Below are positions 1 through 64,000 of a stretch of DNA of 64,000 nucleotides, in pieces. The stretch lies in the NCBI GenBank assembly GCA_013177855.1, contig JABLYA010000001.1, forward strand, positions 248,001 through 312,000. The letters run 5' to 3'. Under the pieces are notes generated by a model. That model had not been told where the DNA came from, made no database searches, and saw only the letters and a list, made by a program, of their open reading frames with translations. How positions within the stretch are numbered: position 1 is the first letter of the stretch; each line of letters starts with the position of its first letter. Both the position numbers and the translations under genes were made by a program. This DNA is from Ignavibacteria bacterium. GTDB taxonomy: Bacteria; Bacteroidota; Ignavibacteria; Ch128b.

Positions 1-2
1 GT

Positions 3-281
3 CCTGTTGATGGTGAGTTAGATATTTGTGTTGTAAAAAAAATAAGCAAGCTAAAAGTTTTAAGAATTCTTCCATTAGCGATTTTTGGTAAACATATTAC
101 AAATCCTTCTGTTTACTATTTTAGGTCAAAAGAAATTTCTATAACTTCTGATTTACCCATTTATGTTCATGCAGATGGTGAAATTCGATCTAATGATATG
201 AAGTCAATAAAAATAGTGTTGTTAAATAGACAAGCTAAATTTTTAAGAGATGGAATAAGTTATGTTAATGAAACGACCTGA
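3..281 (+). CDS. Diacylglycerol kinase family lipid kinase, C-terminal end (partial)
   Basis: This open frame enters from the left edge and ends at TGA 279-281, giving about 92 residues. The piece reads as the C-terminal beta-sandwich of the DagK/YegS/BmrU lipid kinases: an early VDGELDI segment, a run of basic and hydrophobic residues, then PIYVHADGE near the end, which matches the family's conserved DGE close to the C-terminus. Such enzymes phosphorylate diacylglycerol or related lipids at the membrane; the catalytic N-terminal half lies outside the window, so the exact substrate cannot be judged. The next small gene starts inside its last codons. Confidence 0.6.
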   Translation, partial: PVDGELDICVVKKISKLKVLRILPLAIFGKHITNPSVYYFRSKEISITSDLPIYVHADGEIRSNDMKSIKIVLLNRQAKFLRDGISYVNETT

Positions 282-468
282 ACATAAGCGTTTTGACTAC
301 ATTCCAAGATATTATGAGCCCGAAAAAGATAAATCTCAAAAATTAAAAGATCGTATTGAGATAGCAAGAAAGTCTTATCTTTATAAAAAGAAGAATAATC
401 GTCTAATTATTTATTTTTTAATAATAATTCTAATTATTTATCTAGCAATTAAGTTTGGTTTGTTATAA
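262..468 (+). CDS. Small single-span membrane protein, unknown function
   Basis: 68 residues. The N-terminal half is charged and contains RFDYIPRYYEPEKD, a pattern I associate with small conserved proteins of Bacteroidota-like genomes, though I cannot name the family. Residues 47-66 form one hydrophobic helix, so the protein is probably anchored by its C-terminus with the basic part in the cytoplasm. It overlaps the end of the upstream lipid-kinase gene by 20 bases, suggesting coupled translation. A second ATG lies two codons in (268), and neither has a strong ribosome binding site. Function unknown. Confidence 0.55.
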   Translation: MLMKRPEHKRFDYIPRYYEPEKDKSQKLKDRIEIARKSYLYKKKNNRLIIYFLIIILIIYLAIKFGLL

Positions 469-527
469 AAAAAGAGTAAAATTAGTTTACATAATAGATA
501 TTATTTGACATTTATATTTTCAAATTA

Positions 528-2309
528 TTAAATAAAAATGTCCTTTGTAATCTCTTGTTCGTGAGTACTAAGAAATACAAGTAAGTTTTCTACTTTTATT
601 ATTCCCAATAATTTATTACCTGTCAAACTGACAACCGGCAATTCATCCAATTTGTTTTCAATCATTAAAATGAACGCATCATAAAGAGTTTTATCAACCG
701 TAATCTTAAACTTCACTTCTTTAAAGATATCTTTAGCTAATAAAATATTACTTAATAATTTATCCTCTCTGATTGCTATACGAATATCTTTCTCATTAAT
801 TTTGCCTTTCAAGCTATTATGATCAGAAACAACATAAATTTGATCAGCATCAGTCTCTAAAAATTTTTCAATTACCTTATTTATTTTTTCAGTCTCAACT
901 ATTGTAATTGGATCTTCCAGCTTAATATTGCTTAAAGTGTAATTCATTAAAATATTTAAAGATTTAGATTTATCAATTTTAATTCCTTGTGATTTTAAAT
1001 GGTAAATATTAATCGAAGTTTTATAATAAATCTGCACCAAAATATTACTTGTTATAACTGCTAGCATCAAGGGTAAAATCATTGTATAATCACGAGAAAT
1101 TTCAAAAATCAAAAGCATTGCTGTAATTGGTATAGAATGTATTCCTGCAAGAAAAGCCCCCATAGATGACAGTACAACCGCTGAATATGCAGACTGAATT
1201 TCAAGTATTGGATTAATTATATGAAAAATAAAAGAACCCATAAAAGCCCCTAAAAATAAAGCTGGCGCAAATAGACCACCAAATGCTCCAGAATTATAAA
1301 TAATTCCTATGAAAATGAATTTTAATAAAAATACAATAATTAAGTAAATAGCTGTAAATTGAGAAATAAACAATTTATTGATCGAATTATATCCAATTCC
1401 AAAAATCTCTGGAAAATACAGTGAAGTAAATCCAAAAATTAATCCAATTATTCCCATTATTAAATACTTTTGATTTGAGAATCTTAGGAATAATCTGTTG
1501 AAAAGCACTTTCAAAACTTCTTGGTATTTTAAAAAAACAATTGAGAATAATCCACTTATAATTCCAATTAATATAAAAATATATAAAGAAGCATAATTTG
1601 CAAATTTTATAGCGGGAATTATTAATATCGGAAGATCTCCAAGAAAAGCTCTCGTTATTGCAGTTGAACTCACCGATGCAACAATGATCACAGACAAATA
1701 TGTTGTATAAATGTCATTTAGTAAAATCAATTCAATACTGAAAAAGACACCTGCTAAAGGTGCATTGAATATTGAAGAAATCGCAGCCGATGCTCCAGCA
1801 ACTGTAAAAATTTTTACTTTTTCATCGTGTATTTTTATTAATCTAGCTAAATTACTGGAAATGCCACTTCCAATTTGTGCTGCAGGTCCTTCCGGTCCTA
1901 AGGTCAATCCAGTAGATAAACTTAGACCAGAACCTAAAAAATTTATTAAAGTATCTTTGAGTTTTATATTCCCCTTTTGATATAATATAGAAACAATAAT
2001 ATCCGTTACACTTCGACGTTTAAAATCTTTAGGGAAAAATTTATATAATAATCCCTGAAGAAGCATTCCTAAAAACGGAACAAAAACTATTAACGGTAGA
2101 AATGAGAAAAAAGAACTAATGCTAAAAATTAAAGTATTTAATCGCTCAATGAAATAATGAAAAGAAATCGATACAAAACCAACTACAATTCCAATTACAG
2201 CTGCACTGACCAATAAAAACGAATAATTAGTCAATGCAGCTGATCTAAATTTAGCTAATTTATCTTTAATATTTTGTCGAATACTTTCAATACTTGAAGA
2301 ATCCTTCAC
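528..2309 (-). CDS. ClC-family chloride channel/antiporter with C-terminal CBS pair
   Basis: 593 residues. The membrane part (about 25-440) shows the ClC signatures: LGPEGPAAQIG near residue 140 keeps the gating glutamate of the GxEGP motif, and GGLFAPALFLGAFMG near 345 is the GGxFxPxL motif. FEISRDYTMILPLM follows in the last membrane segments. Residues about 450-590 form two CBS domains, which usually bind adenine nucleotides and gate the channel. The keeping of the gating Glu hints at a chloride/proton exchanger, but that is inference. The start is GTG at 2309, inside the last codons of the dehydrogenase gene (23-base overlap), so translation is probably coupled. Confidence 0.9.
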   Translation of the reverse strand: MKDSSSIESIRQNIKDKLAKFRSAALTNYSFLLVSAAVIGIVVGFVSISFHYFIERLNTLIFSISSFFSFLPLIVFVPFLGMLLQGLLYKFFPKDFKRRSVTDIIVSILYQKGNIKLKDTLINFLGSGLSLSTGLTLGPEGPAAQIGSGISSNLARLIKIHDEKVKIFTVAGASAAISSIFNAPLAGVFFSIELILLNDIYTTYLSVIIVASVSSTAITRAFLGDLPILIIPAIKFANYASLYIFILIGIISGLFSIVFLKYQEVLKVLFNRLFLRFSNQKYLIMGIIGLIFGFTSLYFPEIFGIGYNSINKLFISQFTAIYLIIVFLLKFIFIGIIYNSGAFGGLFAPALFLGAFMGSFIFHIINPILEIQSAYSAVVLSSMGAFLAGIHSIPITAMLLIFEISRDYTMILPLMLAVITSNILVQIYYKTSINIYHLKSQGIKIDKSKSLNILMNYTLSNIKLEDPITIVETEKINKVIEKFLETDADQIYVVSDHNSLKGKINEKDIRIAIREDKLLSNILLAKDIFKEVKFKITVDKTLYDAFILMIENKLDELPVVSLTGNKLLGIIKVENLLVFLSTHEQEITKDIFI

Positions 2310-3138
2310 CAGTTTTTCGACCTAGTTTATTTGCTGCAACCATCTTCTTTAATAATGGACAAGGTCTATACTTAGGATCATTAAATCCTTCATACAAAAC
2401 TTCCATAATGGCTAAGCAAACATCAAGACCAATAAAATCAGCCAGAGTAAGAGGTCCCATTGGATGATTCATCCCTAATTTCATTACTGTATCTATATTC
2501 TCTGGTGTAGCTACACCTTCATAAACACAATATATAGCTTCATTTATCATTGGCATTAAAACTCGATTTGAAACAAATCCAGGATAATCATTTACTTCTG
2601 CCGGTACCTTTTCAATCTTCAAGGTAAGATCTTTAATAGTTTCAAAAGTTTCATTTGAAGTCAGATACCCTCGAATAATTTCAACTAATTTCATAACAGG
2701 CACTGGATTCATAAAGTGCATACCGATAAATTTACCAGGTCTATTTGTTAGATTTGCCAATTTTGTTATTGGAATAGATGAAGTGTTTGATGCTAATATT
2801 GTATGTTCACTTAATTTAGATTCTATTGCTTGAAACACCTTCTTTTTAATTTCAAAATTTTCATTTACAGCTTCTACAACTAAATCAATCTGATGATTAA
2901 GATTCTCAACTCCAATAATTGGTTGGATATTGTTTAAAGTCAATTGTTTTGCATCCTCTGTGATGGTTCCTTTCTTAATCATACGATCAAGATTATTCGC
3001 AATTGTTGAAAGGGCTTTATCTAAAAGTTCTTTTGAGATATCAATTAAAAAAACTTTAAAGCCATATTGAGCAAAAACATGAGCAATACCATTGCCCATT
3101 GTTCCAGAACCAATAACTGCAATATTTTTAATTTCCAT
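2287..3138 (-). CDS. hbd: 3-hydroxybutyryl-CoA dehydrogenase
   Basis: 283 residues, the usual family length. The N-terminus has the NAD-binding Rossmann motif IGSGTMGNGIAHVFA; residues about 110-145 carry NTSSIPIT and GMHFMNPVPVM, typical of the catalytic region, and the C-terminal helical domain ends GRKTGEGFFKY as in this family. It oxidises 3-hydroxybutyryl-CoA to acetoacetyl-CoA or runs in reverse. The thiolase gene lies just upstream (15-base gap), so the two give the first two steps of a C4-CoA pathway (butyrate-type metabolism, or degradation of 3-hydroxyacyl-CoA); no crotonase or acyl-CoA dehydrogenase is seen here. A good ribosome binding site (AGGAGG) precedes the ATG. Confidence 0.93.
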   Translation of the reverse strand: MEIKNIAVIGSGTMGNGIAHVFAQYGFKVFLIDISKELLDKALSTIANNLDRMIKKGTITEDAKQLTLNNIQPIIGVENLNHQIDLVVEAVNENFEIKKKVFQAIESKLSEHTILASNTSSIPITKLANLTNRPGKFIGMHFMNPVPVMKLVEIIRGYLTSNETFETIKDLTLKIEKVPAEVNDYPGFVSNRVLMPMINEAIYCVYEGVATPENIDTVMKLGMNHPMGPLTLADFIGLDVCLAIMEVLYEGFNDPKYRPCPLLKKMVAANKLGRKTGEGFFKY

Positions 3139-3153
3139 TTTGACTTCCTCCTT

Positions 3154-4320
3154 TTAATTGATATTTTCAACAATAAGGGAAACAGCTTCACCTCCACCAA
3201 TACACAAAGAAACTAAACCATATCTGGAATTTCTTCGCTTCATTTCATAGATCAAGGTTGTTAATAATCTGGCACCTGATGCACCGATGGGATGTCCAAG
3301 CGCTACTGCTCCACCATTAACATTTACTTTCTCATGTGGAATACCTAATTCTTTCATAACTGCTATTGTAACCATAGAAAACGCTTCGTTAATTTCAAAC
3401 AAATCAATATCTGTTATGGTTAACTTTGCTTTTTCCAAAGATTTTTTTATAGCTCCGATGGGGGCTAAAGCAAATTTTTGTGGATTCATTGCAAAAGCTG
3501 CTTGTGAAATTATTTTTACCAATGGTTTAAGATTATATCTTTTTATTGTGTCTTCGTCAGCAACTAATGTAATTGCTGCTCCATCATTCAGTTTTGAAGC
3601 ATTAGCAGCTGTTATTGTTCCATCCTTCTCAAATACAGGTTTCAATGAAGGAATCTTTTCAAATTTTACTTTTTTCGGTTCTTCATCTTCAGAAACTATT
3701 TTATCTTTTACTGAGATGGGTAAAATTTCATCATTAAATAATCCTTTTTCTTGAGCTGCAAGAGCGCGCTTATAACTTTCGATTGCAAAACTATCCTGTT
3801 CCTCTCTTGTGATATTCTTTTCTTTTGCAACTTGCTCGGAACAATTACCCATATGAAGATTACTATAAACATCAATTAATCCATCGTAAAGCATTGAATC
3901 ATACAAACTTTGGTTACCAAATTTAATTCCCTCTCTAATTCCTTTTAGAAGAAACGGTGCATTAGACATGCTTTCCATTCCACCAGCAAGAATTAACGAT
4001 GCATCACCACATTTAATTGCTTGCTCAGCAAGCATTACAGCTTTTAATCCAGAACCACATACTTTATTAATAGTCATACACTCTACAGATTCTGGTAATT
4101 CACCAAATAAAGCTGCCTGACGCGCTGGAGCTTGTCCAATACCAGCACTCAAAACATTTCCTATGATTACTTCATTAATTTCCTCTCCTTTTAATCCATT
4201 TCTTTCAACTACTTTTTTAATTAACTCAGCTGCTAATTTGGGAGCTGGAATTGATGATAGAGTACCGAGAAAAGAACCTATTGGTGTTCTCAAGGCATCA
4301 CAAATAAATACTTCCTTCAT
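3154..4320 (-). CDS. Acetyl-CoA C-acetyltransferase (thiolase)
   Basis: 388 residues, full length. The acyl-binding cysteine lies in NKVCGSGLKAVM near residue 87; the catalytic His is in NVNGGAVALGHPIGASGAR near 340 and the second cysteine in SLCIGGGEAV near the C-terminus. It condenses two acetyl-CoA to acetoacetyl-CoA or cleaves the latter. It is upstream of and probably cotranscribed with hbd. The short catalytic and loop regions fit the biosynthetic/degradative acetoacetyl-CoA class, but the sequence alone does not settle the direction. The frame opens with ATG 10 bases after the holB stop. Confidence 0.92.
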   Translation of the reverse strand: MKEVFICDALRTPIGSFLGTLSSIPAPKLAAELIKKVVERNGLKGEEINEVIIGNVLSAGIGQAPARQAALFGELPESVECMTINKVCGSGLKAVMLAEQAIKCGDASLILAGGMESMSNAPFLLKGIREGIKFGNQSLYDSMLYDGLIDVYSNLHMGNCSEQVAKEKNITREEQDSFAIESYKRALAAQEKGLFNDEILPISVKDKIVSEDEEPKKVKFEKIPSLKPVFEKDGTITAANASKLNDGAAITLVADEDTIKRYNLKPLVKIISQAAFAMNPQKFALAPIGAIKKSLEKAKLTITDIDLFEINEAFSMVTIAVMKELGIPHEKVNVNGGAVALGHPIGASGARLLTTLIYEMKRRNSRYGLVSLCIGGGEAVSLIVENIN

Positions 4321-4330
4321 TTTTGACCTC

Positions 4331-5457
4331 TTATTTTTTTTGAAATGAGTTTTTTATGAGAAGAATTAATCTGATAAAAATTAAAGTGGAATTAATATAA
4401 TTCTCTAAATAATTCTGAGCCAATGTCAAGAACTCAATAACTTTCTTGAAGTTACTGTCATCTATTACATTAGCTAATTTGATGAGGTTTTGATCTCTAT
4501 TTTCTTCAGAAATCTTTGTTTTAAGAACCAGATAACAGAAACGCAATAATTTCTGTGTAAATTGAATACTTTCTTTTCGATCTGAAATTATATTAAATTC
4601 ATCAAGGTAATTTAGTGCTTTATAGTAATTTGATAGGTATATCATTCTAAAGAAATCAATAAAACTAAATTGTTTATCTTCAGAGAAATTCTCTGATATT
4701 TCGTTGAAATCTGAAGTACTTAATTCAGATAATTCCTCAATAATTTCTGCTAAATTCTCGCCATCAAATTTAGAAATAGCATAGTCTATAATTTTTTCAG
4801 AAAGTTTGTCTCCAAACTTTTTCACCAAATAATCATTAACATCGTTATCCTGTAGAGGAACAAAATTAACTATCCAGCATCGAGATTTTATAGTTGGAAG
4901 AATGGGTTCAAGAGTATGAGTTTCAAGAATAAATAAAATATCCTGGCGTGGTTCTTCGAGGAGTTTTAATAAAGCATTTTGTGATTCTATATTTAATTTT
5001 TCTGCTTCTGAAATTATTACAACTCTCTTATTTATCTCAGGTGTGGAAATGGCAAGAGCTTCCTTTAAATCCCGAATTTGATCAATAGTAATTTCGTTAG
5101 CTTTTGGAAATCTTAATTTTAGGTAAGGATTAACTTTTTTTTTTCTAAGAATGAGTTGACTTTATTTAAGGCTTTACTTTTTTCAGTCTGAGAAGTTGGC
5201 AAAGAAAAAATCAAATAGACATCAGGAGATAAAAAATTGTAAATACTTTTGCATCTCTCACATTCGCCACAAGGGTCAAATTTATTTTTTTTACAATTTA
5301 TTGATTGTGCGAAAGCAAAAGCATGAGCTTCTTTACCAATGCCTTTTTGACCAAAAAAAATTATGGCTGGAGGGTAATGTTTACGTGAAAATATTTTTTG
5401 AAGTGCCTGTCTGGCCCTCTCCTGAATAATTAAATTTTCCCATAAATTATAAGACAT
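4331..5457 (-). CDS. holB: DNA polymerase III delta prime subunit, interrupted by a -1 frameshift at an A10 tract
   Basis: Two frames make one gene. The first (5457 down to the A10 tract at 5144-5135) encodes the N-terminus with the P-loop-like GQKGIGKEAHAF and the zinc module CGECERC, then stops at TAA 5119-5121. Shifting back one base after AAA-AAG opens a frame that runs unbroken from 5134 to 4331 and contains SEAEKLNIESQNALLKLLEE and IKSRCW, hallmarks of the clamp-loader delta prime AAA+ module, followed by the collar domain. Joined length is about 375 residues, normal for the family. The heptamer A-AAA-AAG is the one used for programmed -1 frameshifting in dnaX. Programmed slippage, transcriptional slippage, a real mutation and an assembly indel all remain possible. 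Confidence 0.85.
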
Positions 5458-5459
5458 TT

Positions 5460-5690
5460 TTAATATTCTTCTTCTTCTTCATCTGAGTAGAAGAAATCTT
5501 CATTTGTTGGGAAGTCGGGCCAGATATCCTCTATCCCTTCGTACATCTCATCTGAATCTTCAAGTTCTTCTAAATTTTCTATAACTTCTCTTGGAGCTCC
5601 GATACGATTAGCATAGTCAATAAGTTCAGCTTTAGTTGCTGGCCATGGAGCGTCCAACAGATAAGATGCTAATTCGAGTGTCCAAATCAT
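5460..5690 (-). CDS. DUF2795 domain protein
   Basis: 76 residues. The first 45 match the DUF2795 pattern: a short hydrophobic start (ELASYLLDAPWPATKAELI) followed by YANRIGAPREVIENLEELED. This domain recurs in small bacterial proteins, and its biochemical role is not established to my knowledge. The last 25 residues are very acidic, ending EEEEEY. The gene lies two bases upstream of holB and downstream of the M23 peptidase gene, so it is probably part of the same transcript. Confidence 0.8.
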   Translation of the reverse strand: MIWTLELASYLLDAPWPATKAELIDYANRIGAPREVIENLEELEDSDEMYEGIEDIWPDFPTNEDFFYSDEEEEEY

Positions 5691-5717
5691 ATTACTTAAC
5701 CCCCATCTTTATTTGAC

Positions 5718-6575
5718 TTATTTCAAGAAATAGTAAACAGGATTCTGTTTTTCTCCATTAAAAGAAACTTCGTAATGTAAATGAGGACCTGTTGATAAAC
5801 CCGTACTTCCACATTCTCCAATTTTTTGAAATCTTACAACTTTTTGACCTTCTCGAACATTTGCTTTTGATAAATGTCCATAAGTAGTCTCATATCCAAA
5901 TCCGTGGTCTATTACTACGCACAAACCTAATCCTCCGTTCCAGCCTACGAATTTAACCACACCTGCGCCTGTTGCATAAACCGGGGTTCCGTATAATCCA
6001 TTAATATCAAGTCCTTCATGCATTTTCCATCTTTTTAAAATTGGATGTATTCGCATTCCAAATCCATGATCGGAAAAAACTCCATCCATAGGTACAATAG
6101 CAGGAATACGTTTAGCTAAATCTTCCTTTTCACTAAATGTTTGAACAAGTTTTTCAAATTTTTCCTGCTGGAATTTAATCTTTTGAAGAAGCTGGTCTGT
6201 TTCAAATTTTAATGTGCCTAAATTATTTAAATTTCCATTAATACGATTTTTAAGATCATTGTTTTCTGAGCCACCAATTCCGTATTCAAAATCTAAATCT
6301 AACCCTGATGCAAGTAAAAGCTTTCTTTCAGTTTCATTAATTTTAGCTAAAGTGCCTTGAATCTCATTTAATTTAGCTGTTAATTCCGTAATGGTATTTT
6401 TTAATTTTCTATTTTCATTGATTATGGAAGATGAAGAATTATGAATTAAAAGACTTAAAATGGTTGCAATTAACCCTACGACTAATATAATTAGCCCCGC
6501 AATAAAAGTAGTAACCTGAGCTTTATTAAACTCTCTTATTTTTGAGGATTTATTAAAATGAATTATAATTCTCAT
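5718..6575 (-). CDS. Membrane-anchored M23 family metallopeptidase
   Basis: 285 residues. A transmembrane helix at about 22-45 is followed by a coiled coil (about 50-150) and a LytM/M23 domain (about 165-285). Zinc-ligand motifs are visible: HEGLDI gives the first His and the Asp, and GPHLHYE gives the HxH pair. With all ligands present it could be an active peptidoglycan endopeptidase facing the periplasm; coiled-coil M23 proteins of this form also act as regulators of amidases or in cell shape and division. The ATG start gives an N-terminus rich in basic residues before the helix. It lies between hprK and the DUF2795 gene. Confidence 0.88.
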   Translation of the reverse strand: MRIIIHFNKSSKIREFNKAQVTTFIAGLIILVVGLIATILSLLIHNSSSSIINENRKLKNTITELTAKLNEIQGTLAKINETERKLLLASGLDLDFEYGIGGSENNDLKNRINGNLNNLGTLKFETDQLLQKIKFQQEKFEKLVQTFSEKEDLAKRIPAIVPMDGVFSDHGFGMRIHPILKRWKMHEGLDINGLYGTPVYATGAGVVKFVGWNGGLGLCVVIDHGFGYETTYGHLSKANVREGQKVVRFQKIGECGSTGLSTGPHLHYEVSFNGEKQNPVYYFLK

Positions 6576-6614
6576 TTGTGCCGCAAAAATAAAGAAACAC
6601 TTTCAGATTGTCAA

Positions 6615-7619
6615 TTATTCAAAGTCATGTTCGAAATAATCGATTATTCTCTCAGATTTATTTTTAATTCCTTGCTCTAATCTATTTTTCATATCTACAG
6701 CAGCGTCATAACCATAATGTTTCAATAAATAGTTTAATGCAATTATCTCTGCAATTACTGTTACATTTTTTCCAGGGAAAATTGGAAGTATAACAGTTGG
6801 TATATTGACACCAAGAATATTTGTTGTTATTTGATCTAAACCTGTACGTGTATATTCCTTTGAAGAATCCCATTCTTCCAGGACCACTAAAACTTCAATT
6901 CGTTTTTGATATCTAATTGCTCTGACACCGAAAATCTTTTCAACATTGATTAAACCAAGCCCCCGAATCTCCATAAAATGTTTCATTAATTTTGAGCCTG
7001 TACCCATTAATACTCCTTCACCTTTCCGGGTTGCAAAAACAACGTCGTCGGCTACAAGTCGGTGACCTCTTTCAACAAGATCTAGAGCAATTTCGCTCTT
7101 TCCAATTCCAGATCTTCCTACGAAAAGAAGTCCTATCCCATAGACATCTACAAATGATCCGTGAATTGTGACTTGGGGCGCAAATTGATCATCCAAAAAA
7201 TCACTTAAGAAATAGACAACTTTAGTCGTTGGTAAATTTGAATTGAAAACAGAAATTTTTTTCTCTTTAGCAAGATTTAGAAATAATTCATCTGGTACAT
7301 GGTTATTTGAAAAAACAATGCAAGGTATATCATATTCAAAAAATTTTCTTAATGCTTCTTCTCTTTTTTTATCACTAAGAGAATGCAGAAATCTAATTTC
7401 AGTGTTTCCAAAAATCTGAACACGCGTGTAACTGAATAATTCAAGAAACCCAGCTAAAGCTAATCCAGGTCGATGAATGCTTCTATCCCTTATTTTTTTA
7501 GAGAAGCCATCGTTTTCGGCAATTAAATTTAAGCCGAATAAACGATGGCAGTTCTCATAGAAAAAACCTACATCAATGGATTCTTTTTGATACTCGACTA
7601 AATTTTTTAGATAGTTCAT
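6615..7619 (-). CDS. hprK: HPr kinase/phosphorylase
   Basis: 334 residues. The N-terminal domain is followed by the P-loop GRSGIGKSEIALDLVERG near residue 170, the VADD segment just after it, and the family signature MEIRGLGLINVEKIFG. These features identify HprK, which phosphorylates and dephosphorylates a serine of HPr. No ptsH or PTS permease is in the window, which is common in non-sugar-PTS bacteria where the kinase has a regulatory role. The start ATG overlaps the hpf stop as ATGA, so translation is coupled. Confidence 0.92.
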   Translation of the reverse strand: MNYLKNLVEYQKESIDVGFFYENCHRLFGLNLIAENDGFSKKIRDRSIHRPGLALAGFLELFSYTRVQIFGNTEIRFLHSLSDKKREEALRKFFEYDIPCIVFSNNHVPDELFLNLAKEKKISVFNSNLPTTKVVYFLSDFLDDQFAPQVTIHGSFVDVYGIGLLFVGRSGIGKSEIALDLVERGHRLVADDVVFATRKGEGVLMGTGSKLMKHFMEIRGLGLINVEKIFGVRAIRYQKRIEVLVVLEEWDSSKEYTRTGLDQITTNILGVNIPTVILPIFPGKNVTVIAEIIALNYLLKHYGYDAAVDMKNRLEQGIKNKSERIIDYFEHDFE

Positions 7620-7936
7620 TTCTTCGATCTTACTGCCCTCTTCTTTTCTATGACTTTGGTTTTGAGTTTGGTAAGCTGACGTTCAAGTTTATTTACAGCA
7701 AGATCAATTGATTTTTTAAAATCATCAGTTGATTCTTTGGCTAGGATACTATTGCCATTTAAATGAAGAACAACCTCCGCTGTTTTTACACTATCATGAG
7801 CTCGTTGATAACTTAAGATTACATCTGCTTTATGGATATTGTCGTTAAACTTTTCAAGTCTTTTTACCTCTTTAATGGCATAATCTTTAAGTGATTCATG
7901 AGCTTTAAATCTTCTTGCTGTAACTTGAACGTTCAT
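7616..7936 (-). CDS. hpf: Ribosome hibernation-promoting factor, short form
   Basis: About 106 residues from ATG 7936. A longer frame begins at ATG 7948, but that ATG lies inside the GGAGG ribosome binding site that serves 7936, so the shorter start is preferred. The protein begins MNVQVTARRFKAHESL and has the HPF/RaiA fold pattern with a basic C-terminus (KKRAVRSKK). It binds the 30S decoding region and stabilises inactive ribosomes. It lacks the C-terminal dimerisation domain of long HPF. It sits between xerC and hprK. Confidence 0.88.
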   Translation of the reverse strand: MNVQVTARRFKAHESLKDYAIKEVKRLEKFNDNIHKADVILSYQRAHDSVKTAEVVLHLNGNSILAKESTDDFKKSIDLAVNKLERQLTKLKTKVIEKKRAVRSKK

Positions 7937-7950
7937 GGTTTCCTCCATAA

Positions 7951-8823
7951 TTAAGATTTTGGATGTGTTTTTTTATAAATGTTTTTGAGATGTTCAATGC
8001 TAACATGAGCATAGATGGAAGTCGTTTCAAGGCTTTCATGTCCCAGCAACTCTTTGATTGTTCTAATATCCGCTCCCCTGTTAAGGAGGTGAGTTGCAAA
8101 AGTATGACGAATTAGATGTGGATAAACTTTCCCATCTTCTGAAATTTCAGAAAGATATTTTTTTACCACTCTTTCAATGTATTTCGGATATAATTTTCCT
8201 CCCTTTTTTGTTTGAAATAAATAATCTTTATTATCTCGGTTGAGTCCAATTTCATAAAAGATGTTTTTCAAATTTTCTGTAAGTGGAATTAATCTGACTT
8301 TATTTCCTTTGCCTTTTACTTTTATAAAATTGTTTTCAAAATCAATGTCTGACTTTTTGAGATTACAAATTTCGCTAACACGCATTCCGGTTGAATAAAG
8401 TGTCTCAATTATTACATAATCCTGGAAAACTTCTTCATTGTTTTGTAGAACATTTAATGTAAAGTTCAGGTTATCTTCATCAAGATATTTAACAGTATAT
8501 TTTCCAAATTTTGGATTTTGGATACCTTCCATTGGATTAAAATCAACTAAATCATTGAATAAGAGGAAATTATAAAATGATCTCACAGCGCTAAGGTGTC
8601 GGCTTACTGAACGAGGGCTCAAATTCTTTTCAGAGAGATAAATCATAAATCTTTGTATTGTTCTCTTTGATATATTGTTGATTTCGAAGATCTTATTTTC
8701 AAACAAAAATGAAAGAAAATTATTTAAGTCTTTCTGATATGAAACTAATGTATTTTCTGAAAATTTTCTATAGCTTCTAGAATATTCGATAAATTTTTTT
8801 ATGTATTTTTCTACTTCGTTCAA
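7951..8823 (-). CDS. xerC: Tyrosine recombinase XerC/XerD
   Basis: 290 residues. An N-terminal SAM-like core-binding domain (about 1-95) precedes the catalytic domain with TGMRVSEICNL (Arg, about residue 146), HLIRHTFATHLLNRG (His and Arg, about 238), GH in LLGHESLETT, and the nucleophile in TSIYAHV (about 271). It resolves chromosome dimers at dif, usually with a partner recombinase and FtsK. The start is TTG at 8823, overlapping the topA stop as TTGA; the N-terminal length from this codon fits the family. No mobile-element hallmarks lie around it, so a housekeeping role is favoured over an integrase. Confidence 0.88.
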   Translation of the reverse strand: MNEVEKYIKKFIEYSRSYRKFSENTLVSYQKDLNNFLSFLFENKIFEINNISKRTIQRFMIYLSEKNLSPRSVSRHLSAVRSFYNFLLFNDLVDFNPMEGIQNPKFGKYTVKYLDEDNLNFTLNVLQNNEEVFQDYVIIETLYSTGMRVSEICNLKKSDIDFENNFIKVKGKGNKVRLIPLTENLKNIFYEIGLNRDNKDYLFQTKKGGKLYPKYIERVVKKYLSEISEDGKVYPHLIRHTFATHLLNRGADIRTIKELLGHESLETTSIYAHVSIEHLKNIYKKTHPKS

Positions 8824-11132
8824 TTTGAATTCTCTAATTCTTCGGTATAATCACAAGAATTACATTTTAATTTTTCTTTTTTACCAGTTTTTACAATTAC
8901 AAGTAAATCATTATTGCAGTTCGGACAAATTTTATCTGTTGGCTTATTCCAGCTTACATAATCGCAATCAGGATATCTTGAGCAACCGTAAAATATTCTT
9001 CGTTTTTTGGTGAATCGTGGAGTGATTTCACCTTCTTTACATTTAGGGCACTTGATACCGAGTGTTATTGGTCTTGTATAATCACAATCTGGATATTTTG
9101 AACAACCAATGAATTTACCATACCTTGAGTTTCTATAAACGAGAGGATTTCCACATTTCGGACATTTTTCATCAAGATGTTCCAGAGTTTCAGATTTATC
9201 GTCTTTAGAAAAATCCTTTAATGATTTAACATTTTTACAGGTAGGATAATTAGTGCAAGCAAGAAATCTTCCAAAACGTCCAACTTTAATTTCCATATCT
9301 GCACCGCACAAGTCACACTTTGGCTTTTCAATCTTTTTTTCTACTTCGTCGAGTATATTCTTGAATGGAACATAGAAATCAGTCAGAACATTTTCGTATT
9401 TGTTAGTTCCCTCTGCAATTTCATCGAGTTCTTCTTCCATTTGAGCAGTGAAGTTTACATTAAAAATATGGTCAAAGTTTTGTACCAAAAGTTGATTAAC
9501 TTTTTTACCTAATTCAGTTGGTATCAATTTTCTGTCTTCTTGCACTACATATTCTCTATCATACAGAGTACTAATTATACTTGCGTAAGTACTTGGTCTT
9601 CCAATTCCGAGGTTATCAAGTTCTTTGACAAGTGAGCTTTCAGTATATCTTGCAGGCGGTTTTGTAAAATGTTGATTTTTCTTTAATTCAATTACATTCA
9701 TTAATTGACCTTCAGCTAAACCCTGAGGAATTCGATTTTCATTCTCATTAATATCTTCATCAATTTGATTCTCTTCTCCATTTTCGTCATAAACAGCAAG
9801 GTAACCTTTGAATAACATTGTTGACCCCGTAGAACGAAATACGAAATCACCGCCTGTGATATCTAAAGAGACTTGCTCGAATTGAGCTGGTTTCATCTGA
9901 GACGCAATAAATCTATTCCAGATTAGTTCATAAAGTTTGTACAACTCTTTTGGTAAATATTTCTTCACATATTCAGGAGTATACTTCAAATTCGTTGGTC
10001 GGATTGCTTCGTGTGCATCCTGAACATTTTGTTTCTTACTTTGATAAATTCTTGGTGATTCTGGCAAGTAATCATTTCCATAAGTTTTGGCGATAAATTC
10101 TCGAGCAGAGGCAATTGCTTCCTCACTCACTCTGACGGAGTCAGTTCTCATATAAGTAATTAATCCAACAATTTCATCTTTCCCTAATTCAACGCCTTCA
10201 TAAAGTTTCTGAGCATATTGCATTGTTTGTCTTGGTCTGAAATATAATTTTCTTGATGCCTCTTGCTGTAATGTACTGGTTGTGAATGGTGGAGCTGGAT
10301 TTCTGTTAACAATTTTCTTTTCAATTCTCGTGATCTTGAAATTTTCGTTTTTACATCTTTCAATTAACTCCGAAGCTGACTGTTCATTTGGTATATAAAA
10401 GTATTTTTCGAAAAATTCCTTTTTCGCTTCTTCATCCTGGAATTTTTCTTCTGGTATTTTATAAGTTTTGCCTTCAAAAGAAAATAATTTGCTCTGTAAT
10501 TTTGCCCCACTTTCAGTCTGGAAGATACCTACAATAGACCAGTATTCAAGAGGGACAAAATTTTGTATCTCTTCTTCTCTTTCACAGATCAATCTGAGTG
10601 CGACAGATTGTACTCTTCCTGCTGAAAGTGCACTGTCTCCTGAAGACTCAATTAAGTGAAGTGTATTCCATAGAATGGGGCTGATTTTGTAACCAATAAT
10701 TCTATCCATCACTCTTCTTGCTCTTTGAGAGGCAACAAGATTATAATCAATCGATCTTGGATTTTGCATTCCTTCTTTCACACCTTTTTCGGTGATTTCG
10801 TGAAAGAGAACACGGTAAACTTCTTTATCACCATTCTTAATCGACTCATAAATATCTTGAGCTATTGCCTCCCCTTCACGATCGGGATCAGTTGCGATGA
10901 AAATCTTTTCAGATTCTTTTGCGAGCGATTTTATTTTTTTGAGAATGTCTGTTTTACCTTTGATGCTTATAATTTTTGGTTTGAAACCATTTTCAATATC
11001 TACACCTAAAGAGGATTTTGGTAAATCTTTAATGTGACCAACTGTTGCTTCTACAATGTAGTCTTTTCCAAGATACTTTTTTATTGTCTTTGCTTTAGAA
11101 GGAGACTCAACAAGCACTACATATTTTGCCAT
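8820..11132 (-). CDS. topA: DNA topoisomerase I
   Basis: 770 residues. The TOPRIM domain opens with VVLVESPSKAKTIKKYLG and holds DPDREGEAIAQD; the catalytic tyrosine is in GLITYMRTDS near residue 325. The C-terminus has four zinc-ribbon-like modules: the first three are Cys4 (CDLCGA...CTNYPTC, CPKCGN...CSKYPDC, CPKCKE...CSRYPDC) and the last is CPNCNN...CNSC. It relaxes negative supercoils by nicking and passing single strands. The ATG overlaps the end of ybeY by 16 bases, and its own stop overlaps the xerC start, placing it in a tight operon. Confidence 0.95.
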   Translation of the reverse strand: MAKYVVLVESPSKAKTIKKYLGKDYIVEATVGHIKDLPKSSLGVDIENGFKPKIISIKGKTDILKKIKSLAKESEKIFIATDPDREGEAIAQDIYESIKNGDKEVYRVLFHEITEKGVKEGMQNPRSIDYNLVASQRARRVMDRIIGYKISPILWNTLHLIESSGDSALSAGRVQSVALRLICEREEEIQNFVPLEYWSIVGIFQTESGAKLQSKLFSFEGKTYKIPEEKFQDEEAKKEFFEKYFYIPNEQSASELIERCKNENFKITRIEKKIVNRNPAPPFTTSTLQQEASRKLYFRPRQTMQYAQKLYEGVELGKDEIVGLITYMRTDSVRVSEEAIASAREFIAKTYGNDYLPESPRIYQSKKQNVQDAHEAIRPTNLKYTPEYVKKYLPKELYKLYELIWNRFIASQMKPAQFEQVSLDITGGDFVFRSTGSTMLFKGYLAVYDENGEENQIDEDINENENRIPQGLAEGQLMNVIELKKNQHFTKPPARYTESSLVKELDNLGIGRPSTYASIISTLYDREYVVQEDRKLIPTELGKKVNQLLVQNFDHIFNVNFTAQMEEELDEIAEGTNKYENVLTDFYVPFKNILDEVEKKIEKPKCDLCGADMEIKVGRFGRFLACTNYPTCKNVKSLKDFSKDDKSETLEHLDEKCPKCGNPLVYRNSRYGKFIGCSKYPDCDYTRPITLGIKCPKCKEGEITPRFTKKRRIFYGCSRYPDCDYVSWNKPTDKICPNCNNDLLVIVKTGKKEKLKCNSCDYTEELENSN

Positions 11133-11584
11133 TTATCATTCACCTTAAATTTTTTTATAAACTGCAGCTTTTCGATAGAATTTAAAATATGATTTTCTGC
11201 TTTCCTCATTTTAATTTTTTCTGATCTGGAATAATCATTCAATCCAATTGAATGTAAAATTCCGTGAGAAATCAGCCTTAAAATTTCATCTTCAAAAGTT
11301 GAATTATATTTTTTCGAATTTTCAAAAGCTCGTTCAAATGAAATATAAATTTCCGTTGAAATTGGATCGTCAGAAAATTTAAAGGTTAAAATGTCAGTAT
11401 AATAATTATGATTTAGATGTCTTTTGTTCATCTCGAGTAATTGTTCATCATTTACAAAATTGATAGCTACTTGCTCAAATTTATTACTAACGAGATTCAA
11501 AACTTGATTAATCACTTTCTTTAAATTTTTTTTATCGATTAAAAAATTTTTATCAGAAAAAATTTCAATCTTTGGTTTTCTCAT
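11117..11584 (-). CDS. ybeY: Endoribonuclease YbeY (rRNA maturation factor)
   Basis: 155 residues. The metal-binding motif appears as HGILHSIGLNDYSRSE; the two histidines of HxxxH are kept, while the third ligand position reads N-D rather than D-H. I recall the same D-type motif in Bacteroidota YbeY, so this is likely a lineage variant, not a lost site. YbeY acts in 16S rRNA 3' processing and ribosome quality control. It overlaps both the upstream unknown gene (20 bases) and the downstream topA. Confidence 0.85.
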   Translation of the reverse strand: MRKPKIEIFSDKNFLIDKKNLKKVINQVLNLVSNKFEQVAINFVNDEQLLEMNKRHLNHNYYTDILTFKFSDDPISTEIYISFERAFENSKKYNSTFEDEILRLISHGILHSIGLNDYSRSEKIKMRKAENHILNSIEKLQFIKKFKVNDKWQNM

Positions 11585-12026
11585 TCTGATTTTCTTTTAA
11601 GATATCTTCCGCAAGTGATAAAGCAATACTTGAAAGCATTACTTCAGGACCGAGCTTAGTGAAATCTCCAGATAAAATGCTTCGATCGACATTTGCATAT
11701 AATGAGCATCCGCCTTCTTTTTCAATTGTCAATCCCGAAACTTTTCCATCAAATTCAGAAATGAATGTAACTTCTTCGAGCAAATCGCTAATCACATAAC
11801 CTGTGCAAAAATGCAATTGAAGATGTGTAATTGGTCCATAGACAGAAATCAATGAACCTTTATTCTTGCCCATTTCGAGTTCAGGATAAATTTCAACAAA
11901 TAAAGAAAGTTTTCTCTCTTCGTTCTTTACTTCAAGCCTGAAGTGATTTTGATATTCTTTGAATTCAGCACCGAGTGCTTTAGAAATTTTTTCAATCTCT
12001 TGTTTAGTGAATTTAAATGAGTTCAT
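11565..12026 (-). CDS. Conserved-looking protein of unknown function between ybeY and the gamma carbonic anhydrase
   Basis: 153 residues that I do not recognise. No signal peptide or membrane helix is seen. The sequence reads as an alternating alpha/beta cytoplasmic protein: an N-terminal helix (KFTKQEIEKISKALGAEF), several amphipathic strands, then VSGLTIEKEGGCSLYANVDR, and a C-terminal helix. The end is charged and overlaps the ybeY start by 20 bases, while the start overlaps the carbonic-anhydrase gene by four (ATGA). This tight embedding in a housekeeping operon argues that it is a real gene. Confidence 0.6.
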   Translation of the reverse strand: MNSFKFTKQEIEKISKALGAEFKEYQNHFRLEVKNEERKLSLFVEIYPELEMGKNKGSLISVYGPITHLQLHFCTGYVISDLLEEVTFISEFDGKVSGLTIEKEGGCSLYANVDRSILSGDFTKLGPEVMLSSIALSLAEDILKENQNEKTKD

Positions 12027-12583
12027 AATGTTTCTTTGCTCAATGAATTTTTCATCTGATTAGCATACTCAACATAATTTAAAGCTGACTGATGTATTTG
12101 AGAGATCTCATTATCAGTAAGCTGTCGAATAATCTTAGCTGGAACTCCTGCCACCAAAGAGCCAGACGGAATTTTTGAGTTTGGAGTTACAACTGCACCA
12201 GCGGCAACAATACAATTCTCAGAAATCTCCGCACCGTCAAGAACAACCGAATTCATTCCAATTAATACATTATCTTTAATCGTACAGGCATGAATAACAG
12301 CATTATGACCGATTGTTACATAATTTCCAATTATTGCAGGAAGCTCTTTTGTTACATGAACAAGACATAAATCCTGAATGTTGGTATATTCACCTACTTC
12401 GATAAAATTTATATCTCCTCGTAAAACTGAATTGAACCAAACATTGGAATAAGCTTTCAATCTTACATCGCCAATCAATTTAACTCCTGGAGCTACAAAA
12501 ACATTTTCACCCAATTTTGGTAATTTCCCATTAAAATTGTAATGGATTAAATTCTCAAGATCTTTTTGGAGGTTTCCAGCCAT
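12023..12583 (-). CDS. Gamma carbonic anhydrase family protein (left-handed beta helix)
   Basis: 186 residues. Hexapeptide repeats run through about 30-150 (for example VFVAPGVKLIGDVRL and NVLIGMNSVVLDGAEI). Histidines expected to bind the metal are seen in LCLVHVT and IGHNAVIHAC. The family includes gamma carbonic anhydrases and the YrdA/PaaY hydrolase-like proteins; which activity applies cannot be told from sequence alone. The ATG lies 29 bases inside the end of the DUF3108 gene. Confidence 0.85.
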   Translation of the reverse strand: MAGNLQKDLENLIHYNFNGKLPKLGENVFVAPGVKLIGDVRLKAYSNVWFNSVLRGDINFIEVGEYTNIQDLCLVHVTKELPAIIGNYVTIGHNAVIHACTIKDNVLIGMNSVVLDGAEISENCIVAAGAVVTPNSKIPSGSLVAGVPAKIIRQLTDNEISQIHQSALNYVEYANQMKNSLSKETL

Positions 12584-13364
12584 CTCTTTTCCAACTTTTT
12601 AGTTCAACATTAATATTCCCAATTATGACTTTTAGAGATGCTTTTACAGGTATACAAGCATCATCATTTGTGAAATAACCTTCATAATTTCCAGTTAATC
12701 CAAAAATTCCTGTGTAACCTAAAACACCATCGAGCCTTACACAATCGATTTCATAATCTACCGCATCAATTTTGACTGGATAAGTTTCTTTGTAAAAATT
12801 AATTCTGGTTGTAGTAAGATTTTCTCTGAAAAAAGTCAAAATATTATACGAACCTTGTTGACGCGCAAATCCACGAGCGTAATAATAAATTGACAGACCA
12901 TCTTGAGTAGGACCAGGAATTTTAATTGTATCATGAAAATGTACCTGCCATCCTTCACGAAAACCTCTTTGAGCGACAACATAACCTTTCCTATAATCGA
13001 AGTCATATTTTGTAAACGTCCAGCCGTATGAATGTTTATCAAGGGCAAAGAAAAATTCAGAATAAAATTTATCAGTTACATGGCTCGTATAAACACTATG
13101 TAAATCTACAAAAGGAAGTCCTTCATAAGAATCAATATTAGCTCGTGTTTCGTAAATTGTTCTTCCATCTTTATTATACTTCCTCAAAATTTTCAGTTTT
13201 ATCTCACCAATTGGGATAAAAGTGTATCTTACAACATAAGTCAATTCTTCTCCAACTTGAAGAGCTGAAGGATTAATTGGATCAGTATTTTTAACTTTAT
13301 CACCTATTTGTGCAAAGATATAGATTGAAGTAAAAACAAAGATTAAAACTAAAAGTTTCTTCAT
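12555..13364 (-). CDS. Secreted DUF3108 domain protein
   Basis: About 269 residues from ATG 13364; a GTG three codons earlier (13373) overlaps the upstream stop and is an alternative start. The N-terminus MKKLLVLIFVFTSIYIFAQ is a signal peptide. The mature part carries DUF3108 features: LQVGEELTYVVRYTFIPIG, then IPGPTQDGLSIYYYAR and FFRENLTTTRI. DUF3108 proteins are periplasmic or outer-membrane-associated beta-rich proteins whose function is not established. It is preceded by the S41 protease gene, whose stop lies five bases before this start. Confidence 0.78.
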   Translation of the reverse strand: MKKLLVLIFVFTSIYIFAQIGDKVKNTDPINPSALQVGEELTYVVRYTFIPIGEIKLKILRKYNKDGRTIYETRANIDSYEGLPFVDLHSVYTSHVTDKFYSEFFFALDKHSYGWTFTKYDFDYRKGYVVAQRGFREGWQVHFHDTIKIPGPTQDGLSIYYYARGFARQQGSYNILTFFRENLTTTRINFYKETYPVKIDAVDYEIDCVRLDGVLGYTGIFGLTGNYEGYFTNDDACIPVKASLKVIIGNINVELKSWKRDGWKPPKRS

Positions 13365-13369
13365 GTAAA

Positions 13370-14974
13370 TCACTTTGCTTTTGCAAATTTTTCTGCTTCT
13401 GGAAATAGCGTAATTGCTTTTTTGAATTGTGGATCCACTTCTAACAATACAGGATACCAGCCTTCATTTCTCCAATAATTTCTTGCAATCTGAGCTTTCA
13501 AACGAGCTTTGATGTAATCTTTATCTTTATCAAAATCTTCTTTATTAAATTCAACTCCCTGACTTTTTGCATAATTTATAAATCCATTTAGCAGATTATC
13601 ATCAATCTGGTATTCGTTCTTAAATGATTTGAATGACTTAAACTTAGATTGAATTGCTTTGCCATTCTTATCAAGATAAGAGAGAATGTATTGATAGAAT
13701 AAATTTTTTCTTAAAAGCGATGAAGTATATTTTGTCAAAGGAGGAGATTTAACAATATAATCTGGTGTAATTCCACCACCTCCGTATACTTTTCGACCTT
13801 TTGGTGTAATGTAAACTGGTTTAGATGTATCCTGTTCTAATGTATGTTCAATATTTTCACCTTCAGTTGTATCTGTATCAATCGATTCACGGTAATAATC
13901 GATCTTATCTTTCTTTGTATAATCTCTTTGAATCAATCTGCCTACTGGAGTATAGTATCTGGAAATAGTCAATCTTAAAGCTGAATTATCATTCAATGTG
14001 AATTGTCTTTGAACGAGTCCTTTTCCGAATGTTCTTTCACCTACAATTAAACCGCGATCCCAATCTTGAATTGCACCCGAGACAATTTCACTTGCAGAAG
14101 CTGAACCATTGTTGACGAGAATTATAACTGGTAATTTTTCATACTTAAACGGTCTAACTGCTCGATACTCTTCAACAAACTCAGGAATTCTTGATTTTGT
14201 ATAAACAATCATTTTTCCTTGATCAAGGAATAAATCAGAGATTTTCACTGCTTCGCTCATATATCCGCCTGAATTATTTCTTAAATCCAGAATCAGGCGC
14301 CTCATTCCTTTTTTATCGAGACTGTCCATTGCTGCTTTTACTTCATCGAAAGTCGTCTGTGCAAATCTGGAGAGACTGATGTAACCAGTTTCATCATCAA
14401 CCATAAAGTAAGCATCAACAGAATACAAAGGTATTTTATCCCTGACAATTGTGAAATCAAGGAATTCACGTATAGATGGACGATAAATTGTTACATCGAC
14501 TTTTGTTCCTTTTGGTCCACGAAGTTTTTTGCGAACATCTTCGTTTGTAATTTTCTTATAAGGCTCACCATTAATCTTTACAATTCGATCTCCTGCAGTA
14601 ATTCCAAGAGCTTCACTTGGTCCACCGGGAATTGCCGAAACAACAACAATAGTATCATTAATTATCTGAAATTCAATTCCAATTCCCTCAAAGTTTCCCC
14701 TAAATTCTTCTTCTACTTGTTCAAGTTGTTTTGGCGGAATGTAAACAGAGTGAGGATCTAATTCGCCGAGCATTCCATTAATTGCTGCCTCAACAAGTTT
14801 TTGAGAATCCACATCATCTACATAATATTTTCTTGTAAGGCTCAAAACATCACTAAATTTCCTTAATTGCTCTTGAAAATTATCTGTCGAAATTGCTTTT
14901 TGAATTTGTATTCCAGTAAGTATTCCAAAAATCAATATTGTCAAACCAAAGAAATAAACAAATCTATTTTTCAT
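13370..14974 (-). CDS. S41 family C-terminal processing peptidase
   Basis: 534 residues. An N-terminal membrane anchor or signal segment (about 5-27) is followed by the cap region, a PDZ domain (about 85-170, with GIGIEFQII and AGDRIVKINGEP), and the catalytic domain. The Ser-Lys dyad is seen in GSASASEIVSGAI (about residue 295) and ERTFGKGLVQRQF (about 320). It belongs to the CtpA/Prc group, which trims or degrades periplasmic proteins. A C-terminal extension of about 120 residues (after the GGGGITPDYIV segment) is usual in Bacteroidota members. Confidence 0.9.
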   Translation of the reverse strand: MKNRFVYFFGLTILIFGILTGIQIQKAISTDNFQEQLRKFSDVLSLTRKYYVDDVDSQKLVEAAINGMLGELDPHSVYIPPKQLEQVEEEFRGNFEGIGIEFQIINDTIVVVSAIPGGPSEALGITAGDRIVKINGEPYKKITNEDVRKKLRGPKGTKVDVTIYRPSIREFLDFTIVRDKIPLYSVDAYFMVDDETGYISLSRFAQTTFDEVKAAMDSLDKKGMRRLILDLRNNSGGYMSEAVKISDLFLDQGKMIVYTKSRIPEFVEEYRAVRPFKYEKLPVIILVNNGSASASEIVSGAIQDWDRGLIVGERTFGKGLVQRQFTLNDNSALRLTISRYYTPVGRLIQRDYTKKDKIDYYRESIDTDTTEGENIEHTLEQDTSKPVYITPKGRKVYGGGGITPDYIVKSPPLTKYTSSLLRKNLFYQYILSYLDKNGKAIQSKFKSFKSFKNEYQIDDNLLNGFINYAKSQGVEFNKEDFDKDKDYIKARLKAQIARNYWRNEGWYPVLLEVDPQFKKAITLFPEAEKFAKAK

Positions 14975-14997
14975 TTTTAACCCTTTTAATTGTTATT

Positions 14998-16638
14998 CTA
15001 CAAAAAAGATATTAAACCGATTGATAAAATCAAAGATGATGATTGAGAACTCAATTTTGCGTAATTAAACATTGCTGAAAGTTTTATGTTTCTTACAATT
15101 TCATAATAAGTCAAAATTTTGAAACTGTTGACAGTTTCGATTTTACCATCTAGGAATGAAACATAGTCGGAGTCTTCAGTTCTTTTTCCTACTTGAATAT
15201 CCCCACCGACATTTATCAAATCATTATTAACAAAATAATTTTTTCCCCATTTTGTAAAAGAATAAATCGCAATGAGGTCTAATTTGGGATCTGGAGTTAT
15301 ATTAATTCCATAATCAATCTTATAAGAATTTGGCGGTTGTTCTGTTGAAAGTGAATAACCATAATTTGTATAATTTCTTTCGGGAAGGTAGTGTGTAAAA
15401 GTATAAGGTTCGATACGAGAATATTCGAACAAAAAATGTAATGGAAAATCTGGAATTACTTTGTAAAAGTTTGCTCCGATATTAAAAGCTGTCTTATTCC
15501 CATACCATCTTGTTCCGATTTTTGAAAAATCAATATCATCGATTAAAAAAGTTGAATATAATCTTAAATTTTTGATGGGAATTGCTTCAACATCGAAAAA
15601 CATTAAAGCATTGTCCTTATCACCGAGCTGATGTTCGATTGATTTATAAAAATTCAAAGGATTGAGATAATCAAGCTGCGGTGATGTTCTTAAATAAATC
15701 ACAGATTCTCCAATACCAAACCTTAGATTTTTTACGGGTGAAAAAGAAATTCTATGTAATGCTAAATATTTTTTTTCGTAAGGAGCGGGTGAAGTTGGTT
15801 GTTGTTGTAATTGAGGATTTTCTGAAGCAAACTTCAACCATCCATGTAAATATTCAAATGAAAAACTTTTGTAATGTATATTGAAATTAATCGCCTCAAA
15901 GTCTGGCGGATAATCTGATAAGATTAATTTATTATAACCATAACCGATTAATTTTCTATCTCTTCCGATTTTGAAATCAATGTAAGGTGTCTCAATTGAG
16001 ATATAACCATATGCTCGATCGAAGAATTTTGATTCAGGCTTTTCGTTCAATTTAAAGTTATAAGATAGGTCATGAATTTTTAATGCACTTGCTTTCTGTC
16101 CAATTATTATTCCATTTTTAGCATCTAATTCAAATCCAAGAAATTTTGAAATGCTTCCATAAAATCTTCCACCACCTTCAAGAAAGTTCGATGGCAAATC
16201 ATTTTTGGAAAGATAAGTGCCTAAGTTTAAATGTGCTTTTACAAATAATGATAAGTTAGAAGGCTCATAGTAAGCATATATAAATTTTTCTCTACTGCTA
16301 AAAGGATTATAACTTTTATCACTTAGAAGAATATCATATTTATCCAAACTTCCTGATATATCCGAATAAAATTCCTCTAAATAATAATTCAAGAAATTTT
16401 TTTCTGTGGAATTGAGCTGAAATCGTTTATTAAAAATTTCTAAAAGATAATTTACAATAACCGATCTAAGCAGCGGTTTAGTTTCGTTCTGATAATTTTC
16501 GATAATTCCTGCAGCTTCCATTCTCTCTAAAAAACTATAAACAGAATGATCTGCTGGAATATATAATCCCTGACTTCTAAGTGATAAAGAAAATAAAAAG
16601 TAGACAATTATTAAAAACTTTATCTGACTTCTTTCCAT
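14998..16638 (-). CDS. Outer-membrane beta-barrel protein, Wzi-like (capsule assembly type)
   Basis: 546 residues with an N-terminal signal peptide (about 1-22, ending LSLRSQG). Next comes VYSFLERMEAAGIIENYQ, a short helical motif I associate with Wzi-type proteins, then many alternating aromatic strands ending in a typical barrel C-terminus. The segment GRDRKLIGYGYNKLILSD resembles the conserved GR...G...L.LS stretch of the capsule-assembly Wzi family. A role in surface-polysaccharide attachment is inferred from family and from the adjoining glycosyltransferase. It overlaps that gene by 19 bases. Confidence 0.65.
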   Translation of the reverse strand: MERSQIKFLIIVYFLFSLSLRSQGLYIPADHSVYSFLERMEAAGIIENYQNETKPLLRSVIVNYLLEIFNKRFQLNSTEKNFLNYYLEEFYSDISGSLDKYDILLSDKSYNPFSSREKFIYAYYEPSNLSLFVKAHLNLGTYLSKNDLPSNFLEGGGRFYGSISKFLGFELDAKNGIIIGQKASALKIHDLSYNFKLNEKPESKFFDRAYGYISIETPYIDFKIGRDRKLIGYGYNKLILSDYPPDFEAINFNIHYKSFSFEYLHGWLKFASENPQLQQQPTSPAPYEKKYLALHRISFSPVKNLRFGIGESVIYLRTSPQLDYLNPLNFYKSIEHQLGDKDNALMFFDVEAIPIKNLRLYSTFLIDDIDFSKIGTRWYGNKTAFNIGANFYKVIPDFPLHFLFEYSRIEPYTFTHYLPERNYTNYGYSLSTEQPPNSYKIDYGINITPDPKLDLIAIYSFTKWGKNYFVNNDLINVGGDIQVGKRTEDSDYVSFLDGKIETVNSFKILTYYEIVRNIKLSAMFNYAKLSSQSSSLILSIGLISFL

Positions 16639-17342
16639 TCTTCAACCTGAGTTTTAATAATTTTAAAAACTCTTAATGAATTTCTGAACCACATCAGAAG
16701 AATTCTTAAATATCCAAATTTCCGATATCTTCTTGGGGATTCAAAAATTTTAATTTTAAAGTTCACATCAATCTTTCCAAGCTTTCTTATTCGAGTGTAT
16801 AAATCATAATCTTCACCAGCAGTTAGTTCCTCGTTATAACCGCCGATTAATTCAAAAATTTCTCTTTTAATGACCTGACATTCTCCCCTACCCATCCCAT
16901 TACCAAAGAAGTTAAGCAGCTTTACTAACCAATTAAAAAATGTATGAAATAAAAAATCACTCCAAATTTTTTCTTCAGGAAAAACATCGAACCAGAATGT
17001 TGCTGCAAGATATTTTGATTTTTCGAAATTTAATATGTAATCAAAAAACATCTCTGGGTTTTCTATTCTGCAATCAGCACAAATAAAAACAAGCGGATCG
17101 CCTGACGAAATTTTGTAACCTGCATTCTTTCCTTCAGAAATCTTTTGTCGTCTTGTCGCTTTATGAACTACAATTTTATCCGTATAATTTTTTGCAATTT
17201 CAAGCGTCCGATCTTTGCTTCCACCATCCGAGATAATAATCTCATAATTATATTTTGCCTTCAGTTTCTGATCATTTAATTGATCGAGAAGTTTTGGTAA
17301 AAGTTTTTCTTCATTCAGAGTGGGTATAATTATGCTAATCAA
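16620..17342 (-). CDS. Glycosyltransferase family 2 protein
   Basis: 240 residues. The N-terminus ISIIIPTLNEEKLLPKLL and IISDGGSKDRTLEIA are the nucleotide-sugar-binding signatures of GT2, followed by an acidic CADCRIENPEMF segment at the DxD position. No clear multi-span membrane region follows, only a short hydrophobic amphipathic C-terminal part. It likely transfers a sugar to a lipid or polysaccharide acceptor. It overlaps the Wzi-like gene, which suggests a shared role in the cell surface; the sugar cannot be predicted. Confidence 0.85.
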   Translation of the reverse strand: MISIIIPTLNEEKLLPKLLDQLNDQKLKAKYNYEIIISDGGSKDRTLEIAKNYTDKIVVHKATRRQKISEGKNAGYKISSGDPLVFICADCRIENPEMFFDYILNFEKSKYLAATFWFDVFPEEKIWSDFLFHTFFNWLVKLLNFFGNGMGRGECQVIKREIFELIGGYNEELTAGEDYDLYTRIRKLGKIDVNFKIKIFESPRRYRKFGYLRILLMWFRNSLRVFKIIKTQVEEWKEVR

Positions 17343-17343
17343 T

Positions 17344-18783
17344 TTAGTATGTAATTGTTAGATAGATTTTTTTCTTTGAAAATTTTATTCCTGGTGCAGG
17401 AAAATGAATCAGATTAAATGTATTTTTTAGAAACTGCCAGAATTGTCCATATAATGGAATTTGCTCGAAATCATAGTCAAGTGTTAAGTAATAATTTTGA
17501 TCTGCAACAGCGTAGCCATTCCAGTTTCTCATCTGATAACCAATTGCAAGACACAAAAAATCGGGCCAATATTTTTCTAAATTTTCTGGAAGCATATTAT
17601 TGATCTTAAAACTCAAATAAAAACTTTGTCCTTCGTAATCATCTATCACAAATTTATTTCTATAAAGTTCATCATTTGGATCTTTCTTCAATAATCTTTT
17701 AGATGGATAATAACTCAATTTAAGATTAACATTTTTTAGTGGTGGAATATAATATTGAAGCAGTGGATAAAAAGCACCACCAAAATCAAACATTGCATCA
17801 CCTGGACTAAATCCCCAGTCTTTAGCATAACCATCATAAGTTTCAACATATAATTGGTAAGTCAAAGCTAATATTGAACCAAGCCACATCGATGTTTCAT
17901 CAGAAAAATTCGACCAACTTAAGGATGAAGAAAACAAATGCTGAATAGCTGTTGCACCCCACCAGTGACCTAATTTATCAATCCATAGAGCGTACTCCCA
18001 GTCGTTTTGGAAATGAAATTTTGTTCTTGTCCCCTGCCACCAAGCTTTAGATTGATGGTGATGAACAACAGCAACCGATGCCGAAGTGAGAGCAGTTACA
18101 AGTAATAAACGATCGAAGTAAATTTTTGTTTTTAAATTGTAATTGACAGGTTGAATTGATTGAAGTTCTTTATACTTGAAAATGTAATACACATCGTTTG
18201 ATTTAATTGTATCGTTTGGTTGATGCAGAACAAAGTCTTGCGCCATTCCAAATTCATTAACAGGCGTCACCCTGAGCCTGTCGAAGGATGACTTTTCACT
18301 TTCTGCCAAAACTAATTCGTCAGGATTCGGCAAACTCAGCCTGACATCACGAATTGAAAAAACATTGTCAGGCTTCGATAAACTCAGCCTGACATTTGAG
18401 TTTTTAATTGAAGTCTTTTTATGCTCATCAAGTGATGTCACCCTGAGCTTGTCGAAGGGCGTCACCCTGAGCCTGTCGAAGGGTGACTTTTCACTTTCCG
18501 TCAAAACTAATCCGTCAGGATTCGTCAAGCTCAGCCTGACATTTGAGTTTTTAATTGAAGTCATTTTATGATCATCAAGCGATGTCACCCTGAGCTTGCC
18601 GAAGGGCGTCACCCTGAGCTTGTCGAAGGGTGACTTTTCACTTTCTGCCAAAACTAATTGGTCAGGATTCGTCAAGCTCCGCCTGACATTTGGGGAGACT
18701 TTATTGATTTTTGAAAAAGAAAAAACGTTTGAATTAATAAATAAAACTCCAATCAGACTAACCCAAACAATGAATGTTTTCAT
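17344..18783 (-). CDS. DUF2279 (YfiM-like) protein with an N-terminal insert of palindromic repeats
   Basis: 479 residues. A signal peptide (about 1-22) is followed at about residues 33-172 by an unusual repetitive segment with motifs such as FDKLRVT and NVRLSLTNPD. It is encoded by nine REP-like hairpin units. The real domain begins near residue 200: SKAWWQG, DKLGHWWGATAIQHL, WGFSPGDAMFDFGGA, matching DUF2279, a periplasmic or envelope protein family of unknown function. The insert is in frame through 147-base (49-codon) tandem units. Whether the insert is translated and tolerated, or the true start lies after it, is open; no ATG with a good ribosome binding site is obvious between insert and domain. 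Confidence 0.72.
   Translation of the reverse strand: MKTFIVWVSLIGVLFINSNVFSFSKINKVSPNVRRSLTNPDQLVLAESEKSPFDKLRVTPFGKLRVTSLDDHKMTSIKNSNVRLSLTNPDGLVLTESEKSPFDRLRVTPFDKLRVTSLDEHKKTSIKNSNVRLSLSKPDNVFSIRDVRLSLPNPDELVLAESEKSSFDRLRVTPVNEFGMAQDFVLHQPNDTIKSNDVYYIFKYKELQSIQPVNYNLKTKIYFDRLLLVTALTSASVAVVHHHQSKAWWQGTRTKFHFQNDWEYALWIDKLGHWWGATAIQHLFSSSLSWSNFSDETSMWLGSILALTYQLYVETYDGYAKDWGFSPGDAMFDFGGAFYPLLQYYIPPLKNVNLKLSYYPSKRLLKKDPNDELYRNKFVIDDYEGQSFYLSFKINNMLPENLEKYWPDFLCLAIGYQMRNWNGYAVADQNYYLTLDYDFEQIPLYGQFWQFLKNTFNLIHFPAPGIKFSKKKIYLTITY
18266..18687. repeat. Cluster of nine REP-like palindromes (two stem variants) in a 147-bp tandem arrangement
   Basis: Units of type A (GTCACCCTGAGC...CGAAGGGTGAC) begin at 18266, 18437, 18461, 18584 and 18608. 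Type B units (GTCAGG...CAGCCTGAC) begin at 18319, 18367, 18514 and 18661. The complement of type B shares the core CTGAGCTTG.CGAA with type A, but its stem has GG/CC where A has CC/GG, a compensatory change. A-to-B spacing is 53 bases three times, and the A, A, B sets recur with a 147-base period. Units at 18437 and 18584 are incomplete on their right side because the next unit starts directly. All lie within the DUF2279 reading frame. Confidence 0.9.
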
Positions 18784-18784
18784 T

Positions 18785-20302
18785 TTATTTTTCAGGTCTC
18801 ATTGTTGGGAAAAGAATCACATCACGGATTGAATGTTGATTTGTCAAAAGCATAACAAGTCTATCGATACCAATTCCAAGTCCAGCTGTTGGAGGCATTC
18901 CATATTCAAGAGCACGAACGAAGTCTTCATCAAACATATGTGCTTCTTCGTCGCCTGCTTTTCTCATTTTCATTTGTTCTTCAAATCTTAATCTTTGATC
19001 AATTGGATCATTCAATTCACTAAAAGCATTGCATAGTTCTCTACCCATTACAAATCCCTCAAATCTTTCAACCACATCTGGTCGAGATCGGTGTCTCTTT
19101 GCAAGCGGTGAAAGTTCAAGTGGATAATCATAAATAAATGTAGGTTGAATTAAATCAGGCTGAACGAGTTCACTAAAAATTTCATCAATCAATTTTCCAC
19201 GAGTGATATTTTTATCAACATCAAGTTCTCTTGATTTTGCAAAAGAGAAGAGAGAGTCATAATCATCGTTAAGTATATCTATACCCAGTTTTTCTTTTGT
19301 AAGTTCAGCCATCGAATATCTTTTCCAGGGAGGAGTAAAATCAATTTCATTACCTTCAATTAAAATTTTTTGAGTTCCGTGTAACTTTTGCACGATGTGA
19401 GAAATTAGTTTTTCAACAAATTCCATCATCCAGAAATAGTCTTTATAAGCAACATAAAGCTCGAGCATCGTAAATTCAGGATTATGCTCTCTATCCATTC
19501 CTTCATTCCTAAAATCCTTGGCGATTTCATAAACACCTTCAAAGCCTCCGACAATCAATCTCTTTAGATAAAGTTCGTCAGCAATTCTTAAGTACAAATC
19601 CATATCAAGAGCATTGTGATGAGTGATAAATGGTCTTGCTGCGGCACCTCCATAAATCGGTTGGAGAACAGGTGTTTCAACTTCAAAATAACCACAAGAA
19701 TCAAGATACTCTCTTAAGTAACGAATTATTTTTGTTCGTTTGACAAAAACATCAAGCACTTCTCGGTTTACGATTAAATCAACATATCGCTGACGATAGC
19801 GTAATTCTTTATCTGCGAATTGATCGTAAATAATTTTATTTCCATTTTCATCAATAACTTCTTTTGCAATTGGTATGGGTCTGATTGATTTGCATAAAAC
19901 AGTTAATTCTTTTACGTGGATAGTGGTCTCACCTGTTTTTGTTTTAAATACAAACCCTTTTACGCCAATTATATCTCCTATGTCAAGCAGTTTAAAAATA
20001 TCGTAAGCATCACCGAGATCATCTTTTTTAAGATAGATTTGAATCTTACCTTCAAAATCCATTATGTGAGCAAATGATGCTTTGCCCATTCTTCTGAGAG
20101 ACATTATCCTCCCTGCAACTGAAACATCCTTCCCTTCAAGCTCTGAATAATTTTCTAAAATTTCTTTTGAACGATGAGTTACATCGTAATTGTAAGGATA
20201 AGGATTGATTCCCCTTTTCTTAAGTTCCTCTAATTCTTCAAGTCTTCTTTTAATTAAAACATTTATATCTTCAAAATGTAAATTTTGATGTTCGTTGTTC
20301 AT
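18785..20302 (-). CDS. lysS: Lysine--tRNA ligase, class II
   Basis: About 505 residues from ATG 20302, which overlaps the dacB stop as ATGA and follows a GAGGGAA ribosome binding site; an upstream in-frame start at 20341 is less likely. An N-terminal OB-fold anticodon domain (about 50-160) precedes the class II catalytic domain with motif 2 at [18 protein letters not shown] and motif 3 at [12 protein letters not shown] near the end. It charges tRNA-Lys. Confidence 0.95.
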
Positions 20303-21819
20303 TTTAAATTCCCTCTTGAAAAGTTTGACAATAAAATACAAACTAAATCCTGAATGTTTTCTGCGAGTTTTAATGGTACAAGAAAGTTGTTCGCAATCAT
20401 AACAAATGTGAGCATCTCGCCATCAGTTGTTGTAACATAGCCTGAAAGAGATCGAACTGCATTTATATATCCAGTTTTGGCTCGTACATTATTCATCGCT
20501 CTTGTGTTTTTCATTCGATTAGCAATTGTACCATCCACTCCTGCAATTGGCAGAGATTCATAAAACTCATTGAAATATTTTGAACGATACATAAATCTCA
20601 GCACTGAATTTAGTTGGGCAGGAGTAATTAAATTTAATCTCGATAATCCTGAACCATCAACAATCTGGATATTCTCAGGATCAATTCCCATTTGTTTTAA
20701 GAGATTTTCTGATGCCTTTAATCCATTTTCAAAAGATCCAAATTTCAATTTTTCATAACCAATAGTTTTCATTAATTGTTCAGCATAAAGATTATGACTT
20801 ACTTTATTTACAACTTTTACAATTTCTTTCAATGGTGGAGAAATTTGAGTGAATAATGGTGTGAGTTTCTGATAATCTCTAACAATTCCTAGTTCATCAT
20901 TATCAAGTGCCTGTCCTTTAACTTTAATGCCTTTACTTTCGATAACTTCTTTTAAGACTTGAGCTGTGAACTTTGTTGGATTATTGATTGAAACTGATTC
21001 TTTTATCTCTATCTCTGATTTTCTGATTGTTCCAAAAACTTGAATAATGTTTGTGTTTCTCTCTCTATAGAAATCAATGTTGGTAATTGAATCATCCGAA
21101 ACTGTTACAACATCGTTCAAGATGGTTACATATTTAGTTTTAGGATAAATATCAATAATAGCTTTACGCCCGACTTTTTCTCCAGGAATTATTTTTATAT
21201 CAATACAATTATCATTAAAACAAACTCCGCCTGGTATTGCTGAATAATAATAAGTTTCATCATCCCAGGACCAGCCGTTACCAAGCGCCTCTTCTTCAAA
21301 TGCATCATCATCGGCAATGATATTTCCAGTTATAACTTCAATGCCCATATTCAAAAGACTATCTGCCCAGGCATTAAAAACAGTCAATGCATCTCCATTG
21401 TAAAATCTGGAAGTAATTGTTGGATCTCCAACTCCTCTCAGAATCAAATCACCTTTAATTTCTTCATTTCTAATTTTTCCATTGAGAAAGAGAGAAGTTT
21501 TATAAGTGTAATCAGGTCCCAGCTGCAAGAGCGCAAGAGCTGTGGTGAAAAGCTTCATATTTGAAGCAGGCATAAAATTTTTATGTTCATTCCGACGATA
21601 AAAATATTCCCCAGTTGAAAGAGATTGAATTACAACTCCCCAATGAGCATTTGAAAATGCAGGATCATTAAAAATATCATCTAAAACTTTTGAGAATTCT
21701 TTGAGGTCAGAATACTTAACTTTTGGTAATGTATCTTGTTCTGGTTTCTGCAAAACCTGTGAAAATGAGACATTAATTAAGATAACAATGCAAAAAAGAA
21801 TTGATTTAATTTTCATCAT
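20299..21819 (-). CDS. dacB: D-alanyl-D-alanine carboxypeptidase/endopeptidase (PBP4, S13 family)
   Basis: 506 residues with a signal peptide ([20 protein letters not shown]). The active-site motifs are SNMK in [14 protein letters not shown] (about residue 83), SHN in [14 protein letters not shown] (about 343) and KTG in [15 protein letters not shown] (about 448). Between them is the long insert typical of PBP4-type enzymes. It trims or cleaves peptidoglycan cross-links in the periplasm. The start overlaps the rluB stop by 14 bases. Confidence 0.92.
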
Positions 21820-22516
21820 ATTTGGTATAAATCCTCTTTATTTCCGAAGGTGAGATTTTAATTAATTTACCTACAGGAACCTTATCCACACGAAAACCTG
21901 CATAACTTGATCGATGCAAAGCTTTCACTGAATATCCAAATTTCCCAAATATTCTTTTCACTACACGATTTCTTCCTTCTCTTAATATAAGTTTAAGTTT
22001 TCTTCTTGTTGAATCAATAAATTCAACAGAGTCGACATTGACAATACCATCTTCAAGATGAACTTTTTTCAATTTAGTCAGAGGCTCCTCAAAAGGTTTA
22101 TCAAGAGTGGCGATGTATTCTCTGGGAATTTTATTCTTCGGATGCATTAAAAAATTTGCGAAGTCACCATCATTAGTTAAAATCAATACACCAGTTGTGT
22201 CTCTATCCAATCTTCCGACAGGGAAAACTCTTTCTTTAACTTTAATAATGTCAAAAATTGTTTTGCGACCTTTCTCGTCTTTCAAAGATGTTATGTATCC
22301 AGCTGGTTTATGAAAAAGATAATAAACAAAATTTTTCAACTTGACAGGTTCACCATCAAAAGTTACCTCATCGTTCTCTGGATCTATTTTCAATCCAAGT
22401 TGAGTTACAACTTTTCCATTAACTTCAATTCTGCCTTCAAGGATTAGCTCGTCAGCTTTTCTTCTTGAAGCAACTCCCGCTTCCGATAAAAATTTATTCA
22501 ATCTCATCTTTTCCAT
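21806..22516 (-). CDS. rluB: Ribosomal large-subunit pseudouridine synthase (RluB/RsuA type)
   Basis: About 236 residues from ATG 22516, chosen because AAGGAGG lies six bases upstream; a longer frame from 22558 lacks such a site and would run into the scpB gene. The S4 domain (MRLNKFLSEAGVASRRKADE) is followed by the catalytic domain with GRLDRDTTGVLILTNDG, which holds the catalytic Asp. The scpB-rluB neighbourhood is common in bacteria. The start lies 23 bases inside the end of scpB. Confidence 0.9.
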   Translation of the reverse strand: MEKMRLNKFLSEAGVASRRKADELILEGRIEVNGKVVTQLGLKIDPENDEVTFDGEPVKLKNFVYYLFHKPAGYITSLKDEKGRKTIFDIIKVKERVFPVGRLDRDTTGVLILTNDGDFANFLMHPKNKIPREYIATLDKPFEEPLTKLKKVHLEDGIVNVDSVEFIDSTRRKLKLILREGRNRVVKRIFGKFGYSVKALHRSSYAGFRVDKVPVGKLIKISPSEIKRIYTKYDEN

Positions 22517-23177
22517 TATTGCCTCCTTGATCACCATTATTATTCTCACCCTCACCAAAATCTAACTCTGGTTGATCTTCTTCAATTAAATTCATTAGAA
22601 GTCTTTTTTTCTGTTCAAGAAAAGCCTCATCACTTAGAATTTCTTCAATCTCTCTTGGCTTTGGTAAATCGCTTATATCGCTTATACCAAAATATTTCAG
22701 AAATTCATCAGTCGTTCCATACAAAAGCGGTCTTCCAACAGTTTCAGCTCTTCCTTTAATACATATTAAATTTTTTTCTAAAAGAGTTGAGAGAATATAA
22801 TCAGCATTCACGCCACGGATTCTTTCAATTTCTGGTTTTGTGATTGGCTGCTTATAAGCGATTATAGCTAAAGTCTCGAGCGCTGCTTGAGAGAGTCGTT
22901 TCTGCCTTCTCTCTGTATTCATAAATCCAACGTATCGAGAAAACTCAGGTCTTGTTGCGAACTGATAACCTTTCGCAATTTTAATTATTCTAAATGCAAC
23001 TCCGTTTTGTTCGTAGAATTGATTTAATTCTTCAATTGCATTTTCGACAAGTGAATAAAGCTCGAGTTCTTCTTCTTTATCAACCGATTTAATGATGTTT
23101 ACAATTGTTTGTGTATCAATTGGTTCATCGGATGCAAAAATTAAAGCTTCGACAATATGTTTTAATTCTCTTTTCAT
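22494..23177 (-). CDS. scpB: Segregation and condensation protein B
   Basis: 227 residues. Winged-helix features are visible: the N-terminal LKHIVEALIFASDEPI and the middle QAALETLAIIAYKQPITKPEIERIRGV, which is the ScpB signature. The C-terminus is a low-complexity acidic and Asn/Gly tail (about 205-227). ScpB dimerises and joins ScpA and SMC in the condensin complex. It overlaps scpA by four bases. No smc gene is in the window. Confidence 0.92.
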   Translation of the reverse strand: MKRELKHIVEALIFASDEPIDTQTIVNIIKSVDKEEELELYSLVENAIEELNQFYEQNGVAFRIIKIAKGYQFATRPEFSRYVGFMNTERRQKRLSQAALETLAIIAYKQPITKPEIERIRGVNADYILSTLLEKNLICIKGRAETVGRPLLYGTTDEFLKYFGISDISDLPKPREIEEILSDEAFLEQKKRLLMNLIEEDQPELDFGEGENNNGDQGGNNGKDEIE

Positions 23178-23896
23178 AGTTTCTTGATTACAAAATTATT
23201 AAAATCTTCCCCACCGATAATCGTTATCACTCGATTTTTTATTAATTCGAGAATTACAATAAATGTAACTATGATCCTCAGCTTCTCAGTCATGCCTGAA
23301 ACAAGTTCTTTAAAATCAACTTCACCTTTTTCCTCAAGTTTATTGATTACATATTCAAGTTGTTCTTCTGTACTGACTGGAGGTTTAACGATTGTATGTT
23401 CAGTTACTTTTGGTAATGATTCAATTACTCTTTTGAATGCTTTTGCAAGATCATAAAGAGTAATATTTTTAAGAAGGACATCAAAATCGTGTGGTGGCGT
23501 TGCTTCATCGTGTTTGAAATATTTTCGAAATGTAATTTTTCTTCTCTGTGCTTCAAGTTCAGATAATTGAGTTGTCATTTCTTTGTAACGCATATACTCT
23601 ACAAGTCTATTAACCAATTCCTCTCTCGGATCAATCTCCTCACCTTTTTCATTTACTTCTCTTGGTAAGAGCATTCTTGCTTTGATATGCATTAGAGTAC
23701 TTGCCATCATAATGAATTCACCTGCGACTTCAAGATCAAGTTCTTCAATAAAGTGCAAGTACTCCATAAATTCTTTTAAAATCTTAGAGATCGGAATGTC
23801 GTAAATATCAAGTTCATCTCTTTTAATAAAAAACAAAAGAAGGTCGAGCGGACCTTCGAAATCTTTTAATGAAACTTTGTAAGTTGTATTAGGCAT
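23174..23896 (-). CDS. scpA: Segregation and condensation protein A
   Basis: About 240 residues from ATG 23896, which shares one base with the trpS stop (TGATG); a TTG just before it is an alternative start. The N-terminus YKVSLKDFEGPLDLLLFFI is the kleisin helix motif that binds the SMC neck, followed by the acidic DELDIYDIPISKI. The C-terminal winged-helix region closes the ring on the SMC head. It is the kleisin of the bacterial condensin. Confidence 0.92.
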   Translation of the reverse strand: MPNTTYKVSLKDFEGPLDLLLFFIKRDELDIYDIPISKILKEFMEYLHFIEELDLEVAGEFIMMASTLMHIKARMLLPREVNEKGEEIDPREELVNRLVEYMRYKEMTTQLSELEAQRRKITFRKYFKHDEATPPHDFDVLLKNITLYDLAKAFKRVIESLPKVTEHTIVKPPVSTEEQLEYVINKLEEKGEVDFKELVSGMTEKLRIIVTFIVILELIKNRVITIIGGEDFNNFVIKKL

Positions 23897-24873
23897 CAAC
23901 CAAACTTCATTTTTTCGTGAACTTCATTCATTGTGGCTTGAGCAACCTTACGTGCCTTAGATTCACATTCGATTAAAATTTCTTTAATTCTTTCAGGTTT
24001 AGTCTCCAATTCTTTTCTTTTGTTTCTGACTGGTTCGAAGAAATTGGCAATTCTTTCAGAGCATTTTAACTTACATTCAACGCATCCGAGCGATCCACTT
24101 CGGCAACCTGCTTCAATCTCAGTAACTTCATCAGGATTAAATTTTTTATGATAAGTAAAGACAAGACAAATCTCTGGTCTACCTGGATCATTCTTTCTTA
24201 TTTTTTGCGGATCTGTAACTGCTTTTCGAAGTTTTTGTTTAATTGTTTCTGGTTCATCGGAAATCAAAATTGCATTATTCAACGATTTACTCATCTTGGC
24301 ATTTCCATCGAGACCTGGTAATCTTGCAAATTGACTGAGTAACGGTTCGGGCTCAGGAAAAACTTCTCCCCAGGTTTGATTGAATTTTCTTGCAATTTCT
24401 CGTGTGATTTCAATATGAGGCACCTGGTCCTCACCAACAGGGACATAATTTCCTTTGTATAAAAGAATATCAGCAGCTTGAAGAACTGGGTAACCGAGAT
24501 GTCCATAAGTTATGTTTTCAATTTTTAAATCACGAACCTGCTCTTTAACTGTAGGATTTCGTTCCAATCTGGCAGTTGTAATAAGCATTGAAAAAATTAA
24601 GTGGAGTTCTGTGTGCTCTTTGATTTGTGATTGTCTGAAGATTGGACTTTTTTCGGGATCAATTCCTGCGGCAATCCAGTCAATTGCCATTTCAATAGAG
24701 TCATTTTCAATATTAGATGTATCTAAAGAAGTTGTTAAAACATGATAATCTGCAATTAAATGGTAATTCTGGAAATCGTTTTGAAGTTTAATCCAGTTTT
24801 CGAGAGCACCTACAAAATGACCGATATGCAATCGTCCAGTAGGTCTCATTCCGCTCAAAATTATCTTTTTCAT
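23896..24873 (-). CDS. trpS: Tryptophan--tRNA ligase
   Basis: 325 residues. Class I motifs: the HIGH motif in GRLHIGHFVGALENW near the N-terminus and KMSKS in GNAKMSKSLNNA near 200. It also has a central Cys-containing stretch (GCRSGSLGCVECKLKC), a four-cysteine pattern found in some TrpRS. It charges tRNA-Trp. It overlaps scpA by one base and follows the HNH gene by nine bases. Confidence 0.94.
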   Translation of the reverse strand: MKKIILSGMRPTGRLHIGHFVGALENWIKLQNDFQNYHLIADYHVLTTSLDTSNIENDSIEMAIDWIAAGIDPEKSPIFRQSQIKEHTELHLIFSMLITTARLERNPTVKEQVRDLKIENITYGHLGYPVLQAADILLYKGNYVPVGEDQVPHIEITREIARKFNQTWGEVFPEPEPLLSQFARLPGLDGNAKMSKSLNNAILISDEPETIKQKLRKAVTDPQKIRKNDPGRPEICLVFTYHKKFNPDEVTEIEAGCRSGSLGCVECKLKCSERIANFFEPVRNKRKELETKPERIKEILIECESKARKVAQATMNEVHEKMKFG

Positions 24874-24882
24874 TTTGCCTCT

Positions 24883-25371
24883 TTATGTTAAATAAAGGAA
24901 TGGTTTCCACCGTTCATCGACCTGCCCGACAAAGTTTTTCAAAAACATAATGTGACTTGGTCTGAACGGTTTTCTGATTAAATGCATATTTGCTTCTTCT
25001 AAAGTTCTATCACCTTTCTTATTGTTGCACTTGATACATGCTGTTACAAGATTTTCCCAGGTATCTTGCCCACCTTTAGATTTTGGGATAATATGATCGA
25101 TTGTTAATGGAAGATCTGATCTTCCACAATATTGACATTTGTGATTATCTCTTCTTAAGATATTTTTCCTTGAGAGCATAACTTTTTTATAATGAACATT
25201 AACATAATTAGACAAACGAATTATACTTGGAAACGGCAAACTTATAGATGGGGACCTCAATACAAGTCCATCTTTCTTAGCAATTATCTCGGCTTTATTA
25301 GTTAATAATAAAACAACTGCTTTTTTTGTTGAACAAATGGTAAGTGCTTCATAATTCTGGTTAAGAACCAG
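24883..25371 (-). CDS. HNH endonuclease-fold protein; start uncertain
   Basis: The core contains CQYCGRSDLPLTIDHIIPKSKGG and CIKCNN, a zinc-bound HNH nuclease motif. A standard start (TTG 25260) would drop upstream codons that clearly belong: the same frame reads KVLVLNQNYEALTICSTKKA, a conserved N-terminus of this HNH family. No ATG, GTG or TTG lies upstream of it in frame before a TGA that is also the stop of the upstream small gene. I tentatively place the start at CTG 25371. Readthrough, frameshifting from the GTG that overlaps the stop, or a sequence error could also explain it. The role of these stand-alone HNH proteins is not established. Confidence 0.65.
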   Translation of the reverse strand: MVLNQNYEALTICSTKKAVVLLLTNKAEIIAKKDGLVLRSPSISLPFPSIIRLSNYVNVHYKKVMLSRKNILRRDNHKCQYCGRSDLPLTIDHIIPKSKGGQDTWENLVTACIKCNNKKGDRTLEEANMHLIRKPFRPSHIMFLKNFVGQVDERWKPFLYLT

Positions 25372-25428
25372 AACCTTGGCGTTTAGTCTGCCGTTTGTAT
25401 GTCTTACTTTCGCCGCGAACTTTAAACC

Positions 25429-25620
25429 TCACTTCTTTTTATTTAATAAATTATAAATTCTATTACCTAAACGCAAAATTAATACAATTGATGCAAAAAA
25501 AATTGCCAGGTAAGCGTAATCCATTGGAAATTGATGGGTCCACATCAAAAAAATAATTATTACCATCAAAAACATCGTAATGTAACTTATTGTATCAATT
25601 AGTTTTTGATTCCACTTCAT
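25429..25620 (-). CDS. Small two-span membrane protein, unknown function
   Basis: 63 residues with two hydrophobic helices (about 12-27 and 33-52) and a basic tail ending LLNKKK. It starts inside the last 26 bases of mnmA and stops with TGA at 25429-25431. The reading frame downstream of this TGA is the HNH frame, so the two could be read as one protein if the stop were bypassed. No family recognised. Confidence 0.5.
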   Translation of the reverse strand: MKWNQKLIDTISYITMFLMVIIIFLMWTHQFPMDYAYLAIFFASIVLILRLGNRIYNLLNKKK

Positions 25621-26752
25621 TTGTTAAGTCCTTTAATATTATACCGCCAACTAATAAAAATCCTTCATCATTATATAAAACTGCACTTTGACCTGGTGTG
25701 ACAGCTCTTTTTTCATCTATTAAGTCTACAATAATCAAATCATCATCAACCAAATGAATTTTTGCTTTTCCTGGTTTATCGGAGTAACGAACTTTTACAA
25801 AGACTTCATCACCAGGTTTGATTTCAGGAACCGATACATAATTTATTTTATTCATACTGAATCTTTTACAGATCAATTCTACCGCATCCCCCAATTCAAT
25901 TACATTATCTCCAATAGAAATTGATTTCACATAAACTGGTTTACCTAATGCAACCTCAATACCTCTTCTCTGCCCAATTGTATAAAATGGAATTCCCTTA
26001 TGCTCTCCGACTTTCTTTCCATGATAAACAAAATCACCTTTCTTTATTTCAATTTTTCTCTCTTCAAATTTTTCCTGTAAGAATCTTCCATAATCATCAT
26101 CAACAACAAAACATATCTCTTGACTTTCTGGTTTATTTGCAGGTCTTATTTTAAATTCTCTTGCCAGCTCTCTGACTTCCTCTTTTGTCATATCTTCGAG
26201 CGGGAAAATCGTTCGAGCCAAAAATTCCTGCGGTAATCCCCACAAAGCATAAGCCTGATCTTTACGATTCATAAAATCTGATTTAAGTTTATATCGATTA
26301 GAATTTTTATCGTAAACAAGCTTTGCGTAATGTCCTGTGGCTATATAATAAGCACCAAGTTTTTCGGCTTCCTTAATTAAATCGCCCCATTTAACTTCTC
26401 TGTTGCAAACAATACAGGGATTTGGGGTTCTACCATGTAAATATTCATCAATAAAATTTTCAATCACGGCTTCTTTGAAATTTTCAGTAAAATCAACAGT
26501 AAAATGCGGGAAATTATATTGCACGGCTACACTTTTTGCATCGAATATTGCATCAAGTGAACAGCATCCGCTCTCATGTTTTGGGGCACCTCCGACTTCC
26601 ATAAAGCCCCAGGTTTTCATTGTAATTCCAATAACATCAAATCCTGCTAATTTAAGCAATACTGCCGCAACGGATGAATCAACTCCACCCGACATTGCAA
26701 CTACGACAGGTCTTGATTTGTCATATTTATTAAATTTTTCTAATATTTTCAT
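25595..26752 (-). CDS. mnmA: tRNA-specific 2-thiouridylase
   Basis: 385 residues. The N-terminal PP-loop AMSGGVDSSVAAVLL binds ATP; the catalytic Cys lies in GRTPNPCIVCNREVKWG (about residue 114) and the partner Cys in SQEICFVVDD (about 214). It installs the 2-thio group on U34 of tRNA-Lys, -Glu and -Gln, using sulfur from a cysteine desulfurase such as that encoded at 58537. The gene is the first of the minus-strand run; its promoter must lie in the gap with glgC. Confidence 0.94.
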   Translation of the reverse strand: MKILEKFNKYDKSRPVVVAMSGGVDSSVAAVLLKLAGFDVIGITMKTWGFMEVGGAPKHESGCCSLDAIFDAKSVAVQYNFPHFTVDFTENFKEAVIENFIDEYLHGRTPNPCIVCNREVKWGDLIKEAEKLGAYYIATGHYAKLVYDKNSNRYKLKSDFMNRKDQAYALWGLPQEFLARTIFPLEDMTKEEVRELAREFKIRPANKPESQEICFVVDDDYGRFLQEKFEERKIEIKKGDFVYHGKKVGEHKGIPFYTIGQRRGIEVALGKPVYVKSISIGDNVIELGDAVELICKRFSMNKINYVSVPEIKPGDEVFVKVRYSDKPGKAKIHLVDDDLIIVDLIDEKRAVTPGQSAVLYNDEGFLLVGGIILKDLTNEVESKTN

Positions 26753-27309
26753 ATCTCAAGTTAAGAATAATGTTAGTGATATTCTAAAACCAATTATTTA
26801 CCAAACAAAAAAGAATAAAAAAAGTTTCAAGTCATTCCTAAATTGTTCAAAAAAAAATAAAGTCTAAATTCGAATTGACACTGAAATTAATCTTCTGATT
26901 AATTTAATAATGAATACACAAAAGTCAATTTGATCAAATTCTCAAAATCTTAAAATAAAAATCTAATTAATTGAGCTTCGTATCATTACAAGCCTTCAAA
27001 ACCTTAGCTTTTTTTGTTCACTTAAATGACTAAAGCAAAAATTAATCTTTCAATTTGCAAATGATTAAAACTAAGAAATTGAAATTAGAACTAAGATTAA
27101 AGAAAAATTTAATGTCTGTCCTAAAAATCAGTTCAATAAAACAAAAAGTTAATTCAATTATCCATTATCAATCAATTTATATGTAATAACCTTTATAAAA
27201 CAAAAAGTTTTTTTTATTTTAGAGAGAGAAAGTTGATTGAGGCAATTGATCGAATGTTTTGTAACTGTGTTAAGTTTCAAAAAACATTTAAAACTTCAGG
27301 GAGGAAAAA
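26753..27309. other. Intergenic divergent promoter region between mnmA and glgC
   Basis: 557 bases, very AT-rich. It must contain the promoters of both the minus-strand mnmA operon and plus-strand glgC. A ribosome binding site (AGGGAGGAAAAA) sits just before the glgC ATG. I see no coding frame, palindrome or operator I can name. Confidence 0.6.
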
Positions 27310-28548
27310 ATGGAATTTTCAGCATCTGTAATCTTAAGAAATACAATCACAATGATATTAGCAGGGGGACAAGGAGAAAGGCTTTATCCATTAACTGCTG
27401 TAAGAAGCAAACCCGCTGTTCCTTTCGGAGGTAAATACAGAATAATTGATTTTACTCTTTCAAATTGTTTAAACTCGGGGCTGCGAAAAATTTATGTATT
27501 AACTCAATATAAATCAGACTCTTTGAATCAACATTTGTATGAGGGATGGAATATTTTTCAAGCTGAGCTCGGGGAATTTATTTACTCTATTCCGCCTCAA
27601 TTGAAGCTTTCTGGTGATTGGTATCTTGGAACTGCAAATGCAATTTATCAGAATAAAAATTTGATTTATCCTGATAAAGCAAAGCGGATCTTGATTTTAA
27701 GCGGTGATCATATTTATAAAATGGATTACTTCAAATTAATTCAATATCACATACAAAAAGATGCAGAACTAACTATTGCAACAATTAAGTATGATGTTGA
27801 TCAAGCAAGAAGGTTTGGTGTATTGGCAACCGATGAAAATCAACAAATCGTGGATTTTCAAGAAAAACCAAGAGTTCCAATTGAAATTCCAAACGAACCT
27901 GGTTATTGTTATGTGAATATGGGAATATACGTTTTCAATACCGACGCATTGATCGATGTTCTGGAAACCGACGATAAAAATCCTAACTCAAGCCATGATT
28001 TCGGAAAAGATGTAATTCCTGCTATGATTAATCAAAAAAGAAAAATATATGCCTGGCATTTTATAGATGAAAATAAATCACCAAAACCATATTGGAGAGA
28101 CATTGGGACAATTGATAGTTATTACGCTGCAAGTATGGATCTAATAAGTGTAACTCCTGAATTCAACATCTACGATAAAGAATGGCCCATACGTACTTTT
28201 CAAGCTCAATATCCTCCAATGAAAACTATTTCTCATGAAGGCGAAAGAGTTGGGCGAGCACTGAGCTCCTTAGTTTGTGATGGAACAATAATAAGCGGTG
28301 GACTTGTAGAAAGGTCAATTTTAGGTCATGGCGTACGTGTGAATAGTTATTCTTATATAACAGACTCAATAATATTTGATAATGTTGTGATCGGGCGCAG
28401 AGCAAAAATCCGAAGGGCAATAATCGACAAGAATGTTATTATCCCCGAAGATTATGAAATTGGTTTTGATCCCGAAAAAGATAAACAAAAATTTACAATA
28501 TCTGAGACAGGTATCGTTGTTATTCCCAAAAATACTGTGCTTAAATAA
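27310..28548 (+). CDS. glgC: Glucose-1-phosphate adenylyltransferase (ADP-glucose pyrophosphorylase)
   Basis: 412 residues. The nucleotide-binding N-terminus MILAGGQGERLYPLT and SKPAVPFGGKYRIIDFTLSN are the family signatures, with a C-terminal left-handed helix (about 290-400). It makes ADP-glucose for glycogen synthesis and is the committed step. A strong ribosome binding site (GGGAGGAAAAA) precedes ATG 27310. No other glg gene is adjacent; uvrC follows after 33 bases. Confidence 0.95.
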   Translation: MEFSASVILRNTITMILAGGQGERLYPLTAVRSKPAVPFGGKYRIIDFTLSNCLNSGLRKIYVLTQYKSDSLNQHLYEGWNIFQAELGEFIYSIPPQLKLSGDWYLGTANAIYQNKNLIYPDKAKRILILSGDHIYKMDYFKLIQYHIQKDAELTIATIKYDVDQARRFGVLATDENQQIVDFQEKPRVPIEIPNEPGYCYVNMGIYVFNTDALIDVLETDDKNPNSSHDFGKDVIPAMINQKRKIYAWHFIDENKSPKPYWRDIGTIDSYYAASMDLISVTPEFNIYDKEWPIRTFQAQYPPMKTISHEGERVGRALSSLVCDGTIISGGLVERSILGHGVRVNSYSYITDSIIFDNVVIGRRAKIRRAIIDKNVIIPEDYEIGFDPEKDKQKFTISETGIVVIPKNTVLK

Positions 28549-28581
28549 TTACAGTTCAATTTTCTACTTTTCCAAAAATCT

Positions 28582-30435
28582 ATGAACTCAAGTGAATTAC
28601 AAAAGAAAATTGAAAATCTACCAAAACTTCCGGGCGTCTATTTATTTAAAAACAAAAACGATAAAATAATTTATATCGGTAAAGCTAAGTCTTTATACAA
28701 TCGAGTTAAAAGCTACTTCGCACCAAATATAAATTCCGTTAAAACAGAAGCTCTTGTCTCTAAAATTTTCGATATAGATGTGATAGTAACTGACAACGAA
28801 GTCGAAGCTCTCATCCTTGAAGCTAATCTTATAAAACAATACAAACCTCGCTATAATGTTAACTTAAAAGATGATAAATCATATCCTTATATTGTTATAA
28901 CAAACGAAGATTTCCCCCAGGTTTATCCAACTCGTCATGTTGTGATGGATGGATCTAAATATTTTGGTCCTTATACAGAAGTAAAAGTAGTGAAACATGC
29001 TTTGAAAGTGCTCCGCGATGTTTTTAAAATTAGAAGTTGCAAATACAATCTTACCGAAGAGACTATTCAAAAAGGTAAATATAAGGTTTGTCTGGATTAT
29101 CACATCAAAAAATGCGATGGTCCATGTGAAGGTCTAATCTCAAAAGAAGAATACAATAAAATGATATCTGAAGTTGAACTTGTATTAAAAGGAAATATCG
29201 ATGGCCTTATTAATTCATTGACCGAGGAAATGAATAAACTTAGCTCTGAATTGAAATTTGAAAAAGCAGCAGAAATAAGAAATAAACTTGAGTCATTAAA
29301 AGTTTATGCAAATACTCAAAGAGTTGTAAGTCAGGAATTAACCGATAGAGATATTATCACCTTTGCAGCTGATGTCCCTGATGGTGTTGCAGCTATCTTT
29401 AATATTCGAAAAGGTAAATTAGTTGGAAGAAAAAAGTTTACTTTTAATTATAATCTTGATCTGCCCGATTCAGTTGTTCTTTCAGACCTTATAAGAAATA
29501 TTTATTCTAACCTTGTTGAAATCCCCGATCAAATTATAGTTTCCGATTTACCAGATGAAAAAGAAATAATTGAAAATTGGTTAAAAGAAAAGTCCGGTAA
29601 AAAGGTAAAAATTCTCACACCTAAATCTGATCAGGATTTAAATTCTCTCTTAAATCTTTGCAAGCAAAATGCAGTTTATGATCTAAACGAAATAAAACTA
29701 CAAAGAATGAAAAAAGAAGGAACTATCCCTTATGTTTTAAAGTCACTCCAGAGAGATTTGTATCTATCCAAACCGCCAATTAGAATTGAATGCTTTGACA
29801 TCTCAACTCTGCAGGGAGCAGATACTGTTGCTTCACTGGTGGTTTTTGAAAATGGAAAACCTAAGAAAAGTGATTATAGAAAATTTATCATTAAATCAGT
29901 TAAAGGACCTGATGATTTTGCAAGTATGTCAGAAGTAATCGAAAGACACTATAAACGTGTACTTGAAGAAAATAAACCACTACCAGATTTAATTATGGTG
30001 GATGGAGGCAAAGGCCAGTTGAATGCTGCTTTAAAGGTTTTGAAAAAATTGGGTATATCTAATATTAATATAATAGGCTTAGCGAAAAGACTTGAAGAAA
30101 TTTTTATGCCTGATAAAAAGGAATCCATCCAGATACCAAAAACTTCTTCCAGCTTAAAATTACTTCAACAAATTAGAGATGAAGCTCATCGTTTTGCAAT
30201 AACATTTCATCGAGAAAAGAGAGAAAAGCGAATTATTAGAACAGAGCTCGAAAACATCTCGGGAATTGGTCCTAAGACTATTCAAACATTACTAACAAAA
30301 TTCGGGAGCGTTGAACAAATTAAACAATTAAGTTTGGATAAGCTCACCGAAACAATTGGAAAATCAAAAGCTCAAATAGTTTATAACTATTTTCACAAGT
30401 CATTTGATGGTAAGACTACAACCGAGGACAAATGA
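28582..30435 (+). CDS. uvrC: Excinuclease ABC subunit C
   Basis: 617 residues. The N-terminal GIY-YIG domain (LPGVYLFKNKNDKIIYIGKA) makes the 3' incision; then comes a Cys-rich stretch, the UVR helical motif near 205-235 (which binds UvrB), the RNase H-like domain (5' incision) and a C-terminal helix-hairpin-helix pair (ISGIGPKTIQTLLTKFGSVE). All expected parts of a nucleotide-excision nuclease are present. The stop overlaps the ATG of the next gene (ATGA). Confidence 0.95.
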   Translation: MNSSELQKKIENLPKLPGVYLFKNKNDKIIYIGKAKSLYNRVKSYFAPNINSVKTEALVSKIFDIDVIVTDNEVEALILEANLIKQYKPRYNVNLKDDKSYPYIVITNEDFPQVYPTRHVVMDGSKYFGPYTEVKVVKHALKVLRDVFKIRSCKYNLTEETIQKGKYKVCLDYHIKKCDGPCEGLISKEEYNKMISEVELVLKGNIDGLINSLTEEMNKLSSELKFEKAAEIRNKLESLKVYANTQRVVSQELTDRDIITFAADVPDGVAAIFNIRKGKLVGRKKFTFNYNLDLPDSVVLSDLIRNIYSNLVEIPDQIIVSDLPDEKEIIENWLKEKSGKKVKILTPKSDQDLNSLLNLCKQNAVYDLNEIKLQRMKKEGTIPYVLKSLQRDLYLSKPPIRIECFDISTLQGADTVASLVVFENGKPKKSDYRKFIIKSVKGPDDFASMSEVIERHYKRVLEENKPLPDLIMVDGGKGQLNAALKVLKKLGISNINIIGLAKRLEEIFMPDKKESIQIPKTSSSLKLLQQIRDEAHRFAITFHREKREKRIIRTELENISGIGPKTIQTLLTKFGSVEQIKQLSLDKLTETIGKSKAQIVYNYFHKSFDGKTTTEDK

Positions 30436-31220
30436 AAAACTTCTATTTTCCATTACTCTTTTATCTAATATTTTCATTTTCGTTTCTCAATGGGCAGTCT
30501 TTAATTAATAGAAATTTAAATTCATATCAGAAATATTTGAATGCGAAAGATACACTCTACACTCTGTCAGATCACATAATTGAAGTCTATTTACCAGAAC
30601 AAAAAATTTTTTTGCATTTCAGAAATGGAAAAACACTCGAGTTTAAATGTTCCACTGGAGATTCAAGACTTGAAAAAGGTGTTGAGACACCGGAAGGAAT
30701 TTTTGTTATAAAAAATAAAGCTCGTAAAGTTTACTCTGCTCAATTTGACAGTACTTTGATGCTAAACTGGATGGGATTTAATTTCAATATTGGTTTTCAT
30801 GCGCTCGAAGGAAAATCATATTATAGACATCTGGGTAAAAGAGATTCGAGTCATGGTTGCATCAGAATCAGCAGAGAAGACAGCGAATATCTATATAGCA
30901 ACATTGAGATTGGAACGCCAGTTTTTATTCATTCTGGAAAGAGTGCGAGAGTTATATCATTCGCAAATAAAGATGAAAATTATAAATTATACGAAGGCAA
31001 AAAATTGAGTTCTTTGCTTCAACAAAATTTAAGGTATTTACGCTCTGGATTATATCTTAAAAAAAGAACACCAATATTCATATCAAACAAAAATCTATCT
31101 CATAAAGGAATCGAACTCGGTAATGAAGATTTAATTTCACCTCAATTGCCCCCAATCCAATCACATCTACCTTTTGAAGTACAAAGAAATCTATTTGATG
31201 TCGTCCGAAAAAATAAGTGA
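30432..31220 (+). CDS. L,D-transpeptidase (YkuD domain) secreted protein
   Basis: 262 residues with a signal peptide (about 1-22, ending SFLNGQS). The YkuD domain has the first conserved His in GFHALEG and the catalytic Cys in SSHGCIRIS (about residue 143). These enzymes form 3-3 peptidoglycan cross-links or attach proteins to the wall. A C-terminal extension of about 75 residues after the domain has no recognised motif. Its ATG overlaps the uvrC stop. Confidence 0.88.
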   Translation: MKNFYFPLLFYLIFSFSFLNGQSLINRNLNSYQKYLNAKDTLYTLSDHIIEVYLPEQKIFLHFRNGKTLEFKCSTGDSRLEKGVETPEGIFVIKNKARKVYSAQFDSTLMLNWMGFNFNIGFHALEGKSYYRHLGKRDSSHGCIRISREDSEYLYSNIEIGTPVFIHSGKSARVISFANKDENYKLYEGKKLSSLLQQNLRYLRSGLYLKKRTPIFISNKNLSHKGIELGNEDLISPQLPPIQSHLPFEVQRNLFDVVRKNK

Positions 31221-31333
31221 ATTAACAACGAACAAAATTTCCAGCAGACAGATCTTTGATGTAATTTTTAGTTTATCAGACGGATATAAACGATCTTAAA
31301 ATTCAGTAATAAATTTTAGTTAGAAATAAAAAA

Positions 31334-31423
31334 GTCAGGAGACACTCACCCAGGAAATTTGCTTACCGTTGCTTCCTTTCGGACCTGGCGGGGTTGGGCA
31401 AACTCCTGCCGAGTGTTCCTGAC
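31334..31423 (-). ncRNA. ffs: Bacterial small signal recognition particle RNA
   Basis: On the minus strand the segment has terminal stem GTCAGGA/TCCTGAC and the conserved apical core AGGTCCGAAAGGAAGCA, which is the Ffh-binding domain with its GAAA tetraloop. The length of about 90 fits the small Alu-less class. A run of six T follows the last base on this strand, so the long helix plus U-tract can serve as an intrinsic terminator. It lies three bases after tRNA-Ala, so the two are probably one transcript. Confidence 0.92.
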
Positions 31424-31426
31424 AAG

Positions 31427-31500
<74 letters not shown>

Positions 31501-31648
31501 TAATTTCAAATAACCAGTGCAAAAATAAGAAATCCATTGAAAATATCTTAACCTTAAAGGTCTTGAGAGATGCTTATTTAATCGAAAAGTAAATCAAATC
31601 ATTATAGTATTTCATCAAAGAATTTATGCAAATTCATGTAATTAGTCT

Positions 31649-32389
31649 TTAATCAGAATTTAAATCTTCTTCTTTTTCATTAGTTATGAAATAAATTGCA
31701 CCCATATATTCTTTGACATTTCTAATTTCAATCTCTGGAAATTTAACCTCGAAATTTTTTATGAATTTATTTTTTCCTAAAGGTGGAAAATTTTCAAAAA
31801 GCTTCTGCAGGAAATTTAGAATTGTTTTGTTTTCTGAATAAACCATCACAAATGGCAGAATTATATTAAAGAACATTTCTTTTTTTCTCTGTTCACCTAT
31901 TCCATCAAAATTCATAATCCTGGTTACAACCTTAGTGAAATCAACTTGCTGGATGACCTTTTGAATATTCTGAATAAAATAATTTACAATTCCATTATCT
32001 AAACTATCAACCAACAAATTTATAATTCCCTTTAATCTTTTTTCTGGAAAGTTTGCCGGTCTTATGCCCCGATATTTCCAGACACTCTTATCCAATCTTA
32101 AAGATAGATCAAAAAATTCGGGAAGCATTTTTCTATCATCACTAAAACCCGCCCGGTAAAGAAATGCCTTTTCAATAATTTGTTTATCCTTTAATCTTTT
32201 AATTTCAGAATATGGTAAAATAAGAGCAAGCTCAAGAAAATTTACCTTATTGATTGGATAACCAAGAGAAACCATTATTTCTCGATAAAGAGCCTCATCA
32301 GGATTGGTAATTTTAAGAAGATTTTTCATCCTTTGTTTTTTGCGTTCCAGCCATTTTTCACCAAGGTGATTTAGATCGATTTTGTTCAT
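31649..32389 (-). CDS. DUF2851 family protein, apparently N-terminally truncated
   Basis: 246 residues. The segments LGYPINKVNFLELALILPYS and IRPANFPEKRLKGIINLL are typical of the C-terminal half of DUF2851, which is normally about 420 residues. The usual N-terminal half, with its GPDF and GDVE-type motifs, is missing. The start ATG overlaps the upstream RAYT stop (ATGA), consistent with RAYT insertion or a deletion having removed the first half. It may still be translated by coupling; whether it functions is unknown. Confidence 0.6.
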   Translation of the reverse strand: MNKIDLNHLGEKWLERKKQRMKNLLKITNPDEALYREIMVSLGYPINKVNFLELALILPYSEIKRLKDKQIIEKAFLYRAGFSDDRKMLPEFFDLSLRLDKSVWKYRGIRPANFPEKRLKGIINLLVDSLDNGIVNYFIQNIQKVIQQVDFTKVVTRIMNFDGIGEQRKKEMFFNIILPFVMVYSENKTILNFLQKLFENFPPLGKNKFIKNFEVKFPEIEIRNVKEYMGAIYFITNEKEEDLNSD

Positions 32390-33024
32390 TGTAAAATTAT
32401 TCTTTCGAAATATTCTTGAATATTTTTGTAATCCGTCTTTTTTACAGGGTTTTCAAAATCCAGGGACCATTTTAATGGGTTGTTTATTATGTATTTGCGA
32501 ATTCTGTTTAATTCTTCTTCATTTCGAATAATATGTTCATAATAATTGCGTTGCCATATTTGCAGGGGTGGATTATTATTCACCCCTGCATTTTGCCGAC
32601 ACAATTTTGTTACACCAATTTTATAACCACGAATTATTGATCCAATTGTTCGTGATGGTGATCGGAATGATTTGGTTTGTTGTATTTGTTGTGGGGGCGA
32701 ATTATCATTCGCCCCTCCATTATCATTAATGATGATAATTCCATGAATATGGTTCGGCATAATCACAAATTCATCCAATGTAACATTTGGAAAATGGTTC
32801 GGAATTTCCAACCAACATTGTTTGGCAATTTCGCCCACCTCGTTCAAAAACATTGTTCCATCATTAATTTTTCCAAATAAACATTGGCGATTATGGGTGC
32901 ATATCGTAACGAAATACGCACCTGCCTGTGAATAATCATAACCTTTTAATCTAATTGATCTGCGATGATGTTTTGAAGGATCATATTTCATTTTTATTTC
33001 ATACATTCTTAGATCTGGTATCAT
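32386..33024 (-). CDS. REP-associated tyrosine transposase (RAYT), copy 1
   Basis: 212 residues (an alternative start is ATG 32991, MKYDPSKHH). The Y1 HUH motif is in MPNHIHGIIII and the catalytic tyrosine probably in RNYYEHIIRNEEELNRIR. RAYTs nick single-stranded REP palindromes. The frame carries two palindromes (32561-32590 and 32694-32715) that encode Gly/Asn/Pro-rich linkers between the HUH domain and the tyrosine. The N- and C-terminal parts are nearly identical in DNA to copy 2, and only the middle diverges. It overlaps copy 2 by four bases. Confidence 0.85.
   Translation of the reverse strand: MIPDLRMYEIKMKYDPSKHHRRSIRLKGYDYSQAGAYFVTICTHNRQCLFGKINDGTMFLNEVGEIAKQCWLEIPNHFPNVTLDEFVIMPNHIHGIIIINDNGGANDNSPPQQIQQTKSFRSPSRTIGSIIRGYKIGVTKLCRQNAGVNNNPPLQIWQRNYYEHIIRNEEELNRIRKYIINNPLKWSLDFENPVKKTDYKNIQEYFERIILQ
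32561..32590. repeat. REP-like palindrome inside RAYT copy 1
   Basis: A perfect 10-base stem TGCAGGGGTG / CACCCCTGCA with a 10-base loop. It lies within the reading frame of RAYT copy 1 on the minus strand, and its codons give the AGVNNNPPL stretch. Confidence 0.85.
32694..32715. repeat. REP-like palindrome inside RAYT copy 1 (second)
   Basis: A perfect 9-base stem GGGGCGAAT / ATTCGCCCC with loop TATC. It shares the GGGGCGAA stem with the palindrome in RAYT copy 2 at 33235, so both belong to one family. Its codons give GGANDNSPP. Confidence 0.85.
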
Positions 33025-33701
33025 TTTCCTGAATAATTTTTATCTAATTCCCATTTTAATGGATTGGTGATTATGTATTTGCGAATTCTGTTTAATTCTT
33101 CTTCATTTCTAATAATATGTTCATAATAATTGCGTTGCCATAATTTACCATTGAATGGTTTCCAACCCATGTTTTTAACATTAAATATATATTCATTTGT
33201 TGTCATTGTTTTAAACCATTGCACCACCCGCGGCAGGGGCGAACCCTTGTGTTCGCCCCTATCAATGTGTTCCCCCGAATGTATGTGTTCATCAATTTTA
33301 TCGGGGTTGATACGTTGGTCTGAATTATTGGGGTTGACGCGTTGGTCTGAATTATCGGGGCAGACACGATGGTCTGAATTATCGGGGTTGACACGTTGGT
33401 CCGAATTACCGGGGCAGACACGATGGTCTGCCCCTACGTTTATAATGATGAAATGGATATGGTTTGGCATAATAATGTATTCGTCGCAACGTATGTCAGG
33501 AAATTTATTTGGTAATTTAAAATACCATTTTTCAATCATCTTCCCCGCATCGTTCAATACCATTTTACCATTCTCAATGGTCCCAAATAAACATTCCCTG
33601 TTTTTTGTGCATATCGTAACGAAATACGCACCTGCCTGAGAATAATCATAACCTTTTAATCTAATTGATCTGCGATGATGTTTTGAAGGATCATATTTCA
33701 T
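33021..33701 (-). CDS. REP-associated tyrosine transposase (RAYT), copy 2, with repeat-expanded middle
   Basis: About 226 residues from ATG 33701, preceded by an AGGAGTG ribosome binding site; a longer frame from 33761 overlaps the methylase gene and lacks support. HUH motif: MPNHIHFIIIN. The linker (about residues 89-155) is made of 9-residue repeats such as DQRVNPDNS and DHRVCPDNS, encoded by 27-base tandem units related to a REP palindrome. The C-terminus has RNYYEHIIRNEEELNRIRKY with the nucleophilic tyrosine. It lies between the methylase gene and copy 1. Confidence 0.85.
   Translation of the reverse strand: MKYDPSKHHRRSIRLKGYDYSQAGAYFVTICTKNRECLFGTIENGKMVLNDAGKMIEKWYFKLPNKFPDIRCDEYIIMPNHIHFIIINVGADHRVCPGNSDQRVNPDNSDHRVCPDNSDQRVNPNNSDQRINPDKIDEHIHSGEHIDRGEHKGSPLPRVVQWFKTMTTNEYIFNVKNMGWKPFNGKLWQRNYYEHIIRNEEELNRIRKYIITNPLKWELDKNYSGK
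33235..33260. repeat. REP-like palindrome inside RAYT copy 2
   Basis: A perfect 10-base stem AGGGGCGAAC / GTTCGCCCCT with loop CCTTGT, in frame within RAYT copy 2. Confidence 0.85.
33298..33434. repeat. 27-base tandem repeat ending in a REP-like palindrome
   Basis: About five units of 27 bases alternate between GGGGTTGACACGTTGGTCTG and GGGGCAGACACGATGGTCTG, each followed by AATTAYC. The last unit ends in GTCTGCCCC and so closes a perfect 9-base palindrome (33411-33434: GGGGCAGAC / GTCTGCCCC, loop ACGATG). Units are multiples of three, so they encode a 9-residue protein repeat in RAYT copy 2. Confidence 0.88.
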
Positions 33702-33706
33702 TTTAT

Positions 33707-36700
33707 TTACACACTCCTTGCTTTTTCTAATCTTGTTTTGACTAGTTCGGCAACAGCCCAATAGACTTCTTTGCGTTCTTCTTCGGTTAAGCCAAGAGCA
33801 TTAAAGACAATATCATCAAGGGCTTTTCTGTCGGGTAGTGGATTTGGCTCCTGCTCACGAATAGGCTTTTTCGGGTCAAAACCAAGTTCGGTGAAAATGG
33901 AGTCAAACTTTTTGTTAAACACCATCGATGGGTCTTGTGAATGGGAAAAAATTCGAGGTTCTATAATCGGAATCCTTTTTACATTTTCAACTGACAATTC
34001 TCCTAATGTATATGCTCCTGTATATTCTTTAGCTTCTATTTCTAGAACCAAGCGTTGGATTGTAGAATTTATTGAGATGAGTAATGCCACTAAATCACAT
34101 CTTAAATTAAATAATGGATATAATTTTTGATCAGCATAACATTGGTCCTCAGTAAACAAACAAGCAAATCTTTCTCCAAATCTTTTTTGCCAAAAAATAT
34201 TAGATAAAGGAATTGAAGGAATAAAACTGTACCAGAATTTCCTTCCTTTAAGTGATGAAATTAAAGGTAATGGAATTCCTGCAGCCTGTTTTTGTTTTCC
34301 TTTAGATGTCATTTTTTCTCCATATTTAATGTAATCTTTAGCTTTAAAATCAACTTTTTTGTAATTTATTTCAGGAAATATAAGGATTAAACTATCAGGA
34401 TAACCTGAAATAAACGTCCAATCTTCATACTCAGTTATCACCGGCTTCAAAAACCTTGCTTCAATTTCTCCTTCCCAGCCAGCTCCGTTCTTAACCCTTA
34501 TCAAGGCATCAGGATTTTTCTCGGCAATTTCTACAACCTCTTTAACTGTCTTACCTACTGGTTTTAAATAGAAAAATTCATTTGCTCCTGTTGTAAATCC
34601 ACGCCGAACCTCTGCAATATCTCCCAACCTAACTAATTTTCCTTTCCCTTTTTCTAAAATCTTAAAGTAAATCTCTGGAGCTCTTAGATATTTCCCACCC
34701 CATTTATTGCCAATATATGGAAGATATTCAGGGTCATGTTCCATCAATCCATCATCTTCTGGAATTTCAACCCCTTCCTGCAGAAGTTCTTTTTTAGTTT
34801 TTGGATAAATTCTGAAATTACTATCATCAAAAACTGGCTGGTTTGTGCTTTCAATCTTCTTAATTACATCAATATTCAATACTTCTTCGAAAGGTTTTTT
34901 GAATGCAACAAACTTGATTGAATAGTCATCGACTTTTTCTTCTGGTCTCTGGATTAAGACAATAACTGTGTTTACATCAGCTTGCTTGAACGATCGCTTT
35001 GCGATATTATCAAAAATGTAAAGCGGCCTCATCTCTTTTAATAAAAATCCTTGAAGTCCTGTACCATATCCCACATCAAGCCAGGAATTAGAGTTAATAA
35101 AACAGAAAATTCCACCAGGACGAAGAAGAGATAATCCCTGATAATAGAAATAAACATAAAGATCGCTTTTTTTGTCAATAATTGTATCCTCGTTCCAATT
35201 TAATTTGACAGATTGTATCAATTTCTCTTTATAAGCTCTTTTTAGCTCTCTCCATTTTTCATCATCAGTGTAAGCATTCCTATTTTCAAGTGGCGGTGCT
35301 ATAAGTTCCTGTCGTACATAAGGTGGATTACCAATAACAATATCAAATCCACCCTTCTGTGAAAAAACTTCAATAAAATCAATTTCCCATAAGAAGTAAT
35401 CTTTTTTTGTTTTATTACCTATTACCTGAAGTATTGATATTAATTTTTCCAGTTTATCTTTTTCTGCTTCTATTTCTTTTTCAATTTTTTTGATTTCTTC
35501 CTTTTCGCTCTTTGTCTTTTCAAGATCAAAAATCATTTTTTCCATAACTTTTAATTGAAGACGGTGCTTGTTTACCCCTACCTTAGTATTTATTTTATCA
35601 ATCTTTTCCTGAATAATTTCTTTGAATATTTTCTGCTCTTGCTCTTCAATTTTTCTCAGCTCATTTAAATCTGCACTAATTAAACCAGTGAAGAATTTTC
35701 TTTTACTTTCCACTAATTGCTCTATTCTGCCTAATGTTGTATTGCCAGATTTAGATGGATCACTCTTAAAATTAATTGGAATTCCGGCAATTTCCTGAAT
35801 AAGAGAATCACCCTGCTTTAATTTAAAAGAAAGATTTGGCAATAGAGGTCTGGTGTAAATGTCCATATATTTTTCATCTGTTTCTATGATTAAGGAAAGC
35901 CACAATCTCAATTCACCAACCATTAGAGCCCAATCCTTAACATCTACACCATAAAGATTTTCGAGAATAATTTTTTGTTTTAAGGCAAATAGATTTTCTT
36001 CTCTATTCTCAAGGGTTCTCGAAATTTCCTGATGAAGTTCAACAAGTATATTCATCATTCCCACAAGAAACGAAGCAGAGCCAACTGCAGGATCAACAAT
36101 TTTAACTTCTTCGAGTTTCTTTTTTATTTGCAGCAGATCACTTATTTCAATCTCTTTAACTTTTTGATGTGGATCAAAGATGAACTCAATTATTTTATCT
36201 TTTGGTGCTTTCGTTTCACTTGCCAGATAATTGACAAGAGACATCCTGCACATAAAATCAATTTCAATTCTAGGAGTATAGAAAATGCCTGCTTCGCCTC
36301 TTTCTTCTTCTGCAATTAAAGATTCGTAAACCTTTCCCAACATTTCCGGATCGACTGCAACTTCAACATCAACCGGCAACGCTTCATCAATTGTAAAATT
36401 AAATATCTCAAGAAAGCCTTTCTTTAAGTCTGAAGAATCTGGTTCGAATAGCCATTCAAAAACTTCATCGGAAAAATCAAAATTCAATTCATCTAATTCT
36501 GTTTGTGAGAATAAACCTCCGTTTAGAAAAGGCATAATGCTAAAAGATTCCTTAATCTCGTCTGGTAAATTTTCATTGAAAAGATGTGTCTTTTTATTAA
36601 ACGCACCAAAGAATAAACTCTTCAGCCATTGTGAATAAAAGACATCCTTATTGTTTGTTTGCTCACGCCATTTTTTATACTTTTCCCAAAGATTTTTTAC

Positions 36701-37474
36701 ATAGTTTTTATCCTGAACATAATCTTTCCACTTAAACCAGCCTTTTCTTTGAAGGAAATAAAGAAACATTATTCTTGATAAAAGCAGCTGTGCAAAAGAA
36801 TGTTTTTTCTCGTAAGTTTCATCATATTTTGAGAGAGCTTTAACCAAAACGTCTTTCAATGCAAATCGATAGGCTTCGAAAAATTCCTCAGTTACAACTT
36901 CAACAGCAAATATTTCTTCCAAATTTTTAACTGATGCTAACCAATTATCATTAAGAATGGCGGATTTGAAATTTTTTTGTGCTGTATGACTTTTCTCATT
37001 TTTACCAACGAGAAATGAATATCTTTTGGCGGGGGTTAATTCGTCTCTAATTCTGTTTTTATTTGCATCAAATTTCCATTCAACTTTTACAAACGAAAAT
37101 CGCCAATCTTCATTATCATTTGAATAAAAGGCAACGAGCGCAGCATCCTTTAAACTACTGGAACCAAAATTCCCTAACAAATAGTCACGAACAAAATTTC
37201 TTTGCCTGCTTCTTGCTCTTTCGACTGACATTCCTCGATTGAGCTCAACAATAAGGACATCAATTCTTTCATGCTCAAATTCATACTTCAAAAATATTTT
37301 ATATGATTGCACAAAGTCCTGATATTTTTCTGGAATAAGATTTCCGCTAAAATGTTTATTAACTGGTTCATAGTGCTGTTTAAATAGTTCGACGATTAAT
37401 TTTTTAAAGTTTTCTTCGTTGAATTGATTTTCAAAAGTATTTTTAACTAAGGAGTTGATTTGGTTTTCGTTCAT
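33707..37474 (-). CDS. Eco57I-type adenine-specific DNA methylase, large, with N-terminal extension
   Basis: 1255 residues. Motif I is seen at KIVDPAVGSASFLVGMMN (about 455-472) and the catalytic motif IV at FDIVIGNPPYVRQE (about 710-720), identifying an N6-adenine methylase of the Eco57I/type IIG class. A long charged coiled coil (about 590-690) lies between them. The C-terminal third, with ADVRR-like AEVRRGFTTGANEFFYL, is probably the target recognition domain. The first 400 residues (EFEHERIDVLIVELNRG, RDYLLGNFGSSS) occur with this class, but I see no proven nuclease motif. It starts two bases after the PLD-helicase stop, so the pair is one operon; together they resemble a split type ISP-like restriction-modification system. 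Confidence 0.85.
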   Translation of the reverse strand: MNENQINSLVKNTFENQFNEENFKKLIVELFKQHYEPVNKHFSGNLIPEKYQDFVQSYKIFLKYEFEHERIDVLIVELNRGMSVERARSRQRNFVRDYLLGNFGSSSLKDAALVAFYSNDNEDWRFSFVKVEWKFDANKNRIRDELTPAKRYSFLVGKNEKSHTAQKNFKSAILNDNWLASVKNLEEIFAVEVVTEEFFEAYRFALKDVLVKALSKYDETYEKKHSFAQLLLSRIMFLYFLQRKGWFKWKDYVQDKNYVKNLWEKYKKWREQTNNKDVFYSQWLKSLFFGAFNKKTHLFNENLPDEIKESFSIMPFLNGGLFSQTELDELNFDFSDEVFEWLFEPDSSDLKKGFLEIFNFTIDEALPVDVEVAVDPEMLGKVYESLIAEEERGEAGIFYTPRIEIDFMCRMSLVNYLASETKAPKDKIIEFIFDPHQKVKEIEISDLLQIKKKLEEVKIVDPAVGSASFLVGMMNILVELHQEISRTLENREENLFALKQKIILENLYGVDVKDWALMVGELRLWLSLIIETDEKYMDIYTRPLLPNLSFKLKQGDSLIQEIAGIPINFKSDPSKSGNTTLGRIEQLVESKRKFFTGLISADLNELRKIEEQEQKIFKEIIQEKIDKINTKVGVNKHRLQLKVMEKMIFDLEKTKSEKEEIKKIEKEIEAEKDKLEKLISILQVIGNKTKKDYFLWEIDFIEVFSQKGGFDIVIGNPPYVRQELIAPPLENRNAYTDDEKWRELKRAYKEKLIQSVKLNWNEDTIIDKKSDLYVYFYYQGLSLLRPGGIFCFINSNSWLDVGYGTGLQGFLLKEMRPLYIFDNIAKRSFKQADVNTVIVLIQRPEEKVDDYSIKFVAFKKPFEEVLNIDVIKKIESTNQPVFDDSNFRIYPKTKKELLQEGVEIPEDDGLMEHDPEYLPYIGNKWGGKYLRAPEIYFKILEKGKGKLVRLGDIAEVRRGFTTGANEFFYLKPVGKTVKEVVEIAEKNPDALIRVKNGAGWEGEIEARFLKPVITEYEDWTFISGYPDSLILIFPEINYKKVDFKAKDYIKYGEKMTSKGKQKQAAGIPLPLISSLKGRKFWYSFIPSIPLSNIFWQKRFGERFACLFTEDQCYADQKLYPLFNLRCDLVALLISINSTIQRLVLEIEAKEYTGAYTLGELSVENVKRIPIIEPRIFSHSQDPSMVFNKKFDSIFTELGFDPKKPIREQEPNPLPDRKALDDIVFNALGLTEEERKEVYWAVAELVKTRLEKARSV

Positions 37475-37476
37475 TG

Positions 37477-40400
37477 TTAATCTGCCTTCAGATATAGTGA
37501 AAGGATAATTTCTCTTTTTTGATTTGATTGCAATTTTAATTCTGATAGATGTTCTTTGAGAAATTCATCTGGAATTGATCTTTTGATTGCGTAAAAAACT
37601 TCAAGTGGATTAAACCCATTTATGGTCATTTTCTTTATTCCTTTGTTGGCATTTCTAATTATCTGTTTTGGCAGGGCACCAGCTTTAATTCTTTCCATTA
37701 AATTTTCAATGTAGTTTTCCTGTTCATCAGTAAATTGTTGAGAAAGTTTTTCTAATGCCTTAAGATTTGCCATCAGTTCTTTTGATGGATCTCTGCCTCC
37801 TCTGGAATCTTTAAATTCTTCATCTTCAATTAAAACATTATTAAAAGCTGTTTTATTATTAGTTAAAAATTCGTAGAACTTCTCTAAACTGAATTTTTCT
37901 GAGAGAGTATTTTCATCAGTTTCAAAAATTTTTGCTGCAGTTAAAAAATCAAGTTCATAAGTTGAATTATCATCGGATAAATAAAACTTCACCAATTTCC
38001 CTTTTCGGAAAAATGTTATAACTGAATCTTTACCATAAGTTTGACTTATTAAATTTTGCATTAATTCGGGCTGTTTTTTTGATGAACGAGCTTTTTTGGG
38101 CAGCTTTTTTATTCTGGAGAATAAATCAGGATTATTATCTCTTATGTCTTCAATTATTCTTAAATATTTTAGTTCACTTTCTTCTGATTCGTCATCTTCA
38201 ATTAGAGATTTCACTGAAATCAATTTGTCGAAAAGTTCATGAGAACTTACAGGTTCATTTTCAGTGAGAATAGCCGAATCACCTCCGAGTAAATTTAAGA
38301 ATGCTTCGATCTTTGCTCGTGCAATGTTTGTTAAATCTATCTCTTTATCAGCCTGTTTACTTGGAAAGAAATTGTATGTATAGATTTTATCAAATTTAGT
38401 ATCCACACGGTTAATGCGTCCGACTCTTTGCATTAATCTTGTTGGATTCCAGGGAATATCGTAATTCAAAACAACATTTGAACGGTGGAGATTAACTCCT
38501 TCCGAAAGCACCTCAGTGGATATAAGGATATCATAGTCATCTTTTTTCTCTTTTGCGCGGGCATCAAAATTTGCCGTTACTTCTTTTCTTTCTTTTTCAG
38601 TCGAACCGCCATGATAGACTAAAGGTTTTCTACTGGTTCTGTTTTTTATCTGCTTTCCGATGTACTCTGCTGTCTCTTTTGATTCAGTGAAGATTATAAC
38701 TTTGTTTTGTAAGATAGGATCATTTTTTAGTTGTTCAATTAATTTATCGACCTTGGGATCTCGTGTAATTCTTTTCCACTGTGATCGAATGTATTTTAAT
38801 AATTCATAATCATTTTTCAGATTATGGATTAACTCTTCCTTAAATTCATCGGCACTGTATTCTTCGGCTTTTCCTTCATCAATTAACTTTTGAATTTCTA
38901 AATCGTTATCATTTTCAAGATATTCAAAAATTTTTGACATATATCTATCACTTAAATAAACTTTTCCATTTTCATAGGCATAAATAAAATGTCTATGTGA
39001 TTCAATAAACCTATCAAGAGTTTTTCGGAATGCATCGAAACTGCTTTCCAGTCTTTTCACAAGCAAAACCTTCATAAATCCGCCGAGATTTTCCTGAGAC
39101 TGCCTTGTTAATTGATCAATTTTAAATTCATCTTTGAAATATAACAGAGGTTTATATCTAGCATAAGTAAATCTTTTTGTTATTAATCTAACAGTCTCCA
39201 TAAAAATATTATCTTCTTCATCATTCAATTGATAAAATAAAGGTCTGGGCGGTTTAACTTCGGGGAATTTAATATTATTCTTTGCAAGATCGTGAGCAAA
39301 ATATTTTTCAATTTCTGAACGAGTTCGTCTAACCATAATATATTTAAGGCATTTTTCTCTAATCTCTTTTGAATTTTCTTTTACAATTTTTAGATATTTT
39401 TCATAATCATTATTTCTATCTACTCCATTAAACCTTTTTTCAAGTCCTTTAAAAAATCCCTCAAGATTCTTTATTCCAGGAATTGTGCTGGCTCTTTTAT
39501 TTTGAAAAAGAGAGATTTGAGATAATAAATCTTCAGGTTTATTGTTATATGGAGTGGCTGTGACAAGAATGACTCTTTTGCCTCTACAGATTTGTGCAAG
39601 CTTTGTGTAAGAAATTGTCTCAGTATTTCTAAATCGGTGAGCTTCATCAATAATTATATTATCATAATTTCGCCTATTAATCTCATCAAGTGCATCGTCA
39701 AGCTTACCAATTGAGATTGGTGTGAGAGATAAATTGAAATCATAAAAAACATTAATCCAGGAACCTGGTGTATTTCTATCGAGAAGTTTTGGTGGAGCAA
39801 TGACCATTGTTCTCCCGCCCAATTCTCTGATCAATCTTGCAGCAACATAGGTTTTACCTAAACCAACAACATCAGATATAAAACAGCCGCCGTATGCTTC
39901 AATTATTTTCTTTGCATTTAAGATTGCTTGAGTTTGATAATCAAATTCGATAAATCCTTCTGGCAGATATTTTTCACTTAAATATTGTTCAGCATTTAAA
40001 TCATCTACAAAATATTCGTATAGAAATTTCAAATAGAGTTCGTAGGGAGTTATATCTCCTTTGAGCCAGGTTTCTTCATTTATAAATTTTGGAATGGTTG
40101 TGGTGATATCAATTCCATCTTTCCACAATTCTTCAAATTTCTCAAGAGCAAATTTGTAATCAGATGGATTTTTTAATTCGACATTAAATTCAAGATTATC
40201 AACAAGTCCTGCATAAGTTAAATTGCTCGATCCAGTAATTACTCTTCCAACATCCCGGTCACCTTCTTTAAAAGTTAGAATATAGACTTTAGCGTGTAAT
40301 TTCCTTTCGGGATAAATTCTTATTTGTAATTTATTTGAATTAATCATCTCTATAAATTTCAAAATCCCTAATTCGACATCTGGTTTATCTTCAGAGTTTT

Positions 40401-40707
40401 CAAATTCTTCTTTCACATTCTTAAGATACTTCTCTATAATTTTTTTTGAAGATAAAAATCCGAGATCATCTTCAGCTTCATCTTTTTCTGAGAATGCTCT
40501 GTAAACATCTTCAGAGATACCAAGCCCAACGAGGATTCTAATCTTATCAACATTTTCAAGAGCATCTTGAATTAAATAAAATCCGCTTAGATAGAAGTAT
40601 CCAACGAGGCAATCAAATTTTCTTGCATCTCTAATCAGCTGTATAAATCTATCTTTTAATTTTTGATTAGGTTGGTTTGTAATAAAACTGAGATCCAGAT
40701 TTTCCAT
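37477..40707 (-). CDS. PLD-nuclease domain fused to SNF2-type helicase
   Basis: 1076 residues. The N-terminal phospholipase-D-like domain (about 1-200) has HAKVYIL (about residue 138) and GSSNLTYAGLVDN, i.e. one HxK...GSxN site, as in NgoFVII-like and other restriction nucleases that dimerise. The superfamily-2 helicase follows: VVGLGKTYVAARLI (about 282), IIIDEAHRF (about 354), LVTATPYNN, then STEVLSEGVNLHRSNVV and MQRVGRINRVD in the second core domain. A ribosome binding site (GAGGCAAAA) precedes the ATG. With the methylase gene it should give cleavage or translocation plus self-protection; the specificity is unknown. Confidence 0.87.
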   Translation of the reverse strand: MENLDLSFITNQPNQKLKDRFIQLIRDARKFDCLVGYFYLSGFYLIQDALENVDKIRILVGLGISEDVYRAFSEKDEAEDDLGFLSSKKIIEKYLKNVKEEFENSEDKPDVELGILKFIEMINSNKLQIRIYPERKLHAKVYILTFKEGDRDVGRVITGSSNLTYAGLVDNLEFNVELKNPSDYKFALEKFEELWKDGIDITTTIPKFINEETWLKGDITPYELYLKFLYEYFVDDLNAEQYLSEKYLPEGFIEFDYQTQAILNAKKIIEAYGGCFISDVVGLGKTYVAARLIRELGGRTMVIAPPKLLDRNTPGSWINVFYDFNLSLTPISIGKLDDALDEINRRNYDNIIIDEAHRFRNTETISYTKLAQICRGKRVILVTATPYNNKPEDLLSQISLFQNKRASTIPGIKNLEGFFKGLEKRFNGVDRNNDYEKYLKIVKENSKEIREKCLKYIMVRRTRSEIEKYFAHDLAKNNIKFPEVKPPRPLFYQLNDEEDNIFMETVRLITKRFTYARYKPLLYFKDEFKIDQLTRQSQENLGGFMKVLLVKRLESSFDAFRKTLDRFIESHRHFIYAYENGKVYLSDRYMSKIFEYLENDNDLEIQKLIDEGKAEEYSADEFKEELIHNLKNDYELLKYIRSQWKRITRDPKVDKLIEQLKNDPILQNKVIIFTESKETAEYIGKQIKNRTSRKPLVYHGGSTEKERKEVTANFDARAKEKKDDYDILISTEVLSEGVNLHRSNVVLNYDIPWNPTRLMQRVGRINRVDTKFDKIYTYNFFPSKQADKEIDLTNIARAKIEAFLNLLGGDSAILTENEPVSSHELFDKLISVKSLIEDDESEESELKYLRIIEDIRDNNPDLFSRIKKLPKKARSSKKQPELMQNLISQTYGKDSVITFFRKGKLVKFYLSDDNSTYELDFLTAAKIFETDENTLSEKFSLEKFYEFLTNNKTAFNNVLIEDEEFKDSRGGRDPSKELMANLKALEKLSQQFTDEQENYIENLMERIKAGALPKQIIRNANKGIKKMTINGFNPLEVFYAIKRSIPDEFLKEHLSELKLQSNQKREIILSLYLKAD

Positions 40708-40788
40708 TTTTGCCTCAAGTAAATTATTATTATAAAAACATACGAAAAATAAATAAAGAAAAGATTTAATTCTATATAAGGACGCTCA

Positions 40789-40932
40789 AAGTAGCATTCA
40801 AAAAATTGTGTAAGGTTAATAAATAAAAGAGGCATTTACCCCTAAAATTTGAAGAAAAAAATGAGTATAAATGTCAGTGCAAATAAAATAAAAGCGAAAA
40901 TTAAGCGAAACTAAAAATCATTTAAAAGAAAG
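40789..40932 (+). mobile_element. Decayed left end of an IS256-type element
   Basis: The segment from AAGTAGC onward matches, with many substitutions, the repeated left end at 47359 and 47521 (AAGTAGC...TAAAAGAGGCATTTA... through the region before the transposase frame). The upstream hairpin is broken here. It is oriented like those copies. No transposase frame remains. Its right edge abuts the broken permease gene. Confidence 0.7.
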
Positions 40933-41291
40933 ATACTTTGACCAATATTTATTTCGTGCGAGAGATGATGATGGTGGAGATGGTTAATAGCTCTTAAGCT
41001 CAAAGTTAGATAAATTATTCCAAGTAGAATTAGAATGCTCGTAGCGATTATTCCAACTATAAACGAAAAGGATTCAGATATTTTATAACCAAGAAATCCT
41101 ACTATTATTCCTATAATATTTGTGCTTAGCGTCTGTGCGAAACCTGCAATTGCTGTGATGCCAAGAGTTAATTTCTCATTCCACCTATCTGCTTTTGAGA
41201 GTGCAACTAATGGTATTTAGTGATTAGGCATTGATGCGTGAATTATGCTGAGTAAAAATGAACCTATAAATATTTGTGATAAGCCGTTCAT
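40933..41291 (-). pseudogene. Broken HupE/UreH-like membrane protein (metal permease type)
   Basis: The minus-strand frame from ATG 41291 (overlapping the czcA stop as ATGA) reads MNGLSQIFIGSFLLSIIHAS, then PNH, then TAA where a Trp is expected, then continues IPLVALSKADRW and further hydrophobic helices. It ends near a His-rich stretch (HLHHHHLSH). The pattern PNHW-IPLVAL with histidines resembles the HupE/UreH-type permeases that sit behind metal-efflux operons. An early stop plus loss of the C-terminus at the IS remnant mark it as a pseudogene. Confidence 0.65.
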
Positions 41292-44200
41292 ATCTTTTTT
41301 ATTTCCTTTCTTTTTTCAGACCATAAATAAATTGTCGGTAAAACAAATAAAGTTAAAAGAGTAGAAGTTATTAAACCTCCAATAACAACAGTTGCAAGAG
41401 GTTTTTGCACTTCAGCTCCGGCGCCGGTTGATAAAGCCATTGGAATAAATCCAAGGGAAGCAACTAACGCAGTCATTAACACTGGTCTTAGTCTGGTTGT
41501 AGCTCCTTCAATTACAGCATTTTCCAAAGACATTCCTTCTTGTCGTAATTTATTTATAAATGAAACCATCACAACCCCGTTCAACACAGCAACACCGAAC
41601 AGCGCAATGAATCCGACTCCCGCAGAAATACTGAAGTGCATTCCGCGCAGTAGTAATGCAAACACACCACCAACAATTGCAAAAGGAATTCCAGTATAAA
41701 TTAATAAAGCATTTCTGATTGAACCGAACGAAATGAACAGAAGAATGAAAATAAGGAATAAAGCCAAAGGGACTACGATCATTAATCTCTCACGAGCGTT
41801 TTGAAGGTTTTCAAATGTTCCACCCCATTCTAAATAGTAACCGGTTGGTAGTTTAACTTGCGCATAAATTTTCTTTTCAGCTTCTTCGACAAAGCTTCCA
41901 ATATCCCGCCCTCTGACATTTACTTCAACAACAATTCTTCTTTGGTTGTGTTCTCTGCTTATCTGTGCCGGACCTTCTTCAACAAAAACATCTGCAACTT
42001 GACTAAGCGGTATTGTTGAGCCGTTTGGTGATGGAACAAGAATGTTTTTGATTGTTTCTACATCACTTCTTGCTTCTGGTGCAAACCTTACGACTAAATC
42101 AAATCGTTTGTCACCTTCAAATACTTTACCTGCTTCTTTACCTCCGATAGCTGTTTCAATTATTTGATTTACATCAGCCACATTAATTCCGTAGCGTGCA
42201 ATTTTATTTCGGTCAATTTTTATTTGAAGCTGTGGTAATCCAGTTATCTGTTCAGCTTTTACATCTTTAGCTCCTTCAATCTGACTAACAACCTTTACTA
42301 TTTCATTTGCTTTCTCTTTTAAGATATTTAAATCTTCTCCAAAGAGTTTAATTGCAACATCTGATTTAACACCGGATATCAACTCTGCAACTCTTAATTG
42401 AATTGGTTGTGAGAAGCTATAAGCAATTCCCGGTATTTTTTTAAGTTCATTTTCCATAGCTTCAATTAATTCTGTTTTTGTTCTTCCAGTAGTCCAATCT
42501 TCTTTAGGTTTAAGATTGATAAGAATATCGCTCATCTCGACTCCCATTGGATCGGTTCCTATTTCTGCTCTTCCAGTTTTGGATACAACGCTTTCAACTT
42601 CCGGAAATTTTAGTATTTCCTTCTCAATCATTGTAGATGTTTCAATTGCGGTTGTAAGCGAAGCACTGGGTAATCTAAAAGCTTGAATTGCAATTGCTCC
42701 TTCGTCTAATTGCGGTATAAATTCACTTCCTAAAAAAGGAAAAATGATAAAGCTGATTATAACAAGAATTCCCGCAGCGCTTACAACTAAAATTCTTTTA
42801 TTTAAGACTTTTCTTAGCAGAGGGACATAATATTTCTTTGCATAAGTGATAATTGGACTCTCCCTTTCTTTAATTTTTTTCTTGAACATAATTGCAGACA
42901 TTACGGGAACATAAGTTAAACTCAATATCAACGAACCAATAAGAGCATAAGCAACTGTAAATGCCATAGGCTTGAACATCTTTCCTTCAAGACCTGTCAA
43001 GGTCATTATAGGCAAATAAACAATAATGATTATACCGACGGCAAATACAACTGGTCTACCTACTTCTAAGGCAGATTCAAGTACGGTTTCGCTTATGCTA
43101 ATACCATTTTTTCTTTCGTGAAGTTTTCTGATTGCATTTTCAACCATTACTACAGCACCGTCAACAATTAATCCAAAGTCAATTGCGCCGAGAGACATCA
43201 AGTTGCCTGATACTCCGGTTGCTACCATCATTATGACAGCGAAGAGCATTGATAGAGGAATAACAGAAGCCACAATAAAACCGCCGCGTAGATTGAATAA
43301 AAGTAAAACAAGTATTCCTATAACTAATATTCCGCCTTCCAATAAATTTTTTGCAACAGTCCAAATTGTTTTATTCACAAGTTCGGTTCTATCATAAAAT
43401 GGAACCATTTCAACATCTTGCGGCAAAGTTTTTTTAATACTCTCAACTTTATTTTTTACATTCTCAACGACTGTGCGGCTGTTTGCACCTTTAAGCATCA
43501 TTACAATACCGGCTGCAACTTCACCTTCTCCGTTCATTGTTACTGCGCCTTGCCGTAATGCTGGTCCCAATTTTACATCAGCAACATTACGGATATAAAT
43601 TGGCGTTCCATTGTCATCAGTCTTTACAATAATATTTTTTATATCATCAATACTTTGAACCAAACCGCTTCCACGAATTAAGTACTGCTCGTTACTATGT
43701 TCAATGTAAGCGCCTCCGGCATTCGAATTATTCTCCGACACTGCCTCGTAAACATCACGCAAGGTAATTCCATAGCTAATAAGTTTCTGGGGATCAACTA
43801 AAACCTGATATTGCTTTTCAAATCCACCGAATGAATTTACTTCATTAACTCCTGGCACGGTTAGCAATTGTCTTTTGGCAACCCAATCCTGGAGCGTTCT
43901 CATTTCCATCAACTCAGTCGAATCTTGCTTAGTTTTTCCTTTTGGTCTGATGACATATTGATAAATTTCACCTAATCCAGTGCTGGTTGGTCCCAAAACC
44001 GGTTTTCCAAGTTCTGCTGGTATTTCGCTGGCAGCATTCTGCAGTCTCTCAAATACTAACTGTCTGGCAAAGTAAATATCAACATTTTCTTTGAAGACAA
44101 CAGTAACTAATGATAATCCAAATTTAGAGACTGAACGGATCTCCTCAACATCTGGTAAACCATTCATTGCAACTTCAATTGGGAAAGTGATTGTTCGTTC

Positions 44201-44383
44201 GACCTCAACCGGTGCAAGTGTTGGAGAGGAAGTGAGAATTTGAACTTGTATGTTAGTTACATCCGGCACAGCATCAATGGGCAATTGTTTGAATGCGGCA
44301 ATACCGGCAGCTATTAGAATTATAACAGCAAAAATTATCAGTAATTTTTGTTTAAGAGAGAAGTGGATTATTTTTTCTATCAT
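41288..44383 (-). CDS. czcA: Heavy-metal efflux RND transporter, CzcA type
   Basis: 1031 residues with the 12-helix RND layout and two periplasmic loops. In membrane helix 4 the motif LGAIDFGLIVDGAVVMVEN carries the Asp/Asp/Glu set of the CzcA (HME1) class that moves divalent Zn, Co, Cd or Ni, rather than the CusA copper/silver class. The N-terminus QLPIDAVPDVTNIQVQ is a family signature. It exports cations across both membranes with CzcB and CzcC. The gene lies two bases downstream of czcB. Confidence 0.92.
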   Translation of the reverse strand: MIEKIIHFSLKQKLLIIFAVIILIAAGIAAFKQLPIDAVPDVTNIQVQILTSSPTLAPVEVERTITFPIEVAMNGLPDVEEIRSVSKFGLSLVTVVFKENVDIYFARQLVFERLQNAASEIPAELGKPVLGPTSTGLGEIYQYVIRPKGKTKQDSTELMEMRTLQDWVAKRQLLTVPGVNEVNSFGGFEKQYQVLVDPQKLISYGITLRDVYEAVSENNSNAGGAYIEHSNEQYLIRGSGLVQSIDDIKNIIVKTDDNGTPIYIRNVADVKLGPALRQGAVTMNGEGEVAAGIVMMLKGANSRTVVENVKNKVESIKKTLPQDVEMVPFYDRTELVNKTIWTVAKNLLEGGILVIGILVLLLFNLRGGFIVASVIPLSMLFAVIMMVATGVSGNLMSLGAIDFGLIVDGAVVMVENAIRKLHERKNGISISETVLESALEVGRPVVFAVGIIIIVYLPIMTLTGLEGKMFKPMAFTVAYALIGSLILSLTYVPVMSAIMFKKKIKERESPIITYAKKYYVPLLRKVLNKRILVVSAAGILVIISFIIFPFLGSEFIPQLDEGAIAIQAFRLPSASLTTAIETSTMIEKEILKFPEVESVVSKTGRAEIGTDPMGVEMSDILINLKPKEDWTTGRTKTELIEAMENELKKIPGIAYSFSQPIQLRVAELISGVKSDVAIKLFGEDLNILKEKANEIVKVVSQIEGAKDVKAEQITGLPQLQIKIDRNKIARYGINVADVNQIIETAIGGKEAGKVFEGDKRFDLVVRFAPEARSDVETIKNILVPSPNGSTIPLSQVADVFVEEGPAQISREHNQRRIVVEVNVRGRDIGSFVEEAEKKIYAQVKLPTGYYLEWGGTFENLQNARERLMIVVPLALFLIFILLFISFGSIRNALLIYTGIPFAIVGGVFALLLRGMHFSISAGVGFIALFGVAVLNGVVMVSFINKLRQEGMSLENAVIEGATTRLRPVLMTALVASLGFIPMALSTGAGAEVQKPLATVVIGGLITSTLLTLFVLPTIYLWSEKRKEIKKI

Positions 44384-44384
44384 A

Positions 44385-45551
44385 TTATTCTTCCTCTCCT
44401 AAAGATTCTTTCATCATTTCTGATTTTAGAAAGAACGCACCTTTTGTTACAACTTTATCACCAGGTTTTAATCCTTTAATTACTTCTACCATTTGATTTA
44501 ACTCAACGCCTATTTGCACAATTTGCTTTCTGAATGTGGAATCGTTTTCAACAACAAAAACATAACTTTCATTATTATCTTTAATTACACTTTCTGATGG
44601 TATAACAATTCCTTTTGCTTCAGATGAAATAGGGATTAACATTTCACCAAACATATTGGGTTTAAGTTTGGAGGCGGTATTTTGAATTTCAGCTCTGATT
44701 TTAATTGTTCGGGTATGCTCGTCAACAACTTGCCCGATATATATTACTTTTCCTTTGAATGTTTGATTTGGAATTGATGAGGAAAAGAATTCAATAGTTG
44801 GTTTGCCAGAAATTTTAAGAATATCTTTTTCATAAATCTGACCATCAGCCCAAACACTGTTAGTGTTAATTATTCTGAAAGCATTTGTATTTGTTTCCAC
44901 AAACTGCCCAATCACAACATTCCTTTCAACAATAATTCCATCTATTGGTGATTTGATTGTTAGTAATCCAGATGTATGCTCATTCCCATTTATGTTCTCA
45001 ATATCCTCGTGAGATAAACCAACTGAATGAATTTTTTTATCTTCAGCATTGAATTCTGCTAAAGCTTTTTCGTATTCTGCCTTTGCGGTTAGATAGTTTT
45101 TTTGAGAACCAACATTTTGTTCAAACAAAGTTTTTTGTCTTTTATATTCTTGTTCAGCAAAATCAAGATTTGCTTTTGCTTTAAGATAATTACCTTTCAG
45201 TTGACCTATTTCAAGCCCTTCAATTTGCATCAACACTTGTCCGGTTTTTACGTAATCACCAACATTTACAAATACTTTGTGAACTCGTCCTTGAATTAAA
45301 GATCCGACCAGTGCTTCATTGTTTTGGTTTGTAATTATTACAGCAGGAACTTTTATAAATCCATTTAGTGGTTTTATTTCAGCGGTAACATATTTCAAAT
45401 TAATTTTTTCAATTGCTTCTTTACTTAAAACTATAGTCCTTTCCTTATATTCATTTTGCTTTTCATTATCTGCTTTGTTTTCATTTTCACTGCAGCCAAT
45501 AAACAAGGCTGATATAAGTATTATTGCCAGTAAATATCTTTTGAATTCCAT
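44385..45551 (-). CDS. czcB: RND efflux periplasmic adaptor (membrane fusion) lipoprotein, CzcB type
   Basis: About 388 residues from ATG 45551 (an extra ATG sits one codon upstream). The N-terminus ends in a lipobox (LFIGC), so the protein is a lipid-anchored adaptor. It then shows the barrel-sandwich lipoyl half-motifs (VHKVFVNVGDYVKTGQVLM and LTIKSPIDGIIVERNVVIG), a helical hairpin between them, and a beta-barrel domain. It bridges CzcA and the outer-membrane CzcC. It sits between the two in a typical operon. Confidence 0.9.
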   Translation of the reverse strand: MEFKRYLLAIILISALFIGCSENENKADNEKQNEYKERTIVLSKEAIEKINLKYVTAEIKPLNGFIKVPAVIITNQNNEALVGSLIQGRVHKVFVNVGDYVKTGQVLMQIEGLEIGQLKGNYLKAKANLDFAEQEYKRQKTLFEQNVGSQKNYLTAKAEYEKALAEFNAEDKKIHSVGLSHEDIENINGNEHTSGLLTIKSPIDGIIVERNVVIGQFVETNTNAFRIINTNSVWADGQIYEKDILKISGKPTIEFFSSSIPNQTFKGKVIYIGQVVDEHTRTIKIRAEIQNTASKLKPNMFGEMLIPISSEAKGIVIPSESVIKDNNESYVFVVENDSTFRKQIVQIGVELNQMVEVIKGLKPGDKVVTKGAFFLKSEMMKESLGEEE

Positions 45552-45567
45552 CATTTTATCTCCAATT

Positions 45568-46845
45568 TTATTTTAATAAACTTTGTCCAACAGTTTCTTC
45601 AAGAGTAAACAATGATAAGTAATACTTAAGAAGTGCTTTGATATAATTGTTCTTTGAAGTTATCAATGTTTGTTTCGCTTGAAGGTATTCTAGATATGTA
45701 ATTTCACCGGCATCATAACTCTTTGCTGCAACACGAAAGATTTCCTCTGATTGTGGTAATATATCATTCAAATAAAGTTTTACCTGTTTAAGGTCATTTT
45801 CATAGTCATTAAATGCACTTTTTAATCTAAGGTAAACTTCATTCTTTACTAATTGCAGTTCCGATTCAGCAATGTTTACATTTGCCGATGCTTCTTGGAT
45901 TTGTCCTCGTTGTTGGAACATAAACCACAATGGAACAGAAATTCCAAATGATGCGCCGTAATAGCCCCTGTCGCCATCCCGTGCTTGCTTGAAGTAGGAA
46001 AGATTGAAGCTCGGCAGAACTGAAGACCACGCAAGCTTTTTATCAATAGAAGATGAACTTAAATTTAGTTCTGCAATTTTTATTTTTGGATTAGCATAAG
46101 AAGATAAGCTGAATAATTCATCTAAAGAAAAGTTATATTCTTTAAAAACTAAACTATCTTTTAGCGTAAAAATTTCTTCTGATTGTCTCCCATATCCTAA
46201 GGCAAAATTTAATTCTGCAATTGCAGTTTTAAGCTCATTGCGCACAACTTCTAAATTATTTTTTGCCTCTGTGAATTGAACTTTTGCAGTCAATCTTTCA
46301 AGATTAGTTCCTTCACCAACATTGTATCTTATCTCGGCTTTTTTAAAAAAGTCATCTGCAATCGATAGATTTTCTTCTGCAATCTTTAATTGTTCCTCCT
46401 TTGCAAGCACATTATAATAAGTAGATTTTATTTGCGATGTGATTATAAGCTCCGTCTGCTTAAATCTATAATAAGCAATCTCTTCCTCGTTACTTAATTT
46501 GCTCCCTTTTAAAAAATAGTTCGTCGGAAATTCAAAAGATTGGTTAACCTGTTGAGTTCTCTCGCTAAAACTTTTTAGGCTTTTATCTTTTGGTGTCCAT
46601 TCATAACTCACAGATATTTCTGGTGATGGAAGGGATATCCCGCTCCAAAATCTTCCTTTAGCTGCCAATATTTTTTCTTGTGCTGACTTTATTTCCGGAT
46701 TATTTTTTAATCCAATTTCAATAGCCTCTTTCAAGCTAATTTTTTTAACTTCTGTTTGCCCGTAAATGCAATGCGGAAACAATATAGTTACGAATAAAAC
46801 AAAAATTTTATTTACGAGTAATTGGGTTTTCACAAGATTTAACAT
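45568..46845 (-). CDS. czcC: TolC-family outer-membrane efflux protein, CzcC type
   Basis: 425 residues. An N-terminal signal segment (about 10-29, CIYGQ) is followed by two related halves, each beginning with an amphipathic helix and containing alpha-helical hairpins; LKEAIEIGLKNNPEIKSAQE is the usual TolC start. It forms the outer-membrane exit duct of the efflux complex. It is the first gene of the operon after the small protein at 46955. Confidence 0.88.
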   Translation of the reverse strand: MLNLVKTQLLVNKIFVLFVTILFPHCIYGQTEVKKISLKEAIEIGLKNNPEIKSAQEKILAAKGRFWSGISLPSPEISVSYEWTPKDKSLKSFSERTQQVNQSFEFPTNYFLKGSKLSNEEEIAYYRFKQTELIITSQIKSTYYNVLAKEEQLKIAEENLSIADDFFKKAEIRYNVGEGTNLERLTAKVQFTEAKNNLEVVRNELKTAIAELNFALGYGRQSEEIFTLKDSLVFKEYNFSLDELFSLSSYANPKIKIAELNLSSSSIDKKLAWSSVLPSFNLSYFKQARDGDRGYYGASFGISVPLWFMFQQRGQIQEASANVNIAESELQLVKNEVYLRLKSAFNDYENDLKQVKLYLNDILPQSEEIFRVAAKSYDAGEITYLEYLQAKQTLITSKNNYIKALLKYYLSLFTLEETVGQSLLK

Positions 46846-46954
46846 TTTTTCTCCAAATATTTCTTAATAGACTAATACGCAGTTAGCGGAAATACAATTA
46901 TTCCGCAAATGAAATGTTTGTCTATATCCGGCGGTAGAAATGAAAATAGATTAG

Positions 46955-47305
46955 TTAAATCAGAAAAGTACTGTTAAATAGATAGGTGTGTGTGGAATGA
47001 CTTAAAATTGTAGGCTGATATGTTTTGTTATAAATAAAACTTTGGACAGATGTTTCTTCAATTTGAAGACAACGAGTGCATAAAATTTTTGTAAGCCCAA
47101 GTTTTGGTAATTCATCTTTTATTGTTTTTGTACGGCTGCTAATATTTTTTACAATTTCACAGAAATCATGTGCACCGTGATTATCACCATCAAAATCAAA
47201 AAAACCTAACTCTGAGTGTAAAAATGTGAAAGCGATTGTTCCAAGCAAAGCAAGAGCAACCAATTTAACCCCAATTTTATGCGATATTTTTATACTGTAT
47301 TCCAT
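46955..47305 (-). CDS. Small His/Cys-containing membrane protein preceding the metal-efflux operon
   Basis: 116 residues, not recognised as a named family. A transmembrane helix (about 14-28) is followed by a short soluble part with HGAHDFCEIV and ILCTRC. This set of His and Cys residues on the presumed periplasmic side suits metal binding, but that is inference. It is the first frame upstream of czcC (109-base gap), and its start lies against the IS remnants, so its promoter may be altered. Confidence 0.55.
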   Translation of the reverse strand: MEYSIKISHKIGVKLVALALLGTIAFTFLHSELGFFDFDGDNHGAHDFCEIVKNISSRTKTIKDELPKLGLTKILCTRCLQIEETSVQSFIYNKTYQPTILSHSTHTYLFNSTFLI

Positions 47306-47358
47306 ATTTTAACATTACAATATACATAGATTTAATAAAACATTAAATGAGTTTTTTA

Positions 47359-47520
47359 AGTAGCGTTTAAAAACTTTGTAAAGGTAAAAAATAAAAGAGG
47401 CATTTATCCTCCTTAAATTTGAAGAAAAAATGGAGGATAAATGCCTTGTTAATTAAATGCCAACGAAAGTTGGACGAAATTAAAAACTATTTCAAAGAAA
47501 ACAAAAGCTTAGTTTCATTA
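47359..47520 (+). repeat. 162-bp duplicated left end of the IS256-type element
   Basis: The stretch AAGTAGC...to CATTA is repeated almost exactly at 47521 onward, giving a period of 162 bases. It includes the hairpin AGGCATTTATCCTCC / GGAGGATAAATGCCT (15-base perfect stem). The first copy lacks the ATG before LDEIKN because that codon reads AAG. It may be a tandem duplication or an insertion of one element into the end of another. Confidence 0.8.
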
Positions 47521-48250
47521 AGTAGCGTTTAAAAAATCGTATAAAGGTAAAAAATAAAAGAGGCATTTACCCTCCTTAAATTTGAAGAAAAAATGGAGGA
47601 TAAATGCCTTGTTAATCTAATGCCAACGAATGTTGGACGAAATTAAAAACTATTTCAAAGAAAACAAAAGCTTAGGTTCATTACTAAAGCCAATGGTTAA
47701 AGATTTTGTTAAACACTTAATTGAAACAATTCTTGAGACAAAGATTGAGTATGAAAGGAGTAAAGCGGCGATCAAAAAGAATTGGTATCGGAATGGTTAT
47801 TATCAAAGACATTTGCTTACAACCTTTGGATTAATTGAGAACCTAAAAGTACCAAGACTTAGAAATAGGGTCTATGAAAATGGGATTCCCCAAAAATGGC
47901 AATGAAGACTTGATGATTTTGATTGATTTATGATCAAAATATTCACACAAGAAGTTTAGTATGTAAGTATTTTGATGTAAATGTAGAAGCAGTAGCTATA
48001 TTTTTAGATGATGGATTGATTAAAACAAAATCCTCAATCGAATTAAGATTTCATCACTTGTTCAACACAACAAATCTAATTGAAAGATTTATCAGAGAAA
48101 TTAGAAGAAGAACTAATGCAATAGGACATTTTGAAAATCTTAGTAGTGCTGATAAAAATTTGTTCTTAGTAGTTAGTCATATTAACATAGATTTAATGTG
48201 TAATGCCTCTTCAAGTAATTTTAACATTTACACAATTTTTGGGACTTAAT
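47521..48250 (+). mobile_element. IS256-family element remnant with internally deleted transposase
   Basis: The left end matches the copy at 47359. The transposase is seen as two pieces: 47630-47905 (LDEIKNYFKENKSL, GYYQRHLLTTFG, VPRLRNRVY) and 47923-48249, containing NTTNLIERFIREIRRRTNAIGHF, the C-terminal signature of IS256-type transposases. The catalytic core between them is gone. The right end is imperfectly complementary to the left (shared GAGGC...AAAAATTGTGTAAA pattern). It is a dead element. Confidence 0.85.
47630..48249 (+). pseudogene. IS256-type transposase, internally deleted and frameshifted
   Basis: The N-terminal fragment (92 codons) ends at TGA 47903-47905, and the C-terminal fragment is in another frame. 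The full transposase is about 400 residues, whereas about 190 remain in total. The DDE catalytic residues are not present in either piece, so it cannot be active. Confidence 0.85.
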
Positions 48251-48450
48251 CATTATAAACAACATCAACGAGATTGAAATTTTCTTTTTGATTGTCCTCC
48301 CCCTTTTTATAAAAATTTGCTTTTTAAGATAAAAGGTAAATTGCACTCACGGACAAATTTGACATAAACTAATTTTTTTAGACTTTGAGCAATGGTTTGT
48401 CAGCATCGTTACTTTATTACTTGTCTGGTGATGTTCTATTCATATCTTCT

Positions 48451-49800
48451 TCACCTCCTCCCCATTAATATTACTGCTTCTGATGCTAATGAAATCTGAT
48501 TACCTCCAACAGCAACAACCAAATTATCCTTTATAGCTACTTTAGTATATGCCCCATTATATAAATATGGTTCTTGATATTGCTTCCAACTTAATCCGTT
48601 GAAATGTAGAAAATCACCAAAAGCACCTACGCCTATTACATCGTTTATGTCATTACCCCTGATTGATGTGGTGGCAAAAGTTGTTAATCCTTCTGCTATG
48701 TCTTTCCATTCTATCTTATCTTTGAACCAATGTTTATAGTATATCCCTTGTCCTGCGAGATAATATGATTTATCTGATTTAAACCAAACTGATACTAAAG
48801 GCCAGACTCTGGGCTCTAATTCTATTTTTCTTACCACCAAATTTTCTATCTTTAGAAGTTCCCTATCATTTAAAGACTGGCGGTTAGAGGCTACAGCCAA
48901 AATTTCCCACTCATTAGTTTTAGGGTTATAATCGCCCCAAATATCGTTTATGTTTAAGGTTGTGTGGCTCTCTATTCTGCGCCAGCTAGTCCCATTATAG
49001 AAAATAATACTACCAACATTTCCAATTCCATATATTGATTTATTTGAATTTCCCCATAACTTTTCAATGGTAGCATTTGGGTCGGGTAAATTTAACCGGG
49101 AATAAACAAGTTTAACTGAGGATGAAACACCATCCCAACGAAATACACTTCCCGCTGCTAGATAAATTTCATTTGGACTTAACACAAGAATACCTCTAAT
49201 CGGTGCTACAATTAAATTATTATTATAAAAGAGTTTTTTTAGTGTCCAGTTTTTTCCATCCCATTTTACAATACTGTAAGGTTGAAAATCAGGATTGCCA
49301 AGCGAATCTTTCATAAAAATGCTTCCAACAGCAATAATATTGTTTTCGTTAATAATGACAACATCATAAAGAACACTGCCTCCTATCTCTCCGCCAAATG
49401 TAAACATCTCAAATGTAAACTCGTGACTTGTTGTGTCCATTGTCTCAAAGTTTATTTTTGTGCTCGTGTATTCCTTACCATCTGAACCTTTTACTTTTAC
49501 ATATACTTCATACTTCTGCTTTGGAAGTAAATTCTCTATGTAAAACAAAGTATCATTTGTGGTGAATATTGTAAAAGATTTAGTAAGATAACTTTCTCTA
49601 TAAACATCAACTCTTACAGGTTTGGGGAGATTATTTAATTTCAAATTAAACCAAGCTTCAGTGCAGCTTGCATCTTCAAAATCTAACCATAACATTTCAA
49701 ATTCATTTGGCTCAACAGGTGATCTCTTGCAGGTGAGGGTTGTAAAGAAAAAGAAGAATAAAAGTAAGAGAAAAAATATTTGTCTTATAATCTTAGGCAT
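48451..49800 (-). CDS. Secreted lipoprotein with fibronectin-like and beta-propeller-like parts
   Basis: 449 residues. A hydrophobic leader full of Phe ends in a lipobox-like TLTCKRS, so Cys near 24 is probably lipidated. Residues about 30-125 resemble a fibronectin type III sheet (YEVYVKVKGSDGKEYTSTKI). Residues about 130-449 contain repeated WDG or FNG blades (IVKWDGKNW, FRWDGVSS, IFYNGTSW, LHFNGLSW), a beta-propeller-like fold. Similar repeat lipoproteins occur in Ignavibacteria-like genomes; the function is unknown. The gene ends in a GGAGGAGGTGA sequence. Confidence 0.7.
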   Translation of the reverse strand: MPKIIRQIFFLLLLFFFFFTTLTCKRSPVEPNEFEMLWLDFEDASCTEAWFNLKLNNLPKPVRVDVYRESYLTKSFTIFTTNDTLFYIENLLPKQKYEVYVKVKGSDGKEYTSTKINFETMDTTSHEFTFEMFTFGGEIGGSVLYDVVIINENNIIAVGSIFMKDSLGNPDFQPYSIVKWDGKNWTLKKLFYNNNLIVAPIRGILVLSPNEIYLAAGSVFRWDGVSSSVKLVYSRLNLPDPNATIEKLWGNSNKSIYGIGNVGSIIFYNGTSWRRIESHTTLNINDIWGDYNPKTNEWEILAVASNRQSLNDRELLKIENLVVRKIELEPRVWPLVSVWFKSDKSYYLAGQGIYYKHWFKDKIEWKDIAEGLTTFATTSIRGNDINDVIGVGAFGDFLHFNGLSWKQYQEPYLYNGAYTKVAIKDNLVVAVGGNQISLASEAVILMGRR

Positions 49801-50606
49801 AAGAAACCCTCTTTACTAAGTTTCTGTAGTTTTTTAATAAACTCATTATTTGTTTGCTTGTAGAGATGGAAAGTGAAAAGAAGGATATAAAAATTATTTA
49901 ATTCAATTAGACGCATTTGAATGTCCACATTTCCATATGAACTTTAAGAAATAAAAAATAAATTGTCAATATGTTTTGTCTTTAGTTAATAAGAACTCAA
50001 AAGCAATTGAATTAAATCAAACAAAAATCAATATCGAAAAAAGTATGAAGAGAATACACAATTATGAAAAACTTAAACTTTTGGAAAATGCTTTAATTGG
50101 ATATGTTAAAGGAACTAAAACTATGGTAGCTTAAACATAAGAGGAACTCTTCGACTTCAACTAAATTTGCATAATTAACTTTAGAGATCTTAAAATCTTT
50201 TAATTGCTGATTAAAATTTGTTCTTTATACTAAGTGACATTGACATAAACTTATTAGGTAATAACTATTAAGTTATTTTTATTTAACACAATTTTAAAAC
50301 TAAATCAAATTAATCCCCTAAACTCTATAAATAACAATTTATTTCATCTGGTATTATGATTTTTTTCAATTTAGTATTCAAATAACTTAATCTACTTTTT
50401 GAATTACTATCACAATCGTTCAAAAAATTAACTAATGTTTACAATCAATGCTTCACTTTATGAGAATAACTAAAAATTGGGTTCAAATATGATCAACATC
50501 TATTTTAGATACGCTTCAGATACGCTCCAGATACGCTTTAAATACGCTATAAATCCACTTAAATTACTCTCAAAATTTACTTATATTTGGTAAAAATTAA
50601 TTAACT
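49801..50606. other. Long AT-rich intergenic region with a decayed reading-frame piece and 11-bp repeats
   Basis: 806 bases between two genes. A frame without a normal start (about 49955-50134) encodes NYEKLKLLENALIGYVKGTK and may be a gene remnant; I cannot name it. The 11-bp repeats lie at 50507-50561. The left end must hold the promoter of the lipoprotein gene and the right end that of the 225-residue gene. Nothing else is supported. Confidence 0.5.
50507..50561. repeat. Four to five 11-bp direct repeats (AGATACGCTYY)
   Basis: Units AGATACGCTTC, AGATACGCTCC, AGATACGCTTT and AAATACGCTAT follow each other without gap, then a weak fifth AAATCCACTTA. The 11-base period equals about one DNA turn, so all units face the same side of the helix. 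The array ends 45 bases before the ATG of the next gene, a position suited to a regulator-binding array. Confidence 0.75.
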
Positions 50607-51284
50607 ATGGCTGATGTAAATAAGAAAATAATTGGGACATTGAAAGGCAAACTTGGCGATGTTGTATTTCGTGAAAGAAATGGCAAACTCATCGCTTATT
50701 CAAAACCAAAAAAATACAAGAAAACAAAATCAGTTAAGCTCAAAAAAGAAAGAAGTAAATTCGCAACAGTAGTTCAACTGGCTAATATTATCAAAAGTAT
50801 CCCAGATTTATATCTTATTTGGAAAAATTCTGATTTACCTGGTTCAAATGCGTATCAACGAATTATTAAAAATAACTTAAAATTAACTAACGGAGTTGAT
50901 CTATCAACTAATAATCTTTTGTTACCCCCCGGTCTGGATTTAAACATTAATATTGCTGATATTCTAAAATCAAGGAATAGAATTAATGAAATTAATATTG
51001 AAATAAATTTTGATAATCATTCCAATGAAATATTTAAAGAATCAACATTGTTGGCACTTTTTTATAAAACTAATAGTTTGCAAGACATTAATATTCAAGA
51101 AAAATTTTTTACCTCTCAAACTGAGATTCAAATAGATTTTAACTTTAATAAAATAAATTTAACACTCCCTGTTAATCTTAAATTTGCTAATGGTGATTCA
51201 GTAATAGTTTTATTTGGCTTAATCTCCCAAAATAAAAGTGATGATATTTTTTGGACTTCATCTAAAGGATTTAAACTAATTTAA
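50607..51284 (+). CDS. Protein of unknown function, DUF6266-like N-terminus
   Basis: 225 residues. The N-terminus KKIIGTLKGKLGDVVFRERN and IAYSKPKKYKKTKS recalls the DUF6266-type start (G.lKGKiGnvV), followed by a basic helix and a C-terminal half rich in beta strands and Asn/Ile/Asp. No signal peptide or membrane helix is seen. No strong ribosome binding site is visible before the ATG. It precedes groES on the same strand but with a long gap. Function unknown; the family match is tentative. Confidence 0.5.
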   Translation: MADVNKKIIGTLKGKLGDVVFRERNGKLIAYSKPKKYKKTKSVKLKKERSKFATVVQLANIIKSIPDLYLIWKNSDLPGSNAYQRIIKNNLKLTNGVDLSTNNLLLPPGLDLNINIADILKSRNRINEINIEINFDNHSNEIFKESTLLALFYKTNSLQDINIQEKFFTSQTEIQIDFNFNKINLTLPVNLKFANGDSVIVLFGLISQNKSDDIFWTSSKGFKLI

Positions 51285-51486
51285 TTCATCTTTTTTTAAT
51301 TTGACTAATTATCGTTGTTTAGAAACTCAGTTACTAGTTTAATATCATTGATAAACCAAATTTATTCAAGAAGTTTTAATTATATTTATCCTTTAACCAT
51401 TCTTTCATCTTTACCATCAAAAAAATAAAATTCTCAGCTTCTGAGATAAAACCAGTTACTTGATTTAAATCTCTCTATTTATTATT

Positions 51487-51513
51487 TTAGCACTCGCTAT
51501 TGGAGAGTGCTAA
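51487..51513 (+). promoter_or_regulatory. CIRCE operator of groES-groEL
   Basis: A perfect inverted repeat TTAGCACTC-N9-GAGTGCTAA, the binding site of the HrcA repressor, 42 bases before the groES ATG. A plausible promoter precedes it (TTGATT at 51460, TTATTT at 51482, 16-base spacing), so transcription would start within the operator and be blocked by HrcA at normal temperature. No hrcA gene is in the window. Confidence 0.95.
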
Positions 51514-51555
51514 TACAAGGTTTAAACAATCAAAAACAAAATAAGGAGAAAAAAT

Positions 51556-51855
51556 ATGGCAGGATTTAGCTTAAAACCATTAGCAGATAGAGTTATTATC
51601 AAACCAGCCCCTGCAGAAGAAGTCACAAAGGGCGGAATTTATTTGCCAGATACAGCTCAAGAAAAACCACAAAGAGGTGAAGTTGTTGCCGTTGGTCCAG
51701 GCAAAATTTCCGAAGAAACTGGCAAACATATTCCTATGACCGTTAAAGTCGGTGATAAAGTTCTTTATGGTAAATACTCTGGCACCGAAGTTAAGATTGA
51801 CGGTGAAGAGTATTTAATTATGCGTGAATCAGACATTTTTGCAATTATTCAATAA
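51556..51855 (+). CDS. groES: Co-chaperonin GroES
   Basis: 99 residues: [19 protein letters not shown] at the N-terminus, the mobile-loop region around [19 protein letters not shown], and [20 protein letters not shown]. It caps GroEL for folding. It is preceded by an AAGGAGA ribosome binding site and the CIRCE element, and followed by groEL after 27 bases. Confidence 0.97.
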
Positions 51856-51879
51856 GTCGAACAAATGAAAGGAGACTGA

Positions 51880-53508
<1,629 letters not shown>

Positions 53509-53553
53509 TAGATAAAGCCCTCCTATTGTAATGTCTCATAAGTCCTCCTGGTG

Positions 53554-53582
53554 AGCCCGTCCATCTCGGACGGGCTTATTAT
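53554..53582 (+). terminator. Intrinsic terminator of groES-groEL
   Basis: The stem AGCCCGTCC / GGACGGGCT (9 bp, loop ATCTC) is followed by TATTATTTTT. It lies 46 bases after the groEL stop on the plus strand. Confidence 0.85.
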
Positions 53583-53909
53583 TTTTAGATTAACAGAACA
53601 TATCATTTTTACTCTTACAAAATCTTTAGATAGTCTTTCAATAGATGTATTTCGAAGAGCAAACAACTTAATAAATTACTTTCTAATAATCCCTTGGGAA
53701 TGTTAATTGACTTAATCCAATAGAGCTATATTTCAATTATTTTCGGCAAAAATTCAACTAAAAATTTTAACCCATTCATAAAATTTCTATACTTTCAGCT
53801 TAAAAGATTTATCTGTATAAAAAATCAGCTTTGTGATTAAAACAAAAATAACTTTTAAAATAAAAAAGGCGGTCAGTTGACCGCCCTTTGCCTTAAACCC
53901 CCTTAGCGA
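53583..53909. other. Intergenic region between convergent heat-shock operons
   Basis: 327 bases. It contains the minus-strand terminator at 53862-53888 serving the Hsp20 gene. The rest is AT-rich with no frame or site that I can support. Confidence 0.6.
53862..53888 (-). terminator. Intrinsic terminator of the Hsp20-dnaK operon
   Basis: On the minus strand a GGCGGTC/GACCGCC stem with a four-base loop is followed by TTTTTT. It lies 22 bases after the stop of the 127-residue Hsp20 gene. Confidence 0.85.
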
Positions 53910-54293
53910 TTAATTAATTGAGATCACCTTTGGCTTAATGCTCTCGTGCTTTGGTAAGACAATGCTTAATAATCCGTTCTCAAGTTTAGCTTCAATTCTT
54001 GTCGTATCAATTTTATCAGACAGATTTAGTTGTCTGAAGTAATGACCATAACTCTTTTCTCTTAAGAGAAATCTTTCATCCTCAACATGATTTAAGTCAA
54101 CTTTACCAAATATAGTGAGAACATTGTCTTCAAGTTTTAGAAAGATATTTTCTTTACTTACACCAGGCATATAAACCTTTACAATGAAGTCATCATCGTT
54201 TTCAATGATATCAATCACTGGTTTTACCAATGGTTCAGTTTCAATTAATCTTTCCCAGTCTTGTTGATTTTTGATGTTTTCAACAGTATTCAT
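53910..54293 (-). CDS. Small heat shock protein, Hsp20/alpha-crystallin family (shorter copy)
   Basis: 127 residues. The alpha-crystallin domain begins near residue 25 (KPVIDIIENDDDFIVKVYMP) and contains ILPKHESI near the end, although the typical IXI-like tail is short. The SKENIFLKLEDNVLTIFGK segment matches the core sheet. It is an ATP-independent holdase that keeps unfolded proteins soluble for DnaK. It follows dnaK after 23 bases and is closed by a terminator at 53862. Confidence 0.85.
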   Translation of the reverse strand: MNTVENIKNQQDWERLIETEPLVKPVIDIIENDDDFIVKVYMPGVSKENIFLKLEDNVLTIFGKVDLNHVEDERFLLREKSYGHYFRQLNLSDKIDTTRIEAKLENGLLSIVLPKHESIKPKVISIN

Positions 54294-54316
54294 AAAATTC
54301 CTCCTTTGTTTAAATT

Positions 54317-56224
54317 TTATTTTTTATCATCATCAATTATTTCATAAGAAGCGTCTTCTACATCTTTATCTTTCTTCTCACCAGATGTAGAACCCGTTGA
54401 GCTACTTTGAGCACCTGAAGAACTTCCAGCGCTTTGATACATCTGAGTTGCAGCTTCATTCCATACACTATTCAATGCATCCATTTTGGCTTTGATCTCG
54501 GATATTACACCTGATTTATGGGCATCTTTTAATTGATCAAGAGCAGCCTGAATTTTAGCTTTCATATCGGGTGATAATTTATCACCATATTCTTTTAATT
54601 GTTTCTCAGTTGTGAAGATTAGATTATCAGCCTGATTTTTCAATTCAGCTTCTTCACGTTTTCGTTTATCTTCAGCTGCATGTTCTTGAGCATCTCGTTT
54701 CATCCGCTCAATTTCTTCTTTAGTTAAACCACTGGATGCTGTAATTCTGATACTTTGTTCTTTACCAGTTGCTTTATCTTTAGCCGAGACATGCAGGATA
54801 CCATTAGCATCAATATCGAATGTAACTTCAATTTGTGGAACACCTCTCGGTGCAGGTGGAATTCCATCGAGTATGAAACGACCAAGTGTTCTATTATCTA
54901 TTGCCATCGGTCGTTCACCCTGCAAGACATGAATCTCAACTGAAGTCTGATTATCAGCCGCCGTTGAGAATATTTCACTTTTTCGAGTTGGAATTGTTGT
55001 ATTTGCAGGGATCAAAACTGTCATTACTCCACCGAGAGTTTCAATACCGAGTGACAGAGGCGTGACATCTAACAAGAGAACATCTTTTATTTCGCCACTA
55101 AGAACAGCACCTTGAATAGCAGCACCAACTGCAACAACTTCATCTGGGTTTACACCTTTATGAGGTTCTTTGCCAAATAATTCACGAACAACCTGCTGAA
55201 CTTTTGGAATTCTTGTTGAACCACCAACAAGAATTACTTCATCAATCTGATTTGGAGTTAAGCCAGCGGCTTCGAGTGCTTTCTTGCATGGTTCAATAGT
55301 TCTTTGGATTAAATCATCAACGAGTTGTTCGAATTTTGCTCGTGTAATTGTCATTTGTAAATGTTTTGGACCATCAGCGGTTGCAGTAATGTATGGCAAA
55401 TTGACTTCCGTCTGTAATTGCCCAGAAAGTTCAATCTTAGCTTTCTCAGCTGCTTCTTTCAATCTTTGCAATGCCATCGGATCTTTGCGTAAATCAATCC
55501 CCTCCTGTTTCATAAATTCATCAGCAATGTAATCAATTAATCGTTGATCAAAATCATCACCGCCTAAGTGACCATCACCATTTGTAGCTTTAACTTCAAA
55601 AACACCATCACCTAATTCAAGAATTGAAATATCAAAAGTACCACCACCCAAATCATAAACGGCAACTTTCAAATCTTTATTTTTCTTATCGAGACCGTAA
55701 GCCAATGCAGCAGCAGTTGGTTCGTTTATAATTCTTCTAACATTTAGACCAGCAATTTCACCCGCATCCTTTGTAGCCTGTCTTTGAGCATCGTTAAAGT
55801 AAGCTGGAACAGTTATTACTGCATCAGTGACTGGTTCGCCAAGATAATCTTCCGCAGTCTTTTTCATCTTTTGCAAAATCATCGCAGAAATTTCTTGAGG
55901 TGAATATACTCGATCCCCAATTCTTACTCTTGCCAGACCTCCTTCATTTACTACTTCATACGGAACGAGTTTAATTTCGTGTTGAACTTCGTCATACCTC
56001 CTACCCATAAATCTTTTAATTGAAAAGATTGTATTCTTCGGATTAGTAATAGCTTGACGTTTTGCAGCAGCACCAACAATTCTTTCCCCTGTTTTAGTAA
56101 ATGCAACAACAGATGGGGTTGTTCTACCGCCCTCTGAATTAGGAATAACAACAGGTTCGTTATTAATCATTACAGCAACGCAAGAGTTCGTTGTTCCTAA
56201 ATCAATACCAATAATTTTTCCCAT
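54317..56224 (-). CDS. dnaK: Chaperone DnaK (Hsp70)
   Basis: 635 residues. The ATPase domain starts [18 protein letters not shown] and contains [16 protein letters not shown] and [13 protein letters not shown]; the substrate domain follows from about 390 with [15 protein letters not shown]. The C-terminal lid ends in a Ser/Gly linker and [10 protein letters not shown]. It folds and disaggregates proteins with DnaJ and GrpE, whose genes are not in the window. A GAAAGGAGATAAAACT ribosome binding region precedes the ATG. Confidence 0.97.
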
Positions 56225-56259
56225 AGTTTTATCTCCTTTCTTTCAAAATTTTTTATAAA

Positions 56260-56292
56260 AAAAAAATTTAAGGTGAGCCTCAAGCTCACCTT
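56260..56292 (-). terminator. Intrinsic terminator after the longer Hsp20 gene
   Basis: On the minus strand a stem AAGGTGAGC/GCTCACCTT with a five-base loop is followed by a T-rich tract. It lies between the Hsp20 stop at 56303 and dnaK, so the two may be partly separate units. Confidence 0.8.
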
Positions 56293-56302
56293 TACGAAAT
56301 CA

Positions 56303-56740
56303 TTATTTAATTTCAATTAATTTCTTATTAGCTGGAGTTGGTTCTTTCTTCGCAGCTTCAATCATTAACATACCATTCTCGAATTTAGCCTTGACCTTAT
56401 CAGGATCTACCTCAGCAGGTAAGGCGAAGCTGCGGCAGAAGGAACCATAAGTTCTTTCAATTCTGTAATAGTTCTTTTTCTCGTCTTTAACTTCAGATTT
56501 TTTCTCGCCCTCAATTGTGAGGACATTGTCCTGCAAAGTAACTTTTACATCTTTTTTATCAACACCTGGCAACTCAGCAGTTACATAAACATTGTTCTCA
56601 TCCTCCGAGATATCTACTCTCGGATAGAATGTTGAGGTGAAATCCCAATTGAATGCTGTTGGTAAATCATCAAACAAACTTCTCATTCTTTCGCTCAAGG
56701 TTTCAAGTTCTTTGAATGGATTGAATTTTACTAATGTCAT
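56303..56740 (-). CDS. Small heat shock protein, Hsp20/alpha-crystallin family (longer copy)
   Basis: About 145 residues from ATG 56740, nine bases after the AGGAGG ribosome binding site; an ATG at 56746 is too close to it. The N-terminal arm VKFNPFKELETLSERMRSLF is followed by the alpha-crystallin domain with YPRVDISEDENNVYVTAELP, GSFCRSFALPAEVD and AKFENGMLMIEAAKKE. It prevents aggregation of unfolded proteins under heat. It precedes dnaK but is separated by a terminator. Confidence 0.9.
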   Translation of the reverse strand: MTLVKFNPFKELETLSERMRSLFDDLPTAFNWDFTSTFYPRVDISEDENNVYVTAELPGVDKKDVKVTLQDNVLTIEGEKKSEVKDEKKNYYRIERTYGSFCRSFALPAEVDPDKVKAKFENGMLMIEAAKKEPTPANKKLIEIK

Positions 56741-56997
56741 ATTCATTCACCTCCTTTCTTTTTTGTTTTTTATTTATTTCGCTTAAGTAATCTCAATCAC
56801 TGTGCCAGATAAATTCCTGTATTTTTTTTCAAAAAATTGATGTTTTTTAGTATTATCCTTTTGACAATTTGGCACTATTTTGCAAAGCTCATGACAAAAA
56901 TTCTATTTCTTGACAAACTGATGACAGCTAAAATTATTAAAAATTCAAAAATTGAAAATACCTTGTTAATAAACGAAGCCTTTTATAATATTGAAGT

Positions 56998-57768
56998 ATG
57001 AGATTTAATATTGATTTAATGAAATCCCAGCTCACTTCAAACCTTACTAACCTGGAAATCGAATATTTTGAAGAAATTGATTCCACTAATACTTACTTAC
57101 TTAAAAGAAAAAATTTCTCCAATAAAATTCTAGTTATCGCTGATTATCAAACTGCAGGAAGGGGTAGGTTTAATCGTAAGTGGTTATCTGATCCATCGAA
57201 AAATTTAATGTTTTCGATTGGATTAAAAAATGTAGATCATTCAGACTTACAAAAATTTAGCTTTTTTACTCCCCTCTCAATACAGGAAGCTGTTGAAGAT
57301 TTTATGAATTTTAAGTTGAAAATTAAATGGCCAAATGACCTAATATTTGAAAACAAAAAAGTTTGCGGAATTTTAATAGAGTCACAGATTGAAAATAACG
57401 AAAAAGCAAAAGTTGTAGTTGGAATTGGAATTAATGTAAATCAGACAGAATTCACACCAGAACTGGAAGATAAAGCGAGTTCCCTGAAAATTATTAAAGG
57501 CGAAGAAATTAATCGTGAAATTTTATTAGCCAGAATATTGACAAAATTTTTCTATTACCTTGAGAATTTAAAAAATAATTTTGATGAAGTTTATCAAAGC
57601 TACAGAGAAAAATGTGTTGGAATAGGTCAGAATATTACTGTTCTCTTTGATCGAGAAATTTACTCAGGTATATTGCTCGACATAAATAGAAATGGCGAAC
57701 TTGAACTATTAGTTGAAGACAAAAAATTTTCATTTAAATCCGGTGAAATAACTTTACTTAAGGAGTGA
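56998..57768 (+). CDS. birA: Biotin--[acetyl-CoA-carboxylase] ligase
   Basis: 256 residues. The catalytic domain has ADYQTAGRGRFNRKWLSD (biotinyl-AMP loop) and KWPNDLIFENKKVCGILIE, with a small C-terminal SH3-like part. No N-terminal DNA-binding domain, so this form only ligates biotin and is not a repressor. The stop overlaps the GTG preceding coaX by four bases (GTGA). Confidence 0.92.
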   Translation: MRFNIDLMKSQLTSNLTNLEIEYFEEIDSTNTYLLKRKNFSNKILVIADYQTAGRGRFNRKWLSDPSKNLMFSIGLKNVDHSDLQKFSFFTPLSIQEAVEDFMNFKLKIKWPNDLIFENKKVCGILIESQIENNEKAKVVVGIGINVNQTEFTPELEDKASSLKIIKGEEINREILLARILTKFFYYLENLKNNFDEVYQSYREKCVGIGQNITVLFDREIYSGILLDINRNGELELLVEDKKFSFKSGEITLLKE

Positions 57769-57770
57769 AT

Positions 57771-58544
57771 ATGCTTTTAGCAATTGATACAGGAAATACT
57801 CATACAACTTTTGGAATATATCAAGATGATCAATTAAAGTTTACTTTTAGATTGTCAACCAAAGCTGTGCATGATAAAGAAGTATTTTCAGATTTTTTAA
57901 AGTGCACTTTGCAATCGCTCAATGTTTCATTGCTGGATATTACTGATTGCGGCATTTCTTCCGTTGTTCCATCAGTTGATAAAAATTTAGAATTAGTTGT
58001 TCAAAATTTATTTAAGATCGAACCTTTCTTTATCACACCTTCAATTCAACTCCCCTTCAATTTACTGGTCGATAATCCCACTGAAGTTGGTTCAGATAGA
58101 ATTTGTAATGTTGCTGGTGGTTTTACGAAATACGGAGGTCCACTCGCAATAGTAAGCTTTGGTACAGCAACTGTGTATGATATTGTATCAAAGAATGGTG
58201 ATTTTTTAGGTGGAATTATTGCACCAGGAATTCAAACTTCAGCAAGAGCTTTATATCAAGCTGCTGAGAAACTTCCAGAAGTAGAATTAATTTTCCCCGA
58301 AAAAGTAATTGGTACCAATACTATAACAAATATGCAGTCAGGCATTATGTTCGGCGCACTTGATGCTTTTGAGGGAATGATTAATCGGATAAAGGAAGAA
58401 TTGAATTCAGATGTTAAGATTGTTATAACTGGAGGTTTCTCAAAATTGATTTATGGGAAAACAAAATTAAAAGTAAATCTCGAATTTGATTTGGTTCTTG
58501 AAGGTATCAAAATCTTAATTGAAAGACAGAAAAAAAATGACTAA
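57771..58544 (+). CDS. coaX: Type III pantothenate kinase
   Basis: 257 residues from ATG 57771, five bases after AAGGAG; a GTG two codons earlier is less likely. The N-terminus LLAIDTGNTHTTFGIYQDD is the phosphate-binding motif of the ASKHA-like fold; GSDRICNVAGG and SFGTATVYDIV complete it. It phosphorylates pantothenate in coenzyme A synthesis without inhibition by CoA. birA and coaX are commonly neighbours. Confidence 0.92.
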   Translation: MLLAIDTGNTHTTFGIYQDDQLKFTFRLSTKAVHDKEVFSDFLKCTLQSLNVSLLDITDCGISSVVPSVDKNLELVVQNLFKIEPFFITPSIQLPFNLLVDNPTEVGSDRICNVAGGFTKYGGPLAIVSFGTATVYDIVSKNGDFLGGIIAPGIQTSARALYQAAEKLPEVELIFPEKVIGTNTITNMQSGIMFGALDAFEGMINRIKEELNSDVKIVITGGFSKLIYGKTKLKVNLEFDLVLEGIKILIERQKKND

Positions 58545-59706
58545 ATATCGAGATGTTTATTTAGATTACGCTGCTACTACGCCGCTCCATCCTGAAGTTC
58601 TTGATGCTATGCTTCCATACCTCAAAGATAAATTTGGCAACCCATCATCGATACATAAATTTGGACAGGAAACTCGTGCAGCAATTGAAATTGCACGAGA
58701 TGATCTTGCAAAACTACTCAATGCCAAACAAAGCGAAATATATTTCACAAGCGGCGGAACAGAAGCAATTAATTTTGCTTTAATTGGAACTGCAAAAGCA
58801 TTAAAAAAAGATTATGGAAAAGATGAAATAATCACATCACTAATTGAACATCACGCTGTATTAGAAACCTGCAAATTCCTCGAAACTGAAGGATTTAAGG
58901 TTACTTACTTAAAACCTGATAAAATGGGAAGAATTAACCACAAACAAATTGAACAATCAATTACTGATAAAACAGGATTGGTCTCATTAATTCATATAAA
59001 CAATGAAATTGGTTCAATAAATGATATCTATTCAATTTCTGAGATAACTAGCAAGAATAAAATTATTTTTCATATCGATGCAGTCCAGAGTTTTGGAAAA
59101 TTCAAATTTGATTTAGCGAAATTAAAAGTTGACTTATTATCAGCTTCAGCTCATAAAATAAACGGACCAAAAGGAGCAGGCTTCTTATATATTAGAACTG
59201 GAACCCCTATCTCACCAATCATTTTTGGGGGTGCGCAGGAGAGAAATCGGAGAGGTGGAACTGAAAATGTAGCAGGTATTATTGGCTTAGCCACCGCAGC
59301 CAAAATTTCACATTCAAAATTAGAAGAGAATCACTCTATAGTTCTTCAAATAAAAAATTATATGATTGAAAAGCTTCGTGAATTTAATGATAAAATTCTC
59401 TTTAATTCCCCACTAGAAAACTGCACACCGTATATCCTAAACATTTCTTTTAATCCAGATTACTATAATATCGATGAGAATACATTAATTATGAATTTTG
59501 CCATTAGAGGAGTTGCTGTTTCAAGCGGCTCAGCATGTACAAGCGGTGTATTGGAACCATCACATGTTTTAATTGGACTTGGATATGACAAAAGTAGAGC
59601 CTCTAGTGCTGTTAGATTCTCGTTCAGTCCTCAAACAACTATCGAAGAAATTGATTATACTATTCTTGTTATGAAAGAAATTATTGAACTTCTCAAAAAG
59701 AGTTAA
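58537..59706 (+). CDS. Cysteine desulfurase (NifS/IscS type)
   Basis: About 389 residues from ATG 58537, which overlaps the coaX stop as ATGA; an upstream TTG start is unlikely. LDYAATTPLHPEVLDAMLPY opens the fold, SAHKINGPKGAGFLY holds the PLP-binding Lys (about residue 207), and SSGSACTSGVLEPSHV has the active Cys (about 333). It releases sulfur from cysteine for Fe-S clusters and for thiolation by enzymes such as MnmA. No iscU follows. Confidence 0.92.
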   Translation: MTKYRDVYLDYAATTPLHPEVLDAMLPYLKDKFGNPSSIHKFGQETRAAIEIARDDLAKLLNAKQSEIYFTSGGTEAINFALIGTAKALKKDYGKDEIITSLIEHHAVLETCKFLETEGFKVTYLKPDKMGRINHKQIEQSITDKTGLVSLIHINNEIGSINDIYSISEITSKNKIIFHIDAVQSFGKFKFDLAKLKVDLLSASAHKINGPKGAGFLYIRTGTPISPIIFGGAQERNRRGGTENVAGIIGLATAAKISHSKLEENHSIVLQIKNYMIEKLREFNDKILFNSPLENCTPYILNISFNPDYYNIDENTLIMNFAIRGVAVSSGSACTSGVLEPSHVLIGLGYDKSRASSAVRFSFSPQTTIEEIDYTILVMKEIIELLKKS

Positions 59707-59710
59707 TAAA

Positions 59711-61276
59711 ATGAATGAAGCTATTTCAAAATTTGATAAAATAAGAAGTTTATTAGGATTTATTACTGGTCCTGTTTTATTCATAATTATTCTGATTTTG
59801 CCGACTCCACAGAACTTTATTGATTACCTTCAATCAAACTTTTCAAGTTTATCAGCTTCAGAAATTTCACAGCTTTCATACAGTATGAAAATTGTACTGG
59901 CTTTGCTACTGATGATGGTGATTTTATGGATAACAGAGGCAATTCCAATCCCAGCAACTGCAATTCTGCCAGCAGTCATTCTTCCATTATTCAAAGTTAG
60001 TGGAGTTGCTGGAAAGGAAATCTATTTTTTTAATGGGAAGAATGTGCTTGCTAATTATGCTAATCCAATAATTTATCTTTTTCTAAGTGGATTTTTGATT
60101 GCAAGGGCTATGCAAAAATGGAATCTGGATAAGCGTTTAACTTATTCAATATTAAGCGTTAAAGATCTTGCTAATAAACCGAAGTCAATAGTTTTGGCGA
60201 TGATATTTATTTCAGCTTTACTCTCAATGTGGATTTCAAATACTGCAACGACAGCAATGTTGCTTCCACTCGTCATTGGAATTGTTAGAATTACAAAAAC
60301 AACTAACAACAATTTTGCAAAAGCCCTGTCTTTATCTATTGCTTATGGTGCATCAATTGGAGGAGTTGCAACCTTGATCGGAACACCTCCAAATGGAATT
60401 TGCGTTTCGATTTTACGCACATCTGGTATGGGAGAGATTAACTTTCTTGAGTGGATGAAATTAGGTCTTCCCATAACTTTTATTAGTATTCCAATAGTTT
60501 GGATTTTGCTCATAAATGTTTTTTCAATCAATCAAGTTGAAATTCAAAATGGTAAAGATTTTATATATGGCTTAAAAGAAAATTTAGGTTCTATTTCTAA
60601 GGGTGAGAAATTAACCCTATTAAGTTTTATTATTCTATTAATCTTATGGATAAGTAATCCATTCTGGGAACATCTGCTTCCTGAGAAAATTCTAAATCAA
60701 CTCACTTATTTCGATGAAAACATAATTGCTCTATCAGTTGCAATCTTAATGTTCTTTATCCCTGTTGATTGGAAGAACCGAAAATTTGTTCTCGATTGGG
60801 AAGACTCAAAATTTATTGATTGGGGGACTTTATTACTTTTTGGCGGTGGTATTGCTTTATCAGATGCAATGTTTAAGACTGGACTCGCTGGCTGGATTGC
60901 AAAAAGTTCAATTAACCTGATCGGTAATGCAAATATTTTATTAGTTTTAGTTATAGTGATTATCCTGATGGAATTACTAACAGAAGTAACTTCGAATACA
61001 GCTGTGACTTCGATGATGATACCAATTCTCCTTTCAATTTCTAATGGGTTAAATATAGATGGTAAATTACTCGCACTTGCAGCAACATTTGCAGCTTCAA
61101 TGGCTTTTATGCTGCCAGTTGCAACACCACCCAATGCAATAGTTTATAGTACGGGGCAATTAAAAATTACTGACATGCTCAAGGCTGGAATTTTTCTCGA
61201 TTTATGTACATGGCTGATAATAATTCTAGTTCTTTACATATTCGGGCATTTAATTTTTAGAATGGTTAACTTTTAA
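59711..61276 (+). CDS. DASS/SLC13-family sodium-coupled anion transporter
   Basis: About 521 residues from ATG 59711 (an in-frame TTG at 59684 lies within the previous gene). It has roughly 11-12 hydrophobic helices, with two SNT motifs (SNTATTAMLLPLVIGI near 180 and SNTAVTSMMIPILLSI near 430) that mark the sodium/substrate sites of divalent anion:Na+ symporters. Substrate (dicarboxylate, sulfate or phosphate) cannot be fixed. It follows the cysteine desulfurase after four bases. Confidence 0.88.
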   Translation: MNEAISKFDKIRSLLGFITGPVLFIIILILPTPQNFIDYLQSNFSSLSASEISQLSYSMKIVLALLLMMVILWITEAIPIPATAILPAVILPLFKVSGVAGKEIYFFNGKNVLANYANPIIYLFLSGFLIARAMQKWNLDKRLTYSILSVKDLANKPKSIVLAMIFISALLSMWISNTATTAMLLPLVIGIVRITKTTNNNFAKALSLSIAYGASIGGVATLIGTPPNGICVSILRTSGMGEINFLEWMKLGLPITFISIPIVWILLINVFSINQVEIQNGKDFIYGLKENLGSISKGEKLTLLSFIILLILWISNPFWEHLLPEKILNQLTYFDENIIALSVAILMFFIPVDWKNRKFVLDWEDSKFIDWGTLLLFGGGIALSDAMFKTGLAGWIAKSSINLIGNANILLVLVIVIILMELLTEVTSNTAVTSMMIPILLSISNGLNIDGKLLALAATFAASMAFMLPVATPPNAIVYSTGQLKITDMLKAGIFLDLCTWLIIILVLYIFGHLIFRMVNF

Positions 61277-61341
61277 TTAGCTTTATGTAATCGAAACATT
61301 CTTGCATTTAAGTCGTCAAAGAAAAAAATCTGGAGAATAAA

Positions 61342-61791
61342 ATGAATAAAAAGCTTTATAGATCTCGACAAAATAAAATAATTGGTGGTGTGTGTGGAGG
61401 AATTGGAAAATATTTCGATATTGATCCAGTTCTGATCCGTCTTTTATTTGTTTTAATAACTCTCTTAAATGGTGCTGGACTAATATTATATATAATTCTT
61501 TTGATTATATTACCTCTAGAGCCCTTTAATCCCGATGAAATTGAAATAAAAGATTTTACAGAAATTCCTGACGAAAAACTCGTTAATACGGCATCTGACT
61601 TCACTGATCGGAAGGAAAAAACTAAGAAGATTTTTGGAATAATTTTACTAATAATTGGAACTCTTCTTTTTCTGGAAAATTTCATAGACATACTTGATTT
61701 TGAGATTTTTGCTCCTCTAATAATGATATTGATAGGTTTATATCTCATTTATGACAGCATAAAAAAACAGGGAATAAAAAATGAAAACTAA
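61342..61791 (+). CDS. PspC domain membrane protein
   Basis: 149 residues. LYRSRQNKIIGGVCGGIGKY and FDIDPVLIRLLFVLI are the PspC signature. A second hydrophobic region (about 95-142, with FGIILLIIGTLLFLENFI) resembles a LiaF-like transmembrane unit. PspC proteins sense or relay envelope stress. The stop overlaps the next gene by 11 bases, so the two likely work together. Confidence 0.87.
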   Translation: MNKKLYRSRQNKIIGGVCGGIGKYFDIDPVLIRLLFVLITLLNGAGLILYIILLIILPLEPFNPDEIEIKDFTEIPDEKLVNTASDFTDRKEKTKKIFGIILLIIGTLLFLENFIDILDFEIFAPLIMILIGLYLIYDSIKKQGIKNEN

Positions 61792-62692
61792 TCATTTCTT
61801 TTGGGGAATATTTTTAACAGTTCTTGGTTTACTCTTTTTAATTGATAATTTTTTTGCAGTAAACGTGGAACTGGATTTTATTCTAAAACTCTGGCCAGTA
61901 ATTTTAATTTTGATTGGTTTGCGATTGATACTCAAAAATAAAATCGCATTAAATCTCTTAGTATTTGTTACTGCTGTTCTGTTATCTTTTATTGTTTATG
62001 CTTTTATTTTTAATCCATTCCATTGTGGGAATGTTCGTCTTTATCGAGATATGAAGAAAGAGAAATCAGAAACGATAAGTCATTTTTACTCTCCACAAAT
62101 AAAGAATGCAAAACTGAATGTTGAGTTTAATTACGGAATGATGAAGATTAATTCATCCACTAAAAATTTAATTGATGGTGAAGTTCAATACAAAACTGGT
62201 GAATACAAATTTGATGGAGATCTCTCCGACACCTCAGCATTTTTTTTTCTTAATTCAGAAGTTTCAAAAAAAGGATTTGATATTATTCTACCTTCGAAGA
62301 AAAATCAAAATCAGTTAGATTTAAGACTTCATCAAAACCCCGAATGGGATATTAAAATTCTTACAAACATATCTGATTTCAATCTTGACTTCACTGAAAT
62401 CAAAGCAAAGGATATAAAAATTGAGAGTAACTTTTCGTCAGGCAAAATAAAATTAGGTCAACCAGCAGGTCAGTCAACCATTTACGTTGATGTTAATTTT
62501 TCAAGTATTGATATAGATTTACCAGATAATGCTGCAATTGAAATTATTACGGACAAAAATTTCTCGAGTGTAGATATAAATGGTTTAGAAAAGATTGAAA
62601 AAAATATTTATCGTTCAAGGAATTTTGATAAGTCAAAAGATCATTTTGTGATTGAGCTTTCAAGTAATTTTTCATCAGTAACTTTTCATTAA
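61781..62692 (+). CDS. LiaF-like membrane protein with beta-rich C-terminal domain
   Basis: 303 residues. Three or four helices at the N-terminus (WGIFLTVLGLLFLIDNFF and LILIGLRLILKNK) are followed by a soluble beta-helix-like part (about 95-303) with repeated NFSS-type turns (SNFSSGKIKLGQ, VNFSSIDIDLP, KNFSSVDINGL). This form resembles LiaF/DUF4097-type stress proteins paired with PspC. Function is inferred from the fold and neighbour only. Confidence 0.75.
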   Translation: MKTNHFFWGIFLTVLGLLFLIDNFFAVNVELDFILKLWPVILILIGLRLILKNKIALNLLVFVTAVLLSFIVYAFIFNPFHCGNVRLYRDMKKEKSETISHFYSPQIKNAKLNVEFNYGMMKINSSTKNLIDGEVQYKTGEYKFDGDLSDTSAFFFLNSEVSKKGFDIILPSKKNQNQLDLRLHQNPEWDIKILTNISDFNLDFTEIKAKDIKIESNFSSGKIKLGQPAGQSTIYVDVNFSSIDIDLPDNAAIEIITDKNFSSVDINGLEKIEKNIYRSRNFDKSKDHFVIELSSNFSSVTFH

Positions 62693-62902
62693 CTTATTTT
62701 ATCTAAAATTCAAATCTTTTTTACCTACCTTCAAAATCATTTCTCAGATATTCAATCGCTGTTTATATTGCATTAAAAGATTATTTAATTAATTGTTAAT
62801 GTCTGTGCTTATAGGTATCGAATTTCTAATTTTTATGTTATCCAGAATAAACTGAATTTTTAAAACCAAAAAAAATCAAATTCAAATCTTAGAGGCAGAA
62901 AA

Positions 62903-64000
62903 ATGAGAAAAATTTTATTGGCAATGCTTTTAATCATAGTTCTTTTTAAGTCAACAATTGCTCAACATATTTATCCTAAAAGGGAATTTCGTGGTGCATG
63001 GGTTGCAACTGTTGCGAATATAGATTGGCCTGGAAATCGTAATGCAACATCAGGGCAGAAAATTTCCGAGCTTGTGCAAATCTTTGACAAATTAAAAGAA
63101 GCAAACATGAATGCTGTTTTCTTTCAAGTAAGGACTGAATGTGATGCATTGTATAAATCTAATTTTGAGCCGTGGTCATATTGGTTAACAAATGAACAAG
63201 GTAAAGAACCAGAGCCTTATTTTGATCCGCTTGAGTTTGCAATTTCAGAAGCGCACTCACGGGGGATGGAATTGCATGCCTGGTTCAATCCTTATCGAGC
63301 TGTGAAAGATACTGGTGATTATCAAATTTTTTATAAACATATTTCACAAACTAATCCTGATTGGATTTTATCGTTTGGTAATTACAAAATGCTTGATCCC
63401 GGAAATCCTGAAGTTCAAAACTATATTTTAAATGTCATAGCAGATGTCCTGACCAGATATGATGTCGATGGAATTCACTTTGACGATTATTTTTATCCTT
63501 ATTCTCCAAAAGTCTCAAAAGAAGATTCAATCACATTTTCGAAATTCAATCGTGGTTTCACAAATATTGATGACTGGCGACGAGATAACATTAATTCATT
63601 AATGAAAAGAATATATGAATTAATTAAATCTTACAAACCGTATGTAAAATTTGGTATCAGTCCTTTTGGAATAGTTGAAAATAAATATGCTGGAACAGAT
63701 GGGTTTAATTCATATTCAATTATTTACTGCGATCCGTTAAGCTGGATTAGAGGGAAATATATCGATTACATAATTCCTCAACTCTATTGGGAGATGGATC
63801 ATCCAAAGGCACCTTACCGTAAGCTTTTGCCCTGGTGGGCTTCTGTTGTTGAAGATAGGCATTTATATATTGGACATTTTTCAAGTCGATTTCAAGCTAA
63901 AAATTACCTTGAAAAAGGTTTTGAAATTGGTGAACAAATTAAAATGAATAGAGACAATAAGAATGTGCTTGGTTCGGTATTTTTTAGTGCGAAATCAATC
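62903..64000 (+). CDS. Secreted glycoside hydrolase-like protein (GHL10/YngK family), N-terminal part
   Basis: 366 codons to the edge, no stop. A signal peptide (about 1-21, ending STIAQ) precedes REFRGAWVATVANIDWPGN, the family opening. NAVFFQVRTECDALY, ELHAWFNPYRAV, VDGIHFDDYFYPY and YIIPQLYWEMD lie on a TIM-barrel scaffold with acidic residues at the strand ends. These proteins are thought to act on wall or surface polysaccharide; the substrate is not known. The C-terminal part is outside the window. The ATG at 62903 follows AGAGGCAG. Confidence 0.87.
   Translation, partial: MRKILLAMLLIIVLFKSTIAQHIYPKREFRGAWVATVANIDWPGNRNATSGQKISELVQIFDKLKEANMNAVFFQVRTECDALYKSNFEPWSYWLTNEQGKEPEPYFDPLEFAISEAHSRGMELHAWFNPYRAVKDTGDYQIFYKHISQTNPDWILSFGNYKMLDPGNPEVQNYILNVIADVLTRYDVDGIHFDDYFYPYSPKVSKEDSITFSKFNRGFTNIDDWRRDNINSLMKRIYELIKSYKPYVKFGISPFGIVENKYAGTDGFNSYSIIYCDPLSWIRGKYIDYIIPQLYWEMDHPKAPYRKLLPWWASVVEDRHLYIGHFSSRFQAKNYLEKGFEIGEQIKMNRDNKNVLGSVFFSAKSI

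Follow-up and report, generated by a model that had tools for sequence, protein, structure and literature searches.

Nine copies of a dispersed REP-like palindrome within the reading frame of a DUF2279 gene from an Ignavibacteria bacterium

How does a short palindrome that mainly lies between genes come to occupy a protein-coding gene nine times, and is it the DNA hairpin, the transcript or the protein that is kept there? This question is raised by the DUF2279 (PF10043) gene at 17344–18783 (minus strand, 479 aa) of the window, the whole stretch of 64,000 nt that we analyzed from an Ignavibacteria bacterium; the gene directly follows lysS (18785–20341, minus strand). Nine copies of one palindrome lie within it, leave its frame unbroken and add about 140 aa to the predicted protein. 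The nine units in about 420 bases, the two stem versions and the opposite orientations described in the original prediction were all seen at 18266–18689. Its statement that all units share one core stood for six of the nine, which carry CTGAGCYTGNCGAA exactly, while the other three are off by one or two bases; and not all nine are complete palindromes, as the units with cores at 18443 and 18590 are internal to 24-bp tandems and have no full 3' arm. Allowing up to two mismatches, we found the core 11 times in the 64 kb, compared to 1.08 times expected by chance, and 9 of the 11 are located in the array. Five units on the plus strand show the CC/GG version (unit A, stem GTCACC/GGTGAC) and four on the minus strand the GG/CC version (unit B, stem GTCAGG/CCTGAC). 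The array begins with an A unit (18266–18292, core at 18272, 3' arm GGATGAC) and its convergent B partner (18320–18346, core at 18326), followed by a fully paired B unit (18367–18393, core at 18374). An A unit with an incomplete 3' arm (18437–18460) is the first of a 24-bp in-frame tandem, after which come a fully paired A unit (18461–18487, core at 18467) and its convergent B partner (18515–18541, core at 18521). A further A unit (18584–18607) is the first of the second 24-bp tandem, and here the fully paired A unit at 18608–18634 (core at 18614) has as its convergent partner the B unit at 18662–18688 (core at 18668, reading CGGAG). All three convergent pairs in the gene have a spacing of 54 nt. 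The predicted in-frame period of 147 bases was recovered by Tandem Repeats Finder as a 147-bp (49-codon) tandem duplication at 18367–18692 (2.2 copies, 92% match), with the two 24-bp duplications nested in it.

The unit had been described as a dispersed, REP-like palindrome with covarying stems, and both properties were observed. Searching the bacterium's own genome (3.66 Mb in 10 contigs) with the pattern GTCANNCTGAGN(3-8)CGAA gave 54 matches, compared to 0 for the same pattern reversed. As is typical for REP-like sequences, the element is an imperfect palindrome found in many copies, mainly intergenic, and compensatory changes keep its stem. Nearly all copies examined outside the DUF2279 gene have no covering ORF of at least 80 codons, the exceptions being short or decayed contexts and one stemless match (L021), which we set aside as a possible chance match. 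Each unit is a hairpin of about 27 nt with a fixed apex, CTGAG...CGAAG, and with interchangeable, covarying stem pairs, and at least five stem types occur in this genome (CACC/GGTG, CATC/GATG, CATA/TATG, CAGG/CCTG and TATG/CATA). For the covariation analysis we used 30 units and excluded internal tandem members, in which the next unit takes the place of the 3' arm. In this set 90% of the stem cells were paired, compared to 75.7 ± 1.5% after shuffling and 32–43% with slid partners, and the stem cells changed on both sides numbered 33 versus 10. Folded as DNA, consensus units reached z-scores of −2.3 to −3.4 and formed a 7–8-bp stem; in the cases with both strands folded, each of them gave this stem. 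Judging from the sequence, the helix could continue through the apex by way of two G.A mismatches.

In the bacterium's own genome the units often form convergent pairs 51–60 nt apart, many of them with related spacers, and in the pairs listed there the two members differ in stem type. Such inverted doublets at a set spacing, recurring as the repeated unit, are the arrangement of a BIME or REPIN. When the 147-bp repeat was used as a BLAST query, the alignments with intergenic copies of the same genome extended from the palindrome to spacer sequence (63 nt, 86%), and this similarity beyond the palindrome suggests that the copies inside the gene and those between genes have a common origin. Hairpins of this kind, but with different stems and loops, also occur in relatives, in up to 199 copies per genome (G024). 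In G024 many pairs are spaced at exactly 63 nt and most combine units of a single stem type, so that a composition of two stem types fails as a general rule for the pairs. Further arrays were seen as dense intergenic clusters of 26-nt tandem units with inverted partners (L093, G000:C1:1013000-1030000; more than 20 element copies in about 11 kb), as arrays with a spacing of 74–75 bp in another genome of the class (L189 and G110:C1:595690-602807; about 20 copies in 7 kb) and as decayed copies of the element that repeat about every 147 nt in what appears to be non-coding DNA (L094, 4200–4850). The window also contains a 163-bp direct tandem duplication at 47356–47683 (two copies, 94% match).

The position of the array in the DUF2279 protein agrees with the original prediction, as it follows a putative signal peptide and precedes the conserved domain, for which the PF10043 match covers residues 264–343. 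The DUF2279 start lies directly behind the lysS stop in the window, and close behind lysS in a genome of the same genus (G001). Because of this start and the signal-peptide-like N-terminus ahead of the array, the array is most likely part of the coding sequence. The gene order lysS–DUF2279–glycosyltransferase was found in G001 and in the family members L036, L037 and L039, and its DUF2279–glycosyltransferase part also in L038. A comparison of orthologs, which the original prediction had named as a check, showed that the relatives' DUF2279 proteins align over the domain with 51–61% identity to the window protein and that the repeat and insert are absent from the orthologs of all four genus- or family-level relatives compared. 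In G001 a non-repetitive linker takes the place of the array, and the two element patterns used gave zero copies in the G001 genome. The linker is the variable part among the orthologs compared, as expected for the tolerant linker that had been proposed; no relative of the protein was found in the PDB. From relatives whose linkers do not align we infer an insertion, as opposed to a loss in other lineages or the expansion of a hairpin present in an ancestor.

Through the array the gene's own frame alone is free of stop codons (0 stops compared to 1–16 in the other five frames). The seven distances that separate neighbouring units on the same strand within the gene are each divisible by 3, compared to 9 of 28 elsewhere in the genome; since some of the seven stem from one duplication they are partly non-independent, and we counted them as four events (p ~0.012). 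The two full 147-bp copies differ by 10 nonsynonymous and 3 synonymous changes, where 74% nonsynonymous changes would be expected without constraint, and within this small test of 13 changes the differences look neutral. From the spacings, the sole open frame and the 10:3 changes it follows that the frame is protected, while the peptide is without detectable constraint. The claim that hairpin shape rather than protein sequence is kept was thus correct with regard to the peptide, but it has to be qualified, as the frame is strictly kept.

We consider it quite probable (roughly 78%) that the array arose by expansion, within the gene, of a dispersed, dimer-forming REP-like element, which was tolerated and amplified in the linker. 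This reading unites the dispersal, covariation, pairing, absence from orthologs and frame preservation that we observed. A dimer would have inserted into the linker that joins the signal peptide to the DUF2279 domain, and the insert would have stayed because three of the six reading frames of the unit are free of stops and the linker tolerates varied sequence. Afterwards the array may have grown by local in-frame duplications of 24, 48 and 147 bp, with selection for the domain downstream of it purging variants that break the frame. The hairpin would then be the conserved entity and the peptide a by-product, and movement from site to site would probably proceed via single-stranded hairpin DNA, with an enzyme acting in trans. 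Our search for a mobilizing enzyme found none, and no RAYT is linked to the element.

RAYTs are REP-associated tyrosine transposases, IS200-like HUH enzymes, and the original prediction had suggested spread by RAYT-type activity, in which such an enzyme copies the dimer in trans. The own genome contains four Y1_Tnp (PF01797) matches, the window has two adjacent RAYT-like genes (32386–33761), the dimer layout is REPIN-like, including the 63-nt pairs of G024, and element copy number is weakly correlated with Y1_Tnp count across 119 genomes (rho 0.35), a value that ignores the relatedness of these genomes. However, in about 72 RAYT-like loci we observed no well-paired unit within 1.4 kb; the nearest cluster of well-paired units, in G110, is at a distance of 2.6 kb, and none of the RAYT-like genes examined is flanked by the same REP. 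PF01797 matches occur in 98 of the 119 class members, and 3 of the 13 genomes with at least 20 element copies have no detectable Y1_Tnp match (G064, G080 and G092, with 26–76 copies). A role of RAYTs is therefore doubtful, and this part of the prediction was not borne out. The RAYT-like gene at 33021–33761 (minus strand) itself contains an in-frame 27-nt tandem array (33298–33430) as well as two hairpins of the form GGGGCRRAC...GTYYGCCCC, which occur nowhere else in the genome. It is the window's second example of a hairpin or repeat expanded in frame; the adjoining RAYT-like gene (32386–33024, minus strand) has a near-identical N-terminal sequence.

The exact 27-mer GTCACCCTGAGCTTGTCGAAGGGTGAC was found in 59 contig stretches from more than 10 phyla, in which binning errors are possible as nearly all host genomes are MAGs. 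The hosts include Bacteroidota/Ignavibacteria, Eremiobacterota, Omnitrophota, Peregrinibacteria and other Patescibacteria, Alphaproteobacteria, Nitrospinota, Neomarinimicrobiota, Spirochaetota, Clostridia, Calditrichaeota and others. The 27-mer was absent from viral contigs, which gives no sign of phage carriage. Most of the exact copies are intergenic, and three interrupt conserved enzymes in frame: MurC (L136), where the copy lies in additional sequence separating the middle from the C-terminal ligase domain; TrmFO (L182), where alignment gaps coincide with two copies, one exact and the other degenerate; and a Type ISP enzyme (L187), in the specificity domain. As with Rickettsia palindromic elements (RPEs), the copies in DUF2279, MurC and TrmFO are in-frame insertions into conserved proteins at places where the homologs have none. 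The element is read as SPFDKLRVT in DUF2279 and, in another frame, as VTLRQAQGD in MurC, TrmFO and the Type ISP enzyme; the original prediction had placed its peptide motif in many database ORFs, and we indeed saw it in ORFs of other organisms. A literature search on the core sequence and the peptides found no description of the element. A farther-reaching interpretation, which we regard as possible but unlikely, is that of a RAYT-independent palindromic element, shared by more than 10 phyla with identity over 27 nt and moved by another enzyme, which would be suited to life inside genes, as stops are absent from half of its reading frames, and which would repeatedly add peptides to conserved enzymes across Bacteria.

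An RNA-level role, in which mRNA hairpins modulate the translation or stability of DUF2279 and of the downstream glycosyltransferase, appears improbable. Although the transcript folds far better than its shuffles (z −5.3), good folding is expected of any palindrome array, the hairpins are not conserved in relatives and no Rfam family came near threshold, the sub-threshold matches being chance ones. Least probable of all is a PARCEL-like repeat selected at the protein level, in which the 49-residue unit might serve, for instance, as a binding repeat or as a spacer in the periplasm or at the surface: the strictly preserved frame, the near-identical 147-bp copies and the signal-peptide-like N-terminus of the host protein would fit it, but the substitutions between copies look neutral, the insert is missing from all orthologs compared and the frame in which this DNA is read differs in other proteins.

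The preferred reading, expansion of a dispersed element inside a gene, has known counterparts in RPEs and intragenic REPs. For Rickettsia RPEs and intragenic CGTC/GTAG REPs, clusters encoding 43–82 aa have been described (PMC3733652), and like these the element here is a short palindrome found both between genes and in frame within proteins (PMC3733652). In contrast to them it has a different sequence, occurs as an identical unit in more than 10 phyla and forms a longer insert (about 140 aa, nine units) with nested in-frame tandem duplication. CGTC REPs have been reported from Chlorobi, Bacteroidetes and others and reportedly lack an association with transposase genes (PMC3733652). With this CGTC-tagged superfamily the element shares a 5' C/TGTC, variable stems, head-to-head dimers, intragenic copies and the lack of a linked transposase (PMC3733652). 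However, in most of its units the GTC head is paired to a GAC at the 3' end, while the CGTC head is unpaired; it has no CCA tail; and its predicted unpaired apex measures 11 nt compared to 4–5 nt in CGTC families, unless the G.A mismatches count as stem. Judged by the description of the families, it thus departs from CGTC REPs in head, tail and loop, and it also differs from GTAG REPs, as its heads are mostly C/TGTC and an unpaired GTAG head is absent. REPIN/BIME dimers likewise repeat two inverted REP units with a spacer and show compensatory changes (PMC3116915), but here the pair members differ in stem type in the own genome, no associated RAYT was found and one dimer lineage has been amplified inside a gene. 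PARCEL elements are also palindromic coding repeats, often in membrane-targeted proteins and with a wide, patchy distribution (PMC2996958); they keep a 25-residue amphipathic protein motif (PMC2996958), whereas the element here keeps the DNA hairpin and not the peptide. Compared to these systems, the DUF2279 array offers a clean case outside Rickettsia in which a selfish-looking DNA hairpin became part of a predicted protein and multiplied without loss of the frame, and a congeneric species that lacks the insert is at hand for comparison. It also points to a widespread family, without a linked RAYT in the clade examined, as a source of FDKLRVT, LSLSKG and LRQAQGD peptides in the ORFs of numerous bacteria.
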